A stretch of DNA of 64,000 bases from Fervidobacterium thailandense (GTDB lineage Bacteria; Thermotogota; Thermotogae; Thermotogales; Fervidobacteriaceae). Numbering within the stretch: the stretch's first letter is position 1; each line of letters starts with the position of its first letter. The stretch covers positions 1 through 64,000 of the forward strand of contig NZ_LWAF01000009.1 of assembly GCF_001719065.1 (NCBI RefSeq), read 5' to 3'. A model generated the notes under the pieces. The model ran no database searches and had not been told where the DNA came from. It saw nothing but the letters and a program-made list of their open reading frames with translations. Below, piece by piece: positions 1-64,000 of this stretch. A program made the translations under genes and the position numbers.

Positions 1-691
1 TGACCCAGAAGTTGATTTTGGTATCAGAGGATGCCATAGTGAAAGGTTTCCATCTCTTTCAGAGAGAAGTTCCTTCCTGACTGTTTACGTCGACGACGTA
101 CTGTCCGTGTTACGAAGACTTGTTTCCATCTCTTTCAGAGAGAAGTTCCTTCCTGACGTGTACAAAATTCAGTTTATCGGTAGTCAGAAAAACGAAAGTT
201 TCCATCTCTTTCAGAGAGAAGTTCCTTCCTGACAGTGACGTTCGTTGGGCAGGGCTGGAACTTCCGCCCAGGGTTTCCATCTCTTTCAGAGAGAAGTTCC
301 TTCCTGACACGGAAAGAAGAGTGTTTGAGAAAAAGTTCAACATTACGTGTTTCCATCTCTTTCAGAGAGAAGTTCCTTCCTGACTCATGGTTATAAAGGA
401 GTTAGATGAAAGGGAGGCATTGAAGTTTCCATCTCTTTCAGAGAGAAGTTCCTTCCTGACTCATGGTTATAAAGGAGTTAGATGAAAGGGAGGCATTGAA
501 GTTTCCATCTCTTTCAGAGAGAAGTTCCTTCCTGACTGCTCTTTGACTGGCCCGGTCAAAGAGCTAGGCAGGGAGGGTGTTTCCATCTCTTTCAGAGAGA
601 AGTTCCTTCCTGACGATATTACCGTCTACGACGACAACGGAAACATCATTCTACAGTTTCCATCTCTTTCAGAGAGAAGTTCCTTCCTGAC
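1..691 (-). CRISPR. CRISPR array, right-hand end (9 full repeats, 9 spacers)
   Basis: Nine identical 36-nt repeats start at 46, 122, 198, 273, 349, 425, 501, 579 and 656; bases 1-4 (TGAC) are the tail of a tenth cut by the window edge. Spacers are 39-42 nt. On the plus strand the repeat begins GTTTCCATCTC and ends CTTCCTGAC. I assign the minus strand as transcribed because there the repeat ends AGAGATGGAAAC, the ATGGAAAC/ATTGAAAC type 8-nt 5' tag typical of type I and III systems, preceded by a small stem (TCTCT-GAA-AGAGA). The leader would then be the AT-rich flank to the right, and the last repeat on that side is intact. Two neighbouring spacers (385-424 and 461-500) are identical. No cas gene lies in the window, so the type is not determined. 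Short reading frames overlapping the array are artefacts of the repeat. Confidence 0.98.
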
Positions 692-1270
692 CCTTACCTT
701 CCAAAGTTCCCTTAAATAGACCTTTTTTGGAATGCGATTTTCCGAACCTCCTGATTTAGTTGCGTAAAACTATATTTTGACATAGCTAACTCTTACTCTA
801 AGTCAAGTAACAGTGCTTAGTTTAGGTGGGTGATTTCCTTGTTATTAGTTTCCGCGGCTTGAATTCTCAGTTTCGGAACGCTTGGAACTATCTTAACATT
901 GTCGTAAAGTAGGTTCGGAAAATACCCTCCGAAATCAAAAACCATTTATTCATGCAATTTCTTGAATTTATGCTTTGTGAATTACACGAGTTGAAGCATT
1001 GTTTCTGCTAGGTCGGATGTTAAAGTCGAGGTGCAAAGTGCTGTTAACGGCTTTATTCATCAGCTTTATGACACGCTTGTGAAAAATTCTCTTACACGAT
1101 CTCGGGAATTTTTAAATTTGCTTTTCACTATTTATTGTAGCGTCAAATTGCGAAACTGTCAAGTGTTAGAAACACACAGTTTACCTATTCGCTGTGCCGT
1201 ACTGTCAGGAAAGAAATCATTAGGTAGTCTGTTTTATTGTCAGTGATAATTTGGAAAAACTATAAAGGGA
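692..1270. promoter_or_regulatory. CRISPR flank, probable leader, with a 13-bp inverted repeat
   Basis: No convincing gene in this stretch of nearly 600 bases. If the array is read from the minus strand this is its leader side; a weak minus-strand promoter (TTGACT, then TATGTC 16 nt later) can be drawn around 775-800 but is not compelling. A perfect 13-bp inverted repeat, ATTTTCCGAACCT at 737-749 and its complement at 911-923, brackets 187 bp; it could be the ends of a decayed small insertion or a regulatory pair. The 71-codon frame at 1031-1246 has no ribosome-binding site and no recognisable product. Confidence 0.5.
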
Positions 1271-1285
1271 TTGGAGGTGAACGGT

Positions 1286-1990
1286 ATGTCAAGGACACAA
1301 AATGGCGGCGGTCAGGTGCTGTTCGGTGAGCCTATCAGACCGATACGCTATTACGATCTTTACGGCAACTGGACAGCCGGTGTTGCTCTATCGGTCTACC
1401 AAATACACGACCCACGTTTTCCCCAGGTGAGATCTCCGCTCGGAAAGCTCCTCTACAAACTCAAGTATGAGAAAGATATTTCGGTTCTTGACAAAATAGC
1501 GCAAACTGTAGCACTCGCGGTCAAGAGACTCAAAGTCTACCCGGAACTTGACGCAATTGTCCCAGTTCCTCCATCAAAACTAAACCGCGAATTTCAGCCA
1601 GTAATTGAGCTTGCAAAGCGCGTTAGCGAATACACTGGAATCCCGCTGGAGCTGAATTACCTTGTCAAAATCAAGAAAACACCAGAAATGAAGAGGTTCA
1701 AAAATCAATCAAGAAAGTTAAAGCTCTTGAGGGATTCCTACGCAGTTATAGGGAACGGATTGGAAGGAAAAACCGTGCTCCTGTTCGATGACATATACGA
1801 TACTGGAGCAACACTCACAGCCTGCACCGAGAAGTTACTCTCGGAAGGAAAGGTAAGAAGAGTATACGTACTAACGGTGGCAAAAACCTGGCCTTGTCCC
1901 AACTATGAACCCACAAAAGTTCATTGCGGAAAATGCTGGTTATCCATGAAACGATTTAAAAGTACTCAAGACGGAAATCAAGATCTTTGA
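1286..1990 (+). CDS. ComF-like phosphoribosyltransferase
   Basis: Type I phosphoribosyltransferase fold of the ComF/amidophosphoribosyltransferase-like group. The PRPP-binding loop FDDIYDTGAT is at about residues 167-176, and VPVPPSK at about 93-99 fits the usual first conserved strand. Three cysteines near the C-terminus (about 204, 214, 217) could bind metal. There is no N-terminal four-cysteine finger of classical ComF. I take ATG 1286 as the start because GGAGGTG lies 6 nt before it; an upstream in-frame TTG at 1271 lacks such a site. First gene of a tight plus-strand set with a small membrane protein and a DprA-like protein. Role could be DNA uptake or, given the CRISPR neighbour, a nucleotide-based immune cassette; the substrate cannot be read from sequence. 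Confidence 0.8.
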   Translation: MSRTQNGGGQVLFGEPIRPIRYYDLYGNWTAGVALSVYQIHDPRFPQVRSPLGKLLYKLKYEKDISVLDKIAQTVALAVKRLKVYPELDAIVPVPPSKLNREFQPVIELAKRVSEYTGIPLELNYLVKIKKTPEMKRFKNQSRKLKLLRDSYAVIGNGLEGKTVLLFDDIYDTGATLTACTEKLLSEGKVRRVYVLTVAKTWPCPNYEPTKVHCGKCWLSMKRFKSTQDGNQDL

Positions 1991-2013
1991 AAATCAGAAA
2001 GGAGGTTTGCCGT

Positions 2014-2541
2014 ATGCCCATGGGATTTTTTGGATACACACCCGATGAAATAACAGAATTCTTCGAGATAGCTGAAGAACACAAGGAAATCCACGCCTTG
2101 TACCTCAAATATGTGCTCAAATGGCGCTGGTTTGCATCGTTTTTCGGCGCTTTCATATTGTCGGCTTTACTCGACCCAATTATCATCAGGACAATCTACG
2201 GTGGGAGCTTTCTCAAGTATTTCGTATCTTTGTTCATAACTTATTCGGTGGCTATATCTGTTTTGTCGGGAGATTGGTATCACGTGATTATGCTGTTTAA
2301 TTTCAGTAAGAACAAAAAGCTGAAAATCAAGGCTGCTATGAACGTTATCGTTACATCACTTATCCAATCGACTCTTAATATAGCATTTTTAACACTTTTC
2401 GTAATAGTTCTGAGGTATAATCTTATGCAGCTGATGCTTACAATTAACGACAGGTACAATGTACCTCTTGAGATGTTCAACGGAATTTTCAAAAACGTGC
2501 CGTTTGTGATCTTGCATTATCTTCTACTTGAAACAACGTAA
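2014..2541 (+). CDS. Small multi-pass membrane protein of unknown function
   Basis: About 175 residues. Hydrophobic segments at about 38-58, 66-86 and 110-135, plus a hydrophobic C-terminal helix, suggest three or four membrane passes; the first 35 residues are polar and charged (helical, cytoplasmic by inference). I recognise no family. ATG 2014 is chosen because AAGGAGGT sits 8-9 nt upstream; the longer in-frame TTG start at 1987 would overlap the phosphoribosyltransferase stop. It lies between the phosphoribosyltransferase and the DprA-like gene on the same strand with short gaps, so it is probably the membrane component of that cassette. In effector-type systems such a protein is often the membrane-damaging part, but that is inference only. 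Confidence 0.7.
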   Translation: MPMGFFGYTPDEITEFFEIAEEHKEIHALYLKYVLKWRWFASFFGAFILSALLDPIIIRTIYGGSFLKYFVSLFITYSVAISVLSGDWYHVIMLFNFSKNKKLKIKAAMNVIVTSLIQSTLNIAFLTLFVIVLRYNLMQLMLTINDRYNVPLEMFNGIFKNVPFVILHYLLLETT

Positions 2542-2597
2542 AGTCTTCAACCCCCGAAGGCAAAAAATCAGTAGAAACGGTTGGAGGTGGTATTCAA

Positions 2598-3698
2598 ATG
2601 GAGCGAATGCCAAGCACCGAAGAGCTCATTTTCATCACATTGGTTTCAGACATCGTGGATCGTTCATCTAAAAAAGCGGACTCAGGTCCCTCTGTTAGGT
2701 TAACTCGAAGGTTCTGGAATAAATTCGCCACGATCGTAAAAAGGCAGCTCGGAAGTTTGGAAATGCTCACGGAAGTAGAGGACAAAGATTTGATCGCATT
2801 GATAAAGGACGCAATGAGCTCACCGAAAAGTAAAAACTCCACGGAAAGTGCCGCCCAAGCTGAAAACATTCTAAGTTTTGTGAAGGAGAGGTGCGAGGGT
2901 GTTAGTTTGGTCGAAAGTACGCTGAAGACATTTCAGGACTTAGGTATCAAAGTTGTAACCACTTTAAATCATCAGTATCCGCACGTTTTGAAACAAAAAC
3001 TTCGTGACAGCGCTCCCCCTTTACTATACTATTCCGGTAATCTTGAGTTGTGCAACGACGAAGGAGTAGCAATTGTTGGTTCACGCCAACCGAATCCTAA
3101 TGCCGTTGCAGTCGCTCAAAAACTCGCGCAAACCTGTGCCACGGAAGGGATTGTTGTTGTCTCAGGTGGTGCCAGAGGAATTGACTCTGAAGCGCACAAT
3201 ACAGCTCTTGAATACGGTGGAAATACCGTAGTTTTCCTTTCTTGTGAAATGTTGGACATTCTTACGTGCGCTTTTAGAAAGAGGTGTTCTGACAATCGTA
3301 GGTTTGTTCTAAACGCGAGGACGTTGATTGATGAGGGAAGACTACTCCTAATCTCGGCTGTTCATCCAAACGCTAAGTTCTTCACCGGTAACGCTATGGA
3401 TAGAAACAAGTTTATCTACGCTCTCTCCAAAATTGCGTTCGTAGTTGCGGCAAACGAATCGGGAGGAACCATCACCGGTGCAAAGGAAAATCTGAAGCAT
3501 AACTACTCTCAACTTTGGGTCGTTGAGTACGACTTATCGAAAACTGACGACGGAACACCACCTGGAAATAAAACATTACTAAAAACGGGAAAGGTCAAAC
3601 GTGTCTTGGAAAGCGAGATTCTATCCAATCAGTTTTCGGTGAAAAGTGTTCTTGGTAAAGATTACATATTTGATCGTGGGCTTTTTGACTTCCAATAA
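2598..3698 (+). CDS. DprA/SLOG-like Rossmann-fold protein
   Basis: 366 residues. The C-terminal two thirds carry the DprA (Smf) Rossmann-like core: VAIVGSR at about 157-163, SGGARGIDSEAH at about 189-200, GNAMDRN at about 264-270 and SGGTITGAKEN at about 288-298. The region GNAMDRNKFIYALS stands where classical DprA has FPxRNRIIAGLS, so the motif is altered. The N-terminal 120 residues are not the usual SAM/helix-hairpin region that I can recognise, and the C-terminal winged helix of many DprA proteins is not obvious. Start ATG 2598 has GGAGGTGG 7 nt before it. Canonical DprA loads RecA on incoming DNA; members of the wider SLOG superfamily bind nucleotides and occur in immune cassettes. The pairing with a phosphoribosyltransferase and a membrane protein beside CRISPR favours the second reading without proving it. 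Confidence 0.82.
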   Translation: MERMPSTEELIFITLVSDIVDRSSKKADSGPSVRLTRRFWNKFATIVKRQLGSLEMLTEVEDKDLIALIKDAMSSPKSKNSTESAAQAENILSFVKERCEGVSLVESTLKTFQDLGIKVVTTLNHQYPHVLKQKLRDSAPPLLYYSGNLELCNDEGVAIVGSRQPNPNAVAVAQKLAQTCATEGIVVVSGGARGIDSEAHNTALEYGGNTVVFLSCEMLDILTCAFRKRCSDNRRFVLNARTLIDEGRLLLISAVHPNAKFFTGNAMDRNKFIYALSKIAFVVAANESGGTITGAKENLKHNYSQLWVVEYDLSKTDDGTPPGNKTLLKTGKVKRVLESEILSNQFSVKSVLGKDYIFDRGLFDFQ

Positions 3699-3717
3699 TT
3701 TTTGAGAATGATTTTCA

Positions 3718-3749
3718 AACCCCCGGGAGAGTATCCCGGGGGTTTTTGG
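3718..3749 (+). terminator. Rho-independent terminator after the DprA-like gene
   Basis: Perfect 11-bp stem, AACCCCCGGGA (3718-3728) with its complement (3734-3744), 5-nt loop, then TTTTTGGTTT. It closes the three-gene cassette before the RNA region. Confidence 0.93.
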
Positions 3750-3761
3750 TTTAACTTGGTA

Positions 3762-3791
3762 TTGACAAAAGTTTGGTCTGAAGGATATAAT
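3762..3791 (+). promoter_or_regulatory. Consensus sigma-70-type promoter of the crRNA-like RNA
   Basis: TTGACA at 3762-3767 and TATAAT at 3786-3791, both perfect, 18 nt apart. The expected start of transcription (about 3797-3801) falls at the first base of the CRISPR-repeat segment, so the promoter seems placed to produce that RNA and not a protein gene. Confidence 0.88.
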
Positions 3792-3797
3792 TTAACC

Positions 3798-3894
3798 AGA
3801 TTCTCTCTGAAAGAGATGGAAACAAGAAAATATTGAGAAGAAACTTTGACCTTCGAAACGTCAACTCCCTTGGTAAGGGAGTTGTTTTTTATTT
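3798..3894 (+). ncRNA. Orphan crRNA-like small RNA (CRISPR half-repeat, spacer-like segment, terminator)
   Basis: Bases 3801-3823 are identical to the last 23 nt of the array repeat in its presumed transcribed sense: the small stem (TCTCT-GAA-AGAGA, 3804-3816) and the tag ATGGAAAC (3816-3823). The first 13 nt of the repeat are missing because transcription would begin there. A unique segment of 36-38 nt follows (3824-3861; array spacers are 39-42 nt), then a perfect 10-bp terminator stem (3862-3871 with 3875-3884) and TTTTTTATTTT. No second full repeat is seen; only GTCA at 3860-3863 recalls the start of one. The unit thus looks like a minimal single-spacer CRISPR gene with its own promoter and terminator. 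Its spacer-like segment is complementary to 4077-4099 in the next element. If the array were instead transcribed from the plus strand, the same bases would be an anti-repeat (tracrRNA-like), which I judge less likely. Confidence 0.75.
3862..3894 (+). terminator. Terminator of the crRNA-like RNA
   Basis: CAACTCCCTT (3862-3871), 3-nt loop GGT, perfect complement (3875-3884), then six T and a further T-rich run. Textbook intrinsic terminator. Confidence 0.92.
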
Positions 3895-3907
3895 TGGTCT
3901 TTAAAAA

Positions 3908-3938
3908 TTGAAAAGTTCGTGTATCCACGAATTACAAT
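3908..3938 (+). promoter_or_regulatory. Possible promoter and palindrome before the structured element
   Basis: TTGAAA at 3908-3913 and TACAAT at 3933-3938 are 19 nt apart, longer than ideal. The spacer holds a 6-bp palindrome, TTCGTG (3916-3921) with CACGAA (3926-3931), which might be an operator or an RNA hairpin. Read-through of the preceding terminator is an alternative source of transcript. Confidence 0.4.
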
Positions 3939-4260
3939 CAAGAACACTCATCTCCGCAGCGTGGCGGAGACACACTGATACGAAAGACCTTAGACAGAGA
4001 CACCCACAAACGCTACGTATACCGATAGAACTTAACGCGGTAACGTAGCGCTTTGAATGTAAAGAATTCTCTGTCTAAGGTCAAAGTTTCTTCTAAATAT
4101 CTTAATAAGTGCCTTCGTTACGATTGAACACTGATACGATTCAACGCGTAACGAAGGCACTTGTACAAATACATACAAACACTCCGCCACGCTGCGGGGG
4201 TTTACACTTGAAGATAAAAACAGCCCATCGGGAAAATCCACGATGGCTGTTTTTGTTTTT
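3938..4260 (+). ncRNA. Large structured element, probable non-coding RNA with three long helices
   Basis: No plausible protein. Nested helices: P1 pairs 3954-3969 with 4182-4197 (16 bp, perfect) and extends outward to 3950/4201 through two T-G wobble pairs; an outer TCAAG (3938-3942) can meet CTTGA (4207-4211). Inside, P2 pairs 3986-4000 with 4068-4082 (15 bp) and carries a hairpin 4007-4055 (4+8+4 bp with single-base bulges). P3 is a 16-bp hairpin, 4107-4122 with 4147-4162, plus an inner 5-bp stem. ACACTGATACGA occurs twice, in the junction (3972-3983) and in the P3 loop (4128-4139), and the two hairpin loops share AACGCG and GATA motifs. Wobble pairs argue for an RNA and not only a DNA palindrome. 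A strong terminator ends it. I recognise no known RNA family. It could also be a DNA-level inverted-repeat element. Confidence 0.65.
4216..4260. terminator. Bidirectional terminator
   Basis: Stem AAAAACAG/CCATCG (4216-4230, one bulged C) pairs with CGATGGCTGTTTTT (4241-4254), followed by TTTTGTTTTT on the plus strand. On the minus strand the A-run gives a T-tail, so it probably also ends the hydrolase operon at 4270. Confidence 0.88.
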
Positions 4261-4269
4261 ACCTAATCC

Positions 4270-5208
4270 TCAATCACGCAGGAACTTGACAACGATTTCA
4301 ACAAAACGCTCATTAAACATTGGCAAGTGACCTTCTCCGTCGATTAACTCGAATCGTGAGTTTTTTATTCTCTTTGAGAGGTACTCACCTATAGCTGGTG
4401 GTGTTACGTTGTCATTGCTACCGTAAATTATCAAAGTCTGTGCACTGATTTTTCCCAGGTCGTGTTCGAACGGCTCCTGTGCTATTTTGTCCTTTGAGAA
4501 CTTTATCAGAACCTCCGCTGGCAAAAAGATATTTTGTACAAAAGTTTTATCCAGATGTTCTTGACGCACGCGGTCCAGTTTTGGAACCAGGTTGCTGTAA
4601 ACGTTCCGAATCAACGGGTACGCTTTCAATCCGAGGTTCAGGATAGTCGAAAGATTTTCATCGTCAAGGTTAGCAGTCCAAGATCGACCGCCATTTCTCA
4701 AAATCTCCATAAGCTCAGAATCGTCCTGTTCCAAGGGAAGATACGCAGCAGAAACGAGAACGAGCTTTTCTATGCGCTCCGGGACGGTACTTGCAATGAG
4801 TATCGCAAGGTTGCCCCCCATGGAATGTCCAATGAGAGAGAATTTTTTCACTCCAAGTTTGTCAACGAGCATCAATATGGTTTTTATCAGGTTCGCATCA
4901 GAGTAGTCAAACCCAAGTTTTTTCTCCGATAGTCCAAAAGGTGGAATGTCTATAAGCAAGCAGTGCCCAATATTACGAAGCTCCTTAACCAGAAACTCCC
5001 AGTCAGTGGAAGATCCAGCAAAACCGTGGAGCAGAACGAAAGTTTTTTCGCCTGTCACGTTACTTTTGTAGTATTTGTAGGCAATCTTTATTTGATTTAC
5101 CTCGGCGACTTGAACATCCACCCTCAGCTGAGATTCGATCTTGAGTACGTTCAGAGAAAGTGTCAAGAAATAAGCCAAAAGGCCAAGCAGAATAGTTTTG
5201 AATACCAC
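4270..5208 (-). CDS. Alpha/beta hydrolase, exported or membrane-anchored (copy 1)
   Basis: 312 residues. A hydrophobic N-terminus (about 4-24) looks like a signal peptide or anchor. Oxyanion-hole motif LLHGFAGSSTDW at about 59-70, nucleophile elbow GHSMGG near residue 126, acid in IYGSNDNVTPP and the catalytic His in GEGHLPMF near the C-terminus: a complete Ser-Asp-His set. Starts with GTG after GAGGAGAG. It is a paralogue of the upstream gene at 5236-6195, 27 bp away, and the two probably form one transcript. Substrate (ester, lactone or lipid) cannot be told; the epoxide-hydrolase/lipase-like groups share these motifs. Confidence 0.88.
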   Translation of the reverse strand: MVFKTILLGLLAYFLTLSLNVLKIESQLRVDVQVAEVNQIKIAYKYYKSNVTGEKTFVLLHGFAGSSTDWEFLVKELRNIGHCLLIDIPPFGLSEKKLGFDYSDANLIKTILMLVDKLGVKKFSLIGHSMGGNLAILIASTVPERIEKLVLVSAAYLPLEQDDSELMEILRNGGRSWTANLDDENLSTILNLGLKAYPLIRNVYSNLVPKLDRVRQEHLDKTFVQNIFLPAEVLIKFSKDKIAQEPFEHDLGKISAQTLIIYGSNDNVTPPAIGEYLSKRIKNSRFELIDGEGHLPMFNERFVEIVVKFLRD

Positions 5209-5235
5209 GGCAATCTCTCCTCTACTATCATTTCT

Positions 5236-6195
5236 TCATTTTGAAAAGCTAAGTAAAAACTCGGTTATCAGTGCCACACACCTTTGGTCAAACATCAGCA
5301 AATGTTCACCGCCATCAACGAGAACAAGGTGAGAATTCTTGATTCTTTTTGACAAAAACTCTCCGATTTTCGGTGATACAATTGCGTCGTTTGTGCCAAA
5401 AATTATAAGTGTTTCAGCGTTAATTTTGGAGAAGTCAAGATGATAGGGTGGCTGCTTTATCTTGTCGATGGTGAACTTTAACCACACTTCGCCAGGAATG
5501 AAGTAGTTCTGAACAAACGTTAGTTCGAGGTGCTTTTCCCGAACCTTCTCAAGGCGCGGTTTTGAACCTTGGTAGAGGAAACGGAAAGCGGGGTAGAATT
5601 TCAGGCTTCCATCGAGCATCGTAGCCAGCAGTCTTGTACCTGACCTCGACAGGTTGACTCCATTCAACAAGTTTTCTTCGTGTTCGTAATCGATTTGCGA
5701 GCTTTCTTTACCAGTCCCAATTTTAAAGGCTGCCGGGGCAATCAGGACGAGTTTCTCGACTTTCTCCGGAACCGCGCTTGCAATTAAGAGCGAGAGTTGG
5801 CCTCCCATGGAGTGTCCGATTAAGTTGAACCTATCGATCCCAAGCTTGTCCAAAAATGCCAAGAGCAGTTCCATCGTATTCTCGTCCGAATAATCAAAAT
5901 CCCTGCTTTTTTCGGATAAACCAAACGGTGGAACGTCGATTAATATGCACCTTCCAAATTTCCGAACGTTTTCAACTACGAGCATCCAGTCAACCGAAGA
6001 ACCTCCTAGCCCATGGAGAAAGACGAAGACCCTGTCCGGGGCATAGGGGTTTTTGTAGTCCCGATAAGCAACCTTTATGCCGTTTACTTCGAGGTATTTG
6101 AGCTCAGTCTGGAGCGAGGACTTTATCCCCTGAACATTTAAGAATGCGATCAGCAACGAAACGAGTGCACTGAAAATGAGAGTTCGAGCTACCAT
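5236..6195 (-). CDS. Alpha/beta hydrolase, exported or membrane-anchored (copy 2)
   Basis: 319 residues with the same architecture as its neighbour: hydrophobic N-terminus, FLHGLGGSSVDW, nucleophile GHSMGG, acid in IFGTNDAIVSPK and catalytic His in GGEHLLMF. The shared blocks (PPFGLSEK, FDYSDENT, VRE/VRQEHL) show a tandem duplication followed by marked divergence. ATG start; the upstream gap to ppdK (6196-6403) must hold its promoter, divergent from that of ppdK. Function beyond hydrolase is unassigned. Confidence 0.88.
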   Translation of the reverse strand: MVARTLIFSALVSLLIAFLNVQGIKSSLQTELKYLEVNGIKVAYRDYKNPYAPDRVFVFLHGLGGSSVDWMLVVENVRKFGRCILIDVPPFGLSEKSRDFDYSDENTMELLLAFLDKLGIDRFNLIGHSMGGQLSLLIASAVPEKVEKLVLIAPAAFKIGTGKESSQIDYEHEENLLNGVNLSRSGTRLLATMLDGSLKFYPAFRFLYQGSKPRLEKVREKHLELTFVQNYFIPGEVWLKFTIDKIKQPPYHLDFSKINAETLIIFGTNDAIVSPKIGEFLSKRIKNSHLVLVDGGEHLLMFDQRCVALITEFLLSFSK

Positions 6196-6309
6196 AACAG
6201 CGCGTACCCCTTAATGTTCAGTAAGATGTTTCCACTTACCAGATTATTATACATCACCCGCTTTCAGGTGGTCGAATTAACATAAAAGCAAAGAATAATT
6301 TATCACAAA

Positions 6310-6338
6310 TTGCATACGAGTGTACGTGGTAGTATGGT
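6310..6338 (+). promoter_or_regulatory. Possible ppdK promoter
   Basis: TTGCAT at 6310-6315 followed 17 nt later by TATGGT, within the divergent intergenic region. The -10 match is partial, so this is tentative. Confidence 0.35.
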
Positions 6339-6403
6339 AAAATTAATTGGAAATTTTCGGTCAAATTGTCACTCATTCGAGATTTCCACGCGGAGGTGAA
6401 ACG

Positions 6404-9049
6404 ATGGGTAAGAAGTGGATCTACTTCTTTGCCAACGGGCAAGCGGAAGGAAACGCCCAGATGAAGGACATACTCGGTGGTAAGGGTGCAAACCTTGCTG
6501 AGATGATGAACGCCGGTGTACCGGTTCCTCCCGGTTTCACTATCTCCGCCGAAGTCTGTCGATACTATTACGATAACGGTAAGAAGTATCCAGAGGACCT
6601 CGCTGAGCAAGTGCACGCTGCGATGAAGAGACTTGAGGAGGTTACTGGTAAGGGATTCGGTGATCCGAAGAATCCTCTCCTTGTTTCCGTTAGGTCTGGT
6701 GCCGCGATATCGATGCCTGGTATGATGGACACGATTCTGAACCTCGGTTTGAACGACGAAACAGTTCGCGGACTTGCAGAACTTACAAACAACGAAAGGT
6801 TCGCTTACGACTCCTACAGAAGGTTCCTGCAGATGTTTGGTGACACCGCCCTTGGTATTCCCCACGCTGAGTTCGAAAACGCGCTCTCCGAGATGAAAGA
6901 GAAGAAAGGTGTCAAGTTGGACACCGAACTCGACGCGGAAGACCTTAAGAAACTTGTTGAGATTTACAAGGGTATTTACACAAAATACGGTAAGGAATTC
7001 CCACAGGATGTTTACAAACAGCTCTGGGAAGCTATCGAAGCGGTCATCCGCTCCTGGATGAGCGAACGCGCAATCAAGTACAGGGAAATTCACGGTATTA
7101 AGGAAACCGACATGCTCGGTACTGCTGTAAACATCGTTGCAATGGTCTTTGGAAACATGGGTGACGACAGCGGTACGGGTGTCTGCTTCACCAGGGATCC
7201 GAACACGGGTGAAAAGGTTTACTACGGTGAGTTCCTCCCGAACGCGCAGGGTGAGGATGTCGTTGCCGGTATCAGAACACCGTACCCACTTGAGAAGATG
7301 AAGGAAATGATTCCTCAAGCCTACGAAGAGCTCGTCCAGATTATGGATAGACTCGAAAGGTACTTCAAGGACATGCAGGACATCGAATTCACGGTCGAGA
7401 AGGGTAAGCTCTACATCCTCCAGACCAGGAGTGCAAAGAGAACGAGCCAGGCAGCGATTAAGATAGCCGTTGATATGGTCCACGAAGGTCTCATTGACAA
7501 GAAGACCGCAGTTATGAGGGTACAGCCCAGCGATATTGAAAGGGTTCTCCACCCGAAATTCGATGAAAATGAAAGGAAGAACGCAAAGCTCATTGCAAAA
7601 GGTCTGCCCGCATCTCCAGGTGCAGCCACCGGTCAGATCTACTTTGACGCGCACAAAGCTGAAGAAATGGCAAAAGCCGGTCAGAAGGTGCTCCTCGTCA
7701 GGCCCGAAACAAGCCCAGAAGACGTCGGTGGTATGAACGCAGCCGAAGGTATACTCACAGCGCGCGGTGGTATGACATCACACGCAGCAGTTGTTGCACG
7801 TGGTTTGGGTAAGCCGGCTGTTGTTGGTGCTGAGAGCATCTTCATCAGCGAAGAGGAAGGATACCTGAAGGTTGGAGATGTCATCGTCAGAGAAGGTGAA
7901 TGGCTGTCCATCGACGGAACGACTGGTGAAGTCTTCCTTGGTAAGATCACAACAGTCAAACCTCGCGGTCTTGAAGGACCGGTTGCTGAATTACTCAGCT
8001 GGGCTGACGAATTCAGGAAACTCGGTGTTAGGGCGAACGCAGACGTTCCAAGGGATGCCAAGGTAGCAAGGGAATTCGGTGCGGAAGGTATCGGTCTGTG
8101 CCGAACCGAGCACATGTTCTTTGAAAAAGATAGGATTCCGAAGGTTAGAAGGATGATCGTTGCCAGGACCAAAGAAGAACGCGAAGCGGCACTTGCTGAA
8201 CTGTTGCCACTTCAGAAAGAAGACTTCAAAGGCTTGTTCAGGGAAATGAAGGGTTACCCGGTCACGATCAGGTTGATCGACCCACCACTCCACGAGTTCT
8301 TGCCAACCGAAGAAGAGCAGATGAAGGAAGTTGCCGAACAACTTGGAATTACCATCGATGAACTCAAGAAAGTTGTGCAGCAACTTCACGAACTTAACCC
8401 GATGCTTGGTCACAGGGGCGTCAGGCTCATAATCACGTACCCGGAAATTGCCATAATGCAGACAAAGGCAATAATTCTCGCAGCTATCGAACTCAAGAAG
8501 GAAGAAGGTATCGACGTTATTCCAGAAATCATGATACCGCTTGTGGGTCATATCAACGAATTGAAGTACATTAAGAAAGTCGTCACTGAAACGGCGGACG
8601 CACTTATTAAAGAACACGGTGTCGACCTGAAGTACCTTGTCGGTACGATGATCGAAGTTCCAAGAGCTGCAGTTACAGCCGACCAAATCGCTCAGGAAGC
8701 CGACTTCTTCAGCTTCGGTACGAACGACCTTACACAGATGACGTTCGGATTCAGCCGCGACGATGTTGGAAAGTTCTTGCCCGAGTATCTTGAAAAAGGT
8801 ATCCTCGAGCACGATCCGTTCAAACACATCGACGAGGAAGGCGTTGGCCAACTCGTCAAGATGGCAACCGAGAAAGGTAAGGAAGTCAAGCCGACACTCA
8901 AGTGCGGTGTCTGTGGTGAACACGGTGGAGATCCAAAATCCATCATGTTCTTTGCTACGACAAAGCTCGATTACGTCAGTGCTTCACCTTACAGAATCCC
9001 GGTTGCAAGACTGGCAGCCGCACAGGCAAGCATCAAGTACAGAAGCTAA
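6404..9049 (+). CDS. ppdK: Pyruvate, phosphate dikinase
   Basis: 881 residues, the family's normal length. Interconverts pyruvate, ATP and phosphate with phosphoenolpyruvate, AMP and pyrophosphate in the cytosol; in Thermotogales it links glycolysis to PPi metabolism. Order: ATP-grasp nucleotide domain (GGKGANLAEM near the N-terminus), central phosphohistidine domain with GGMTSHAAVVARG (His460), C-terminal PEP/pyruvate barrel ending in CGVCGEHGGDP, whose Cys (about 837) is the family's catalytic acid. ATG 6404 is preceded by GGAGGTGA; an in-frame TTG at 6347 has no such site and would add a non-conserved leader. Monocistronic, closed by a terminator. A 466-codon open frame on the other strand is a codon-bias shadow. 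Confidence 0.98.
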   Translation: MGKKWIYFFANGQAEGNAQMKDILGGKGANLAEMMNAGVPVPPGFTISAEVCRYYYDNGKKYPEDLAEQVHAAMKRLEEVTGKGFGDPKNPLLVSVRSGAAISMPGMMDTILNLGLNDETVRGLAELTNNERFAYDSYRRFLQMFGDTALGIPHAEFENALSEMKEKKGVKLDTELDAEDLKKLVEIYKGIYTKYGKEFPQDVYKQLWEAIEAVIRSWMSERAIKYREIHGIKETDMLGTAVNIVAMVFGNMGDDSGTGVCFTRDPNTGEKVYYGEFLPNAQGEDVVAGIRTPYPLEKMKEMIPQAYEELVQIMDRLERYFKDMQDIEFTVEKGKLYILQTRSAKRTSQAAIKIAVDMVHEGLIDKKTAVMRVQPSDIERVLHPKFDENERKNAKLIAKGLPASPGAATGQIYFDAHKAEEMAKAGQKVLLVRPETSPEDVGGMNAAEGILTARGGMTSHAAVVARGLGKPAVVGAESIFISEEEGYLKVGDVIVREGEWLSIDGTTGEVFLGKITTVKPRGLEGPVAELLSWADEFRKLGVRANADVPRDAKVAREFGAEGIGLCRTEHMFFEKDRIPKVRRMIVARTKEEREAALAELLPLQKEDFKGLFREMKGYPVTIRLIDPPLHEFLPTEEEQMKEVAEQLGITIDELKKVVQQLHELNPMLGHRGVRLIITYPEIAIMQTKAIILAAIELKKEEGIDVIPEIMIPLVGHINELKYIKKVVTETADALIKEHGVDLKYLVGTMIEVPRAAVTADQIAQEADFFSFGTNDLTQMTFGFSRDDVGKFLPEYLEKGILEHDPFKHIDEEGVGQLVKMATEKGKEVKPTLKCGVCGEHGGDPKSIMFFATTKLDYVSASPYRIPVARLAAAQASIKYRS

Positions 9050-9065
9050 TATTTCACAGCGAATC

Positions 9066-9097
9066 TGGGGCGCTTTTTCGCGCCCCATTTTATTCTT
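9066..9097 (+). terminator. ppdK terminator
   Basis: Stem TGGGGCGC (9066-9073) with GCGCCCCA (9080-9087), loop TTTTTC, then TTTTATTCTTTT. Confidence 0.93.
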
Positions 9098-9128
9098 TTA
9101 GTTTCGTTCCTTGAGGAGGCGTTACCGG

Positions 9129-9560
9129 ATGACCTCACTCCTGCTCAGTGTAATAGCCTCAGCTTCGGCATTTTACATATCGGGAAACCCAATTTATTTT
9201 TCCCTCATCGCCGTAGGAATCTACTATCTTTTCCGAAAAAGTTCAAAATCAGCAACGATGACTTACCTGAATTTCATTCTTATATCGGCGGTGGGAATAC
9301 TTGGTAAGACTAAAGGCTTTCACGAAGGTATCGTCCCAGGACTTATGTACCTATCCCTTGGTACCGCTGCAGGGGTAGTTTATGATTTAATCAAGAGATG
9401 GTACGGTCTTATTCCCATGCTTGCGTTAACCGGCATAGGAATAGGATACGTCGCAACAGAAAAATTCGGTCAGCTTGGTTTTGCATTCGGATTGCTCGTG
9501 GTTCCTGTTCTGCTCCGGGAGCTTTATCTTCAACGTAAATCGGAGGGTGTGGAAAAATGA
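9129..9560 (+). CDS. Small integral membrane protein, unknown
   Basis: 143 residues, mostly hydrophobic, with about five membrane segments (about 3-18, 23-37, 49-60, 69-85, 95-130 in two parts) and a basic C-terminal tail. ATG 9129 follows GAGGAGG; the in-frame TTG at 9111 precedes that site. Its stop overlaps the glmU start as ATGA, so it is translationally coupled to glmU and leads that operon. I do not recognise the family; a link to cell-envelope precursor synthesis is only positional. Confidence 0.75.
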
Positions 9561-10915
9561 GAGTTTTAATCCTTGCCGCAGGACTTGGTAAACGCATGAA
9601 ATCCAAGTACCCAAAGGTGGTTCACAAAATCTTGGGAAAACCCATGATAAATTGGGTTATAGACCTTGCGAAATATTTTGGACAGGTTGGCGTTGTGCTC
9701 GGGCACAAGGCGGATATCGTTAAAGCGTACGTACCATCCGATGTGCAGATCTTCATCCAGGAGCCTCAGCTGGGAACCGGACACGCCGTGATGTGCGCAA
9801 GGGGGTTCATCGATCCAAAGGATGATGTATTGATACTCTACGGAGACGTTCCGTTGTTGAGCGTGGAGACCGTCGGCAGACTCGTCGAAATGCACAAGTC
9901 TTCCGGAAACGAAGTCACAGTTCTCACATTCGTTGCGGAAGATCCGACAGGTTACGGTCGCATCCTGAGGAAAGGAGAAAAGATACGGATTGTTGAGGAT
10001 AAGGATGCAAGCGAGGAAATTAGGAAAATAAACGAGGTGAACAGTGGTATTTACGTGTTTTCTGGAAGTTTCCTGATAGAAAATCTTGATAAACTTAAAA
10101 ATGATAACGCGCAGGGGGAATATTACCTCACGGATCTTGTTGGACTAGCTTCGAAGACCTCCACCGTAAAGCTCGATGATCCGACCGAAGTACTCGGTGT
10201 CAACGACCGCGCTCAACTTGCGTATCTGGAGTCTATCGCACGCCAGAAGATATTGAAAAATCTCATGCTCTCGGGAGTAACGATTGTTGACCCAACTTCG
10301 ACGTTTATCGGTCCGGATGTGAAGATTGGAATCGATACGGTAATTCATCCCTTTACTATCATCGAAGGCAAGACAACAATAGGAGAAGATTGCGAAATAG
10401 GCCCGTTCACGCACATAGTTGACTGTACGATAGGAAACAATGTTAAGATTATCAGATCCGAGGCTGAAAAATCCATCATCCACGATAACGTATCTGTTGG
10501 CCCGTTCGCCAGGTTGAGGGAAGGAACGGTATTGCACGAAAATGTGAAGATTGGAAACTTCGTAGAAACCAAGAAATCCGTGATTGGTAAGAACTCCAAA
10601 GCCCAGCACCTGACTTATCTTGGTGATGCTACGGTTGGTGAGGATGTGAATGTGGGTGCTGGAACGATTACGTGTAATTACGATGGTTATAGAAAACATC
10701 CAACTTACATCGGTGATGGTGCGTTCATAGGTAGTAATTGTTCGCTTGTTGCCCCCGTTAAAATCGGCAAAGGTGCGATAACAGGTGCCGGGTCGGTTAT
10801 AACCGAGGATGTACCCGATGATAGCCTTGCAATTGCGCGCGCAAGACAGGTAGTAAAGGAAGGGTGGGCAAAAAGGAAAAGGGAGGAAATGAAAAATGCA
10901 GATCACAAGGAATGA
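9557..10915 (+). CDS. glmU: Bifunctional UDP-N-acetylglucosamine pyrophosphorylase / glucosamine-1-phosphate N-acetyltransferase
   Basis: 452 residues, full length. Makes UDP-GlcNAc for peptidoglycan. N-terminal nucleotidyltransferase motif [16 protein letters not shown] at residues 5-20, then sugar-binding GTGHAV and YGDVPLL; the C-terminal half is a left-handed beta-helix of hexapeptide repeats with the acetyltransferase core [19 protein letters not shown] and [11 protein letters not shown]. Coupled at both ends: ATGA overlap with the membrane protein and a short overlap with prs, a common glmU-prs arrangement. Confidence 0.98.
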
Positions 10916-11843
10916 AATGAAGATCTTCACTGGTAATGCAAACAAGATCTTGGCAGAAAGGGTTGCAAGTTACATAGGAATGAGACTCGGTGAAATCACC
11001 GTTGGACGTTTCGCCGACGGTGAGATAAACGTGAGAATCGAGGAGACCGTCAGGGGTCACGACGTGTTCGTCATCCAGCCCACATGCCCTCCCGTCAACG
11101 AAAACCTGATGGAGTTGCTTATCATGATCGACGCGTTCAAACGTGCTTCCGCTAACAGCATAGCCGTGGTGATACCTTATTATGGCTACGCACGGCAGGA
11201 TAGGAAGGCTAAAGGACGCGACCCGATAACGGCAAAACTTGTGGCCAACCTCCTCACGGTTGCCGGTGCAACGAGGATAATGACCGTGGATCTCCACGCC
11301 GAACAGGTTCAGGGATTTTTCGACATTCCCGTTGATAATCTGTGGAGCTTCCCAGTGTTCCTTGAAGTACTTAGAAGGGATGGCCTTCTGAACGAAGAAG
11401 CGGTCATCGTATCACCGGATGTCGGTGGAGTCAAAAGGGCCCGTCAAATCGCTGAGAGGGTAGGACTGCCACTGGCCATACTTGACAAAAGAAGACCGAA
11501 GGACAACGTTGCCGAGGTTTTGAACATAATCGGTGATGTGCGCGACAAGACGGCAATAATTGTCGATGACATCGTCGATACCGCACGGTCTCTTGTGGAA
11601 GGCGCGAACGCGATAAAGAACGCCGGTGCTAAGAGGGTTGTAGCGTGTATAACGCATCCGGTGTTATCTTCCGGTGCTGTAGAACGAATCCAGAATTCGG
11701 CTATTGAAAAGATCTACATTAGTGATACAATATATCATCAGGATCTACCTGAAAAGTTCCGCGTCGTTTCGGTTGCTCCCTTACTGGGCGAGGCTATTAT
11801 CCGAGTGAGAAAGAACCTATCGGTAAGTATACTCTTTAAATAA
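10896..11843 (+). CDS. prs: Ribose-phosphate pyrophosphokinase
   Basis: Makes PRPP from ribose-5-phosphate and ATP for nucleotide, His and Trp synthesis. About 315 residues. Motifs: [16 protein letters not shown] at the N-terminus, ATP-binding [15 protein letters not shown], the [18 protein letters not shown] block, and the PRPP loop [10 protein letters not shown] (DDIVDTA where many enzymes have DDMIDTAGT). Two starts are possible: ATG 10896 (GGGAGG, 9 nt spacing, overlaps glmU by 20 nt) and ATG 10917 (AAGGA, 5 nt spacing, no overlap, gives MKIFTGNAN). The latter matches the usual start of the family equally well. Confidence 0.97.
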
Positions 11844-11890
11844 TAAAACAAAAATAGAGCCCAAAAAATAGATCGAAGGAGGTCTTGGAC

Positions 11891-12556
11891 ATGGAACACG
11901 TAGTAACCGCGCAGCTTAGAACTGTCGTCGGTAAAAAACGTGCCGTTCGAAGGCTCAGGAGCCAAGGTATTATCCCAGCGGTGGCGTACGGTCCCGGTGT
12001 TGAAAAGCCACTTAACATTGGACTGAAGAAGAACGAGTTCTTGAAGATTTTCAAGCACGTTTCCGAATCTACACCGTTGACTCTGGTTGTTACCGACGAT
12101 TCCGGAAAGGAACTTTTCAAACACCTCGCGTTCATAAAGATGGTTCAGTACGACAAGGTTACCGACGAGGTAAAACACGTGGACTTTTACATTCCGGAAG
12201 CTCACCATAAGATGAGGATCAACGTTCCGATCCACGTCGTTGGTAAGGCTGCAGGTGTCGAAAAAGGTGGTATTCTCGAGGTTGTACACCACGAAGTCGT
12301 TGTTGAGGCTCTCCCTGATAAGGTACCCGAAGTGATCGAGATTGATGTGACAAACCTCGGACTTGGTGAAACGATAAGGGTTAAAGATGTAAAATTGCCG
12401 GAAGGTGTCAAGATCGACCTGGATCCCGAGGATGTTCTGGTTACAGTCATCGTTCCAAGGGGTCTTGAAGTCGAAGAAACGGCTCCAGCTGCAGAAACGA
12501 CAGAGCCTGAGGTACTCAAGAAAGGTAAGAAAGAGGAGGAAGAAGAAGAAGAATAA
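11891..12556 (+). CDS. rplY: 50S ribosomal protein L25 (CTC/TL5 form)
   Basis: 221 residues: the long bacterial L25 form with an N-terminal 5S-rRNA-binding beta-barrel (about 1-95) and a C-terminal CTC domain (about 100-190), ending in an acidic tail of consecutive Glu. Start ATG 11891 has AAGGAGGT upstream; a TTG two codons earlier is less good. Follows prs by 47 bp and precedes pth, the usual prs-rplY-pth order. A terminator lies between it and pth. Confidence 0.95.
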   Translation: MEHVVTAQLRTVVGKKRAVRRLRSQGIIPAVAYGPGVEKPLNIGLKKNEFLKIFKHVSESTPLTLVVTDDSGKELFKHLAFIKMVQYDKVTDEVKHVDFYIPEAHHKMRINVPIHVVGKAAGVEKGGILEVVHHEVVVEALPDKVPEVIEIDVTNLGLGETIRVKDVKLPEGVKIDLDPEDVLVTVIVPRGLEVEETAPAAETTEPEVLKKGKKEEEEEEE

Positions 12557-12614
12557 TCGCTTTGCTCCGCGTAACATTGTTAAGCGAGTCAATGTGCTTG
12601 AACCAATAAAATCG

Positions 12615-12646
12615 CAATCCCCCAGTTCTCTGGGGGATTGTTTTAA
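12615..12646 (+). terminator. Terminator between rplY and pth
   Basis: Perfect 11-bp stem CAATCCCCCAG (12615-12625) with CTGGGGGATTG (12630-12640), loop TTCT, tail TTTTAAC. Only 40 bp before pth, so it may attenuate rather than fully stop transcription. Confidence 0.88.
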
Positions 12647-12688
12647 CTTCAACCCAATGTGATAGTAGTGACAGGAGGCAAGAAAAGC

Positions 12689-13237
12689 ATGATTGTCGTC
12701 GGACTTGGAAATCCAGGAGAGAAATACAAAAACACACGGCACAATGTCGGTTTTATGTTCCTGGATAGGCTTTCGAGTTCCTGGAGAAGCGGTCCAAACT
12801 ACCAATATGCTTACAAAAAACTTGCCGGAACTGACCTGATGCTCGTAAAACCTATGACCTACATGAACCTCTGTGGTGAAGTCTTCAAATTCCTACCGCA
12901 CGATGATATAATAGTGGTGTACGATGATCTGGACCTACCCCTCGGAAGATTGAGGATTAGAAAAGATGGAAGCGCCGGAGGTCACAACGGTATAAAGTCA
13001 ATAATCTCGGTTATTGGGCAGAACTTTCCAAGAATCAGGGTGGGGATTGGACCAAAGCCAAAAGATGTGGATGCTGCAGATTACGTGCTTTCGGATTTTA
13101 CACCGGAGGAATTCAAAGTGTTAGACAGAGTTCTTCAAGTCGCAGTGGATGCACTCGAATGTATACTCACCCAGGGAATCGATAAAGCAATGAGTTTGTA
13201 CAACTCCGTCGATCTTACAAACGAGGTGGAAAGATGA
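12689..13237 (+). CDS. pth: Peptidyl-tRNA hydrolase
   Basis: 182 residues, normal size. Releases tRNA from prematurely terminated peptidyl-tRNA. Motifs: GLGNPGEKYKNTRHNVGF (catalytic His in TRHN), KPMTYMNLCG, VYDDLDLPLGRLRIR and GGHNGIKSI. ATG 12689 follows ACAGGAGGC; an in-frame upstream ATG would put the ribosome-binding site inside the gene. Its stop overlaps the next start as ATGA. Confidence 0.97.
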   Translation: MIVVGLGNPGEKYKNTRHNVGFMFLDRLSSSWRSGPNYQYAYKKLAGTDLMLVKPMTYMNLCGEVFKFLPHDDIIVVYDDLDLPLGRLRIRKDGSAGGHNGIKSIISVIGQNFPRIRVGIGPKPKDVDAADYVLSDFTPEEFKVLDRVLQVAVDALECILTQGIDKAMSLYNSVDLTNEVER

Positions 13238-13677
13238 AGTGTATCAGATGCGGAAAACCAGCAAAAATCAAGCGAAAGATCTTCATGGACGGCTACGCAA
13301 AAGAAATCGGATACTGCGCCGAGTGCGTTCGTGACGTGCTGAAGTACGAGTCGGCAAAGTACACACGTGCTGGCTTACACGTACTCACGACTCACATGGA
13401 ACTGGTGCAGGAATCGAGGTTCAACGAGCGAAAGTTCGTCCAATCGATCGACGACGTGTACTCCGAGCAACCGTTGCTCGTCCAGCTCACACTCTTTAAC
13501 GAAGGAAAAAAGGTGCCCGAGAAAGTTCAAGAAAATACGATGGAAGAGATTCGCGAAAGAAAGATATTCTTACTGAACCATCGTTTGCAAAACGCGATCA
13601 AACTGGAAAAATATAGAACAGCATCAAAACTGAAAGCTGAGCTTGAAAAACTCAAAAAATCGAGTAAGAAAAACTAA
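13234..13677 (+). CDS. Zinc-finger / UVR-motif protein, McsA-like
   Basis: 147 residues. N-terminal CIRCGKP (Cys 3 and 6) pairs with CAEC (about 29 and 32) as a four-cysteine zinc site; the last 40 residues (about 100-140) form a UvrB/UvrC-type helical pair (LNHRLQNAIKLEKYRTASKLKAELEKL), with a basic tail. McsA of Firmicutes has this Cys-rich plus UVR layout and works with the Clp stress machinery, but no mcsB or clpC gene is near, so the function is open. Coupled to pth by an ATGA overlap; convergent with the next gene. Confidence 0.7.
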   Translation: MKCIRCGKPAKIKRKIFMDGYAKEIGYCAECVRDVLKYESAKYTRAGLHVLTTHMELVQESRFNERKFVQSIDDVYSEQPLLVQLTLFNEGKKVPEKVQENTMEEIRERKIFLLNHRLQNAIKLEKYRTASKLKAELEKLKKSSKKN

Positions 13678-13684
13678 ACACGCA

Positions 13685-14431
13685 TCAAAAGATATAAAGT
13701 AGTGCGGAGACTATCATCATTCCAATCAACGTAGTTTTTATTATCCTCACGCTCAGCACCGAATTTAACTTTGCCCCCAGCGCTCCTCCTACGAACGAAC
13801 CTACCCCAAGGACCATGCCCGGCACCATCTCGACTTTCTTTCCAACTGTGAAAAGTAACAGGGCTACAACGGTGAACGCGAGTGTCAAGAATATCTTCAT
13901 CGCGTTCGCCATCTTCAGTTCCATACCCTCGAGTTTTGTCAACGCCGCCACTAAAAAGAAGCCAACTCCCGCTTGGATATAACCCCCGTAGATGCCGATG
14001 AGAAAGAATACGATGTATCTGAGTAGCAAGGTCACGTTTCGATCTTGCGTTCGTTGCTTCGGTTTCTCGGGTAACGTCATGTACACCGCCATAAAAAGAA
14101 AAATCACTCCGAGGCTCGTCTGAAGCCATCTTTCCGGTATCTTTATCGCTATGCTCGTACCGAGGATCGCACCAACGACGGTGGGAATCAACAACTTAGC
14201 CGCCAGCTGGAAATCGAGCATACGATTCTTCGCGAAACTGGCTGTTGCACTAACATTTTGAAGGAGAATCGCTATCCTGTTCGTTCCGTTCGCAACGCTG
14301 GGAGATAGTCCGAAAAGACTCAGAATTGGAAGTGTGACGAACGATCCACCACCGGCAAGCACATTAACAACACCTGAGAACAGTCCCCCCAAGAAGAGTA
14401 GCACGTATTTTCCAATAAGATCGAATTCCAT
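13685..14431 (-). CDS. TauE/SafE-family membrane transporter
   Basis: 248 residues, about eight membrane helices. The family's duplicated signatures are visible: GGLFSGVVNVLAGGGSFVTLP near the N-terminus and GIYGGYIQAGVGFFL in the second half. Members export sulfite, sulfonates or other small anions; the substrate here is unknown. It follows the M42 peptidase gene on the same strand with a 22-bp gap and is convergent with the zinc-finger gene with only 7 bp between stops. Confidence 0.88.
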   Translation of the reverse strand: MEFDLIGKYVLLFLGGLFSGVVNVLAGGGSFVTLPILSLFGLSPSVANGTNRIAILLQNVSATASFAKNRMLDFQLAAKLLIPTVVGAILGTSIAIKIPERWLQTSLGVIFLFMAVYMTLPEKPKQRTQDRNVTLLLRYIVFFLIGIYGGYIQAGVGFFLVAALTKLEGMELKMANAMKIFLTLAFTVVALLLFTVGKKVEMVPGMVLGVGSFVGGALGAKLNSVLSVRIIKTTLIGMMIVSALLYIF

Positions 14432-14453
14432 CGTTCCTTCACCCTTTCGCTTT

Positions 14454-15446
14454 TCAAAACTTCTCCAAGAACACCTTGAGCAATTTAATCAAGTTCACGA
14501 GATCATCGACATGAATCATTTCCACCTGAGAGTGGAGATAGACAACGGGCACACTCAGAGCAACCATAGGCACTCCAACATCGACAAACACACTTGCATC
14601 GTTGCCGCCACCCGTTATCCCAACTTGTAAGGGAATACCGTTCTCCTCAGCCAGTTTAGTGATGAACTTCACTATTTTCGGATCAGAAACCGATGTGTTA
14701 TCCACCGCCCTGATAACGGGACCGTATCCCGGTTTGATGTGCTTGTTCTGTTTGCTACAACAAGCAAACGAGTCAATTGCAACAGCTAACGCTGGCCTCA
14801 GCTTTGATGCCAAGGCCTTTGCTCCTTTCAGTCCTATCTCTTCCTGTACTGTCCATGCGAATACGGTGTCCCTTCTCGGAACTACGCTGTTTGCCACCTG
14901 TACAAGCGTGTAGCAGCCGAACCTATCGTCCAAAGCGCGAACCGAAACGTACTTCTTGTTCAACACGGTGGGGAACTTCTTAAAGACGATAGGGTCAAGG
15001 ATCTTGATGCCAAGAACTTCAACCTCAGCCTTCGAGCACGCACCTACATCAACTACCTTTTCAAACATCTCACCATCAGCCTTGAGATGAGGCGGAACTG
15101 CCCCGAATAAGCCATCAACCAAATCGCCGTTTTCGAGCACCACTTGGACGTAACTCCCTGGAAGCGTCTCTTCGATAATCCCTCCAACATTTTTCACTAC
15201 GAGTTTGCCATCCTCTCGAATGTTACTAACGTAAAATCCAATCTCATCCATGTGGGCCATCACGAGAACTTCACCATCGGCAGTCTTAGATTCCCGACCT
15301 GGCAATCTAAGTATCAAGTTTCCCACAGCATCAACCACAGCTTGTTCGCGAGAAAAGAGCATGCTCTCAATGCGCTCCCTAACCTTTTCCTCGCGACCGG
15401 AAACACCGGGAACTAAACAGAGTGATATCAATTCCTCAATAACCAT
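14454..15446 (-). CDS. M42-family metallo-aminopeptidase
   Basis: About 330 residues. TET-type cytosolic aminopeptidase with two metal ions: ligand His in MAHMDEIGFYV, bridging Asp in RALDDRFGCY, catalytic/metal Glu pair in VQEEIGLKGAKA, and final His in VYLHSQVEMIHVDDL. The N-terminal LVPGVSGREEKVRE is typical. The start is uncertain: GTG 15458 and ATG 15446 are both in frame behind a long G-rich site (AGGAGGGGGG); I prefer ATG. Heads a two-gene minus transcript with the TauE-like gene. Confidence 0.93.
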   Translation of the reverse strand: MVIEELISLCLVPGVSGREEKVRERIESMLFSREQAVVDAVGNLILRLPGRESKTADGEVLVMAHMDEIGFYVSNIREDGKLVVKNVGGIIEETLPGSYVQVVLENGDLVDGLFGAVPPHLKADGEMFEKVVDVGACSKAEVEVLGIKILDPIVFKKFPTVLNKKYVSVRALDDRFGCYTLVQVANSVVPRRDTVFAWTVQEEIGLKGAKALASKLRPALAVAIDSFACCSKQNKHIKPGYGPVIRAVDNTSVSDPKIVKFITKLAEENGIPLQVGITGGGNDASVFVDVGVPMVALSVPVVYLHSQVEMIHVDDLVNLIKLLKVFLEKF

Positions 15447-15540
15447 CACACTCACCACCCCCCTCCTAAGAACTCAAAAGCGTCTGCTCGTATTATACCA
15501 CAACCTGTTTCGTTTGGCGAACTGTTTCCTTCCCCAACTT

Positions 15541-15578
15541 TTTTGTGTATTGACACAAAATTTTTGTCATGGTACAAT
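15541..15578 (+). promoter_or_regulatory. MFS-gene promoter overlapped by a 20-bp palindrome
   Basis: TTGACA (15550-15555), 17-nt spacer, TACAAT (15573-15578). The -35 region lies in a perfect palindrome, TTTTGTGT (15541-15548), ATTG, ACACAAAA (15553-15560). Such a site over the -35 box is a natural repressor operator; the regulator is unknown. Confidence 0.8.
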
Positions 15579-15611
15579 AAATTTGTGGACCAGCAAGAGG
15601 AGGCGAGGTGA

Positions 15612-16880
15612 ATGGGCATGAGCGAAAATCTTTACGAGCACGAGGCCAGGAATCTTTTCCTCGTACTAAGTGGTCGGTTTGAATCAATCGTTGGAGCGAC
15701 AGCTTTGATGACAGCTCTTCCACTTTACGTTCTCGACTTAACGAAATCGGGAACGATAATGGGACTGGTAACGATGCTCGAGCTTGTTCCACGGTTGTTC
15801 ATCCTTCCGTTCGGTGGGGTGATAGGTGACCGGGTGAACAGGAAATGGTGGATGGTTGCAATGGATGAGTTGCACGGAATATTGATTCTTTCAGTCTGGC
15901 TGCTGTCACTGAAGTTCAAGATTAATCTGCCGATTCTTATATCCTTCATCGTGGCATCGTCGGTAATCGACGGTCTGTTCAGCGGTCCAACGGCAGCAAT
16001 GTTCGGTGATGTTGTCAAAAGAGAACACATGAAACTTGCAACCTCGTTGAACGCAGTGAGTAGGAATTTCGCGAACATAATAGGTCCCATCTTGGGTGGC
16101 TTTTTGTACGGTAAGTACGGTTTTTCGAACGTCTTACTCATTACCGGACTTCTTTATGTTTTTTCGGGGATAACCGAAATGTTCATACTTTACCGCTTTG
16201 AACCAAAGTATCGAAAACTCAACTTTTTCGCCGAGATAGGTGAGGGGATCAAATTCGTTTGGTCGCACAGAGGGTTGAAGTTCCTATTCCTTTTTGCAGT
16301 TGTTTTAAATTTCCTGGCAAGCCCCCTATTCATGGTGGTCTTCCCCTACCTCGCAAGGGTAACTTTCAAGTTCTCCGCACCGCAGTACGGTAGCTTGCAA
16401 GTATTTGCAACGGTTGGTGCGATGCTCGGGAATTTCGCCATCATCTTCCTGCTGAGAAGAGCCAGTTCGAAAACCCTTATTGTCTCTGGTCTGATATTCC
16501 AAAGCCTTTTCGCGATAGCCTTTTCAATAGTGATACTGCCGTTCTTCGGTATCGGTGCTGGAACTGTATTCTGGATATTCGCACTCGCGTTCCTTGTAAT
16601 CAGCTTTTTCAACGTACTTGTGAACATACCAATAAATGCAAATCTTCAGATCATGATACCATCCCAACTTCGCTCCCGTGTCTTCTCGGTCCTGGAATTT
16701 TTAGCCACTTGCATGATGCCCGTTTCGTCGATGCTTTATGGTTACATACTCGACAAGGTGAATCCACTCTGGTTTTTCTTATCTATCAATCTGTTAACTG
16801 CTTTCGTAGTCATGGTGTTTATAATCAAAGCACCTCAGGAAGCTTACGAACCAGGTACCACGTATCAGATAGAGGTGTGA
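15612..16880 (+). CDS. MFS transporter (probable drug or metabolite efflux)
   Basis: 422 residues, twelve predicted membrane helices. The loop between helices 2 and 3 carries GGVIGDRVNRKWWM, the MFS signature (GxxxDRxxRR/K). Similar to the MFS_3/enterobactin-exporter-like group in its early SGRFESIVGATALMTALPLYV block. ATG 15612 has GAGGAGG 8 nt upstream; ATG 15618 is an alternative. Single gene with its own promoter and putative operator, consistent with an inducible efflux pump. Substrate unknown. Confidence 0.88.
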   Translation: MGMSENLYEHEARNLFLVLSGRFESIVGATALMTALPLYVLDLTKSGTIMGLVTMLELVPRLFILPFGGVIGDRVNRKWWMVAMDELHGILILSVWLLSLKFKINLPILISFIVASSVIDGLFSGPTAAMFGDVVKREHMKLATSLNAVSRNFANIIGPILGGFLYGKYGFSNVLLITGLLYVFSGITEMFILYRFEPKYRKLNFFAEIGEGIKFVWSHRGLKFLFLFAVVLNFLASPLFMVVFPYLARVTFKFSAPQYGSLQVFATVGAMLGNFAIIFLLRRASSKTLIVSGLIFQSLFAIAFSIVILPFFGIGAGTVFWIFALAFLVISFFNVLVNIPINANLQIMIPSQLRSRVFSVLEFLATCMMPVSSMLYGYILDKVNPLWFFLSINLLTAFVVMVFIIKAPQEAYEPGTTYQIEV

Positions 16881-16934
16881 TATAATAAATCGTAGAACTT
16901 TAAAACTTTAAAGTACCATAAAGTTGGTGGTTGG

Positions 16935-17687
16935 ATGCTTGATAGTTATCCAGACTTACTTCGTGGCTTAATTTTAAGCGTTTTGGCTGGGATGTCCACG
17001 ATGCTGGGAATCATCCCGGTTTTGCTTGTGCATAAAAAACTCGGTGAAAAGGTTATCGATGCTCTACTTGGTATGGCAGCCGGTATCATGTTGGCTGCCA
17101 GTGCGTTCAGTTTAACGATGCCAGCGCTCGAGATAGGTGGGCCTTTGAAATTCATCGCCGGATTTCTACTCGGTGCCGTCGTGGTGGACCTGTTTGACAA
17201 ATTCTCACCACATGAACACTTCTTGAAAGGCCACGAAGGCTTGCAACTGAGAAGACTGAGCAAGATGTGGTTATTCGTTATCGCAATCACAATCCACAAC
17301 TTTCCGGAAGGTATGGCCGTGGGGATAAGTGCGTTCACAAAGGAGGCTTACAATATAGCGCTGGCTATCGGTATGCAAAACGTTCCGGAGGGAGCAGCAA
17401 CCTTCATCGCACTTGTGGATGCTGGATACTCGTACAAATTGGCTGGGCTAATAACCCTATTGACCGGGGCGGTTGAGGTACTGGGTGGATTTTTCGGCGC
17501 TTCGATGATTTACATAAGTAAGGCACTCCTACCGTACATGCTCGCACTCGCAGCCGGTGCGATGGTCTTCGTCGTGAGCGATGAGGTTATTCCCGAAACT
17601 CATTTACGTGGAAATGAGCGGTTATCAACCTACTCGCTCCTATTCGGCTTCTTAGTCATGTCCATCCTTGACGTAATCCTTGGTTGA
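16935..17687 (+). CDS. ZIP-family divalent metal transporter
   Basis: 250 residues, about eight membrane segments. The metal-binding signatures HNFPEGMAVGISAF (helix 4) and NVPEGAATFIAL (helix 5) are clear; a His-containing loop (PHEHFLKGHEG) lies before helix 4, as in zinc uptake proteins. Probably imports Zn or Fe. Its 3' end overlaps the convergent diguanylate cyclase gene by 36 bp. Confidence 0.93.
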   Translation: MLDSYPDLLRGLILSVLAGMSTMLGIIPVLLVHKKLGEKVIDALLGMAAGIMLAASAFSLTMPALEIGGPLKFIAGFLLGAVVVDLFDKFSPHEHFLKGHEGLQLRRLSKMWLFVIAITIHNFPEGMAVGISAFTKEAYNIALAIGMQNVPEGAATFIALVDAGYSYKLAGLITLLTGAVEVLGGFFGASMIYISKALLPYMLALAAGAMVFVVSDEVIPETHLRGNERLSTYSLLFGFLVMSILDVILG

Positions 17688-19091
17688 GTCCTCAGAATAA
17701 CTGACATCAGCAAGACGGGACTGTCCGCAATCCGCTTCATCTATAAAAGCGTAAAGCACCCTGTTCTTTCCAGATTTTTTCGCCAGGTACAACAGGTCAT
17801 CGGCCGCTTTTAAGACCTCCGTTGGAGAGGAGTACGTTGAACTGCTCACAACTCCACCTGATATCGTACACCCAACCTCGCCAAATCGCGTATTCCTAAC
17901 TGTTTCGAGAATTCGTTTCATTGTCTCCATGACGATATCCTTGTTCGTTCTGGTGAAGACTATCGTGAACTCCTCACCACCGTACCTACCGGCAACCGCA
18001 CCCTGCGGTAGATTTTCCCTGATGATCTTGCCAACACCTTTTAGAATCTCGTCACCAACCAAATGACCGTAGGTGTCGTTTATCTTTTTAAAATTATCGA
18101 TGTCCATCATAGCCACGTAGTAGCTCGTTTCCTGAACTTTTGACGTACTGTGAACTTCGTCGAGGAAACGCAATATTTCTTTCTTGTTTAGGAGTCCGGT
18201 GAGATTATCGACACTTGAAGCAACCTTCAGTTCTCTTATCATATTCATCGTGTTGAACAGTAAAGATAGACTCTCGCTGGAATCGTTCAGGACCGAGTAA
18301 AGTCCCCTGACATCAGTGGCCCCGTAAAATGCAATCGCACCGATTTCGTTCCCTTCGTAACTTACAACAAAAACGTCAGGTTCGTCATCGATTATTTCCG
18401 CACCGTAAGTACCATGGTACGTCCAAGTTGAAGGTTCAAGCGGCTTTTCAAACTTTGCCAAAATCTTCTGTTTCAAAATTTGCTTCTGAAACGGAAAACC
18501 GAAGTTGTATATCCTACCCTCGACAGTTGAAATCAGCAAGAACACGACCGCCTTCAAACGTGAGAACAAGGATATGAACTCTTTCAACTGACCCACGACG
18601 TAACTCTCGTCTCTTGCATACTGAACGAGTGAAAGTATCCTTTTGTTCAGCACTTCAATCCTCATCTTCTGTTCAAGGACATCGTAAACACTCCTGATGT
18701 AGCCACTCTTCTCCGGATAGACCTTGTAAGTCCGGGAGAGAAAATCTTCCAGCTCCCGCTCGAGCTGATCCTTGGGTAGGAGTTTGGAAATAAATTTTGT
18801 TGCACCGCTGTTGAAGGCCCAAAATTCGTTAATTACATCATCCGATCCCGTTAGAACAGCTATACCGACCTCCGCAAACGCGGGTAGCGAACGCAAATAC
18901 AGACAGAGTTGTAATCCGGAGAGTCCTGGCATATTGTAGTCCGTTACAATGGCTTCGGGAAAGACCTTCAACGCTTGCTCGATACCGTTCAACGCATCTT
19001 CAGCAACATAAACCTTGCATCCGAACTTTGTAAGAATACTCTCAAGAACCATTCTCCAAAACTTACTGTCGTCAACAATGAGTACTTTCAA
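17652..19091 (-). CDS. Response regulator with GGDEF output (diguanylate cyclase)
   Basis: About 479 residues. N-terminal receiver domain: KVLIVDDSKFWR, phosphoacceptor Asp in IVTDYNMPG, Thr in AVLTGSDD and Lys in ATKFISK. A middle region (about 150-300) has no family I can name and may be a sensory linker. C-terminal GGDEF domain with active-site GGEEF (RYGGEEFTIVF), DIDNFKKINDTYGH and KKSGKNR; no RxxD inhibitory site is obvious before it. Makes cyclic di-GMP under two-component control. I prefer the TTG start at 19091 (MKVLIVDD, preceded by GAAGGATG) over TTG 19121. No cognate kinase nearby. Confidence 0.9.
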   Translation of the reverse strand: MKVLIVDDSKFWRMVLESILTKFGCKVYVAEDALNGIEQALKVFPEAIVTDYNMPGLSGLQLCLYLRSLPAFAEVGIAVLTGSDDVINEFWAFNSGATKFISKLLPKDQLERELEDFLSRTYKVYPEKSGYIRSVYDVLEQKMRIEVLNKRILSLVQYARDESYVVGQLKEFISLFSRLKAVVFLLISTVEGRIYNFGFPFQKQILKQKILAKFEKPLEPSTWTYHGTYGAEIIDDEPDVFVVSYEGNEIGAIAFYGATDVRGLYSVLNDSSESLSLLFNTMNMIRELKVASSVDNLTGLLNKKEILRFLDEVHSTSKVQETSYYVAMMDIDNFKKINDTYGHLVGDEILKGVGKIIRENLPQGAVAGRYGGEEFTIVFTRTNKDIVMETMKRILETVRNTRFGEVGCTISGGVVSSSTYSSPTEVLKAADDLLYLAKKSGKNRVLYAFIDEADCGQSRLADVSYSEDSTKDYVKDGHD

Positions 19092-19165
19092 TTTCTCATC
19101 CTTCCATCCCTCTTCCAGCAAGATGCCATGTCTATAGTTAAATTATACCAGATGTGGGTTTGATT

Positions 19166-20326
19166 TCATACAACGTTCTTCTCACGTTCGATCACCCTCC
19201 CACTAAACCGTTCGACGTCTAAATAAGAGATATCCGTGTGCAGCGTCTTTCCGAACAGGATCAACTCCGCCAACGCCTCGGCCACAGCCGGTGCAACCAT
19301 AAAGCCATGACCGGAGTATCCAACGGCGTAGTAATAGCCTTTTACTTTTTTACTCTGCCCAATTATCGGTTGGGCATCCGGTGACATGTTGTACATACCG
19401 CTCCAATGTCTTATAACTCTTAAATTCTTCAAGAACGGAAATACCTTCACCATCTTCTCAACAAGCTCTTTTTCGAACTTGAAAGTGACGTTATAGTTTA
19501 TGCCGGGTTTTTCATCCTTATCCCCCTGTCCCATGATGAACTGTCCGTGCATCGTCTGTCGCATGTAAAAGTTCCCCGAAAAGCTGATCGCCATCATGGG
19601 GAAGAAATTCTCCAAGGGCTCGGTTACCAATATCTGGTGTCGATAGCTCTCGGTCGGAAGGTCCACCCCCGCCATCATCCCCACCTCGCGAGACCACGGA
19701 CCAGTCGCGTTCACAACAACATTGCACTTAACGTATCCCCTGGAAGTTTCCACTCCGACAACCGAACCGTTCTGAACATCAACACCTAACACCTCGGTGT
19801 GCGTGTAGATATCAACTCCCATTCTCTGCGCCGCGAGCGCATAACCGATAACCGCTTTATGCGGGTTTGCATGGCCATCGGTTTGGCAAAAAGTGGCCAG
19901 CACAAGTCCTTCTGTATTCACGTACGGAAAGCGTTCCTTTACTTGCCTTGGGGAGAGTATCTCAACCTCAAGTCCTTCTTCACGTTGCATCTTAACGTTC
20001 TGTTCGAACTGTTGCGCTTCGAATTCGTCGTAAGAGAGGATTAGGTAACCCCCTTGGTAGTACTCTATGTCCATTCCAACATCTTCTTTATACCTTTCAA
20101 ACAGCTTGACACTTCTCATTGCCAACCTCACGTTACTTCTGGTTGACCACTGCTGGCGTATACCACCGGCGCACCTACCAGTCGAACCGGAGGACAGGTA
20201 AGATTTCTCAAAAATCGCCACCGAATTTTCTCCCAACTTTGCAAGGAAGTAGGCGAGTGCCGTACCGGTGATTCCACCACCGATAATGCAAACGTTGTAA
20301 TGATTTCGTTTTATCTCACCCCTCAT
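19166..20326 (-). CDS. FAD-dependent amine/amino-acid oxidoreductase, SoxB-like subunit
   Basis: 386 residues of the DAAO/glycine-sarcosine oxidase fold. N-terminal FAD motif VCIIGGGITGTALAYFLAKLG (residues about 12-32), STGRCAGGIRQQW block and C-terminal GYYYAVGYSGHGFMVAPAVAE. It is the third gene of a minus operon with two Fe-S/flavin subunits, sharing one base (TAATG) with the gene before it. The set matches heteromeric dye-linked dehydrogenases for proline, hydroxyproline, sarcosine or opines; substrate not decidable here. Confidence 0.88.
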   Translation of the reverse strand: MRGEIKRNHYNVCIIGGGITGTALAYFLAKLGENSVAIFEKSYLSSGSTGRCAGGIRQQWSTRSNVRLAMRSVKLFERYKEDVGMDIEYYQGGYLILSYDEFEAQQFEQNVKMQREEGLEVEILSPRQVKERFPYVNTEGLVLATFCQTDGHANPHKAVIGYALAAQRMGVDIYTHTEVLGVDVQNGSVVGVETSRGYVKCNVVVNATGPWSREVGMMAGVDLPTESYRHQILVTEPLENFFPMMAISFSGNFYMRQTMHGQFIMGQGDKDEKPGINYNVTFKFEKELVEKMVKVFPFLKNLRVIRHWSGMYNMSPDAQPIIGQSKKVKGYYYAVGYSGHGFMVAPAVAEALAELILFGKTLHTDISYLDVERFSGRVIEREKNVV

Positions 20327-22185
20327 TACTCTTCCCCCCTGCGAGAAGGTTCAAGCGTTTCTTCACGCAAATCTTGCGAATTGATTATCGCTTCAAACGG
20401 TAGCGGGACGACTGGTGGTCTGTGTGCACCAAGCTCTTGTTCCGCTATCGGAAGTCCAGTCTTTTTTGACAGTATTTGAAGCACAACGCTTCGACACGTT
20501 CGACCACCGCACGGTCCCATACCGATTCTCAGGATTCTTCGAAGTTCTTCGTAATCCGTGATTCCGGAATCGATCACTGCTTCAACGTCCTCAACAGTAA
20601 TCTCCTCACACCTGCAAACGTAAACATCTTCCTTTTTAGTAATCCTGAAATAACGAACCTCGCTTTCATAGCCTTTTGGCACCCTAAGGTAGACAATGTG
20701 TGTCTTCTCCCTACGGTTAATGACTACTCCTTCGACTTCACCGTCAGCCACGTGAGCCCCTTCTCTGTTAAGTAGTTGAACTCTGGTACCTTTTTCTGGA
20801 ATTGGGAGCATTTCGTAAGGTATACCAACAAGGCTATAATCTTCCCTTTCCTGGATCATAAAGATCGCAAGTCCCGGACACTTCATAACGCACACACCAC
20901 AACCTGTGCATTTGCTATAATCAACGTGCGGTATCCCATTAATGTTTCCACCAACCGATATCGCACCACTCGGACACGACGTTTCGCATGGATTGCACGG
21001 AATAGCTTGCGGACATTCAATAACTGCTCTCAGTTTCCCAACGGGGCCGTTATCCTCTTGGATTTCGGTGCGGTAACCACCTGCAGGGAAGGTCAGTCCC
21101 ATCTTCGATAGACCTATTCGCACCTTATCCGAGAACGGACCGCGCCTGAATTCGATTAATTCTTGCTTCATCTTCGAAATCTTCTCTGTGAGGTCAATTC
21201 CGGTGAGCCGTTGCGCAATATTGTACCCAGCGATGTACCCCTCTATCATCGCCGTTGTTGCCTCTTCTATTCCTGCCAAATCACCTGCCACGTACACATT
21301 TGGAACGGTAGTTCTCATATCTTCATCACGTAAAGGAACGTATCCGCCAAGTTCGGGGATGTACGCCAATTTTGCACCGGCCTGACTTGCCAACTCAACC
21401 GTCGGCTGAAGTCCAACTGCCAAACATATAGTGTCAACTACTAACTCCCGCTCGGTTCCACTTAGAGGTTGTAAGTTCGCATCAACTTGGGCAATGACCG
21501 CACCTTCTACCCTCTCGGTTCCCAACGCCGCAACAATCGTGTGATTTAAAAGTATGGGGACACCCATCCTCTTAATCTTATTCGCGTGCACGATGTAACC
21601 TCCAACTTTACTCGAAGCTTCCACTATCGCTTTAACATCCGCGCCAGCCTGTAAAAGTTGGTAAGCCACGATGAGTCCAATGTTACCCGCGCCAACGATG
21701 AGAAACGAACGTCCAGGAAGAACCTTGTATTGGTTCATCAGCGTTTGGACGGCACCAGCACCGTAAATTCCGGGTAGTGTGTTGTTTTTGAAGGCCAGAA
21801 ACTTTTCCGATGCACCCGTTGCCAAGAGTAAGTACTCGGGATTCATTTGGAGCGTTTTATTTTCAACCCTGTCATAAACAACTACACTATCTTCGTATAT
21901 TCCCGCAACGGTAGATTGGAGCATGAACCTAACACCCAGATCTTTCGCCCTTTTCACAAGTTTTTCACCAATTTCGTATCCACGTGTTGAGGCATAGAAA
22001 CCCTCATGCCCAAAGAACTTGTGCGTTTGCTTTGGAAGTTGCCCCCCAGGTTCTATGCCTTCATCGACGATCAAAACATCTTCCCCGCTCCCGCACGTCT
22101 CGGCAACGGCGATGGCACCACACAATCCGGCAGGTCCAGCACCTACAACAAGAACTTTGGGATTCCTTAGTCTGGAGCTCACCAT
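20326..22185 (-). CDS. FAD/NAD(P)-binding oxidoreductase with Fe-S domains, alpha subunit-like
   Basis: 619 residues. N-terminal FAD motif VLVVGAGPAGLCGAIAVAE, a second dinucleotide fold (FLIVGAGNIGLIVAY) and the ATG-type VYVAGDLAGIEEA motif. Then a ferredoxin-like insert, CNPCETSC...CTGCGVCVMKC (two 4Fe-4S sets), and a C-terminal BFD-like [2Fe-2S] domain, CRCEEITVED...GMGPCGGRTCRS. So electrons could pass from the SoxB-like flavin through Fe-S centres to an acceptor. Overlaps the small 2Fe-2S gene by 7 bp and the SoxB-like gene by 1 bp: a single functional complex. Confidence 0.9.
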   Translation of the reverse strand: MVSSRLRNPKVLVVGAGPAGLCGAIAVAETCGSGEDVLIVDEGIEPGGQLPKQTHKFFGHEGFYASTRGYEIGEKLVKRAKDLGVRFMLQSTVAGIYEDSVVVYDRVENKTLQMNPEYLLLATGASEKFLAFKNNTLPGIYGAGAVQTLMNQYKVLPGRSFLIVGAGNIGLIVAYQLLQAGADVKAIVEASSKVGGYIVHANKIKRMGVPILLNHTIVAALGTERVEGAVIAQVDANLQPLSGTERELVVDTICLAVGLQPTVELASQAGAKLAYIPELGGYVPLRDEDMRTTVPNVYVAGDLAGIEEATTAMIEGYIAGYNIAQRLTGIDLTEKISKMKQELIEFRRGPFSDKVRIGLSKMGLTFPAGGYRTEIQEDNGPVGKLRAVIECPQAIPCNPCETSCPSGAISVGGNINGIPHVDYSKCTGCGVCVMKCPGLAIFMIQEREDYSLVGIPYEMLPIPEKGTRVQLLNREGAHVADGEVEGVVINRREKTHIVYLRVPKGYESEVRYFRITKKEDVYVCRCEEITVEDVEAVIDSGITDYEELRRILRIGMGPCGGRTCRSVVLQILSKKTGLPIAEQELGAHRPPVVPLPFEAIINSQDLREETLEPSRRGEE

Positions 22186-22496
22186 TTCGGTCGCCCCCTT
22201 CCGACCTGCCGTTTGACTTGCATACCCTCACGAACGGGCGTGATACAAGCTCTCACATTGGGAACCCCATCCACCTCGACCAGGCAAGACGAACACTTTC
22301 CGATGGCGCAGAAAAAACCTCTCGGATTACCGTGTTCCGTGTAACCAAAAATATCGATTCCGTTAGCGATCAACGCACTCGCTATCGTGTCACCCTTCCG
22401 GGCTTGTAACTTTGTCCCCTCGAAATCGAAAGTGACAAGGTCCTCGGGCTGAACAGTTGGAATACTCAGAATCGGGTGTTGTTCAACACGTCTCAC
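22179..22496 (-). CDS. [2Fe-2S] ferredoxin-like small subunit (HcnA/SoxA N-terminal type)
   Basis: 105 residues. The plant-ferredoxin-type cluster motif GFFCAIGKCSSC...RAC gives four Cys ligands; the N-terminal half reads FDFEGTKLQARKGDTIASAL, the usual beta-grasp start. First gene of the three-subunit dehydrogenase operon. GTG start after a G-rich site (GGGGGGAT). Confidence 0.9.
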   Translation of the reverse strand: MRRVEQHPILSIPTVQPEDLVTFDFEGTKLQARKGDTIASALIANGIDIFGYTEHGNPRGFFCAIGKCSSCLVEVDGVPNVRACITPVREGMQVKRQVGRGRPKW

Positions 22497-22815
22497 CGTT
22501 ATCCCCCCTGGTTCGGTTTGAATCGAAACCTCAAGAAAACTCGCCCCCTCTCAAAACAATTATATCCTTGCGGACTAACTGAAATGAAATCGGAAATTCG
22601 TTCGTTTTGCGAAGATAAAAATCGGAACCCTTGGAAACTTTTTAAACTACCTTGTTACCCATAAAAACATGAGATTATGCGCCGATGCTTGAGCATTCAA
22701 AACAGTTACATTCGATACGGAGCCTGAAATTGTTGCAAATCCGTGTTACAGTGGAAATAACTATGATATAATTGTTGCGATGTAGAACGCGAACTGGATT
22801 AGAGGTGAATATCCT
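22497..22815. promoter_or_regulatory. Divergent promoter region
   Basis: No gene in these 319 bases. A minus-strand -10 box (TATAAT on the minus strand, 22559-22564) fits the dehydrogenase operon, with no good -35. On the plus strand TATAAT at 22767-22772 with TGTTAC 17 nt upstream fits the methyltransferase gene. A small palindrome ATGCT-TG-AGCAT is at 22685-22696. Confidence 0.55.
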
Positions 22816-24009
22816 GTGATGGGTGGAAACCGCGATAGGCTCTCACGCGTTGTTTTAAAAAAAGACATCAAGCGCCGAGTTCTCAACGGGCACCCTTGGA
22901 TTTACGATAACGAGATCGAAAGGATCGAGGGAGATCTGGAGGATGGAAGTTTGGTTGATGTCTTCACCTTCGCAGGACAGTTCATCGGACGCGGTTACAT
23001 AAACAGGCTCTCGAAGATTACAATCAGACTCTTGACGAGAAAGCCCGAAGAAATAGACACGAACTTTTGGAAGCGCAGGGTAATCGAAGCGTTAAAAAAC
23101 AGGTATCAACTTGTAAAGGAGAACGCTTTTAGGGTTCTTTTTGGAGAAGCGGATGGTGTACCGGGTTTAATCGTCGATAAGTTTTCAGACTACCTCGTGC
23201 TTCAAGTGAACACCTTGGGTATTTACAAACGACTTGAAAGTATTCTTCCCGCTTTACTCGAAACGTTGAACCCATCAGGTGTTTTTGTAATAATGGAAGG
23301 TTCATCGATACAGAAGGAAGGTTTGGAGGAACAAAAGTACTGGATCTACGGTAGCGGTCCAGAACTGATTCCATACGAAGTAAATGGTATAAAATTTCTC
23401 GCCGATCTCAAAGGTCAGAAGACGGGAGCCTTCCTCGATCAACGGGAGAATGCAAAAATGTTATCGCAGTTTGCCCACGGGCGCGTTTGTCTCGATTGCT
23501 TCTCCTATACAGGAAATTTCGGTATGCATCTGCTCAAACACGGTGCTAAGCATGTAACGTTCGTTGACTATTCTGAACGTGCCCTGGCGGTCGCGCGCGA
23601 GGTTGCCAAACTCAACGGTTTCACAAATTGCGATTTTGTAGTGGCTAACGCGTTCGACTTTTTGAAGAAACTCTACGGCGAATCGAAGCTCTTCGATTTA
23701 ATCGTTCTTGATCCCCCGTCTTTTGCCAAGAGTGCCGCAAACAGAGAATCGGCTTACAAGGGCTACAAGGAGATAAACTACCGTAGCATGAAATTGCTCA
23801 GAAACGACGGGATACTGGCGACATCCTCGTGCACACAGGTAATCTCACAACAAGAGTTCGAAAACATATTAGTCGACGCAGGAACAGACGCGCGTGTGGT
23901 TATGAGAATTCTACATCGCGGAGGACAACCTCTCGACCACCCGCAAATATACAACATCCTTGAAACGATGTACTTGAAGTTCCTGATTCTCCAGATTTCT
24001 CATTTGTGA
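22816..24009 (+). CDS. Class I rRNA methyltransferase, RlmI-like (PUA plus SAM domain)
   Basis: 397 residues. N-terminal PUA-like domain (VVLKKDIKRRVLNGHPWIYDNEI), then a RlmI-type EEHEH-like linker and a Rossmann SAM-binding domain: VCLDCFSYTGNFGMHLLKHGA, FVDYSERALAVARE, and the catalytic motif LDPPSFAKS, followed by SSCTQVISQ. Methylates a cytosine C5 of 23S rRNA in characterised relatives. Start GTG 22816 is 8 nt after GAGGTG; ATG follows at once as second codon. The gene after it, encoding an exported propeller protein, begins 31 bp downstream. Confidence 0.92.
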   Translation: MMGGNRDRLSRVVLKKDIKRRVLNGHPWIYDNEIERIEGDLEDGSLVDVFTFAGQFIGRGYINRLSKITIRLLTRKPEEIDTNFWKRRVIEALKNRYQLVKENAFRVLFGEADGVPGLIVDKFSDYLVLQVNTLGIYKRLESILPALLETLNPSGVFVIMEGSSIQKEGLEEQKYWIYGSGPELIPYEVNGIKFLADLKGQKTGAFLDQRENAKMLSQFAHGRVCLDCFSYTGNFGMHLLKHGAKHVTFVDYSERALAVAREVAKLNGFTNCDFVVANAFDFLKKLYGESKLFDLIVLDPPSFAKSAANRESAYKGYKEINYRSMKLLRNDGILATSSCTQVISQQEFENILVDAGTDARVVMRILHRGGQPLDHPQIYNILETMYLKFLILQISHL

Positions 24010-24040
24010 TCTACAATACTTTGTGAAAGGGGAATCCGTT

Positions 24041-25957
24041 GTGTTTGAATACCCACGCTCGCACTTTAAAATCTTTGTTTGCATATCATTAGCCTTACTT
24101 CTTTTGACTACACCAGCAGTTTCAAGTGGAATGGTGATTCTAACCAACGATAACATAATAACGGTCGACGGCAAGACCTTGAAGAGTGGGAACTTCAGGG
24201 GTGTACTCTACGATGGTACGACCATTTACTACATAACCGCCGATGGAATATTCTCCGTCGACGACCGCGTAAAAATCGACATAAAAGGCGCGGTTCAAGT
24301 TGGTCCAAGTCACGTTCTTGCCGGGAATAAAGTATACAAGATCCAAAACGGTAGGGCCATCGCCCTCAGCACAATTTCTCCGACGATGAGAAGTATCTCC
24401 GTTCGAAACGATTACGTGATAGGCATAGACGGCGGGCAAGTAGTTTGTTACCAAGACAGCAGCGTTATTTGGTCCATATTCACACCCGCCGAGTCAATAA
24501 AAGTGAGTGCCGATTTTCTCGCGGTTTTTACAACCCAAACGCAGCTTTTCAACATTTCAAATCCAAGATATGTGAAGCTTGAAAGATTTTATCCTGCTTA
24601 TGAAGACTACGCCTACTTTTCCGGTTATCATGCGTTCAGTGACGGAAGCAGGATCCACATTTATAAGGGAGCATCGAAACTGAGTGTTACGTTTCCTTAT
24701 CGTGGCCCGCTCTTCTCTGATGGTACGAATCTGTACTCTGGCAACACCGTGATAGGGCCCGATCTTACGCAACGAACACTCAATTACAATGTTCGCTACG
24801 TACTCCCAACCACCGTCCAACCCGAGTTTCTGGCTCAAGGTACAACAACGACCGGGACTGATCAGCCGAGGCAACAACAATCCCAAGGCGCACAGAGCGT
24901 AACCCAAGGTACGGTTACAATGCCGACTCGACCAGCGCAAACAACACAAACCCAGCAGGAGCAGACTAAGCCCCAAGAACAAACCAAGGAAATTACCCAG
25001 GAGGTCGTTAAACCAGAAGAACGGCAACCTGTTTCAAAGACTCCGAAGCTTTACGAACTTGTTTGGCGGGTTAATTTAAATGACGAGATACTCGGAAAGC
25101 CTGCCGTTAAAGGGGACACCGCGTACGTGGCAACACTCAGGGGAAACGTTTTCGCGATAAATTCCGGACGAATTTTGTGGAACTTTAAAACTAATTTTGT
25201 TGTCGTCGGTCATGTGACGGTCGGCAAGCATATTTACGTGGTTTGCTGGGACGATACGGTGTACGCCCTCGATGACGATGGTAAATTGAAGTGGAAGCTA
25301 AAACTTGACGGTGACATCTCCAATGGGGCTGCTTGGGATGGTTACAATTTGTACGTTGTAACAGATAACGGCACCGTGTACATAATCAGGGATAACACAA
25401 CAAGCGCAACGATAGTATCGACTTATAAAACGGCGAGTCTACCGGTGATTCCTCCGTCGATTTCCGTCTCCGGGAAAGTTTTCGTCGTGGATGGGCTTGG
25501 AAACCTCTGGCGCGAGAAAACAGTCAGTAGCCATGTCGGGAAAATCAGGAATCTGCCGGTCATCTCCGAAAATCCACAACCTGGTGCCCTTCTGGGATTC
25601 AACCTTGTTGACGAGTACGGAACGATTTACAGAGTAATTCCCATGGAAAAAGAGACAATCATCCAGCGCGACAAAGTAACTTTTCTCTCATTTTCTGAGG
25701 AAGTCCAGGATGCTGTTTTAGGTAGGAAGAATATTTACGTACTTACCTCATCGGGAAAGCTTTACGTGATCGACCGTTCGTCGAAAAAGATCCTCTTCAC
25801 CGATACCGTTGCAAAGGCAAAGTACATAAGTGTGAGTGATGGTTACCTCTTCGTTTTTGGCTCGGATGTCAGCTGCTACTACGTTGCTGACGAGCCCAGC
25901 GGATTGTGGAACAGCATATACGGTAATGCCTTGAACTGGAACGCCGCGCTTCGTTAG
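24041..25957 (+). CDS. Exported PQQ-like beta-propeller protein
   Basis: About 638 residues. A hydrophobic stretch (about 9-26) ending near VSSGM is a signal peptide. The N-terminal region (about 30-250) and C-terminal region (about 320-635) contain short repeated strands such as LYELVWRVNLNDEILGKPAVKGDTAYVATLRGNV-type blades (GKPA, GNVFAI, YALDDDGKLKW), typical of PQQ/BamB-like propellers; a low-complexity Gln/Thr linker (about 250-325) joins them. Start GTG 24041 has AAGGGG upstream; an in-frame GTG at 24023 precedes that site. No cofactor residues can be assigned; a binding or assembly role outside the membrane is likely. Confidence 0.75.
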   Translation: MFEYPRSHFKIFVCISLALLLLTTPAVSSGMVILTNDNIITVDGKTLKSGNFRGVLYDGTTIYYITADGIFSVDDRVKIDIKGAVQVGPSHVLAGNKVYKIQNGRAIALSTISPTMRSISVRNDYVIGIDGGQVVCYQDSSVIWSIFTPAESIKVSADFLAVFTTQTQLFNISNPRYVKLERFYPAYEDYAYFSGYHAFSDGSRIHIYKGASKLSVTFPYRGPLFSDGTNLYSGNTVIGPDLTQRTLNYNVRYVLPTTVQPEFLAQGTTTTGTDQPRQQQSQGAQSVTQGTVTMPTRPAQTTQTQQEQTKPQEQTKEITQEVVKPEERQPVSKTPKLYELVWRVNLNDEILGKPAVKGDTAYVATLRGNVFAINSGRILWNFKTNFVVVGHVTVGKHIYVVCWDDTVYALDDDGKLKWKLKLDGDISNGAAWDGYNLYVVTDNGTVYIIRDNTTSATIVSTYKTASLPVIPPSISVSGKVFVVDGLGNLWREKTVSSHVGKIRNLPVISENPQPGALLGFNLVDEYGTIYRVIPMEKETIIQRDKVTFLSFSEEVQDAVLGRKNIYVLTSSGKLYVIDRSSKKILFTDTVAKAKYISVSDGYLFVFGSDVSCYYVADEPSGLWNSIYGNALNWNAALR

Positions 25958-25988
25958 TTTTATCGTCCGAGGAATCTCCTGAAGAACG

Positions 25989-26567
25989 ATGGTGCGAACA
26001 ACGATGGATTGGAACTGCAAACTGATGGGTGAATTCGAGTACTTTGCAGTCGCCGTGCCCGTTTTTGAAAACCAGTTCGCGTTCGAAGTTCGATCCTCTT
26101 ACGTGAAACAGCCGGGGGAGGTCTCTTTTCCCGGTGGCCGGATCGAAGCAGGGGAAGAACCTTGCTTGACAGCCCGACGTGAGCTGGAAGAGGAACTCGG
26201 AATAGCAGATGTCAGTCTTTTGTTCGAACTCGAGCCACTTGTAACCCCGTTCAACTACGTCATCTTTCCCTACGTCTTCCAGCTCGGCGATACGAAGGTG
26301 AACATCAATCCAGTGGAAGTCGATAAAGTTTTTTATGCACCGGTTGATTTATTTCTAAAACCACATCATGTTTCACAGGTGGACGTGGTGCTACAACCGG
26401 GTGATGATTTTCCTTACGGATTTCTCCCCGGAGGCCGGAATTATCCTTGGAAACGCGGCTATTACAGGGTGATGTTTTTCTTTTACGGCGAACACGTTAT
26501 TTGGGGGCTAACGGCACGAATTGCCCACGAAGCAGCAAAACGATTATTAAAACTTTCAGAGACCTGA
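25989..26567 (+). CDS. NUDIX hydrolase, CoA-pyrophosphatase-like
   Basis: 192 residues. The Nudix box is complete: GGRIEAGEEPCLTARRELEEELG (Gly, Glu, REL and EE in place), preceded by PGEVSFPGG, which matches the NudL/coenzyme-A diphosphatase signature. Middle and C-terminus fit the small NudL-like size. Hydrolyses a nucleoside diphosphate derivative, perhaps CoA. Starts: ATG 25989, with ATG 26004 possible. 32 bp after the propeller gene. Confidence 0.9.
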   Translation: MVRTTMDWNCKLMGEFEYFAVAVPVFENQFAFEVRSSYVKQPGEVSFPGGRIEAGEEPCLTARRELEEELGIADVSLLFELEPLVTPFNYVIFPYVFQLGDTKVNINPVEVDKVFYAPVDLFLKPHHVSQVDVVLQPGDDFPYGFLPGGRNYPWKRGYYRVMFFFYGEHVIWGLTARIAHEAAKRLLKLSET

Positions 26568-26604
26568 AGTTCGGCTAAATAACATCCGCTGGGGGGATAG
26601 GGAG

Positions 26605-28128
26605 ATGTTCTTTCGCCTTAACTCCGCCGTGCTGGTTGGTTTGAAACCCCTGCTTGTTGTTGTTGAGGTCGATATTAACACGAGGAGTGTTCGCAGGGAT
26701 ATCAACATCGTCGGGTTACCGGATGCTGCGGTTAAAGAGAGCAAACAACGCATACTTAGCGCTTTTAAAAACTCGGGAATAGTTATGCCCGACGGACTGA
26801 TTACCGTCAACCTTGCACCGAGTGATGTGAAGAAAGAAGGTACGTTTCTTGACCTTGCCATAGCCTTGGCGATACTTGGAGCCCAGAAGAGCATACCGAA
26901 ATTCGACGGCGTTGTCATCGGGGAGCTTGGACTCGATGGTACGGTGCGTAAAGTTCGTGGTGTATTACCGATACTTCTGGAATTCTGTAGTGACGATAGG
27001 GAATTTATAATCCCGTTCGAGAACCTTAGAGAAGCTTCGGCCACACAGGCTAAGTTTAAAGCGTTCCGGTCTTTAAACGAAGCCGTCCACTCCCTTCGTA
27101 CTGGTACGTATACTCCACCAGCTTTAAAACCGGGTGAAGAAGTGGTTGAAAGTACCTCCGAAGAAGACGTAGATTTTAGCGACATCAAGGGCCACGCTTT
27201 ACCGAAGAGGGCACTCGAAATCGCCGCAGCTGGTGGTCACAACGTGATAATGGTTGGTCCACCGGGTACTGGTAAAACGATGTTCGCAAAACGTTTTCCA
27301 ACGATTCTTCCGGAGATGGACGAGCAAGAGATTATCGAAACGTCGAAGATTTACAGCGCGGTGGGATTGCTCAATGATCAACTTGTAAGAAAGCGTCCTT
27401 TCAGGAATCCCCACCACTCGGCCAGTGCGGTTGCCATCATCGGTGGTGGGAGCAGCGTTAAGCCAGGTGAAATCACATTGGCTCACAACGGTGTTCTGTT
27501 TCTTGACGAACTTCCAGAGTTTCGCAGTGACGTTCTCGAAGCATTACGTGAACCTTTGGAGGAAGGTGTTGTAACGGTCAGTCGCGCGAAAGGTTCGTAC
27601 GTCTTCCCCGCCAAGTTCCAATTGATCGCCGCTATGAACCCATGTCCGTGCGGGTATTACGGGGACAAGGAAGTATCGTGCAAATGTTCCCCACTGGAAA
27701 TTAGAAGGTACTGGAAGAACATCTCCGGACCGATACTCGACAGAATCGACATCCAAATCCACGTGCCACGGATAAGCTTCGAGGAGATGCGTGCCAAAAG
27801 TTACGGGGAAAGTAGCACGCAAATAAGGGAACGTGTGCTCAGAGCTCGCGAAGTACAAAAGAGACGGTACGCATCGGAAAAAGTAAAATTGAACGCACAC
27901 TTGACACACAAAATGATCGAAAAGTATGTTACACTTACACCGGAAGCCGAAGAGTTGTTGAAATCTTACGCATCCAAGCACAAACTCTCTGGTAGGTCGA
28001 TAGACAAGGTCATAAAGGTTGCCAGAACGGTGGCCGATTTGAACGGCACAGAGTACGTGGACCTCGCCGCACTTGCCGAGGCTTTACAATTCAGGTTAGC
28101 AAGTGTTGACGAAGTTAACGCATGGTGA
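26605..28128 (+). CDS. comM: YifB/ComM-type Mg-chelatase-like AAA+ ATPase
   Basis: 507 residues. N-terminal Lon-protease-like domain (about 1-170; KESKQRILSAFKNSG), then an AAA+ module: Walker A GPPGTGKTMFAKR near residue 219, Walker B LFLDELPEF, ISGPILDRID, and a C-terminal Mg-chelatase-like domain with CPCGYYGD and CKCS zinc-like cysteines. ComM is a hexameric branch-migration helicase that extends heteroduplex during natural transformation. Fits the presence of pilB in the window. Start ATG 26605 follows a G-rich site. Confidence 0.93.
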   Translation: MFFRLNSAVLVGLKPLLVVVEVDINTRSVRRDINIVGLPDAAVKESKQRILSAFKNSGIVMPDGLITVNLAPSDVKKEGTFLDLAIALAILGAQKSIPKFDGVVIGELGLDGTVRKVRGVLPILLEFCSDDREFIIPFENLREASATQAKFKAFRSLNEAVHSLRTGTYTPPALKPGEEVVESTSEEDVDFSDIKGHALPKRALEIAAAGGHNVIMVGPPGTGKTMFAKRFPTILPEMDEQEIIETSKIYSAVGLLNDQLVRKRPFRNPHHSASAVAIIGGGSSVKPGEITLAHNGVLFLDELPEFRSDVLEALREPLEEGVVTVSRAKGSYVFPAKFQLIAAMNPCPCGYYGDKEVSCKCSPLEIRRYWKNISGPILDRIDIQIHVPRISFEEMRAKSYGESSTQIRERVLRAREVQKRRYASEKVKLNAHLTHKMIEKYVTLTPEAEELLKSYASKHKLSGRSIDKVIKVARTVADLNGTEYVDLAALAEALQFRLASVDEVNAW

Positions 28129-28147
28129 AAAACGGGAGGTTGGAACT

Positions 28148-29626
28148 GTGAACGCGGGTGTTGAAATGCTCAAGAAGTATTACGCAAGGATATCAAAATT
28201 CTCGAGTGCCGCAAGTCTTCTGTACTGGGACATGCAGACTTACATGCCGAAAATGGCAGGCCCTTTCAGGGCTGAGGCCCTTGCCGAACTCTCCGGGTAC
28301 GTCTTTCAACTCGCAACCTCAGACGAACTCGGTGCTTTACTCGAAGATGCGAATCCGCAAGACGAGGTGGAGGAAGCCATTGTACGGGTTGGGAAGAGGG
28401 AGTTTGAAAGGTTCAGGAAGATTCCGAAGGAGCTGTTCGAGGAATTTGTCAAGGCATCAACACTTTGCGAACAAGCATGGCAGGAGGCAAAAAGACAGGA
28501 TAATTTCAAAACGGTGGAACCTTTCTTGCAAAAGGTGGTTGAACTCAGTAGGGAGATCGCCGAAAAGCTTGGTTACGAAAAAGACCCTTACGATGCGTTA
28601 ATTGACCAGTTCGAACCCGGAATGACCGCACAAAAAGTTGCAACTCTGTTTTCGGAACTTAGGGAATTCACTATCGCACTACTCGAACGGATAGAAAAGT
28701 TGGAACCCGTTCACGACGTTCTCTCAGGGGTGGAAATTGAGCCAGAAAGACAACGAAAATTTAACGAATGGCTCCTGGATTACCTTGGATTCGATCGCTC
28801 AAGGGGAAGGCTCGACGTTTCCGAGCATCCTTTCACAAACCCCATCGGGTTGAACGATGTTCGAATCACTACCCGTTACGTGCTCGACGACATTAAGAAT
28901 TCGATATTCTCCACTATCCACGAGTTTGGTCACGCGTTGTATTCACTCTCTATTCCCCAGGAGTTCTACGGACTTCCCATTGGATCAAGTGCGTCCTACG
29001 GTTTTGACGAGAGCCAGTCAAGGTTCTGGGAAAACATTGTTGGAAGAAGCTTGGAGTTTTGGAAAGGTGTGCATGGAAAGTTCATCGAGCTCTTCCCGGA
29101 ATTCTCCCAGTACGATGCGCACCAGCTTTGGAAATCCGTGAATGTCATCAAAAGGTCCTACATACGCACCGAAGCGGACGAACTTACTTACAATTTACAC
29201 ATCATCCTGCGGTTTGAACTTGAACACGCCCTGATAAATGGTGAGCTTAAAGTCCAGGATATTCCTTCAACGTGGAACGAGTACTTTGAAAAATACGTTG
29301 GTCTGAAGGTGTCATCAGACAGGATGGGTTGTCTACAAGACCCGCACTGGTACGGTGGTTCGTTTGGATACTTCCCAAGCTACACACTCGGTAACCTGTA
29401 CTCAGCGCAAATTAAGCACAGCTTATCGAAGGAACTACCGTTTGAACAGCTCGTTGAGGAAGGTAACTTTGAGCCGATAAAGAGTTGGTTATACGACAAG
29501 ATTTACAGCAAGGGGAAGATTTACGAGCCAGAGGTTCTCATCGAAAAGCTCTCCGGAGAACCTTTGAACGTGACGTATTTCAGAGACTACATATCGGAGA
29601 AAGCAAAACGCATTTTTAATAGCTGA
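28148..29626 (+). CDS. M32-family carboxypeptidase (Taq type)
   Basis: 492 residues, normal length. Zinc motif IHEFGHALY (HEXXH) near residue 258 and downstream GFDESQSRFWEN supplying the third ligand; YHPSYTLGNLY-like block FPSYTLGNLYSAQIK near the C-terminus is typical. Removes C-terminal residues from peptides in the cytosol. Start GTG 28148 has GGGAGG 9 nt upstream; the in-frame ATG-like start at 28103 would overlap comM and lacks a site. Confidence 0.95.
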   Translation: MNAGVEMLKKYYARISKFSSAASLLYWDMQTYMPKMAGPFRAEALAELSGYVFQLATSDELGALLEDANPQDEVEEAIVRVGKREFERFRKIPKELFEEFVKASTLCEQAWQEAKRQDNFKTVEPFLQKVVELSREIAEKLGYEKDPYDALIDQFEPGMTAQKVATLFSELREFTIALLERIEKLEPVHDVLSGVEIEPERQRKFNEWLLDYLGFDRSRGRLDVSEHPFTNPIGLNDVRITTRYVLDDIKNSIFSTIHEFGHALYSLSIPQEFYGLPIGSSASYGFDESQSRFWENIVGRSLEFWKGVHGKFIELFPEFSQYDAHQLWKSVNVIKRSYIRTEADELTYNLHIILRFELEHALINGELKVQDIPSTWNEYFEKYVGLKVSSDRMGCLQDPHWYGGSFGYFPSYTLGNLYSAQIKHSLSKELPFEQLVEEGNFEPIKSWLYDKIYSKGKIYEPEVLIEKLSGEPLNVTYFRDYISEKAKRIFNS

Positions 29627-29631
29627 AGTGA

Positions 29632-29659
29632 TTGAAACAAGCTAACTTTGTGGTATAAT
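29632..29659 (+). promoter_or_regulatory. hfq promoter
   Basis: TTGAAA (29632-29637), 16-nt spacer, TATAAT (29654-29659), about 90 bp before the hfq start. The long leader leaves room for control of translation. Confidence 0.75.
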
Positions 29660-29748
29660 CTCATCGTGCAAACTCTTCGATACAAAAAATACTCGGCTTT
29701 CTCTTTATCTTTCCAGTTCTCAGTTTGCTTACCAGGGGGGCTGCTTTT

Positions 29749-30024
29749 ATGGCGAAAGAAAAGTTTAACCTCCAGGATAGGTTGTTGAACATCGTAAGAA
29801 CCAGGAAAATCGAGGTTAAGGTCTACCTTGTGAACGGCTTTCAAACGAAGGGGATCGTTCGCTCTTTTGACAATTTCACCATACTTCTCGAAAATGGACG
29901 TCAGCAGACACTGATTTACAAACATGCCATCAGCACGATACTACCATCCGAGTACATTATGCTTGCCAAACCGGAGGAACAAGGTGAAGCGAAACAAGAA
30001 AGCACGGAGGAGCAACAGGGCTGA
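29749..30024 (+). CDS. hfq: RNA chaperone Hfq
   Basis: 91 residues. Sm1 block LQDRLLNIVRTRKIEVKVYLVNGFQTKGIVRSFDNFTILLE and Sm2 block IYKHAISTILP are clear (proximal-face YKHAIS). Acidic, Gln-rich C-terminal tail. Pairs small RNAs with targets; the small RNAs found at 3798-4260 are possible clients, by inference. ATG 29749 has a G-rich site upstream; an in-frame start at 29725 is unlikely. First gene of hfq-hflX, as in many bacteria. Confidence 0.97.
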   Translation: MAKEKFNLQDRLLNIVRTRKIEVKVYLVNGFQTKGIVRSFDNFTILLENGRQQTLIYKHAISTILPSEYIMLAKPEEQGEAKQESTEEQQG

Positions 30025-30052
30025 CGATTCTTTTGCGAGAAATTCAGAGGTG

Positions 30053-31352
30053 ATGCTTAACTATCGACCTGAGCGGAAAGAAAGCGTTACTGATTTGCGT
30101 TGAGACCGGTAAAGGATTTTCCTGCTCGGACTCGCTCCAAGAACTCGAGGACCTTTGCGGAACACTGGAGATAGTTGTTTACGATAAGCTGATCCAGAGA
30201 AGGGATCGTCCGGATCCTGTATTTTTTGTTGGTTCGGGAAAATTGCAGAAAATTGCAGAAACCGTCAAAACCGGAGAGGTGGAACTAATAATCGTTGACG
30301 ATGAGCTAACACCGGTCCAGCACCGCAATCTGGAAGAACAACTGAAGTGTCTGGTAATGGACAGAACCCAGGTCATTCTTGAAATATTCGCCAGGCATGC
30401 AACAACGGCGGAAGGTAAACTCCAGGTGGAACTTGCAAGATTAACCTACGAGCTACCCCGCCTGCGAGGTAAGGGATTGTTCCTATCGAATCCCGGTGGT
30501 GGTGTAGGAACACGGGGACCTGGTGAAACAATCCTGGAGTTGGATAGGCGAAAGATAAAGGATAGAATTGCGCATTTGAAAAGGGAGCTCAAAAAACTTA
30601 CTCTGAACAGGGCAAATGTTAGAAAGGCGCGTTTGGAGAGTGGATATCCGATAGTCTCTATCGTTGGTTACACCAACGCAGGAAAGAGCACGTTGTTGAA
30701 GAGGTTAGCCAGGGAAGAAGGAATCCTGGTATCAAGCAAGCTGTTTTCAACACTCAACCCCGCTACGCGACGTGTGAAGATGCCAGGGGGTAGAGTATTT
30801 CTCTTCAGCGATACCGTTGGATTCATAAGGAAGTTACCGCACACATTGATAGAAGCCTTCAAATCGACTCTTGAAGAGGTTCTTTTTGCCGATCTCTTGA
30901 TCGTGCTTGTGGATGCGAGTGATCCACTTTATAACGATAAGTTGAAGGCCACACTGAACGTTTTGGAGGAGATTAAAGCCTTGGAAAAGCCGAGAATGGT
31001 CGTCTTCAACAAGATCGACCAGATACCGATCGAGCGGATGGAGATGCTGAAGTTGGAACATCCCGACGCACTGTTCATCTCTGCAAAAACCGGTCAAGGG
31101 ATTCCAGAACTTCTCCGAAGCGTTGAGAAGTTCGTACTTTCCACTGAGCCATGTGTAACTGTGAAAATTAATGTAACGATGCTTGCTGAACTTGAAAAAT
31201 TTCGAGAATTGGCAACGATCACGCAGATTGGAAGTAACGAAAGTTCGGAAACGCTCAGGTTCAGGATCTGCGGACCCGAGAGTGTTGTTAAAAAACTCAA
31301 AAGTTACTTCGAAGGAGGTCACGAAACCGATGGAGCTGAGAACTTGGCTTAA
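30053..31352 (+). CDS. hflX: GTPase HflX (5' end out of frame or non-AUG start)
   Basis: About 430 residues if the conserved N-terminus is included. The reading frame of the body extends upstream to 30063 and encodes KKALLICVETG...IQRRDRPDPVFFVGSGKL, the expected HflX N-terminal domain, but it has no ATG, GTG or TTG before TTG 30243, which lies inside that domain. ATG 30053, in the next frame, would join it if one A in TTAACT (30057-30062) were absent, giving MLTIDLSGKK. AGAGGTG (30046-30052) lies just before. Body: GPGETILELDRRKI, G1 GYTNAGKSTL, G3 DTVGFIRKLP, G4 NKID, SAKTGQG. Rescues stalled ribosomes in known relatives. Either a sequencing error, a real frameshift or a non-AUG start (ATC 30063). 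Confidence 0.92.
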
Positions 31353-32328
31353 GCCTTTGATAGTTGTTCCACTCCTTTTGATCGTCTTGGGATTAGTTCG
31401 GACGACTTTTGCTCAATTTGAGCCACCTGTTAACAACTCTTACGTTACCGCAACGTTTATGGAATTCCGTTCAACCGGTAACGTTCCGCATTTCCACGCC
31501 GGCGTGGACTTCAGTACCTTCCTACGCGAGGGCATTGAGATAAGGGCTGCTGCAGACGGTTATCTGGTCAGGCTCGAGATCGACGAAGGAGGAATCTACG
31601 GAAACACGATCGTTTTACAACACGAAAATGGTTACAGAACATTGTACGCGCACCTTCAAAGATTCGCGGAGAAAACGGATTTCATCGTAAACATGCTGCG
31701 TTCAGAATTCGGAAATCAACGCATCGTGGTTGAGTTTCTCTCCGACGATGTAAAATTCCAGCGTGGTGAGGTTGTTGGTTATTCGGGAAAAACGGGCGAG
31801 GCAACACAACCGCATGCACACTTCGAGGTACGCGATAAAGATGAAAAGTACGTGTACGATCCTCTTAGGTTCATTGACGTTAAGAGATTAAAACCTGTCC
31901 AAATGGGTATTGTTCTCAAATCTCTCCTTATTTCGGATAAAGAATATCAGTACTCACCCGGTGCAGTATATACCTTCAACGGAGATTACCCGAAGATCAG
32001 TGTGGAAGCTTACACGGAATTAGCGAAAAATTTACTTGGAGTTAAGGAAATAAAACTGTACTTTTCCAACGAGTTGGTGTATCATATAATACTTGATGAA
32101 ATCCCCTTGGACTTTTACGAAAAACCTTACACCGTTTATCACGAAAAAACAACGATGACGAGCCTAATTTACAAAGCGTTTTACAAGCTTTATTCGGACG
32201 AAGAGTTACCTTTTGTAAAGGTAAACCGGGTCGGTGAATTTAAACGCTTAACTTACGATGTTAAAGTGGAAATTTCAGATGTTTTTGGAAACAGCGGTGT
32301 TTTCACATTCACTCTGAAAAGGGGTTAA
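31330..32328 (+). CDS. Secreted M23-family (LytM) peptidase-like protein
   Basis: 332 residues. Signal peptide: hydrophobic about 9-27 ending in TFAQ. LytM motifs: HFHAGVDF near residue 54 (His and Asp ligands) and PHAHFEV near 161 (HxH), so the zinc site looks intact. The C-terminal half (about 190-332) is beta-rich without an assignment. Cuts peptidoglycan cross-links or acts as an amidase activator. ATG 31330 follows GGAGGTC and overlaps the end of hflX by 23 bp. Confidence 0.9.
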   Translation: MELRTWLKPLIVVPLLLIVLGLVRTTFAQFEPPVNNSYVTATFMEFRSTGNVPHFHAGVDFSTFLREGIEIRAAADGYLVRLEIDEGGIYGNTIVLQHENGYRTLYAHLQRFAEKTDFIVNMLRSEFGNQRIVVEFLSDDVKFQRGEVVGYSGKTGEATQPHAHFEVRDKDEKYVYDPLRFIDVKRLKPVQMGIVLKSLLISDKEYQYSPGAVYTFNGDYPKISVEAYTELAKNLLGVKEIKLYFSNELVYHIILDEIPLDFYEKPYTVYHEKTTMTSLIYKAFYKLYSDEELPFVKVNRVGEFKRLTYDVKVEISDVFGNSGVFTFTLKRG

Positions 32329-32349
32329 CTTCACCAAGTAGGTGATAAT

Positions 32350-32682
32350 ATGTTCGGTTTTTTCAAAAAACGTGAGAAGACCGAAGCCGAACTTGAGCGA
32401 AATCCGTTTTACAAAGAAAAGAACGCGTTGGTTGTGTACATAAAGTGTAACCGTTGTGGAGAGGTGTTTAGGAGCCACCTTAGAATCGGGTACGATTTTA
32501 TAATTAACTACGACGATCGGTCCACGCCATTTCTCGTAGAGAAGGTCTACGTTGGCTCCAAGTGCCCGAACAAGATTGAACTTCGAGCAAAATTCACTGG
32601 CTCATACAAGCCAGTGAGCATCGAGATAGACGGTGGAAAGTTTATCTCAAAAGAAACCTACGAAAGGGAGGCAGAGAGATGA
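32350..32682 (+). CDS. Conserved small protein with zinc-like cysteines
   Basis: 110 residues, basic and charged N-terminus ([13 protein letters not shown]). CNRCGEVF near residue 34 and a later Cys (SKCPNK) suggest a partial metal site. No family recognised. The stop overlaps the metK start (ATGA), so both are co-translated; a role with ribosome or methionine metabolism is only positional. Confidence 0.7.
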
Positions 32683-33869
32683 GACGGCTATTCACCAGTG
32701 AAAGTGTGACGGAAGGTCACCCAGACAAGATGGCAGACCAGATCAGCGATGCCATCTTGGACGCGATTATTTCAGAAGATCCAAAGGCACGTGTTGCGGT
32801 TGAAACACTCTTAACAACCGGTGTCGCCGTTGTTGCCGGAGAAGTTACGACCCGAGCCTACGTTGATGTTCAGGACATCGTTAGGAAAACGGTACTCGAG
32901 ATCGGCTACACGAGGGCGAAGTACGGCTTTGACGGTGAAACTTGTGCGGTGCTTTCTTCAATCCACAGCCAGTCACCGGATATCGCTCTCGGAGTTGATG
33001 AAGCAGCGGAGTACAAAGAAGGAGAAAAGGCCGAGGACGAGCTAGAAAAAGTTGGTGCTGGAGACCAGGGAATGATGTTTGGTTACGCAACGAACGAAAC
33101 TCCCGAGCTCATGCCACTTCCGATTATGCTTGCGCACAAACTCGCTATGAAACTTGCTGAAGTTAGAAAGAACGGAACGGTACCGTTCCTCAGACCGGAT
33201 GGTAAGACACAAGTTACCGTGGAATACGACGAAAACGATAGGCCGATAAGGGTAGATACGGTACTCATTTCCACGCAACACGAGCCGGATGTTACAATCC
33301 CCGAGATCAAAGAAGCACTCATCAAATACGTTATTGATCCCGTTATACCTGAACATTTGCGTGATGATAAGATGAGGATACTTGTTAACCCAACTGGAAG
33401 GTTTGTACTCGGCGGCCCATCGGCGGATACCGGCTTGACCGGTAGGAAGATCATTGTTGACACCTACGGTGGTGCGATTCCACACGGTGGCGGTGCTTTC
33501 AGCGGTAAGGACCCAACGAAGGTCGACAGGTCGGCCCATTACTTTGCAAGGTACGTTGCCAAAAACGTTGTAGCCGCTGGGTTGGCTGATAAATTTATGA
33601 TTCAGGTCGCGTACGCAATTGGTGTTGCAAGGCCTGTTTCAATAATGATTAACACCTTCGGTACCGCGAAAGTTGACGAAGAAAAACTCCTGAAGGTTAT
33701 CGTTGAACTCTTCGATTTCAGGCCGGGTGCGATAATCAAGAAACTCAACTTACTCAGACCGATATACAAAAAGACAGCCGCGTACGGACACTTTGGAAGA
33801 AACGATCCAGACTTTACTTGGGAACAAACTGACATGGTTCGCGAACTGAGAGCAGCCTTTAATTTCTGA
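32679..33869 (+). CDS. metK: S-adenosylmethionine synthetase
   Basis: 396 residues, full length. Makes SAM from Met and ATP. Signatures: [24 protein letters not shown] at the N-terminus, [33 protein letters not shown] and [16 protein letters not shown]. Works with ahcY in the same window in the methyl cycle. Confidence 0.98.
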
Positions 33870-33901
33870 GACCAGAAGAGAGGAATTAAGGAGGGGATGT
33901 A

Positions 33902-34198
33902 ATGCCAAATACGAAATCCGCGGCAAAGCGTGTTAGGGTTTCGGAAAAGAGGAGAATTATAAACAAAGCCTATAAAACGAGCATGAAGAACAAGATCAAG
34001 GCTGTGTTGAAAGCGATTGCCGAGAAGAGGAGTCCTGAAGAGGTTCAGCAGCTCTTCATCAAAGCACAGAGTGCTATAGATAAGGCAGCCCGCAGGGGCG
34101 CGATTCACAAAAACCAAGCTAGCAGGCGAAAATCAAGGTTGGCAGCAAAGGTCAAAGCGTACTTGGCTCAGCTTCAGGGTTCCGAGGCTACTAAATAA
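33902..34198 (+). CDS. rpsT: 30S ribosomal protein S20
   Basis: 98 residues, Lys/Arg-rich. [19 protein letters not shown] and the [18 protein letters not shown]-terminal block are typical S20. GGAGG lies before the ATG. Confidence 0.97.
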
Positions 34199-34221
34199 AC
34201 CCTATCAAAAGGGGTGTAACA

Positions 34222-34632
34222 ATGTCTTTTTACTACGTAATGGAACTCAACGTTAATGAACAGAGGGCAAATTTGTTACTTAGCGACAAGCATCTTGCGG
34301 AGTACTTAAGTTCGAAGAACTGCGAACTGCGTTACGAGGATGGGGTACTCAAACTCAAGTTCCCAGAAAACGAGGACCTCGATGAAGACGTAATGCGCGA
34401 AGTTCTCAAGGCCTTAAAAGTACCCGTGAATGCTAAGGAGTACATTTACGAGAACGGTTCGAAAATCGAACTCTTCTCTGGAAAACTCGATCCGGAGCAC
34501 CCACTTGGCCAGGCGAAAGAGGAGATCCAAGAACGCACCATCGAGAGCATAGAGGAGGAAGAGGAAGTCCAACTGAAAGGCTCTTTGGAAGACCTCCTGG
34601 ACGAGATGGACGAGGAGATCGAAGAAGAATAA
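34222..34632 (+). CDS. Acidic protein of unknown function
   Basis: 136 residues, strongly acidic, with a Glu-rich C-terminus (EEEEEVQ, DEMDEEIEEE). N-terminal half alternates strand and helix (ELNVNEQRANLLLSDKH). No family recognised. GGGGTG precedes the ATG. Follows rpsT by 23 bp and precedes a terminator; possibly the last gene of the operon starting at hfq. Confidence 0.65.
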   Translation: MSFYYVMELNVNEQRANLLLSDKHLAEYLSSKNCELRYEDGVLKLKFPENEDLDEDVMREVLKALKVPVNAKEYIYENGSKIELFSGKLDPEHPLGQAKEEIQERTIESIEEEEEVQLKGSLEDLLDEMDEEIEEE

Positions 34633-34635
34633 ATA

Positions 34636-34661
34636 ATTAATGAACACGATTAATGAACACG
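34636..34661. repeat. 13-bp tandem direct repeat
   Basis: ATTAATGAACACG occurs twice without gap (34636-34648 and 34649-34661) just after a stop codon. Could be a slippage product or a small regulatory site. Confidence 0.7.
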
Positions 34662-34703
34662 TTAAGCTCAAGGTCTACATCTATCAACATCCGATGCGAA
34701 AAA

Positions 34704-34737
34704 TAAAAAGCCCCCGATCATCGGGGGCTTTGATGTT
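34704..34737. terminator. Bidirectional terminator between convergent operons
   Basis: AAAGCCCCCGA (34707-34717), loop TCA, TCGGGGGCTTT (34721-34731), with A-run before and T-run after, so it serves both the plus operon and the chemoreceptor gene on the minus strand. Confidence 0.93.
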
Positions 34738-34748
34738 TTTCTTTGGCC

Positions 34749-36737
34749 TCAAATCTTGAAGTTCTTGATGAAACTGTCCAATTCACTCACGGCGTGTGCA
34801 AGTTCTTCCGCGTACGAGCGTGCGTTTTGTATCTGCTCAGCTTGAGCTGCTATTTGTCCCGCCATCTCCTCTATGTCGTGTTCAACGGCCTGGATATTCT
34901 TCGTTACCCTATCCATAGCCGCACTGACTTCCTCAGTTGCACCACTTTGTTCTTCGGCGGTAGCTGCAAGATCCGTTGTCATCCTCGAAACTTCCTCGAT
35001 TTTTTCTATGAGCACATTCAAACTCTCGCCAGCTTGTTTAACGATCTCAACGTAACTGTCCACCATCTGACTCACACTTGTGGTAACCTTCTCCACGCGT
35101 TTCGCTTGTTCACCGATCTTTCCCAAGATCTCCGCTATCTTCTTCGTTGCTTGCCTACTCTCCTCGGCAAGTTTCCTAATCTCATCCGCAACCACAGCAA
35201 AACCACGTCCCGCTTCTCCGGCCCTTGCTGCCTCAATAGCCGCGTTCAACGCCAAGAGGTTGGTTTGCTCGGCTATGCTGGAGATCGTGTTGACTATCTC
35301 CCCTATCTGATTCGAGAACTTCGTCAGTTCCACTATCGCTGCAAGTGATTCACCCATACCACTTCTTATCTGACCAACGGATCTTTCAACTTCAGTCATT
35401 CTTGATGAAACGGTTGTTACATTCTCCTTCATCAACTCCGCACTGTGGGATAGCCTTTCCGAGTATTTAGCTATATTTTGTGCACCAGCTGCCACTTCTT
35501 CCATACCGCTGTTCGCTTCTTCGGTGGCTGCGGCGATATCCTGGACCTCAAGCGTCGTTTTTTGGACAGTCTCCTTCGACATCTGCGCCGCTTCCGCCGA
35601 CTCACGAGCCAGTTCATCGAGCATAAACGAAACGGAAGAAACCTGTGCACCAAGCTTCATAACTTCGCCAACGGTCTTTCTGAAACTTTCGATGAGTAGT
35701 TTGAAAGCATTTCCAAGCTGTGCAATCTCGTCTTTTCCTATCTTTTTCTCATCTATCGACGCAGTTAGATCATTCTGAGCGACCTTTTGTGCGATCTCCA
35801 CAACGTGGTTGATCCGGTCACTTATAGTGCTTGTAAGAAGTATAGCCACGAGCGCGGCAGCCAGGGCGATGATGATACCAGCGAAGATACCGGACATTAT
35901 AATCTTATCTGCCGCTTGCTGTATCTCTGAGAAGGGTAATATGGCAATGGCAGTAAGGTTATAGTTCCCCACACGCTCAAATGCCGCAAATTTTCTGCCG
36001 TTGAACGTGTAAACTACTGTCCCTTTCGTCTTAGACTTAATCGCCTCGGCTAAGGGTTTGGTTGCCGTTTCTTTTTCGAGGTCCAACTTTCCAATGTATT
36101 CCTGCTTTGGATGAGCGACAACAAGTGTGTTGTAAGTCAGCGCTATATAACCTGACTTTCCAATTTTTTCCTTTGCAACAAGCTTTTGTAATCCTTCTAT
36201 CGGATAAATCCCCGCCAATACTCCTATCGCGTTCTCACTAAAGTCGTAGACAGCTGCCGTAACGAGGATCGTTGACTTACCATTGAAATCAAAGGGCATG
36301 AAGATATCGGTCTTTTTCCCCTTTCCCAGAACTTCATCAACAATATCCCTCGGGAGTTGGATCTGGACAATACCATCCTTCGAAACCACCCTGCCATCAG
36401 GAAGCACCACGTAAACTTCAAGGTATCCTTTTTGCGATAGAGCACTGTACGCGTTTCTTACGCCCCACGTAAGCTGGGCTATTCCAAGCTCGTCGGTAAC
36501 GTTCGTCATGTACGGCGATATAGCTCCGCTGAATGAATAGTCAGCCAAGGGCTTTACAATCCCATCGAGATACACTTCTATGTCTTTCTTCAGCGCACTA
36601 AGAACGAGCGACTGGATTTGCGCCGCACTGTCGCGCACCACGGAGCTGGATACAAGCACGGCCACGAAGATGCTTGTAACGGAAGACAGTACGCCAACAA
36701 GTACGAGTGATAGGATCAACTTCGCCCTAAGGCTCAT
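34749..36737 (-). CDS. Methyl-accepting chemotaxis protein
   Basis: 662 residues. TM1 about 6-28, periplasmic double-Cache-like sensor (about 35-280; [37 protein letters not shown]), TM2 about 285-308, HAMP, then a long coiled-coil signalling domain with the conserved hairpin [36 protein letters not shown]. Its ATG overlaps the hutH stop (ATGA), so translation is coupled to histidine ammonia-lyase: the receptor may sense histidine or a related compound, but that is inference. Last gene of a long minus run. Confidence 0.95.
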
Positions 36738-38218
36738 GTACTTCCCTCCCCAAAGAGGATTTCATTCACAACGAGATTTCGCACCCTGATAAAGTCGTCG
36801 CCCAAGTATCGATCCTCCGAAGGTTGCAAAGCTATTCGGGCTACGAATTCTTCAACTGGCGCAGAACTCTTCAAAGGTCTTCTGAATTGTATCGCGATAG
36901 ATGAAACCATAGCCTCTATCGTTATCAATGATACCACATTTTCGTATATTTTGTAGAGTTTCCTCACCGCGTTTGCTCCCATGCTAACATGGTCCTCTTG
37001 GTAAGCGGATGTGGGAATGCTATCGGCACTCGCAGGATGAGAGAGAATTTTGTTTTCGTTGCACAACGCCGCCGCAGTGTATTGCCAGATCATCAACCCG
37101 CTGTTCAAACCCTCCTCGCCACCTGCCAAGAACGGCGGTAAGTTTTCGTTAACTTTGGGGTTGAGTAATCTGTCTATCCTGCGTTCTATCATATTTCCCA
37201 TCGAGGTAAGAGCAATCGACAAGTAATCAGCGCACAGTGCGAGCGGTTCTCCGTGGAAGTTGCCACCACTCAACACACCATCTTCGAAGACTAACGGATT
37301 ATCGGTCGCCGAATTGATCTCCCGTTCGACCACAGTTTTTACCCATTCTATCGTATCGAGAACGGCCCCGTAAACCTGGGGAATTGTTCTTAAGGTGTAG
37401 GCGTCCTGCACCTTTGGACAGTTTTTGTGGCTTTCTCTAATTTCGCTACCGTCAAGAAATTCTCGTAACCACGCTGCGATTTTGACTTGCCCAGGATGCG
37501 AACGAACACTCTGTATCCGTTCATCGAACGCCATCGGCGTACCCAAAAGCGCATCGACCGAAGCAGCAGCAACAAGCGTGGCAATCTTTATCAATTTTTC
37601 AAGGTCCCTAACGATGAGTGCCAGGTGTGCGCTCATGAACTGCGTTCCGTTAACAAGACTAAGTCCTTCCTTTTCCTCCAACGAGATGGGGACAAAATCA
37701 GTCCGACTCACGGGAACAACTTGTCCGTCTATGATAACTTTACCTTCACCTATAACGACCGAAGCAATATGAGATAGTGGGGCCAGGTCACCACTTGCAC
37801 CAACTGATCCTTTCTCCGGCACCGCGGGAGTGATCCGCTTGTTCAACAATTCCAGGAGCTTTTCAACAACGATGACCCTAACACCACTATAACCTTTGGC
37901 GAGAGCGTTCGCCCTAATGAGTATCATCGCACGCACAAGGTCTTCAGATAAATAATTTCCCACACCTGTGGCGTGGGAAAGGATGATGTTTCTCTGTAAT
38001 TGTCTGAGCTTATCTTTCGATATCTTAACGTTGGCCAGCGCACCGAACCCCGTGTTCACACCGTATATTGGACGTTCGGATTCCATATGCTTTTCAAGTA
38101 GTTTGCGCCCTGTTTCAATCTTAGCACGAGCATCCGTTGACAACTCAACTGGCTCCATCAACCTGGAAACCCTGTGTACGTCCTCTAAAGTCAGATGCTC
38201 ACCATCGACAATTACCAT
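36734..38218 (-). CDS. hutH: Histidine ammonia-lyase
   Basis: 494 residues, typical length. Deaminates histidine to urocanate. The MIO cofactor triad Ala-Ser-Gly is in [14 protein letters not shown] near residue 144; YGVNTGFG near 50, and C-terminal [14 protein letters not shown], are family hallmarks. Start ATG 38218 is preceded by GGGGGGAG; the ORF extends upstream in frame to 38251 without such a site. No hutU, hutI or hutG is in the window, so the pathway is incomplete here. Coupled to the chemoreceptor downstream. Related tyrosine-ammonia-lyase or aminomutase activity cannot be excluded. Confidence 0.93.
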
Positions 38219-38247
38219 CGAACTCCCCCCGGCAGGACAAGCTTTTG

Positions 38248-38772
38248 TCAAAGTTCGCGAGTTTTTATCGGTCTTATATGCTTTCCTTCGACAAATCGAG
38301 CCATGATGTACAGCAGGTCACTTACCCTGTTGAGGTACTTTATCACCTCGGGACGTACTTGTTCATGCTTTGACAAGTGTACCACGAGTCTTTCGGCACG
38401 CCGCGCAATTGTTCTACAAACATCCAGGTAAGCACTCGCTAAAGTCTCACCCGGTACGGCAAACGAATGTAAGTCCACCTTCTCTTCATACTGGTGGATA
38501 ATCTTGGTCAGTTCTTCCACATCATCTTCCGTGATCAACCTTATGAACTGTTCACCTTTTGCCAGTTCTGAAGCGAGCCTGAAAAGGGACTTCTGGATTT
38601 CTTCAACCACTTCACGCTCGTAGTCGGGGAGGTAGTGTTTCGACAGTCCCAAAAAGGAATTCAGTTCGTCAACTGTTCCGTACGCTTCAACCCTCGGATG
38701 GTCTTTCGAAACGCGTTCTCCGTTTGCCAAGCTCGTTTCTCCGTTGTCTCCAGTTCTGGTAGTTATAGACAT
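38248..38772 (-). CDS. Cob(I)alamin adenosyltransferase, PduO type
   Basis: 174 residues. PduO-family hallmarks: TRTGDNGETSLANGERVSKDHPRVEAYGTVDELNSFLG at the N-terminus (ATP site), and VPGETLASAYLDVCRTIARRAERLVVHL plus YLNRVSDLLYIMARF in the C-terminal helices. Makes adenosylcobalamin. Start ATG 38772 is behind AAGGAGTG; a GTG at 38781 overlaps that site. Part of the minus operon between GNAT and hutH. Confidence 0.95.
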   Translation of the reverse strand: MSITTRTGDNGETSLANGERVSKDHPRVEAYGTVDELNSFLGLSKHYLPDYEREVVEEIQKSLFRLASELAKGEQFIRLITEDDVEELTKIIHQYEEKVDLHSFAVPGETLASAYLDVCRTIARRAERLVVHLSKHEQVRPEVIKYLNRVSDLLYIMARFVEGKHIRPIKTREL

Positions 38773-38777
38773 GACAT

Positions 38778-39329
38778 TCACTCCTTTTCCGAAATATCGC
38801 CCACAATTTTATAGTAACTTACAGCATTCTCGTACCTATCACCGTTTTTCACGAAAGCGTACCTCTTTCCTTCCAGCTTAAAGCCACACTCTTCCATGAT
38901 TTTTATCACCGCGATGTTTCTCTCCAGTGTCTCGGCTTGTATCCTCACCGCACCGTTCTCTTCCGCCCAATCTACACCTATCTTAAAAAGCTTCTTGCCC
39001 AGACCTTTTCCTTGATGTCTTGGGACGATCTCCAAACCTATTTCAGCAACGTGTTTCAACTTCTCCTTCGAGTCGTAAAACCATACCCACAACTGTCCAA
39101 CGATTTCACCTTCGTGTTCCAAAACGAGGAATAATCTTTTATCCCTCTTCAACCAGTCCTCTATCCATGTGCGAATACTCTCAAGACTTATCTCTTCGGG
39201 TGTCGACAGAACCGTATCGCAGTGTTTTGCAACCTCGATACGCACCTTGTACAACGCTTCCGCGTCCTCAGGAAAGGCCTGCCTCACAACGTACCCGTCA
39301 AGTTCCAATCTTTCGGAAAAAAGGCTCAT
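38778..39329 (-). CDS. GNAT-family N-acetyltransferase
   Basis: 183 residues. The acetyl-CoA pyrophosphate loop is PRHQGKGLGKKLFKIGVDWA (RxxGxG/A), followed by AVRIQAETLERNIAVIKIMEECGFKLEGKR typical of the RimJ/PhnO-like GNAT fold. Acceptor unknown. ATG 39329 has GGGAGGGG upstream. Confidence 0.92.
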   Translation of the reverse strand: MSLFSERLELDGYVVRQAFPEDAEALYKVRIEVAKHCDTVLSTPEEISLESIRTWIEDWLKRDKRLFLVLEHEGEIVGQLWVWFYDSKEKLKHVAEIGLEIVPRHQGKGLGKKLFKIGVDWAEENGAVRIQAETLERNIAVIKIMEECGFKLEGKRYAFVKNGDRYENAVSYYKIVGDISEKE

Positions 39330-39370
39330 AACCCCTCCCCCCGAGAACACCACGGAATTGCCGTCACTTT

Positions 39371-39625
39371 TTATCCAGCGTTACCATCGTTCGGCCTGAG
39401 CTCGACAAGCTCCAGATTCACAACGGTTTTTGCACTCTCGAGCAGTCTTATCGCATCGAGCACCGTGTCCTTTGGTGCGATGACTCTGAGGTACTCTCCC
39501 TCAAGACTTCTGATGTTCATCACGTGGTCCTCGGCTTCGAGGAGGTAGTTAAGTATGTGTATGTCTTCCTTATTTATCCTCACAAGGATATCGTACTCCA
39601 AAACTTCCGGTCTTTCAACACTCAC
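39371..39625 (-). CDS. Small DUF4911-like protein
   Basis: 84 residues: YDILVRINKEDIHILNYLLEAEDHVMNIRSLEG then LRVIAPKD and LELVELRPND. Resembles the short DUF4911 proteins of Thermotogales and clostridia, function unknown; looks like an RNA- or ligand-binding alpha/beta domain. Overlaps the regulator gene upstream by 11 bp, so the two are coupled. Confidence 0.65.
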   Translation of the reverse strand: MSVERPEVLEYDILVRINKEDIHILNYLLEAEDHVMNIRSLEGEYLRVIAPKDTVLDAIRLLESAKTVVNLELVELRPNDGNAG

Positions 39626-40139
39626 TTTCCGATCCCTCCACCTTGCTCGAATTTTTTTCCTCGAGCTCGTCGAGTATGCTCTTGATTGGGCACGGTGTCG
39701 TCCTTTTACGTGGCTGATTCAGAAACTCCCTGAACTTACCAACGATCTCACCACTACCACCTTCAACAAGAAATCGCGCAAACGCGATGAAGCGCTCGAC
39801 AATTTTGTCTCCGAGGTTAAAGTAAACATTCCAAGATGCTTGCGTTGCTTCGTTCTCATCCAGTCCCAATATCTCACAAAAGAACATCTTCACCGCGTTA
39901 AGCTTGGTGTTTTCAGTTATCGCCACTTTCTTTCCCTCGGCTGTGAGTGTGATGCTTCCCCGCGGTTCGTAGTAGATGAGGCCCTGTTCGGAGAGCCTCT
40001 CGAGAAATTGTTTTGCCGATGGCATTTTGACGTTTAGAAATTCAGAAATTTTCTTTAACCTCGTCCATCCCATCTGGTTAAGCGTAAGGTACACGGCCAA
40101 GAGGTACTTACGCTCCGTGGAGCCGATTTGGTGTTCCAT
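39615..40139 (-). CDS. DtxR/MntR-type metal-dependent regulator
   Basis: 174 residues. N-terminal winged helix (STERKYLLAVYLTLNQMGWTRLKKISEFLNVKMPSAKQFLERLSEQGLIYY) followed by a short metal-binding/dimerisation region; some ligand-like residues (Cys/Glu in FFCEILGLDENEA) are present. Likely a Mn- or Fe-responsive repressor, target unknown. ATG 40139 follows GGGAGGC. Confidence 0.85.
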   Translation of the reverse strand: MEHQIGSTERKYLLAVYLTLNQMGWTRLKKISEFLNVKMPSAKQFLERLSEQGLIYYEPRGSITLTAEGKKVAITENTKLNAVKMFFCEILGLDENEATQASWNVYFNLGDKIVERFIAFARFLVEGGSGEIVGKFREFLNQPRKRTTPCPIKSILDELEEKNSSKVEGSESEC

Positions 40140-40168
40140 TACTCTGCCTCCCCTCATGTCTTTTCGGT

Positions 40169-41848
40169 TCAGTATCTGAACGCGCTGCGACCAATGAATT
40201 CCCTAATTATCGATGTTCTCGGTATATCCTCGATGTTCGTTATCGGTAGGAAGTAGTCCAGGATTTTCAGCAACCTGTTCGCCTCCGTGGACTCTGGCTC
40301 TGTGTCCGGCACAACGGTCAAGAGTGGTTCGGCGAAGATCTTGAGTACCGAAAGTTCGTAAATTAGTGCACTGTTGAACATTGCATCGGCGTTCTCCTGG
40401 TACGGGAAGATGTTACGTTCCTCTCCGCGTCGCACACTCGGCCACATCCTGAGTGTGGCCAGTGCGCTATGACCACGGAACTTGCTATCACGTACCATCC
40501 TCCGGATCAACCTAACATCGGTGGTGTGTAAGCGGTTGACGTTGTCGAGGTTCAGCTGAGCGAGCGCACTGACGTAAATTTTGAACTTCAGCTCCTCAGG
40601 AACCATCTCTGTCAACTTTGGGTTCAAACCGTGTATACCTTCAACGATGATTATCTGATCCTTTCCTATCCTCAACCTCTGACCCTTTACCCTCTTACCG
40701 GCAACAAAATCGAACTTCGGAATCTCGACCTCTTTTCCCTCAAAAAGGTCCAGCAAGTTCCTGTTGAAAAGTTCAACATCGATGGCCTCCAGCGCCTCAA
40801 AGTCGTAGTTTCCATTTTCGTCCCTCGGTGTTTTTTCCCTGTCCACAAAATAGTCATCCAGAGATATCGTTACCGGTTTGAGTCCACTGGCCTTTAATTG
40901 AACCATTAGCCTCTTAGAGAAAGTCGTCTTTCCGCTCGAGGAAGGCCCAGCAATTAGAACTAACCGCACGCTCTTTCTGTTCTTTATCTCTTCAGATATC
41001 ATTGCTATCTTCTTTTCGTGGAGCGCTTCGGCAAGTATAATGAGATCCGAAACGGCACGTTCACCCCTCGCAACGATTTCATTTAGGTCGCCAACGTTAT
41101 CCACTTCCATTATTTCGAGCCATCTTGAGTACTCAATGAAAATGGCCGAGAGTTTTGGAAGTGGTTTGAAATCCGGTACAGTTATTTGGCCATCCTGGAC
41201 CCTCGGCAAAAGCACCACAATTCCGTTGTCGTACTTAACGATTTTGAACCATTTCATGTAACCGGTGCTGGGAGGCATGTAACCGTAGAAGTAATCGAAA
41301 TGTCCATCAGCTTCGTAGATCTTTACCGTCTTCTTCTTCCTGTATCTTAGTAACTTTACCTTATCCTCCATCCCACAGGACGCGAAGAGGTCTATAGCCT
41401 GACTTTTCGGAAGTTCCGATTTCCTGAACTTAATATCCTCCTCTACCCAGCGGAGCATCTCGCGGGTTAAGTTTTGCACATCTTCTTCACTCACTTGGAT
41501 GATCTTGTCCGTTCCCTGTTCGCGTAACTCACAGTACACACCGTGACCGATAGTGTGTAAGACCTTTAGGTTGCAATTTTTAAACAAACGCCGAACGGAC
41601 GCATGAAGGATGAAGAAAAGGCCCCTTTGGTAAATACGCTGACCGTCCGTGGAATCCAAGGTTATGAACGTAATTTCGCCGGAACGGGTGATGGGTCTGA
41701 AGAGTTCAAGTATAGTGTTCTCCATTCGGGCACCGAGCACGATCTTCCCCGTCTTTCTCTGGTACTCCTTTGCAATCTCTTCCAATGTGTCACCGTAGTT
41801 AATTTCGTACTCTTGAGAATCGACGTAGATCTTCAAAGTTTCACCCAT
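40169..41848 (-). CDS. TGS-domain nucleoside (uridine-like) kinase
   Basis: 559 residues. N-terminal TGS domain (about 1-65; LKIYVDSQEYEINYGDTLEEI) and threonyl-tRNA-synthetase-second-domain-like part (about 65-190), then a P-loop kinase domain with GPSSSGKTTFSKRL near residue 290, DDYFVDR and VEGIHGLNP. This architecture is known in Thermotogales and Firmicutes; homologues phosphorylate nucleosides. ATG 41848 has GGAGGTG 9 nt upstream; the ORF extends to 41893 without a site. Confidence 0.92.
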   Translation of the reverse strand: MGETLKIYVDSQEYEINYGDTLEEIAKEYQRKTGKIVLGARMENTILELFRPITRSGEITFITLDSTDGQRIYQRGLFFILHASVRRLFKNCNLKVLHTIGHGVYCELREQGTDKIIQVSEEDVQNLTREMLRWVEEDIKFRKSELPKSQAIDLFASCGMEDKVKLLRYRKKKTVKIYEADGHFDYFYGYMPPSTGYMKWFKIVKYDNGIVVLLPRVQDGQITVPDFKPLPKLSAIFIEYSRWLEIMEVDNVGDLNEIVARGERAVSDLIILAEALHEKKIAMISEEIKNRKSVRLVLIAGPSSSGKTTFSKRLMVQLKASGLKPVTISLDDYFVDREKTPRDENGNYDFEALEAIDVELFNRNLLDLFEGKEVEIPKFDFVAGKRVKGQRLRIGKDQIIIVEGIHGLNPKLTEMVPEELKFKIYVSALAQLNLDNVNRLHTTDVRLIRRMVRDSKFRGHSALATLRMWPSVRRGEERNIFPYQENADAMFNSALIYELSVLKIFAEPLLTVVPDTEPESTEANRLLKILDYFLPITNIEDIPRTSIIREFIGRSAFRY

Positions 41849-41880
41849 CGTATTTCGCACCTCCGCCTTTTCATGCGTAT

Positions 41881-43269
41881 TCACACACGCCAAGTGATTT
41901 CGTAAGTGTTAGGATCAGTGTGCGTGTAATGAATGTGTACGTTGACCTTTAATTTCTCTTTTAAATCCGTTTTCGAAATGTATTGCTTCAAATACGGGTG
42001 CACCTTTAATATTAGCTCCTTGGCGTTCTTCGGTTTGTCCTGCAAGTCAGCAAAGAGTTCTTGAATCACCGTTTGTGCGCTTTTAATCTTACCAGTCCCA
42101 CCACAAACTGGACAAATCGAGAGTAATTTCTCGTCGAGAGATTTGCTCGTTCGTTTTCGCGCCATTTCGAAGAGTCCAAGTTTTGTGAAACCGTACAGTT
42201 CCACCCGATTCCTATCTTTGGCAACTTCACGTTTCAAAACTTCGATAACTCTTTGCTTTGTTGCATCATCTTTCATATCGATGAAATCCACCAAAATGAT
42301 ACCACCGATGTTTCTCAGTCTTAAAATTCTGCAAATCTCAACAGCCGCCTCGGTGTTTATGACCTCCGAAAGGCGCTCGTGATCGTCGGTAGCAACGTAC
42401 CTTCCCGAGTTCACGTCGATCACCGTGAGCGCCTCCGTTTTATCGATCACTATCTCCCCGCCCGAAGGTAGCATTATCCGGCGTCTGTAGACCTCTAAAA
42501 GCTTATTCTTCACATCGAAGGCCTCGAACGTGTCACCTTCGACCACTTTGACAGGGATTTTTTTGTCAAACTTGCGTATCAAGTCCCGGTGACCATGAAA
42601 GTTGGTAACAACTTCCGTAACTTCCCTCCTCAGAAACTCCCTTATGAGAAACTCGTCAGTATCCGCCTCCTTCAGCAGCAGCTTCGGCTTTCTGGAACGT
42701 TTGAATAGCGAAATAATATCACGCCATTTGGCTTGCAGCTCGTAAATTTCCTCGATCAAAGTCTCATCGTTTACATCCACAGCTGCGGTTCTCAAAATTA
42801 TCCCCATACCCGTTTCTTCCTGTAACTTTTTTGCAAGTGCTCTCAGCTTTTCACGTTCATTTTCTTCAAGTTTTCTTGAAACTCCGATGTTTTTGGAAAA
42901 CGGTAACAAGATCACGTAACGTCCAACAAGGGCCACGTTCGTCGTTACTTGTGGCCCTTTCATACCCACGCTTTCTTTCTTCACCTGAACAAGGACCTTT
43001 TGCCCTTCATGAAGTTTCGTCACTCCGAAGAACTCCATGTATTCCTTCTTAACATCCTTTAATCTGAGGAACGCGTTGCTATCAGCTCCAATCTTAACAA
43101 ACGCCGCATCGAGACCAGGAACGATTCTTTCCACACGTCCTACGTATATGCTCCCAGCTGGTTCATCCTCCTCGTCATGACCAAGGTAGATCTCCATCAA
43201 CTTCCCGTTATCCATCAACGCAGCTTGTGTTTCCCCGCTTAGCTGATTTCTGTTGAGAATCAGGATCAT
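41881..43269 (-). CDS. rng: Ribonuclease G
   Basis: 462 residues. S1 RNA-binding segment near 40-110 (GSIYVGRVERIVPGLDAAFVKIG), RNase E/G catalytic core with TLIDVNSGRYV-type VIDVNSGRY and DFIDMKDD (Mg ligands), and the zinc-link CPVCGGTGKI near the C-terminus. Processes rRNA and mRNA. Large 5'-sensor features present. Minus operon between ahcY and the kinase. Confidence 0.96.
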   Translation of the reverse strand: MILILNRNQLSGETQAALMDNGKLMEIYLGHDEEDEPAGSIYVGRVERIVPGLDAAFVKIGADSNAFLRLKDVKKEYMEFFGVTKLHEGQKVLVQVKKESVGMKGPQVTTNVALVGRYVILLPFSKNIGVSRKLEENEREKLRALAKKLQEETGMGIILRTAAVDVNDETLIEEIYELQAKWRDIISLFKRSRKPKLLLKEADTDEFLIREFLRREVTEVVTNFHGHRDLIRKFDKKIPVKVVEGDTFEAFDVKNKLLEVYRRRIMLPSGGEIVIDKTEALTVIDVNSGRYVATDDHERLSEVINTEAAVEICRILRLRNIGGIILVDFIDMKDDATKQRVIEVLKREVAKDRNRVELYGFTKLGLFEMARKRTSKSLDEKLLSICPVCGGTGKIKSAQTVIQELFADLQDKPKNAKELILKVHPYLKQYISKTDLKEKLKVNVHIHYTHTDPNTYEITWRV

Positions 43270-43289
43270 TTTCTTTCAGTTCCTCCGAA

Positions 43290-44492
43290 TCAGAAATTTT
43301 TCAGGTATTCAACTTGCTCGGGGGTTAACTCGTCAATTTCCACACCCAAGGCCTTCAATTTCAGACGAGCTACGTGTTCGTCGAGCTCTGCAGGATACTC
43401 GTAGACCTTTTTCTCCAGCGTTGCGTAATTTTTTGACAAGTACACCAGTGCCAAGGTCTGGAGTGCGAACGAAATGTCCATGATCTCCACAGGATGTCCA
43501 TCGGCAGCCGCCAGGTTTACCAACCGTCCTAGGCCTATGACGTAAACTTCTTTCCCGTTGAACTTGTAACACATCACGTTCTGACGGATCTCGTATTTTT
43601 CTTCAGCCAACCTCTCGAGTACGTCCATCGGTATTTCCACGTTAAAATGACCGGCGTTGGCAAGAACCGCTCCATTCTTCAGATTGAGCAAATCTTCCTC
43701 CTTGAGGACATCCTTAACCCCTGTCGCGGTGATTACAATATCGGCCACTTTGCAAAGCTCGGAGATCTTTCCAACTTCGAAACCATCCATAATCGCTTCA
43801 ACAGCCTTTACCGGATCCACTTCCGAAACCATCACGTACGCTCCCATGCCACGTGCGCGCATGGCTATACCACGACCGCACCAACCGTAACCAGCTACGA
43901 GTACTTTCTTTCCGGCAAGTAAAAGATTCGTGTTTCTCATTATCGAGTCGATAACCGATTGCCCAGTACCGTACCTGTTATCGAATAGGTACTTCATCTT
44001 CGCGTTGTTGACCGCGATAACCGGAACGTTGAGTATACCTCTTTCTTGGAGGTTTCTTAACCTTCTCACCCCGGTGGTCGTCTCTTCCGAGACACCCTTA
44101 AGATTCTCCAGTACCTCACGCCGCTCCGTGTGTGCGAGCACCGTAAGGTCCCCACCGTCATCGAGGATCAAATCCGGTTTTGAATCCAGCACCCGGTGGA
44201 GGAAAGAGAAGTACTCTTTCTCGTCAGTCGTCCGCTTTGCATGAACCTCGATTCCGTAATCGGCCAGTGCTTGGGCTACATCATCTTGCGTGGACAGCGG
44301 ATTGCAACCGGTGACAACCACTTGAGCACCGAGTTTTTTAAGCGTGATGGCCAAATAGGCCGTTTTTGCCTCCAAGTGTATCGACATGCCAATTCGCCAC
44401 CCAGTTAAGTCATAGTCACCCTTCTGAAGCATGTTCAATAAGCTCATATGCTTTGAAACCCACTCGATTTTCTGGTGTCCCGTCTTAGCCAT
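43290..44492 (-). CDS. ahcY: Adenosylhomocysteinase
   Basis: 400 residues, the short thermophile form. Splits SAH into adenosine and homocysteine. Signatures: GCNPLSTQDDVAQAL, DDGGDLTVLAH, NNAKMKYLFDNRYGTGQS, NAD fold VAGYGWCGRGIAMRARGMGA, and ANAGHFNVEI. ATG 44492 follows AGAGGTG; an ORF extension to 44549 is not supported. Confidence 0.97.
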   Translation of the reverse strand: MAKTGHQKIEWVSKHMSLLNMLQKGDYDLTGWRIGMSIHLEAKTAYLAITLKKLGAQVVVTGCNPLSTQDDVAQALADYGIEVHAKRTTDEKEYFSFLHRVLDSKPDLILDDGGDLTVLAHTERREVLENLKGVSEETTTGVRRLRNLQERGILNVPVIAVNNAKMKYLFDNRYGTGQSVIDSIMRNTNLLLAGKKVLVAGYGWCGRGIAMRARGMGAYVMVSEVDPVKAVEAIMDGFEVGKISELCKVADIVITATGVKDVLKEEDLLNLKNGAVLANAGHFNVEIPMDVLERLAEEKYEIRQNVMCYKFNGKEVYVIGLGRLVNLAAADGHPVEIMDISFALQTLALVYLSKNYATLEKKVYEYPAELDEHVARLKLKALGVEIDELTPEQVEYLKNF

Positions 44493-44529
44493 TATTCTCA
44501 CCTCTTTTAGGAAAATCAGAATATTTCGT

Positions 44530-45696
44530 TCATTTCCCAACAGCCACACTTAGCTTTTTAATAATCTTGTCATCACCGGATTGGACGGTGACTATCATTT
44601 CGTAGACGCCAGGTGAAGTGAAGATCAGTCTTTCTGGCTGGATTAGCGTAGATTTTCCGAAGGGGGGAAGAAAGACACGTCTACTCGAGGCCACAAAACT
44701 GTAACCAATATCAACAATGCTGATGGTAACTCTGTCAATCTTCAAAAATCTGTTACGATTCAACTTGTTTATGAGGTTAACCCTGATACGTGCAAGTTTG
44801 TTTACTACCACCACATCATCTGCTTCGAGGTTCATTTCCAAATTGTCCAGTTTCTCTTCATGTTTCGAAGTAACTGGAACAAGTGCCTTGAACACCTTTA
44901 CACTACCATCTGATAAATACACAGTACACCCTATTTCGTGTTCGCCCTTTTCTCTCACCAGGAAACTTGCTTTGGAGCTAAATAATGCTGAACCACCGGG
45001 CTCAAGCGAGAATGTTTCAGCTTTATCTTCTTGAAACTTCTCGCCCAGAAAATCCCAGACCACGCGTACAACCTCAATTTTTTGCCGATCTTTGGTCCTG
45101 TTCACAATAAGCAAGGAAGGGGTGAACCTTTCACCAACCAGGTAGTAGGGTTCGGAGAGAATGATATAATCGATCCTCTCCTGGTACTTGAAAAGCCTCT
45201 CAGTACGTACTTCTCTACCGTTGATTTTGCACGAGACAAAGATCTTGTACTCACCAGCTTCGAGGTTTGATAACGTTACATCCTTTCCGAGTTCGTAAAC
45301 AAGCCTTTTCCCAAGACCGGTTACATTGCTGTTAATCGCACGCGGGTAGGAAAACTCAAACACGGTCTTGTTCTCGGAATAGAGCTTGATGTAGAAATCA
45401 CTGAGGATGAAGTCCTTGTCCCTTCTACCGGTGTTAACGATGTACACCTTCGCAAAAATAGGATCCGGGGCCAGGTACTCCACCTTGCTCAATTCAACTA
45501 CCAGCTGTAAACTTTCAACGATGTTTGAATATGTTTGCGGTGAAACACGCTGAACAAAAAACATGAAGGTAAAAACAAGGAGGACTATCATAATATTAAG
45601 AAAGAGGAAGCGAAAGCTCCTCTTTCTCATTTCACCGTACGTTCTTCTAATCTCAGCTTCCTTCTCCTCGCGGTACTTTCTCGGATCCACTGGCAA
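44530..45696 (-). CDS. Single-pass membrane protein with beta-rich exterior, unknown
   Basis: 388 residues. A basic N-terminus (about 1-27), one TM (about 28-48; FRFLFLNIMIVLLVFTFMFF), then about 340 residues of beta-sandwich-like sequence (repeated strands such as FTPSLLIVNRTKDRQKIEVVRV), without a recognised family. TTG start preceded by GAGGAGG. Sits between pilB and ahcY, so a pilus or envelope role is possible but positional only. Confidence 0.65.
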   Translation of the reverse strand: MPVDPRKYREEKEAEIRRTYGEMRKRSFRFLFLNIMIVLLVFTFMFFVQRVSPQTYSNIVESLQLVVELSKVEYLAPDPIFAKVYIVNTGRRDKDFILSDFYIKLYSENKTVFEFSYPRAINSNVTGLGKRLVYELGKDVTLSNLEAGEYKIFVSCKINGREVRTERLFKYQERIDYIILSEPYYLVGERFTPSLLIVNRTKDRQKIEVVRVVWDFLGEKFQEDKAETFSLEPGGSALFSSKASFLVREKGEHEIGCTVYLSDGSVKVFKALVPVTSKHEEKLDNLEMNLEADDVVVVNKLARIRVNLINKLNRNRFLKIDRVTISIVDIGYSFVASSRRVFLPPFGKSTLIQPERLIFTSPGVYEMIVTVQSGDDKIIKKLSVAVGK

Positions 45697-45699
45697 AGA

Positions 45700-47406
45700 T
45701 CACTCCTCCTCTTCCCCAACTATTGATAGCACTTCTTGGATGGTTGTCTCGCCGTTGAGAACTTTGTAAAGGCCATCCTGGAACATAGTCTTCATGCCGC
45801 CCGCTTTAGCAAGTTTCTCGATCTCGACCATCGATAATCCCTTCTGTATCGCCCGCCGGATCTCGTCGTTTACAACGAGCACCTCGGCCACCGCCGTTCG
45901 ACCCTTGTATCCGGTGTTGTTACACGCTTGACAACCCTTTCCCACATACTGGAACGGTTCCAAATCCGGGAACATCTTCCGTGCCTTTTCGGCAAATTTC
46001 GGCGGTAGTTCCTCACGTTCCCTACATTTTTCACAGACCTTTCTCACGAGCCTCTGACCTATCACACCGATAAGTGATGCTGAAATCAACGACGGATCAA
46101 GCCCCATATTTACAAGCCTATCGATCGCACCGGCAGCGGTGTTGGTGTGCAACGTCGACAAGACCAAGTGTCCGGTAAGCGAGGCTTCGATCGCGAGCTG
46201 GGCCGTTTCGGTATCCCTGATCTCACCCACCATGATTATATCCGGGTCTTGCCTCAGGAACGCCCTCAGATACTTTGCAAAGGTCAAGCCGATTTCCGGA
46301 TTGACCTGACACTGGGTGATACCGTCAATCGTGTACTCCACAGGGTCTTCGGCCGTAACGATGTTCACGTCCTCGGAATTCAGCGAATTGATTATGGCCA
46401 CGAGAGTTGTTGACTTACCGCTCCCTGTGGGTCCGGTAACGAGGATTATACCGTAAGGATGCTCAATCAACCTCTGAATTCGCTCGTAGTTGTACGGAGA
46501 GTAACCCAAATCCTCGAGTTTCTTCTTTGATGAGGACACTTTCAAAATCCTCATAACAACCTTCTCACCGTGCACCGACGGCATCGTGGAAACACGCAAG
46601 TCAAATTGCTCCTCGCCCTTTTTCACAAAAAATTTTCCATCCTGAGGAAGCCTCCGCTCGACAATGTCAAGCCCTGAGAGAATCTTTATTCGTGAGACCA
46701 CAGCCGAGTGCATCGAACGCGGATATTCCGTTATTCTTCTAAGAACACCGTCAATCCTGTACCTTACAACCACGTTCTTCCGTTGCGGTTCTATGTGTAT
46801 ATCGCTCGCGTCCAACTCAATTGCATGATCAACTATGTTCGACACAAGCTTAACCACCGGTGTCTCTTCTTCGGTAACCTCAGGTTCAGTTTCTTTTTCA
46901 AGCTCCTGCTGAACCTCACTTTGGTAAACGACGTCCTGGATAGCCTCCGAAAACGGCTGACTCACGAAGCCATGGAGTACCCTATCGTACATTATTTCAA
47001 AAAGACTCGGTGGCATCAGGTAAAATTCAACATCCTTCCCGAGTCTAAACTTCACACGTCGCCTTATGACCGGGATCTCGTAAACGTTGTCTACGCCTAG
47101 GATTATTCTACCATCATGTTCATCTATCGGGATGACCTTCAGTTCGTTTACCAAATCTTTCGGAAAGGACCTCGCAAACTCTTCGTTTATCTTCGGTTCG
47201 TGAGTGCAGGCAGTAACTCCGAACTGTTCAGCCAGTGCTTTTACGATATCATCCCACGTACAGTAACCCATCTGGACGAGTACTTCTCCCAGTGGCTTTT
47301 TTAGATCTTTCTGGAGCTCGAGAGCCCTTTCGAGTTCTAAGGATGTGATTATGCCTTTCTCGATAAGAACATCTCCCAAACGTTTTGGCTTCTTTTCCTG
47401 CTCCAC
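45700..47406 (-). CDS. pilB: Type IV pilus / type II secretion assembly ATPase
   Basis: 568 residues. N-terminal MSHA-biogenesis-type domain (GDVLIEKGIITSLELERALELQ), T2SSE ATPase core with Walker A GPTGSGKSTTL, Asp box EDPVEY, Walker B VGEIRDTETAQLAIEASLTGHLVLSTLHTN and the tetracysteine CEKC...CQACNNTGYKGR. Drives pilus polymerisation; needed for DNA uptake and twitching. GTG start. The pilin genes are not in the window. Confidence 0.95.
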   Translation of the reverse strand: MEQEKKPKRLGDVLIEKGIITSLELERALELQKDLKKPLGEVLVQMGYCTWDDIVKALAEQFGVTACTHEPKINEEFARSFPKDLVNELKVIPIDEHDGRIILGVDNVYEIPVIRRRVKFRLGKDVEFYLMPPSLFEIMYDRVLHGFVSQPFSEAIQDVVYQSEVQQELEKETEPEVTEEETPVVKLVSNIVDHAIELDASDIHIEPQRKNVVVRYRIDGVLRRITEYPRSMHSAVVSRIKILSGLDIVERRLPQDGKFFVKKGEEQFDLRVSTMPSVHGEKVVMRILKVSSSKKKLEDLGYSPYNYERIQRLIEHPYGIILVTGPTGSGKSTTLVAIINSLNSEDVNIVTAEDPVEYTIDGITQCQVNPEIGLTFAKYLRAFLRQDPDIIMVGEIRDTETAQLAIEASLTGHLVLSTLHTNTAAGAIDRLVNMGLDPSLISASLIGVIGQRLVRKVCEKCREREELPPKFAEKARKMFPDLEPFQYVGKGCQACNNTGYKGRTAVAEVLVVNDEIRRAIQKGLSMVEIEKLAKAGGMKTMFQDGLYKVLNGETTIQEVLSIVGEEEE

Positions 47407-47420
47407 CCTCTTACACCCCT

Positions 47421-48485
47421 TTATTCACCCGAACGACCCTTGTACTCGAGTCCGAACTTGTAAATCGCAGGAATATCGTCCTCGCTTTTGCCGAATTTCT
47501 CCTCAACGTCAAACTTCGTAGCGATAACCGTTACCCTCATTTCGTCTTCGGCAAGTTCGTCATCGATCACCATTCCAAACTTCATATCCGCGTCTTCACT
47601 GCAGGTTTGTTTTACGATCATTGCCGCCTCTTGCATTTCCTGAAGCGTCGCGTTACGTGGAGCTGAGATGTTTAAGATGATCGAACGTGCGTTCTCAATC
47701 GGATAGTCCAGGAGCTTGTTGTCCAGGGCCTTTCTTGCAGCATCAAAGACTCTCTTCTCACCCTTACCAACGCCGATTCCCAGCATCGCGTTACCCGCAT
47801 TCCTCATGACCGATTCAACGTCGGCAAAGTCCAAATTGATATAACCACGTTTCATGATAAGGTCAGAAATTCCCTTCACACCTTGGTGGAGTATCTCATC
47901 GGCCGTTGCGAAAGCGTCCACAATGGTTGTTGTAGGTGAGAGTTGTTCCAAAAGTTTGTTGTTGCTTATCTTTATGAGCGTGTCAACCCTTCCGGAGATC
48001 TTCTTAATCCCTTCAAGTGCAACGTTCCAGCGCGGAGTCCCCTCAAAAAAGAAGGGCATCGTAACGATCGCTACAGTCAATATCCCAAGGTTCCGAGCAA
48101 TCTCCGCAATGACCGGTGCGGCACCGGTTCCTGTTCCTCCACCAAAACCAGCGGTGATGAAAAGCATGTCGGTACCGTGAAGAATGTCTTCGAGCTTTTT
48201 CCTGTCCTCAAGTGCCGCTTCTTCTCCTATCTTCGGATTACCGCCTGCTCCCAATCCCTTCGTGAGCTTCTCACCGATCTGAATGGTGATATCCGCCTTA
48301 CTCACCTCAAGTACCTGAGCATCCGTGTTCACCGCTATCAAAGTTACTCCGCGAAGTCCAACCTCAGCCATCCGGTTAATCGCGTTGCAACCGGCCCCGC
48401 CAACACCTATCACTTTGATAACCGGCACACCAGGGGTTCGTTCATGCACACTGGACTTTTGTTCTTTTTCTATAATGAACGGCAT
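47421..48485 (-). CDS. ftsZ: Cell division protein FtsZ
   Basis: 354 residues. Tubulin-like GTPase forming the division ring: GVGGAGCNAINRM, signature GGGTGTGAAPVIAE, T7-loop NLDFADVESVMRNAG. Short C-terminal tail ending with a plausible FtsA-binding peptide. Follows ftsA by 35 bp. Confidence 0.98.
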   Translation of the reverse strand: MPFIIEKEQKSSVHERTPGVPVIKVIGVGGAGCNAINRMAEVGLRGVTLIAVNTDAQVLEVSKADITIQIGEKLTKGLGAGGNPKIGEEAALEDRKKLEDILHGTDMLFITAGFGGGTGTGAAPVIAEIARNLGILTVAIVTMPFFFEGTPRWNVALEGIKKISGRVDTLIKISNNKLLEQLSPTTTIVDAFATADEILHQGVKGISDLIMKRGYINLDFADVESVMRNAGNAMLGIGVGKGEKRVFDAARKALDNKLLDYPIENARSIILNISAPRNATLQEMQEAAMIVKQTCSEDADMKFGMVIDDELAEDEMRVTVIATKFDVEEKFGKSEDDIPAIYKFGLEYKGRSGE

Positions 48486-48520
48486 TACCGTCCCTCCCCT
48501 TCTCCTCCAAGTTGAATAAG

Positions 48521-49798
48521 TTACTGACCGAATATTTTGCCGAGCGTTTCCGAAAGTTTCTTGAAGAATTTCGGAGATGATTTCTTCTGCTTTTCCATTA
48601 GCATTGGTGAATATATACTCCGCTCCTTCTGGTAGACGAGTATGTTACCAAACACCGGTGCGTAGAGCGGGCTAAAAACGTCGTGTTCGTATCCTTCGCA
48701 CTTGAATAGTTCCGTATCGTAAAGCGAACCGGTTCTAACAGGGCATTTGAAAACCTCCGTTGCCAAAGCTTCCACCCTTTGTAGCATGGCACCGCCACCG
48801 GTGAGCACGAAACCACCAGGCACACCAACGTCGGCAAATTCCGGGTACTTGGCCACAATATCCTTGTACAGTTTCTTTATCTTCATGAATATTTCCCTCA
48901 TCCGCGCGTAGATGATCCTGGCCAAGAATTCTTTGGTCGTTTTCATAACCGTTCTTCCATCAAGCCCTTTGTATTCGATTGGTGTTGGCTCAACCCCCAT
49001 GAAAACTGCAACACCGTAAGTCTTAAGGAGTCTTTCGGCCTCCTGAACGGAAGTTTTCAAGACCACCGCTATATCCTTTATCACGTGCTTCATCGCCATG
49101 TCGATTCGATTCAACTCCACAGGTGTGTTCGCGTAGTACAGAGTTACTAACGTCGCGTTGTACCCGAGGTCCACGTGGATGACTCCCCTGTCTTTCTCCA
49201 CGTTCGATAAGACCGCCTCGGCCGTCGACACGAACGAAATGTAGTACTCTGCCTCACCGATGATGTCTTTTGTCGCATATTCCACGACGTTTTTGTAGTT
49301 TTCATCCCCCATTACAACGGAATAAACGGCAGTTAACTTTCTTGCCTTCATCCCGACGGGGTTAACCACTATCCTCCGATCATCCAAGACGTACTTTTTA
49401 ACAAACAAATGGAGAGAATTTTTTTCATTACCTTCAAACAGATGACTCAACAAGTTATCGGTTAGCTGTGTCACGTGCTCCTCGTTTACGTACACCGGTT
49501 CCTTGTCGCTGAGCATTATCTCCTCGGTGAGTTCGGTGAGTGTAAAATTTCCGCAGCTTGAAGAAACCAACAACTCACCTTTAAGCTCCCGCTGGAGCTG
49601 TCCCTCCAAATCCTCTATCAGCTGCGTCATCGACTCGTTGAGTGCCACTACGTCTTTAATTTCTCCGTTTTCAATGCCACGCGTCTTGGTGTTAGCGAAC
49701 GCCAGAACGTTTCCTGAACCTTCCGAGAAATCAACGACAACCCCTTTTATACTATCATTTCCTATATCCAAAGAGATAATCTCATACGTTTTCGGCAT
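48521..49798 (-). CDS. ftsA: Cell division protein FtsA
   Basis: 425 residues. Actin-like ATPase tethering FtsZ to the membrane: SLDIGNDSIKGVV, VIHVDLGYNATLV, GGFVLTGGGAMLQRVEALA; ends in a lysine-rich amphipathic tail (KFFKKLSETLGKIFGQ), the probable membrane-targeting helix. ATG 49798 behind AGGGGTG; the ORF extends to 49831. Confidence 0.96.
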   Translation of the reverse strand: MPKTYEIISLDIGNDSIKGVVVDFSEGSGNVLAFANTKTRGIENGEIKDVVALNESMTQLIEDLEGQLQRELKGELLVSSSCGNFTLTELTEEIMLSDKEPVYVNEEHVTQLTDNLLSHLFEGNEKNSLHLFVKKYVLDDRRIVVNPVGMKARKLTAVYSVVMGDENYKNVVEYATKDIIGEAEYYISFVSTAEAVLSNVEKDRGVIHVDLGYNATLVTLYYANTPVELNRIDMAMKHVIKDIAVVLKTSVQEAERLLKTYGVAVFMGVEPTPIEYKGLDGRTVMKTTKEFLARIIYARMREIFMKIKKLYKDIVAKYPEFADVGVPGGFVLTGGGAMLQRVEALATEVFKCPVRTGSLYDTELFKCEGYEHDVFSPLYAPVFGNILVYQKERSIYSPMLMEKQKKSSPKFFKKLSETLGKIFGQ

Positions 49799-49848
49799 CT
49801 TATCACCCCTTATCTTATATTGAAAACGCACACCAGAAGTATCTGCGA

Positions 49849-50355
49849 CTAACCAATCTTATAAAGCTTTCCGTTGTTGAAAAGATAAAGCACCTTCGGA
49901 TTCAAATATTGGTGAGTAACTTCCAACACCTTTATACAACTCCGCAAGTCAACCAAAGACAAGATTTTAACCACGGCGGAGTTGTCCAAAGTTAGGTACT
50001 TCTTCTCAAAGTTTATCTCGAATACAAATTCGGGAATCTTGTCCGGAAGTACGCCTTTCACTCCTTCAACAATACCCTTCTCGGGATCGACTTTTGCGTT
50101 CGTCACAACAACCGGAAACGAGAGGTCTTCGGGAGAGTGTAGGTCGTATATGCGTGCATCTTTATCAACCATCCAAAACCGCCCATCGAATCTTACAGAA
50201 AACCAGTATTCTCTAACCATACCTGTCGATGGTGACATCGTCGTGTGCGTTGATTCCTTCCGGGAGAACCTTTGCGTAGCCGTACCGAGCGAGTTGAAGA
50301 TAAATATTATTAGAGATAGTAGATAAATAACGAGGAACAATCTGTACCTCTTCAT
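49849..50355 (-). CDS. Candidate FtsQ-like division protein
   Basis: 168 residues from ATG 50355 (AGGAGAG upstream). Basic short N-terminus, one TM (about 5-24, LFLVIYLLSLIIFIFNSLG), then a small exterior domain with WMVDKDARIYD...FPVVVTNAKVD, which recalls the D-x-D/G and P-V-V-x pattern of FtsQ/DivIB beta-domains, and KVLEVTHQYLNPKVLYLFNNGKLY. The N-terminal POTRA segment is shorter than usual. Position directly before ftsA-ftsZ supports the assignment, but similarity is weak by eye. Confidence 0.5.
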   Translation of the reverse strand: MKRYRLFLVIYLLSLIIFIFNSLGTATQRFSRKESTHTTMSPSTGMVREYWFSVRFDGRFWMVDKDARIYDLHSPEDLSFPVVVTNAKVDPEKGIVEGVKGVLPDKIPEFVFEINFEKKYLTLDNSAVVKILSLVDLRSCIKVLEVTHQYLNPKVLYLFNNGKLYKIG

Positions 50356-50521
50356 AACTACTCTCCTGGAGACGAGATCGGAATGATTTTTAACCAACTA
50401 ATGCGAACCTTAAACATATTGTATCACAAAATTACAGGCTGGGTGAAGCATCAATTTTAAGCGGTTGGTGATATAATTATCTTGGAAGGCGTATAAAATT
50501 TTACGTTTGGGGGGACTCGCA

Positions 50522-52519
50522 ATGGGATTTTTACGCTCTTTATCTCTTATCTCTTCGATCAAAGTTCCTTTGAAACTTCCCGCGCGAGAGCTGTCAAGGT
50601 GCTTATCCTTCATAACGTTTATGCTGTTCTTTGTCAGTACATTTTCACTTGGTGCAATAATCGTCTATCGGAGTGGTCAACTACTCCAGGGAAATCCCAT
50701 CTCCGTCGACAACGATTTTCTGACAGTGGACTCTCCATTCGGAAAAGTGCAGATTTCAAAGAACGAGGTCTCGTGCATCATATTCGATGAAACGCTCACT
50801 TCCTTGGACAATCCTTCTGAGCTCAACCTTGGTGGCAGAAAAATTGAAGGTTACCTCATGGAGATGAAATCTGGCACGATCAGGTTCAGAACCTGGTTCG
50901 GTCAAGTTATCGTCAGGGATTTGAAAAATGTTGCGTACGTTGGCTTTGTGGAAAAACCACTTCCCCAGCTCTCCAGACAGGGCCCAATCAATATCGAGAT
51001 AACGGTTGCAAACCGATTCACCGTTAACCTTGTTTCTGGGGAGATGTACTCCGGTGTAAGCCTAAAGCTCGTTGAAGACTACATAGTGCTAACGGATCCG
51101 AGTAAGAACGAATTTTACTTTCGTAACACCGCAGTTGAGGACGTGTACATTCCATCCGACCAAGCCCGTGGATACGACCTTGTTATCACAAAAACGGGAA
51201 AAAAACTTTACGGTATCGTCAACCTGCTAAGCAACCAATTGTACCAGATCACGGGAATATGGGGAACCGAGGTCGTACCCGTCGACAGCGTTGCCTTCAC
51301 CACTTGCAAAGCAAAGCCCGACGAAACGAGTATTGATCCTCTCACATCCGCACTGCAATCACTCGAATACGACAAGGATGGTATTGCAACCACCGGAGCG
51401 AAAACGCCGCTAACCGTTGATGGAAAGAAAATCCAAACGATAAAGATTTACGACAAGGAAATAACTGACCCGCGAACTGGGATCGTTTTTGTTTACGTCC
51501 CGGGTGGAACATTCAAGATGGGTGCGGACAAATCGTGGGGAAACGTTGAAGATGATGAAATGCCAAGTCGCGAAGTCTACGTTTCCGGGTTCTACATATC
51601 GAAATACCCCATCACTGTAAAGCAATACCTTGATTTTCTCAGAGCTGCGCAATTACCAGTTGGTACTTCGGTTTCGAATGGCCGGTTCATATTACCCGTA
51701 TCTTTGGACTTCCTGGGCCAAAAGATTAATGTAAGCTACACTGCGCAAAAAGGGGCGCTCAACTTCCCGATAACCGGTGTAAATTGGAAATCAGCCAACC
51801 TTTTCTGCAATTGGGCCGGTTATCAGCTACCCACCGAAGCGCAATGGGAAAAGGCCGCTCGAGGAAGGGATGGTAGACGATATCCCTGGGGAAACACCGA
51901 AGTTAAGCGTCATAACAATGGAAAACTAGATTACAACGTCAACGAATTCGAAAATACCGACGTTTCACCTTACGGTGTTGTAAACACGTACGGGTTTCCC
52001 ATCGAATTTTGCCGAGATTATTACGATAAAGACGCTTATAAACGGTTACCCAACGAAAATCCTTTCAACGCATCGGGAACCATGGTAGTAGGACGAGTCG
52101 GTACGTTATCGGGTCGCATCACCGACAGAATACCCATCAGCCCTGACGAGGAAAGACAGGACTTCACATTCAGGGTTGTGATACCAGCCGACAAAGTGAA
52201 CGAGATCTTTCAAACTCCCTTAAAGAACAAGTTCATCGGTGCCACGCTCTTTACGGTCAATGATGCCATAAAAAGGGAGTACAAGCTGAGATCCGAAGGA
52301 CTTTACGTTGCCTTTGTTGAGAAAGGTTCACCGGCTGAGAGTGCCGGTTTGAAAACCGGAGACGTTATCACAACGGTCGACGGAAAAACAGTCAAAACAC
52401 TTGATGAGCTCTCGAAAATCCTCTCAAACAAGAGGATACGCGAAACCTTAAAACTGACGGTTGACAGATCCGGTAATCGAGTTAACCTCACCGTAAGACT
52501 TGGTGAATGGTCCTTCTAA
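50522..52519 (+). CDS. Exported FGE-sulfatase-domain protein fused to a PDZ domain
   Basis: About 665 residues. Signal or anchor (about 25-45), then a beta-rich unknown region (about 45-310), a formylglycine-generating-enzyme (SUMF1)-type domain (about 316-510; VPGGTFKMGADKSWGN, FYISKYPITVKQYL, GVNWKSANLFCNWAGYQLPTEAQWEKAARG, RRYPWGN) and a C-terminal PDZ (about 575-665; GLYVAFVEKGSPAESAGLKTGDVITTVDGKTV). Only one Cys pair is visible in the FGE domain (FCNWAG, FCRDYY), so oxidase activity is doubtful; it may bind rather than modify. ATG 50522 follows a G-rich site. Solitary plus-strand gene, convergent with the macrodomain gene. Confidence 0.85.
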   Translation: MGFLRSLSLISSIKVPLKLPARELSRCLSFITFMLFFVSTFSLGAIIVYRSGQLLQGNPISVDNDFLTVDSPFGKVQISKNEVSCIIFDETLTSLDNPSELNLGGRKIEGYLMEMKSGTIRFRTWFGQVIVRDLKNVAYVGFVEKPLPQLSRQGPINIEITVANRFTVNLVSGEMYSGVSLKLVEDYIVLTDPSKNEFYFRNTAVEDVYIPSDQARGYDLVITKTGKKLYGIVNLLSNQLYQITGIWGTEVVPVDSVAFTTCKAKPDETSIDPLTSALQSLEYDKDGIATTGAKTPLTVDGKKIQTIKIYDKEITDPRTGIVFVYVPGGTFKMGADKSWGNVEDDEMPSREVYVSGFYISKYPITVKQYLDFLRAAQLPVGTSVSNGRFILPVSLDFLGQKINVSYTAQKGALNFPITGVNWKSANLFCNWAGYQLPTEAQWEKAARGRDGRRYPWGNTEVKRHNNGKLDYNVNEFENTDVSPYGVVNTYGFPIEFCRDYYDKDAYKRLPNENPFNASGTMVVGRVGTLSGRITDRIPISPDEERQDFTFRVVIPADKVNEIFQTPLKNKFIGATLFTVNDAIKREYKLRSEGLYVAFVEKGSPAESAGLKTGDVITTVDGKTVKTLDELSKILSNKRIRETLKLTVDRSGNRVNLTVRLGEWSF

Positions 52520-52526
52520 CGATTAA

Positions 52527-53084
52527 CTAAGATTGGATGATCTGCTCAAGAGCTTCGCGGAGTTTCTTTATTTTGGAAGGATCAATATCGCAAAAGATGA
52601 CCGTTTCGAGAGGACCAACATAGTTAGTAAAGTATTCCTTGATGAACTCCTTGACGACGTTCACAAACCGTTCAAGGGGATAACCGAAGATTCCCGTTCC
52701 AACGAGTGGAAGGGCTATTGATTTTATCGAAAGTTGTTTCGCCGTTTCGAAGATGTTTAGCAAACAGTTCCTCAGCACTTCGTCACTGCTTGGGGAGTCA
52801 CCGATCGGCCCAACAGTGTGAATTACAAACTTTGCGGGCAACTTCCCAGCACCTGTGACGGCAACTCCACCCGGTGGGACAGGACCATGCTTGGCAACAT
52901 ATTCATCACTTTCAGCCTGGATCTCGTACCCACCGGCTCTTACAATCGCTCCAGCGACTCCTCCTCCGTGCTTTAGATGTGAATTTGCAGCGTTCACAAT
53001 AGCGTCAACGTTTTCTCTTGTTATATCAGAACTCCTGAAAACAAACCTCACACGCCCGAACACAATCTCCCTCTCGCCCATCAT
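52527..53084 (-). CDS. Macrodomain (ADP-ribose-binding) protein
   Basis: 185 residues. DAIVNAANSHLKHGGGVAGAIVRAGG near residue 30, VAVTGAGKLPAKFVIHTVGP, and LPLVGTGIFGYPLERFV, the three macro-domain loops, are intact. Binds or removes ADP-ribose from proteins or nucleic acid in relatives; substrate unknown here. Adjacent to a decayed IS, so possibly gained with it. Confidence 0.92.
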   Translation of the reverse strand: MMGEREIVFGRVRFVFRSSDITRENVDAIVNAANSHLKHGGGVAGAIVRAGGYEIQAESDEYVAKHGPVPPGGVAVTGAGKLPAKFVIHTVGPIGDSPSSDEVLRNCLLNIFETAKQLSIKSIALPLVGTGIFGYPLERFVNVVKEFIKEYFTNYVGPLETVIFCDIDPSKIKKLREALEQIIQS

Positions 53085-53137
53085 TTGTCACCCCCGTTCC
53101 CCAAGCTCCAAACTTCGAGCAACTTCGCAGGATAATA

Positions 53138-53170
53138 AAGCAATGAGCCCCAGACCGCGGCTCATCGCTT
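53138..53170 (-). terminator. Minus-strand terminator-like hairpin
   Basis: Stem GCAATGAGCC (53140-53149) with GGCTCATCGC (53159-53168), one mismatch; on the minus strand the exit side reads CTTTATTATC. It would stop transcription coming from the IS remnant before the macrodomain gene. Confidence 0.7.
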
Positions 53171-53297
53171 TTCGCTTTACTTCGCCAGTATTTTGAACAT
53201 TGGCAAGTTGAGTGTTGAAATTGGGCGTACAACGGAAAAGTTGGAAATGTCTTGACCTCCTCCCGTACTGAAGTGCGAGGATTCTTCGTGCGATATG

Positions 53298-54290
53298 TCA
53301 GCTTACTAACCTTAACCGCACCGGACTGGCCAAAGCCACTACTCCTACTCCCTCTACCGAGCTCGGAGATACCTTCTTGAGTATGTTCATCGCTCCGTTT
53401 ACATCTGCGTTTAAGACCATTCCACAGCTTGAGCAAACATACAAACCTCGGTGTTTCCTGTTGGTTTTATCAACTACCCCTCAACACGAACAACTTTGCG
53501 ATGTGTATGCTTCATCAATTTGGATGACTTGAATACCATAGGCTTTGGCTTTGTATTTTAGCTTTTGCAAAAACTTACCATACGGCATCTGATGAAGCTT
53601 TTGGTTGTTTTGGCTTCCAATATCGATGTTAGTTATCCCATGGTTAAGTTTACCAACAACTATTACTCCAACACCATTTTTGACACAATAGTCGACAATA
53701 CCCTTTGATGCTTTGTGCACAAAGTCGTTAACGTAGTTTTGTACGTATCGATGGAGTCTGTGTAGTCGCTTAGAAGTCTTGAGCTTTTGTCTGACGAGCA
53801 CGGACTTTAGCTTAGTTGTTTTCTTGTTCACCAGCCTGAGTTTGGAAAGTAGTATCCTACCATCGACGATAAAGCTCTTAATTCCATCGGTGCACGTTGC
53901 AAAGTTGCTAACACCCAGGTCGATGGCTAAAATCTTGCGCTCGTTTAGCTCTGGCCGGCCTTTGAAATCTTGGATAGGTTCCCTGTAGATTATCCTGAGC
54001 GAATAAGAGATGTTTCCAAAAGCTTGATACGGAACAAGTTCAACTTGCTGAATCTTCACTGAATCGAGCGATAGAGTTTTGGGCAACTCTATCCATACGT
54101 ACTCGGACTCGATTCCGTGGGCTGATTTGAGGTAGTCCTTGGTTTGCTTTGAGAGAGACAGTCTGAGCTTGCGACCAACGACTTTGAAACCGTTCTGTTT
54201 CCAAGTCACTGGGAAATGTCCGTCCTTGGGCTGGTAGTGTGGACGTTTGGTATGCTTATCGAACGTATTCTTCCAAGCAACTTGAAATTT
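53298..54290 (-). pseudogene. tnpB: tnpB remnant (RNA-guided nuclease ancestor), 5' deleted and stop inside
   Basis: In-frame protein resumes at about 54290 with FQVAWKNTFDKHTK and runs through GRKLRLSLSKQ, RuvC-I AIDLGVSNFATC, VVGKLNHG (where the RuvC-II Glu is expected but not seen at the usual place), then SQSCSC followed by an in-frame TGA (53481-53483). The same frame continues: GVVDKTNRKHRG, CSSCG, NADVNGAMNIL (RuvC-III Asp) and ends at TGA 53298-53300. The TGA stands where the second Cys of the first zinc pair belongs. The first 40-60 residues are missing, and no start remains. A 242-codon open frame (53481-54209) beginning GTG is what stays open. Confidence 0.9.
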
Positions 54291-54712
54291 TCAGAGGACA
54301 ACTTGAGCACTCTGAGAATGCAAGTTACGAGCAAAGAAGTTATCTTTGAGCTTATGCTCAAGTTCGTAGATAGAAACACCGTTCTTCTGTATTTCGTAAT
54401 TAGCAACATTCCACCTGATAGTTTCGGCAGAAACGTTACCGTGTGTTGCAACAAAATAAGAGTTTGTCCACAGATGTTTTGAATTGCGCAGTGTTGGGAA
54501 TTTAGTTCTGAGCTTTCTTGCAGTAGCTCCTTTGACGATTTTTATAATCTCAGCAGTGCTGTACTTTGGAGGTGCCGAAAGGAACAGGTGCACATGGTCA
54601 GGCATAACTTCTAATGCTAAGATTTCAAAACCAAATTACTGGGCAATGGAATCCAGACGAAATGATAAGCGACTTGAAATTTTGCGTGCTGTGTGGAATT
54701 AATTTCTATCAT
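54291..54712 (-). pseudogene. tnpA: tnpA remnant (Y1 HUH transposase)
   Basis: Start ATG at 54712 gives MIEINSTQHAKFQVAYHFVWIP, the normal IS200 N-terminus, then the frame is lost: a deletion joins it to RLDSIAQ, TAA stop, then FGFEILALEVMPDHVHLFLSAPP with the HUH motif (HVH). The open part from ATG 54605 (104 codons) still carries LWTNSYFVATHGNVSAETI and NYEIQKN where the catalytic Tyr region lies. Not functional by itself. Confidence 0.88.
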
Positions 54713-54890
54713 GTGCGATTTACCTTTACGTTTGTTAATTAACGCTGGTGTTGGTTATATTATCCCAAATGAAAATATCAAGACTCTGTATCCGAACTGA
54801 AGTGCGGGGCTTTAGACTTTTCGAATTCTGTAATTATACCGCTGTGTCTTGTGTAGAACAGTCCCACATCTAACACCAAACAAACGTTCG

Positions 54891-56111
54891 TTACTTTTCA
54901 AACCTGTCAGGCCAAATTTTTCTGTAAACTTCCCAGATTTTCCCCTCTTTTGAAATATTCTTAGGCAAGTAGAACCTTTGATTCCGGAGCTCTTCCGGGA
55001 GGTACTCCTGTCTTACAAACCCACCGTAGTCGTGAGGATATCTGTACCCACTACCTTCCACGTTGAGCAAATGCTTTGGTACAGGCACGTTCATCGTTTC
55101 CTTTGCCGCTTCCATCGCCCGGTTGATGGCAAGATAGCTTGAATTACTCTTTGGAGCCAGCGAAAGATAAATTACGCACTCAGCCAAGTTCAGAAGGCAC
55201 TCGGGCATTCCCACCATCTCAACGGCTTGCATAGTCGCAACAGCCAGCACGAGGGCAAAGGGATCAGCAAGGCCAATATCCTCGCTTGCGAGTATCACAA
55301 GTCTCCGAGCTATGAACCTTGGGTCCTCACCACCGTTTATCATCCGCGCCATGTAGTACAGCGCAGCATCCGGATCGCTACCTCGAATGCTCTTTATAAA
55401 CGCGGAAGCAAGGTTGTAGTGCTCCGTGGCAGTGTATTTAAAGTAATCCTCCCCTGCGTAGAGTTGGAGGATTTCCGAGTCCACCACCTGCTTGTTCTTC
55501 ACCTTCGCAATGTTGACCAAAAGCTCGTACGTGCTGAGTGCAAATCTCGCGTCGCCGTTGGCATTTTCAACGATGAAGCTCAGCACATTTTCTTCAACTC
55601 CGACACCGACGTAACGAATCGCACGCTCTAAGATCTTCGTCAAGTCTTCCGGGGATAGTTTTTTGAACCTGAGGACTCTGCAACGCGAGAGAAGGGCGGG
55701 ATTTATCATATGCTGCGGTGATTCGGTCGTGGTTCCAATAAGAACGTACGTGCCGGTTTCAACACCGGGGAGAAAAACATCCTGCTGCTTTTTGTTGAGG
55801 CGGTGTATTTCGTCAACAAAGAGGACGACTTTCCTAATCCCGCGGAAGTTGTAGGCATATTCTTCCCACCTTTTTACCTCATCGACTTTCAGAAACGCAC
55901 CATTCAAGTGGACAACCTCGTAGGTTGTGTACTTGCCAATAAGCCTGGCAACGGAGGACTTTCCGCACCCGGGAGGTCCGTAAAGAATGGCTGAAAATAG
56001 ATTGTCCTGCTCTATAGCTACACGCAAAAGAGCACCTGCGCCGAACAGGTGCTCTTGTCCAACAAAATCTTCGAAACTATCAGGCCTTAAGATTTCGCTT
56101 AAACCACTCAA
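54891..56111 (-). CDS. rarA: Replication-associated recombination protein A
   Basis: 406 residues. AAA+ clamp-loader-like ATPase: PDSFEDFVGQEHLFG, Walker A YGPPGCGKSSVARL, VLFVDEIHRLNKKQQD, GTTTESPQHMINPALLSRC, then MgsA C-terminal block (MARMINGGEDPRFIARRL, YPHDYGGFVRQEYLPEEL). Acts at stalled forks. TTG start overlapping the epimerase end by 32 bp. Confidence 0.96.
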   Translation of the reverse strand: MSGLSEILRPDSFEDFVGQEHLFGAGALLRVAIEQDNLFSAILYGPPGCGKSSVARLIGKYTTYEVVHLNGAFLKVDEVKRWEEYAYNFRGIRKVVLFVDEIHRLNKKQQDVFLPGVETGTYVLIGTTTESPQHMINPALLSRCRVLRFKKLSPEDLTKILERAIRYVGVGVEENVLSFIVENANGDARFALSTYELLVNIAKVKNKQVVDSEILQLYAGEDYFKYTATEHYNLASAFIKSIRGSDPDAALYYMARMINGGEDPRFIARRLVILASEDIGLADPFALVLAVATMQAVEMVGMPECLLNLAECVIYLSLAPKSNSSYLAINRAMEAAKETMNVPVPKHLLNVEGSGYRYPHDYGGFVRQEYLPEELRNQRFYLPKNISKEGKIWEVYRKIWPDRFEK

Positions 56112-57015
56112 CAGTTTTCCTCAGTCCTTCCTCAAGGGAATATTTCGGTTCCCACTTCAGTTCAATCCACGCACGGTTGTAACAAAGCACACTCTTTCTT
56201 ATATCCCCTTTCCTGTGCGGTCCATAGATTGGATCCTTTTTGTAACCGGTTAATTTCTTCAAAATCTTGAAGAGCTCATTCGTCGTCGTTCCGGTTGCCG
56301 TTCCTATGTTGAATACTTGCCTGTCACCGCGCTCCATCGCCTTGATGTTCGCATCAACAACATCCTCAACGTAGATATAATCGCGTACGTACTCACCATC
56401 ACCAAAGATCGTACAATCTTCTCCGTTGAGCATACGCTGTGTAAAGATGGCGACAACCCCAGCCTCACCGAACGGATCCTGCCTCGGTCCGTAAACGTTT
56501 CCGTACCTCAGAATCGTGTAGTTGAGGTCAAACTCTTTACCAAAGAACCGCAAGTAATTCTCGACGGTAAACTTTGCAATTCCGTACGGCGACATGGGCT
56601 GAGGAAAAACGCTCTCGGGTGTCGGGAAGATCTTCACATCCTCCCCATAGATCGCTCCACCCGTCGACGAAAAGATGAACTTCTTAACACCATTTTCCAC
56701 AGAAGCCTTTATCAAATTCAAACTACCGACAATATTCCACATTGCATCCTTAACAGGATCCTTAACTGAAACGGCTACACTCGCTTGTGCAGCGAGGTGG
56801 AAAACGTACTCAAACTTCTCCTCCGCAAAAAGTTTGAAGATCGCTTCACCATCGGAAATATCCATTTCGTAAAACTTTGCTTTAGGATTCACATTCTCTC
56901 TCTTACCTGTTGAGAGGTTATCCACTACGACAACATCGTGCCCAAGTTCTATGAGTTTATCCGTAACATGCGAACCAATGAACCCCGCTCCTCCGGTTAC
57001 AAGTACCTTGCTCAT
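56080..57015 (-). CDS. NAD-dependent epimerase/dehydratase (UDP-glucose 4-epimerase-like)
   Basis: 311 residues, extended SDR fold: VTGGAGFIGSHVTDKL, HLAAQASVAVSV, Ser in SSTGGAIYG, catalytic YGIAK, YGPRQDPFGEAGVV. Works on UDP-sugars in cell-wall or exopolysaccharide synthesis. Start overlaps the regulator's stop by 4 bp; the operon also holds udg and rarA. Confidence 0.93.
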   Translation of the reverse strand: MSKVLVTGGAGFIGSHVTDKLIELGHDVVVVDNLSTGKRENVNPKAKFYEMDISDGEAIFKLFAEEKFEYVFHLAAQASVAVSVKDPVKDAMWNIVGSLNLIKASVENGVKKFIFSSTGGAIYGEDVKIFPTPESVFPQPMSPYGIAKFTVENYLRFFGKEFDLNYTILRYGNVYGPRQDPFGEAGVVAIFTQRMLNGEDCTIFGDGEYVRDYIYVEDVVDANIKAMERGDRQVFNIGTATGTTTNELFKILKKLTGYKKDPIYGPHRKGDIRKSVLCYNRAWIELKWEPKYSLEEGLRKTVEWFKRNLKA

Positions 57016-57596
57016 TCCACATCGTCCTCCTTTATACGTTCTTTGAGTCGGTAAACTTCCTCAGGCAACTCAAGCGAAGCCCTGTGTTCTTTTATGAACC
57101 TCTCGAGTTCTTCCGCCTTGTCTTTAGTAAAGTCTATCATAATTGAGTAAAACCTTCTCAATTTTCGCCGCGTGTCCGCGTCCAGGTCGTAAACCATCAA
57201 ACTTGCGATTTGCTGCGCCTTTTTCTCAGGTATTCCAACGACGTACATGAAAAAGTACTTTATACGCGCTTCACCCGATTTTAACATCTGTGCTATCCTG
57301 AGCCCGCGGTTGGTCAGTTTAACAAAACCGTACCTTTTGTGTTCGACCAACCCCAACTCAACAAGCTTCTTTACCGCGTTAGTCGCACTCGCGTACGAAA
57401 CACCTCTCAAACGCGCAATATCGGAAACGCGCGCTACTCCCTCTTTCTCAACGAGGTTGTAAATAGCTGAAATATAACTCATCACCGTCGGCGTGAGCTT
57501 AGATTCGTGTTTTTCACTCCTCACGGCGCTCTTATCGGCACTTTCCGTGAGCTCTCTGATTTCTCGATTCTCTCTACTTTCCTTACCAACCTTCAC
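57012..57596 (-). CDS. DtxR/MarR-like winged-helix regulator
   Basis: 194 residues. A charged, probably disordered N-terminal 30 residues, then LTPTVMSYISAIYNLVEKEGVARVSDIARLRGVSYASATNAVKKLVELGLVEHKRYGFVKLT: the DtxR-type winged helix. Metal-binding and SH3-like tails are absent or degenerate; the C-terminal part is helical. Overlaps udg by 14 bp and the epimerase by 4 bp. Confidence 0.82.
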   Translation of the reverse strand: MKVGKESRENREIRELTESADKSAVRSEKHESKLTPTVMSYISAIYNLVEKEGVARVSDIARLRGVSYASATNAVKKLVELGLVEHKRYGFVKLTNRGLRIAQMLKSGEARIKYFFMYVVGIPEKKAQQIASLMVYDLDADTRRKLRRFYSIMIDFTKDKAEELERFIKEHRASLELPEEVYRLKERIKEDDVE

Positions 57597-58221
57597 CTTG
57601 TTTTTCCTCCTTATCAGCTGAATCCACGAATTTCTTACCAGTCAAGAACTCGTCGTAGTATTTCCTCACCTTCTTAATATCCTGCCACGTCAAATCCTTA
57701 GGACTTCCCTTCTCTTTCGAAGGATTCCTCAGCAAGTAGCTCGGATGGAACATCGGAAAGATGATTATATCACCTTTCCAACGAAATTCCGTACCCCGTA
57801 TCTTCGTTATCGATTCCTGCGTTCCCAAGAAAAATGACGCCGCCGTTGCACCAAGTGGTACGATCATCCGGGGATTGATTATCTCGATCTGAGCAAGTAG
57901 GTAATGCGAGCAGGCCTGAATTTCCAGAGGGGTAGGCACCCGGTTGTTCGGTGGTCTGCACTTCACAACGTTCGTTATGTACACATCCTCGCGCCTTATA
58001 TTCACGGATTCCAAGATCTTAGTAAGTAACTGTCCAGCCTTTCCCACAAAGGGGCGTCCCTGAAGGTCTTCTTCTTCCCCGGGACCTTCCCCAACAAACA
58101 TTATTGGTGTGTACAAATTTCCCTCGCCCGGAACCGCGTTCGTTCTTAGAAGCCCAAGGGGACAGTCCTGACAATTCCTTATTCGCTCTTCGACAATCTG
58201 CATCAATTCCTCTTTCCTCAT
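57583..58221 (-). CDS. Family 4 uracil-DNA glycosylase
   Basis: 212 residues. Four Cys of the [4Fe-4S] cluster: CQDC near 16-19, VVKC near 88 and QAC near 103; motif GEGPGEEEDLQGRPFVGKAGQLL and C-terminal FHPSYLLR. Removes uracil (deaminated cytosine) from DNA, important at high temperature. Confidence 0.96.
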   Translation of the reverse strand: MRKEELMQIVEERIRNCQDCPLGLLRTNAVPGEGNLYTPIMFVGEGPGEEEDLQGRPFVGKAGQLLTKILESVNIRREDVYITNVVKCRPPNNRVPTPLEIQACSHYLLAQIEIINPRMIVPLGATAASFFLGTQESITKIRGTEFRWKGDIIIFPMFHPSYLLRNPSKEKGSPKDLTWQDIKKVRKYYDEFLTGKKFVDSADKEEKQGEGW

Positions 58222-58318
58222 CAGCTACCCCCGTTTTAACAAAGTTAGTCTAACAATTTTATTATACCAAAAATCTTTTCGAAACGCAAGGAATTTTCAC
58301 ATCTTTCGAATCCTATTT

Positions 58319-60208
58319 TTAAGCCTCTACTATCGCCCCCAGGAACTGACTTCTGTACATCTCAGCGTAAAAGCCGTTCTTTTCGAGTAGTTCTCGATGC
58401 CGTCCAACCTCGATGATCTTCCCCTCATTCATCACAAGTATGATGTCCGCATCCTTGATGGTTGAAAGTCTATGCGCGATAACGAAGGCGGTCCGCCCCT
58501 TCATGAGCTCTTTAAGTGCGCGCTGGATGTACAGTTCCGTGAGCGTATCGACGTTGCTCGTTGCCTCATCGAGGATGAGTATATCCGGATCGACTAAAAA
58601 TGCACGCGCGATCGTAATAAGTTGCTTTTCACCTTGAGAGATATTCGTCGCATCATCACTAATCTTCGTCTCGTATCCCTCGGGCATCGCCATTATAAAA
58701 TGATGAACCTGCGCGAGTTTGGCTGCGTTCACTATCTCATCAAAGCTCGCATCGGGTTTTCCGTAAGCAATGTTCTCCCTGATCGTACCGGAAAAGAGCC
58801 AGGTATCTTGGAGAACCATACCAAAGTGACGGCGCAAATTGTACTTCTTGATATCCCTTATATCTATTCCATCCACTTTGATGCTTCCACCCTGTATTTC
58901 GTAAAATCTCATGAGCAGGTTCACAAGTGTCGTCTTTCCAGCACCTGTTGGTCCTACAATAGCGACTTTCTGACCACTTTTCACGTCTATGGACAGTCCA
59001 TCGATTACGGTCTTGCCTGGAACGTACGAGAACCAGACATTTTCAAAACTCACATCACCGCGGACCGTCTCAAGCTCAATCGCCTTCTCATGATCCGGTT
59101 TTTCTTCTTCATCTTCAAGAATTTCAAAGACGCGCTCAGAAGCTGCAAGCGTTGATTGTATCATGTTAACGATGTTTGCAATCTGAATGATGGGTTGTGT
59201 GAACTGTCTTGAGTACTGGATAAACGCCTGGACGTCCCCGATCGTTATCATCTTTTTCGTTACCAAAATCCCGCCACCAACGGCAACGATGATGTATCCC
59301 ACGTTGCCTATGAAATTCATCAGCGGCATGATCGTTCCCGAGATGAACTGCGCTTTGTGGCTTGCACTGTACAGTTCAGCGTTGATGCGTTTGAACTTCT
59401 CAAGCTCCTGCCTGTCCTTACCGTAAACCTTCACAACGACCAGCCCGCTGTAAACTTCCTCCGCCAAGCCGGTCAAATCACCGAGGTACTTTTGCTGCTT
59501 TGAGAAAAACCTCTGCGAGTGTTTCGCCGTCAGAACCGTAACGATAACGCTGAGAGGCAACGTGATGAGCGTCAAAAACGTTAAGCGCGGACTGATAGTG
59601 AACATCATGTAGGTAATGCCAACTATTGAAACGACACCGGAAATGAACTGCGTAAGACTTTGCTGGAGTGTGTTGCTGATAAGGTCGATATCGTTGCTCA
59701 CCCTACTTATCACATCACCGTGCGGTCGCGAATCGTAGAATTTCAACGGTAACCTCTTCAGCTTCCCGTTCACATCCTCACGCATCTTCCTGACAACTCT
59801 TTGAGAGACCTCGGCCATGATAAGTCCCTGGGCAAAGTTGAGTAAACTTGCAACGGTGTACAGTATCGACACTTTCAGAAGCACCCTAAAAATCTTTTCA
59901 AAATTCATCTTCGTGTTTAAAAAACCGGCAAACGGTGTCTTTCTGAGCATGATAACCCTGAATATCTCCGTCGTCGCCTCTCCCATTATCTTCGGTGCGC
60001 GGATGGTGAGTATCGTTGCAACGACCGTGACGAGTACCGCAAGTGTTATCGCGAACATGTAAGGTTTCAAGTACACAACGAGCTTTCTTATTGCGTTCTT
60101 AAAATCGCGAGGTTTCTCCCCACCCCTCGCGAACGCCGGACCTCCGGTAGGTCCCATGGGTCCTCTTCGTACCGGTCTTTTCGAATCCAACGATTCCCTT
60201 CTCTCCAT
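58319..60208 (-). CDS. ABC exporter half-transporter (second gene)
   Basis: About 629 residues. Proline/glycine-rich N-terminus, six TM helices (about 50-330), then the nucleotide-binding domain: Walker A GPTGAGKTTLVNLL, Q-loop, signature ISQGEKQLIT (SQGEK rather than SGGQ), Walker B LILDEATSNVD and H-loop. ATG 60208 is chosen (AGGTG upstream); GTG 60217 overlaps the previous stop. Forms a heterodimer with its neighbour, drug/lipid exporter type. Confidence 0.94.
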   Translation of the reverse strand: MERRESLDSKRPVRRGPMGPTGGPAFARGGEKPRDFKNAIRKLVVYLKPYMFAITLAVLVTVVATILTIRAPKIMGEATTEIFRVIMLRKTPFAGFLNTKMNFEKIFRVLLKVSILYTVASLLNFAQGLIMAEVSQRVVRKMREDVNGKLKRLPLKFYDSRPHGDVISRVSNDIDLISNTLQQSLTQFISGVVSIVGITYMMFTISPRLTFLTLITLPLSVIVTVLTAKHSQRFFSKQQKYLGDLTGLAEEVYSGLVVVKVYGKDRQELEKFKRINAELYSASHKAQFISGTIMPLMNFIGNVGYIIVAVGGGILVTKKMITIGDVQAFIQYSRQFTQPIIQIANIVNMIQSTLAASERVFEILEDEEEKPDHEKAIELETVRGDVSFENVWFSYVPGKTVIDGLSIDVKSGQKVAIVGPTGAGKTTLVNLLMRFYEIQGGSIKVDGIDIRDIKKYNLRRHFGMVLQDTWLFSGTIRENIAYGKPDASFDEIVNAAKLAQVHHFIMAMPEGYETKISDDATNISQGEKQLITIARAFLVDPDILILDEATSNVDTLTELYIQRALKELMKGRTAFVIAHRLSTIKDADIILVMNEGKIIEVGRHRELLEKNGFYAEMYRSQFLGAIVEA

Positions 60209-60213
60209 CCTTA

Positions 60214-61968
60214 TCACCTACCCTGACCTTCGAACTCTTCCACATCCAGTTGCGAGGCAACGATGTCACGGTAAATCTCGCAACTCTCCAGTAGTTCGTG
60301 ATGTTTACCGATACCCACTACTCTGCCGTTGTGCAATACAATAATCTGATCCGCGTGCATAATCGTGGCCACACGTTGCGCAACGATTATTACCGTCGCG
60401 TCCTTGACTTCTTTAAAGAGTCTCAAACGTATCTTCGCATCGGTCTTAAAGTCAAGCGCGCTGAACGTATCATCAAAAAGGTAAATCCTGGGCTGGCCGG
60501 CTATCGCTCGTGCTATCGAGATGCGTTGCTTCTGACCACCGGAGAGATTCACACCAGCCTGCTCTATGTAATGATCCAGCTTTTCCGGATACTTATCGGC
60601 AAATTCCATAACTTGCGCAATCTCCGCCGCCCGTTCGACCATCTCATCCGTAACCCAGTCCCGTCCAAATCGAATATTCTCCCTTATGGTACCCGAGAAC
60701 ACGTACGCCCTCTGTGTTGCGTAACCTATACTCTTCTGTAGAACTGCAAACGGTATCTCCCGAACATCGACACCGTCAATCTTCACAGAGCCACTCGAAA
60801 CATCGTAAAGACGCGGGATAAGGTTCAAAAGTGTTGTTTTACCAGAGCCCGTTGCTCCGATGATGGCCGTCACCTTTCCTGGTAGCGCGGTAAAAGTAAT
60901 ATCTTTTAACACTGGTTCAGCTGCTCCGGGATAGACAAACGAAACGTTATCAAATTCAACCACACCACCCTTGAACATCTCTCCTTGATTTGACTCATAC
61001 CAAGTTGGAGTGGTATGCGCATTTTCTTTTATCCTCGGCTCAACCGATAGTACTTCCTTTATCCTCCTTGCTGAAACCGAAGCGCGGGGCAGGAAAATAA
61101 AAATCACCGATATCATGATAAATGAGAACATCGTCTGCATTGCGTACTGCATAACGGCCATCATTTGACCGACTTGTAACTTACCTGCATCGATCTGCTT
61201 GGCACCAAACCAAATAATGAATATCATAGTATAGTTCATCACTATCATCATATACGGAAAGAGAATCGCGGCAATCCGATTTATCTTCAACGCCGTTCTA
61301 ACAAGATCGTCGTTGACCACCGAAAAACGCTCCATTTCCCTATCCTCTTTGTTGAACGCTCGAATAACCCTTATTCCGGTGATACGCTCCCGCACCACGG
61401 TGTTCAAGTTATCTATCTTCCTTTGCAGACTCTTGAACCACGGTACCGCAAATCCCGCTATTATCCCCAAACCGCCGAGCATCACCGGAAGCGAAACGAA
61501 TAACACACCCGTGAGCTTTGCATCTTTCTGAACGGCCATGATGATACTCCCAACTGCCATCACCGGTGCCATGACAACCATCCGTAGCACCATAACCAAC
61601 GCCTGCTGGATCTGCACCACGTCGTTCGTCGTACGTGTTAAAAGTGACGAAGGACTGAACTTGTTCATTTCCTCCATCGAAAAAGACGTGACTTTTGAGA
61701 ACATCGCTTCCCTCAAGTCTCGTCCCACACCCATGCTCACAACCGATGAGGTGTAGCTTGCCAAGATCGAAGCGACAATGGCTAAGAGTGAGTATAACAG
61801 CATCTTCCTTCCGACCTGCCAAATGTAGGCCGTATCGCCTCTGACCACACCCTTATCCACAATGTTGGACATCAAATCCGGTAGGTAGAGGTTAATAACC
61901 GACTGAAATGCCACGAGCCCGACAGTCACAACGATGAGTAACCAGTATCTCAGCAAAAACCTACTCAT
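60214..61968 (-). CDS. ABC exporter half-transporter (first gene)
   Basis: 584 residues. Six TM helices in the first 320 residues; nucleotide-binding domain with Walker A GATGSGKTTLLNLI, signature LSGGQKQRIS and Walker B IYLFDDTFSALD. In this family one partner has a degenerate site; here Walker B ends DD (no Glu), which marks this as the degenerate half. Overlaps the MarR gene by 8 bp. Confidence 0.94.
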   Translation of the reverse strand: MSRFLLRYWLLIVVTVGLVAFQSVINLYLPDLMSNIVDKGVVRGDTAYIWQVGRKMLLYSLLAIVASILASYTSSVVSMGVGRDLREAMFSKVTSFSMEEMNKFSPSSLLTRTTNDVVQIQQALVMVLRMVVMAPVMAVGSIIMAVQKDAKLTGVLFVSLPVMLGGLGIIAGFAVPWFKSLQRKIDNLNTVVRERITGIRVIRAFNKEDREMERFSVVNDDLVRTALKINRIAAILFPYMMIVMNYTMIFIIWFGAKQIDAGKLQVGQMMAVMQYAMQTMFSFIMISVIFIFLPRASVSARRIKEVLSVEPRIKENAHTTPTWYESNQGEMFKGGVVEFDNVSFVYPGAAEPVLKDITFTALPGKVTAIIGATGSGKTTLLNLIPRLYDVSSGSVKIDGVDVREIPFAVLQKSIGYATQRAYVFSGTIRENIRFGRDWVTDEMVERAAEIAQVMEFADKYPEKLDHYIEQAGVNLSGGQKQRISIARAIAGQPRIYLFDDTFSALDFKTDAKIRLRLFKEVKDATVIIVAQRVATIMHADQIIVLHNGRVVGIGKHHELLESCEIYRDIVASQLDVEEFEGQGR

Positions 61969-62422
61969 CCTCGGTCACTCCTTCATCCTCTTGATCTAAA
62001 CCATCCAGTACCTTTTGAACGATACGCTTGAATTCCTCAACCTCATCCTGCGTCAGTATGCGCTTTATCTCCACTTCAAGATCTTGAACAAGCTTTCTTG
62101 AGTGCTCAAGTAACCCTTCGGCCTCATTTGATATGTACACTCTTTGGACCCTTCTATCCCTCTCGTCCGTCTTTCTATAAATCAAACCTTTCTTTTCGAA
62201 TCTCTTCATCATCACCGCAACCGTTCCAGGTTCAAGACCAAGCCGCTTTGCAATATCCTTCTGACTCAAGCCGGGACTCTTGCCAACTAAAAAGAGCATA
62301 GGTAACTGTCCAGGGTGCAGTTCGTACAACTTAGCCAGCCCACTGTAGAGTCTTTTGAATATCCTGCGCTGGAGCCTTGATAAAAGATAGATTACGCTGT
62401 CTTCAGAGAAAGGACACTTCAT
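61961..62422 (-). CDS. MarR-family regulator of the exporter
   Basis: 153 residues from ATG 62422. Winged helix: LHPGQLPMLFLVGKSPGLSQKDIAKRLGLEPGTVAVMMKRFEKKGLIYRKTDERDRRVQRVYIS, the MarR wing. Leads the operon with both ABC halves, as in multidrug exporter cassettes. The palindrome at 62443-62454 in its promoter is a likely self-operator. Confidence 0.93.
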   Translation of the reverse strand: MKCPFSEDSVIYLLSRLQRRIFKRLYSGLAKLYELHPGQLPMLFLVGKSPGLSQKDIAKRLGLEPGTVAVMMKRFEKKGLIYRKTDERDRRVQRVYISNEAEGLLEHSRKLVQDLEVEIKRILTQDEVEEFKRIVQKVLDGLDQEDEGVTEDE

Positions 62423-62440
62423 CACGCCACCCCCGAAAAT

Positions 62441-62484
62441 AATTATACGTATAACTATCTTACCACCACAGAATACTTTGTCAA
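62441..62484 (-). promoter_or_regulatory. MarR-operon promoter and palindromic operator
   Basis: Minus-strand TTGACA (62479-62484), then TAAGAT 16 nt further, then a perfect 12-bp palindrome TTATACGTATAA (62443-62454) near the start of transcription. Strong candidate autoregulatory site. Confidence 0.7.
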
Positions 62485-62557
62485 CGCTTTGCATGGTATA
62501 ATTCCCATGTGGAGTACAGAACTTGAAAACCGGGATCCTTAGAAACCGAGCCTGGGA

Positions 62558-63385
62558 GTGAGTCTCTTGGAGCCTAAAAAACGAATTTGCATTGTGGGAG
62601 CTGGTCCAGCTGGACTCTCGTGCGCGCTGATGTTGAAGAGGTACGGGATATCTGCTACAATATTCGAAAAGGAAGAAATAGGTGGGCTCATCCGCAACGC
62701 CTGGAGGGTGGAAAATATCCCCCTCATGCCCGTGAGGTCCGGAGAAGAAATCGCTGCAGAGCTCCAGAAACTTATTGAAATTAACGGACTTGAAATAATA
62801 AGGGACGAGATACTTTCAATCGAGGATGGAAAATTATCCGGTGCCAAAGATGAATACCCTTACGATTTCTTGGTCATCGCCACAGGAACAAGGCCCAAGC
62901 GAATCTCGGAGTTTGAAATCTCGGATCGAGTTTCATACGAGTACGTAAAACTTCCAAAAAACATATCGAGCCTGGCCATATACGGTGGTGGAGATATCGC
63001 TTTCGATGGTGCACTGAAGGCCTTCGAAAGTGGCGTTAAGCCAGAAATATTCATCCGAAGCGAGCATCCTCGCGCTCTACCAAAGCTAATTGAAGAAACA
63101 AGGAACAGAAAAATACCTCTACATCTAAAAACACCCATCCGGGAAGTCCGAAATCATGAGGGAAGGTTGATAATCGTCACTTCTGAAGGTGAAGAACGGG
63201 AATTCGACGCTCTGTTGATTGCGATAGGTCGAGTTGAGAATTTACCGAGAATAAACGTGGTGGACCTCAGCAGAGTGCTTATCATAGGTGATGCCGCGCA
63301 TGTGAACTACAGGCAGATGAGTATTGCAATAGGTGACGGTATAAAAGCCGCGATGAGGATAATAGAGTTGCTCGGAGGTGCCTGA
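62558..63385 (+). CDS. Thioredoxin-reductase-like flavoprotein
   Basis: 275 residues. FAD motif CIVGAGPAGLSCALMLKR at the N-terminus, VIATGTRPKR, second fold LAIYGGGDIAFDGALKAFE, and C-terminal VLIIGDAAHVNYRQMSIAIGDG. No redox-active CxxC is seen, unlike true thioredoxin reductase, so the electron acceptor is unknown. GTG start; TTG 62567 is an alternative. Followed at once by the radical-SAM gene. Confidence 0.85.
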   Translation: MSLLEPKKRICIVGAGPAGLSCALMLKRYGISATIFEKEEIGGLIRNAWRVENIPLMPVRSGEEIAAELQKLIEINGLEIIRDEILSIEDGKLSGAKDEYPYDFLVIATGTRPKRISEFEISDRVSYEYVKLPKNISSLAIYGGGDIAFDGALKAFESGVKPEIFIRSEHPRALPKLIEETRNRKIPLHLKTPIREVRNHEGRLIIVTSEGEEREFDALLIAIGRVENLPRINVVDLSRVLIIGDAAHVNYRQMSIAIGDGIKAAMRIIELLGGA

Positions 63386-63390
63386 GGAAA

Positions 63391-64000
63391 ATGGAAGTAA
63401 TCGCAAAGTACGGTAAAGAAGAGATCGCGTACGTTTATCTTGGAAAAACAACTCATGGAGCCCTTGTTGAGTTCGTTGAATCCGTTCAGCCACCGATTCC
63501 AAGGGAGAAAAAATGGGTGCTCATCGTCTCGACGATGGACGGTTGTCCTGTAGGATGCAAGATGTGCGATGCAGGGGGATACTACAGACGGAAATTGACA
63601 AAAGAGGAGATACTGGAACAGATACTCTTTCTGGTCGACCAACGTTTCGGTCGCCGTGTTCCCGTTGAAAAATTCAAGATACAATTCGCACGCGTTGGTG
63701 AACCCGCGTTGAACGATGGAGTACTCGACGTGCTCGAGGAACTTCCTTCGATTCTTGACGCGCCAGGATTACTTCCGTCCATAAGTACCGTTGCACCGGT
63801 TGGACGCACCGAATGGTTCGAAAGATTACTCGAAATAAAAGACAAACACTACAGAGGTAAATTCCAGATGCAATTCTCAATCCACAGCACCGATGAAGCT
63901 CAGCGTAACGAGATAATCCCCGTAAAGAAATGGACCTTCGAAGAGATCGCCCAATACGGAAATAGATTCGTCAAAGAAGGTGACCGGAAAATTACCCTGA
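63391..64000 (+). CDS. Radical-SAM protein, RlmN/Cfr-like (3' end outside window)
   Basis: At least 203 codons, still open at the window edge. The cluster motif CPVGCKMC (CxxxCxxC) is at about residues 52-59; VGEPALND and FSIHSTDEAQRNEIIP match the GEPLLN and SLHA..R..L.P blocks of the RlmN/Cfr group. Relatives methylate adenosine in rRNA or tRNA. ATG 63391 follows GAGGAAA and starts just after the flavoprotein's stop. Confidence 0.85.
   Translation, partial: MEVIAKYGKEEIAYVYLGKTTHGALVEFVESVQPPIPREKKWVLIVSTMDGCPVGCKMCDAGGYYRRKLTKEEILEQILFLVDQRFGRRVPVEKFKIQFARVGEPALNDGVLDVLEELPSILDAPGLLPSISTVAPVGRTEWFERLLEIKDKHYRGKFQMQFSIHSTDEAQRNEIIPVKKWTFEEIAQYGNRFVKEGDRKITL

Follow-up and report, generated by a model that had tools for sequence, protein, structure and literature searches.

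A crRNA-like guide gene complementary to a neighbouring structured RNA in Fervidobacterium thailandense: a possible type III (Cmr) counterpart of CreTA

The window analysed here, a stretch of 64,000 nt at the start of a contig of Fervidobacterium thailandense, opens with a CRISPR array and continues with a cassette of three protein-coding genes, beyond which two predicted RNA genes lie on the same strand (Table 1). The upstream RNA gene is composed of a lone CRISPR repeat and a spacer-like segment (the guide), and the downstream one encodes a structured RNA to which the guide is complementary. Beyond the RNA pair, the minus strand encodes two alpha/beta hydrolase paralogues in tandem (4270–6195).

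Table 1. Features of the locus (positions in the window).
Feature	Position	Strand	Basis
CRISPR array at contig start, 9 repeats GTCAGGAAGGAACTTCTCTCTGAAAGAGATGGAAAC, class of the lone repeat	46..691	-	repeat comparison
Phosphoribosyltransferase (PRTase) of the PsyrT (4.7e-20, match confined to the PRTase part) / ShosT (1.3e-12) family; possible effector nearby	1271..1990	+	family profile match
Predicted membrane protein, 184 aa, no family	1987..2541	+	translation
DprA-like protein, PsyrA (8.7e-73) / ShosA (1e-34) family	2598..3698	+	family profile match
Guide-gene promoter, TTGACA, 18 nt, TATAAT	3762..3791	+	promoter scan; 12/12 sigma-70 consensus
Ectopic CRISPR repeat, 3' 23 nt only	3801..3823	+	identity to array repeat
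Guide, a spacer-like segment of 36 nt; window base 4107-n lies opposite guide position n	3824..3859	+	base-by-base check
Intrinsic terminator of the crRNA-like transcript, 10-bp stem, TTTTTTATTTT	3862..3892	+	terminator scan and sequence
Candidate structured-RNA promoter, TTGAAA, 19 nt, TACAAT	3908..3938	+	by eye; uncalled by the scanner (spacing limit 18)
Structured RNA (target), about 315 nt	3945..4262	+	folding, z -16
Stem P1, 20 bp, closing stem around P2/P3 and P4	3950-3969/4182-4201	+	predicted fold
Stem P2, 15 bp	3986-4000/4068-4082	+	predicted fold
Stem P3	within 4007-4051	+	predicted fold
Target site of the guide, 27/30 complementary; core 4077-4094 perfect	4074..4103	+	base pairing
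Stem P4, 18 bp	about 4105-4122/4147-4164	+	predicted fold
Structured-RNA terminator, bidirectional; convergent gene on the other side	4210..4262	+	sequence and fold

The segment 3798–3892 is a one-unit crRNA-like gene. Its transcript is expected to start near 3798. In comparison with the repeat of the array in the window, the lone repeat is identical over the last 23 nt (23/23) and agrees at only 3 of the first 13 nt; the predicted Cas6 hairpin and the 8-nt 5' tag ATGGAAAC (3816–3823) are both kept. As known crRNA maturation suggests, Cas6 cutting and formation of the crRNA 5' end should both depend on this part of a repeat. The original prediction, made from the sequence alone, had called the adjacent segment spacer-like, and this label is justified by the identity of 3801–3823 with the 3' part of the array repeat. 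Within the genome, the lone repeat is the only match to its repeat outside arrays, all the other matches being located in regularly spaced clusters.

The genome (2.04 Mb in 55 contigs) contains a complete III-B operon on contig C4 (159636–167922), which encodes a TM1812-type CARF protein, Cmr6, Cmr5, Cmr4, Cmr3, Cas10 (798 aa, with an intact GGDD motif) and a RAMP protein in the Cmr1 position. Near this operon are genes for at least three effectors of the cOA type, two CARF and one SAVED (L072, 9491–15959). One is the TM1812-type CARF protein of the operon itself; the CARF-CYTH-HD protein (4.7e-280) and the SAVED protein are encoded next to it. Arrays of the lone-repeat class were found at the end of C4, about 10 kb from the Cmr operon. 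Arrays of the class also adjoin Cas6 on C26 and flank a Cas1/Cas2/argonaute/PrimPol cluster on C25 on either side. The I-B system, located on C27, has a different repeat (GTTTGTAGCGTCCCTATGAGGGATTGAAAC) and a different tag (ATTGAAAC). Since arrays of the same class share a contig with the Cmr operon and the I-B repeat differs, the lone repeat was assigned to the III-B class.

Several further observations concern the arrays of this class. The cluster on C25 (L068, 1664–7569) comprises genes for Cas1, Cas2, a Thermotoga-type argonaute and a CRISPR-associated PrimPol between two same-class arrays, and also holds a gene for a viperin-like radical SAM protein that scores below NCBI's cut-off. Between the PrimPol gene and the CRISPR array (L068, 7744–14527) are genes for a 1525-aa protein resembling fused pieces of the RNA polymerase beta and beta' subunits, an unknown protein of 258 aa and an RtcR-like sigma-54 activator. 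The spacers of the class are rich in perfect hairpins with a stem of at least 8 bp and a loop of 3–9 nt (13 of 153 distinct spacers vs. 0.07% in shuffles; arrays at 46–691 of the window and at L010, L011, L013, L022, L037, and L069). These spacers resemble terminators or palindromes and hint at the way in which spacers are chosen by the system. In the array of the window, two neighbouring spacers (386–521) are identical.

The structured RNA stands out by its predicted folding energy: the region 3905–4262 folds at -154.6 kcal/mol, against an average of -73.7 for its shuffles (z -16). The RNA contains two copies of a 12-nt motif, ACACTGATACGA, one in a junction at 3972 and one in the P4 loop at 4128, and no repeat as long as 12 nt arose in 500 shuffles. 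At 37 as well as at 70°C, most of the linker 4083–4105 is predicted to be single-stranded; six bases of the target site (4077–4082) reach into the strong stem P2. Between the hexamers of the candidate promoter there is a perfect 6+6 dyad, TTCGTG-TATC-CACGAA (3916–3931); a 19-bp spacer with a perfect dyad is a layout typical of MerR-type regulation. Comparison with Rfam gave no match at the gathering score in the window, with only weak, unrelated chance hits below the threshold. We also considered a mini-ORF toxin encoded by the structured RNA and rejected it, as no ORF with a ribosome site was seen there (an AUG-UAA at 4057 is without one).

The guide–target pairing was checked base by base, and the counts given in the original prediction proved to be exact: 22 of the 23 positions of 3831–3853 pair with 4077–4099, the lone mismatch being G3835/A4095; the unbroken run comprises 18 pairs (3836–3853); 4 of the 7 tag-proximal positions (3824–3830) are paired; and of the 8 tag positions (3816–3823), 3 match the flank of the target. 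The full complementarity exceeds this description and reaches 27 of 30 between 3827–3856 and 4074–4103. The shuffle calculation proposed together with the prediction was run with 3000 dinucleotide-preserving shuffles of both segments and placed the match well above chance (ungapped antisense score of 21, shuffle maximum of 12; p about 1.8e-8 from a Gumbel fit); a chance origin of the match was thereby ruled out. No second match of similar strength to the guide was found within the 64-kb window, and when the 513-base region was compared with the rest of the genome, CRISPR repeats were the only matches.

Guide and target lie on the same strand, about 217–220 nt apart, and differ at five positions within guide positions 1–33. 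Among positions 1–30, those unpaired are 2, 3, 6, and 12; positions 7–11, 13–17, 19–23, and 25–29 are all paired, and pairing in the 3' seed region (19–29) is perfect. All four unpaired bases fall within positions 1–5 or at multiples of six (p 0.008 if four mismatches are distributed randomly over 30 positions). This pattern is suggestive only, because the test is a post hoc one and the matched segment may just not extend to the first five positions.

A DNA search for homologues of the RNA pair found none in the genome itself or in 150 relatives, and scans of collections of genome contigs, viral contigs, plasmids and phages with an exact promoter-plus-repeat pattern found none either. With a single-sequence covariance model of the target hairpin, no clear relative was detected in 102 other genomes of the phylum, one hit being marginal (E 0.097). 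Relatives do have other lone repeats of the class, at L014 and at L029/L030, the surroundings of the repeat having the same sequence in L029 and L030. At L014 and L029, no inverted repeat was found between the sequence following the repeat and the flanks.

We propose, with moderate confidence, that the structured RNA is silenced by the crRNA-like guide through the Cmr complex. Transcription would start just 5' of the repeat hairpin, and Cas6 cutting would leave the tag, so that the processed guide RNA would begin with ATGGAAAC-AAGAAAATATTG (5' sequence ATGGAAACAAGAAAATATTG); its 3' end would be trimmed or set by the terminator. Loaded into the III-B (Cmr) complex, the guide would bind the exposed linker 4083–4105 of the structured RNA, where the Cmr4 subunits would cut. 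In the Thermus Cmr complex, target capture starts at the 3' part of the guide and every sixth guide base is unread; cOA synthesis alone requires the first seven nucleotides, and mismatches there abolish cOA synthesis but not cleavage (PMC8376896). Since guide positions 2 and 3 are unpaired, Cas10 is predicted to be off, and since mismatches occur only in the Cas10-activating region (2, 3) or at flipped-out bases (6, 12), cutting without the cOA alarm is predicted. The complex would thus perform silent housekeeping. Given at least three cOA-type effectors encoded nearby, the cell would pay a high price for an alarm triggered by a housekeeping RNA, and the mismatches would thus have a reason. 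Guide loading, target cutting and the silence of Cas10 are all steps that we infer.

Targeting of RNA (type III or plain antisense) had been preferred in the original prediction to a DNA-seed mode, and the III-B class of the repeat, the complete Cmr operon and the distinct I-B repeat all support this preference. The accompanying view that the tag offers no shield against self-recognition also stands, but it overlooked that the mismatches at positions 2 and 3 lie in the Cas10-activating region, so the alarm may be avoided. Silencing through Cmr is favoured by the match beyond chance, the 12/12 promoter and the terminator, the completely (100%) kept hairpin and tag, the III-B class, the pairing pattern and the open linker. 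On the other side, simple co-folding shows no preference for the free duplex and six of the target bases lie within the predicted stem P2; a Cas complex or co-transcriptional pairing would therefore be needed.

The open linker would equally offer a landing site to a plain antisense sRNA that acts without Cas proteins, through RNase III or refolding of P2, with the repeat as an inherited 5' stabiliser. Such an RNA would be cis-encoded at the same locus with its own promoter and terminator, and the 3' strand of P2 would be displaced. However, this explanation accounts neither for the perfect Cas6 hairpin and tag nor for the confinement of loss to the 5' part of the repeat. Furthermore, free guide–target co-folding is about neutral relative to P2 (ddG -1.8 at 37°C and -0.5 at 70°C), so pairing of this kind is not favoured, and the lowest-energy dimer does without the guide–target helix. 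We consider plain antisense action unlikely. Slightly less probable is a relic, that is, a decayed mini-array with a self-targeting spacer from the neighbouring gene, either functionless or tolerated. The guide has a spacer-like length (36 nt vs. 39–43 nt in the arrays) and five differences from its target, and self-targeting spacers are generally common (PMC8616872). Nevertheless, the second repeat is absent while the 3' part of the first is undecayed, a perfect promoter sets the transcript start at the repeat, and a strong terminator follows directly 3' of the spacer; it would also be a coincidence for a spacer to be drawn from about 220 nt away.

The remaining explanations are improbable even when taken together. 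Every studied CreA guide works with type I complexes (PMC8501985, PMC12737573), and genes for Cas3, Cas5, Cas7, and a Cas8b fragment (at a contig start) are present in the genome, which would allow CreTA-like repression at the DNA level by a type I-B Cascade. This is very improbable, given that the I-B repeat and tag differ from the lone repeat, that the target lies within a transcribed region and not at a promoter site, and that the 5' seed is mismatched at positions 2, 3, and 6, whereas CreA relies on positions 1–5 and 7–11 (PMC8501985). Being on one strand and 217 nt apart, guide and target could belong to one read-through transcript, the pairing then serving as an intramolecular switch. 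This explanation is slightly weaker still, since a strong terminator lies between them and the joined transcript, in its lowest-energy fold, does not contain the guide–target pairing. We give the least credence to a reversal of roles, in which the structured RNA would be a regulator, a sponge that titrates or blocks the crRNA-like RNA to tune Cmr loading. Complementarity is symmetric and the structured RNA is compact and stable; yet it exposes a single site, has no repeat-like sequence, and the rest of its fold would be unexplained.

Silencing through Cmr would bring the locus close to the known CRISPR-regulated modules. As in CreTA of types I-B and I-F (PMC8501985, PMC9458426), a degenerate ectopic repeat (3801–3823) with one guide and its own terminator is located outside the arrays, here with a promoter, production of the RNA itself being predicted, and the guide is partly complementary to the adjacent RNA gene (27/30). 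The likeness extends to CreA of Haloarcula hispanica, which consists of one partial repeat, one guide and a terminator next to an RNA gene and directs Cascade to repress a toxic RNA (PMC8501985). In contrast to CreTA, the repeat here is of the III-B class and the guide pairs with the RNA body, whereas CreA acts on promoter DNA that has a PAM and is read by a type I Cascade; the 3' side of the guide provides the pairing, without a 5' seed (within 1–5 and 7–11, positions 2 and 3 are mismatched, as is position 6); and the target is a predicted structured RNA of about 315 nt without a clear mini-ORF, the toxicity of which is hypothetical. CrePA, the equivalent for a protein toxin (PMC12737573), is similar in that a crRNA-like RNA would guard a suspected effector that CRISPR loss would trigger, but the immediate target here is a non-coding RNA, the possible PRTase/DprA effector being adjacent with a terminator between.

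With the crRNAs of type III-B Cmr complexes, the guide gene shares an identical repeat 3' part and 8-nt tag, and its pairing fits the 3' seed and the 6-nt periodicity (PMC8376896). The III-B-class repeat with its predicted Cas6 hairpin and tag occurs in the same genome as a complete set of Cmr complex genes. It differs from these crRNAs in being a single unit with no second repeat, in its self target and in the mismatched Cas10-activating region, where positions 2, 3, and 6 of guide positions 1–7 are unpaired. Degenerate-repeat RNAs that redirect a Cas effector to an endogenous gene are also represented by scaRNA and CreR (PMC9458426, PMC12737573); scaRNA acts on DNA through Cas9, and CreR keeps cas genes repressed, whereas a type III mode at the RNA level, directed at a neighbouring RNA, is predicted here.

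The adjacent cassette is comparable to PsyrTA/ShosTA: its PRTase gene matches PsyrT/ShosT and its DprA gene PsyrA/ShosA, although there is no RecQ helicase part and an additional membrane-protein gene is inserted between the two. The translations contain the PRPP loop LLFDDIYDTGATL and the DprA motif GGARGID. A PRTase–DprA pair is known to protect against phages, and DprA homologues serve as antitoxins (PMC9122126). A pattern search of a collection of genome contigs confirmed no DprA relatives. For the membrane protein, just one clear relative was found in the phylum; its gene (L097, 12121–15308, in G009) is flanked by RNase H-like genes and lies a short way upstream of cas1. The DprA-like gene has its own terminator (3717–3745), which separates the cassette from the RNA genes. 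No significant fold was detected beside DprA in five loci of the phylum, and two of three plasmid loci have no intergenic room for one; we therefore rejected the idea that PsyrTA normally includes such an RNA.

On top of Cmr silencing, a guard role is conceivable, though doubtful. As long as Cmr is present and free, the structured RNA would stay low; loss of Cmr, its inhibition by an anti-CRISPR or its saturation with other crRNAs would let the structured RNA accumulate and act. By analogy with H. hispanica CreA and CrePA, it may be harmful or switch on something harmful: once released, it would either be toxic itself or engage the PRTase/membrane protein/DprA cassette. Both its toxicity and the link to the cassette are speculative, and the latter is a guess, because a terminator lies between and PsyrTA loci elsewhere have no such RNA. 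Tentatively, the locus could be a type III (Cmr) counterpart of CreTA, in which the structured RNA would be sliced continuously, the mismatches would disarm the Cas10 alarm, and loss or inhibition of type III immunity would release an RNA that is toxic or triggers abortive infection through the PRTase/membrane protein/DprA cassette.

In the literature searched, the CRISPR-guarded toxin modules known (CreTA, CrePA) use type I complexes on promoter DNA. Our search for a type III CreTA found cases of types I, II, and V only, and this absence is weak evidence, as subscription papers were thinly covered. If it works as predicted, the locus would be, as far as that literature goes, the first CRISPR-controlled switch of its kind for type III. 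It would mean that RNA-cutting complexes with a dangerous cOA alarm can be used for routine silencing by leaving the Cas10-activating bases unpaired. It could also tie CRISPR to the PRTase/DprA anti-phage cassettes and would hint at how thermophiles might shield their type III systems from loss and from anti-CRISPRs.
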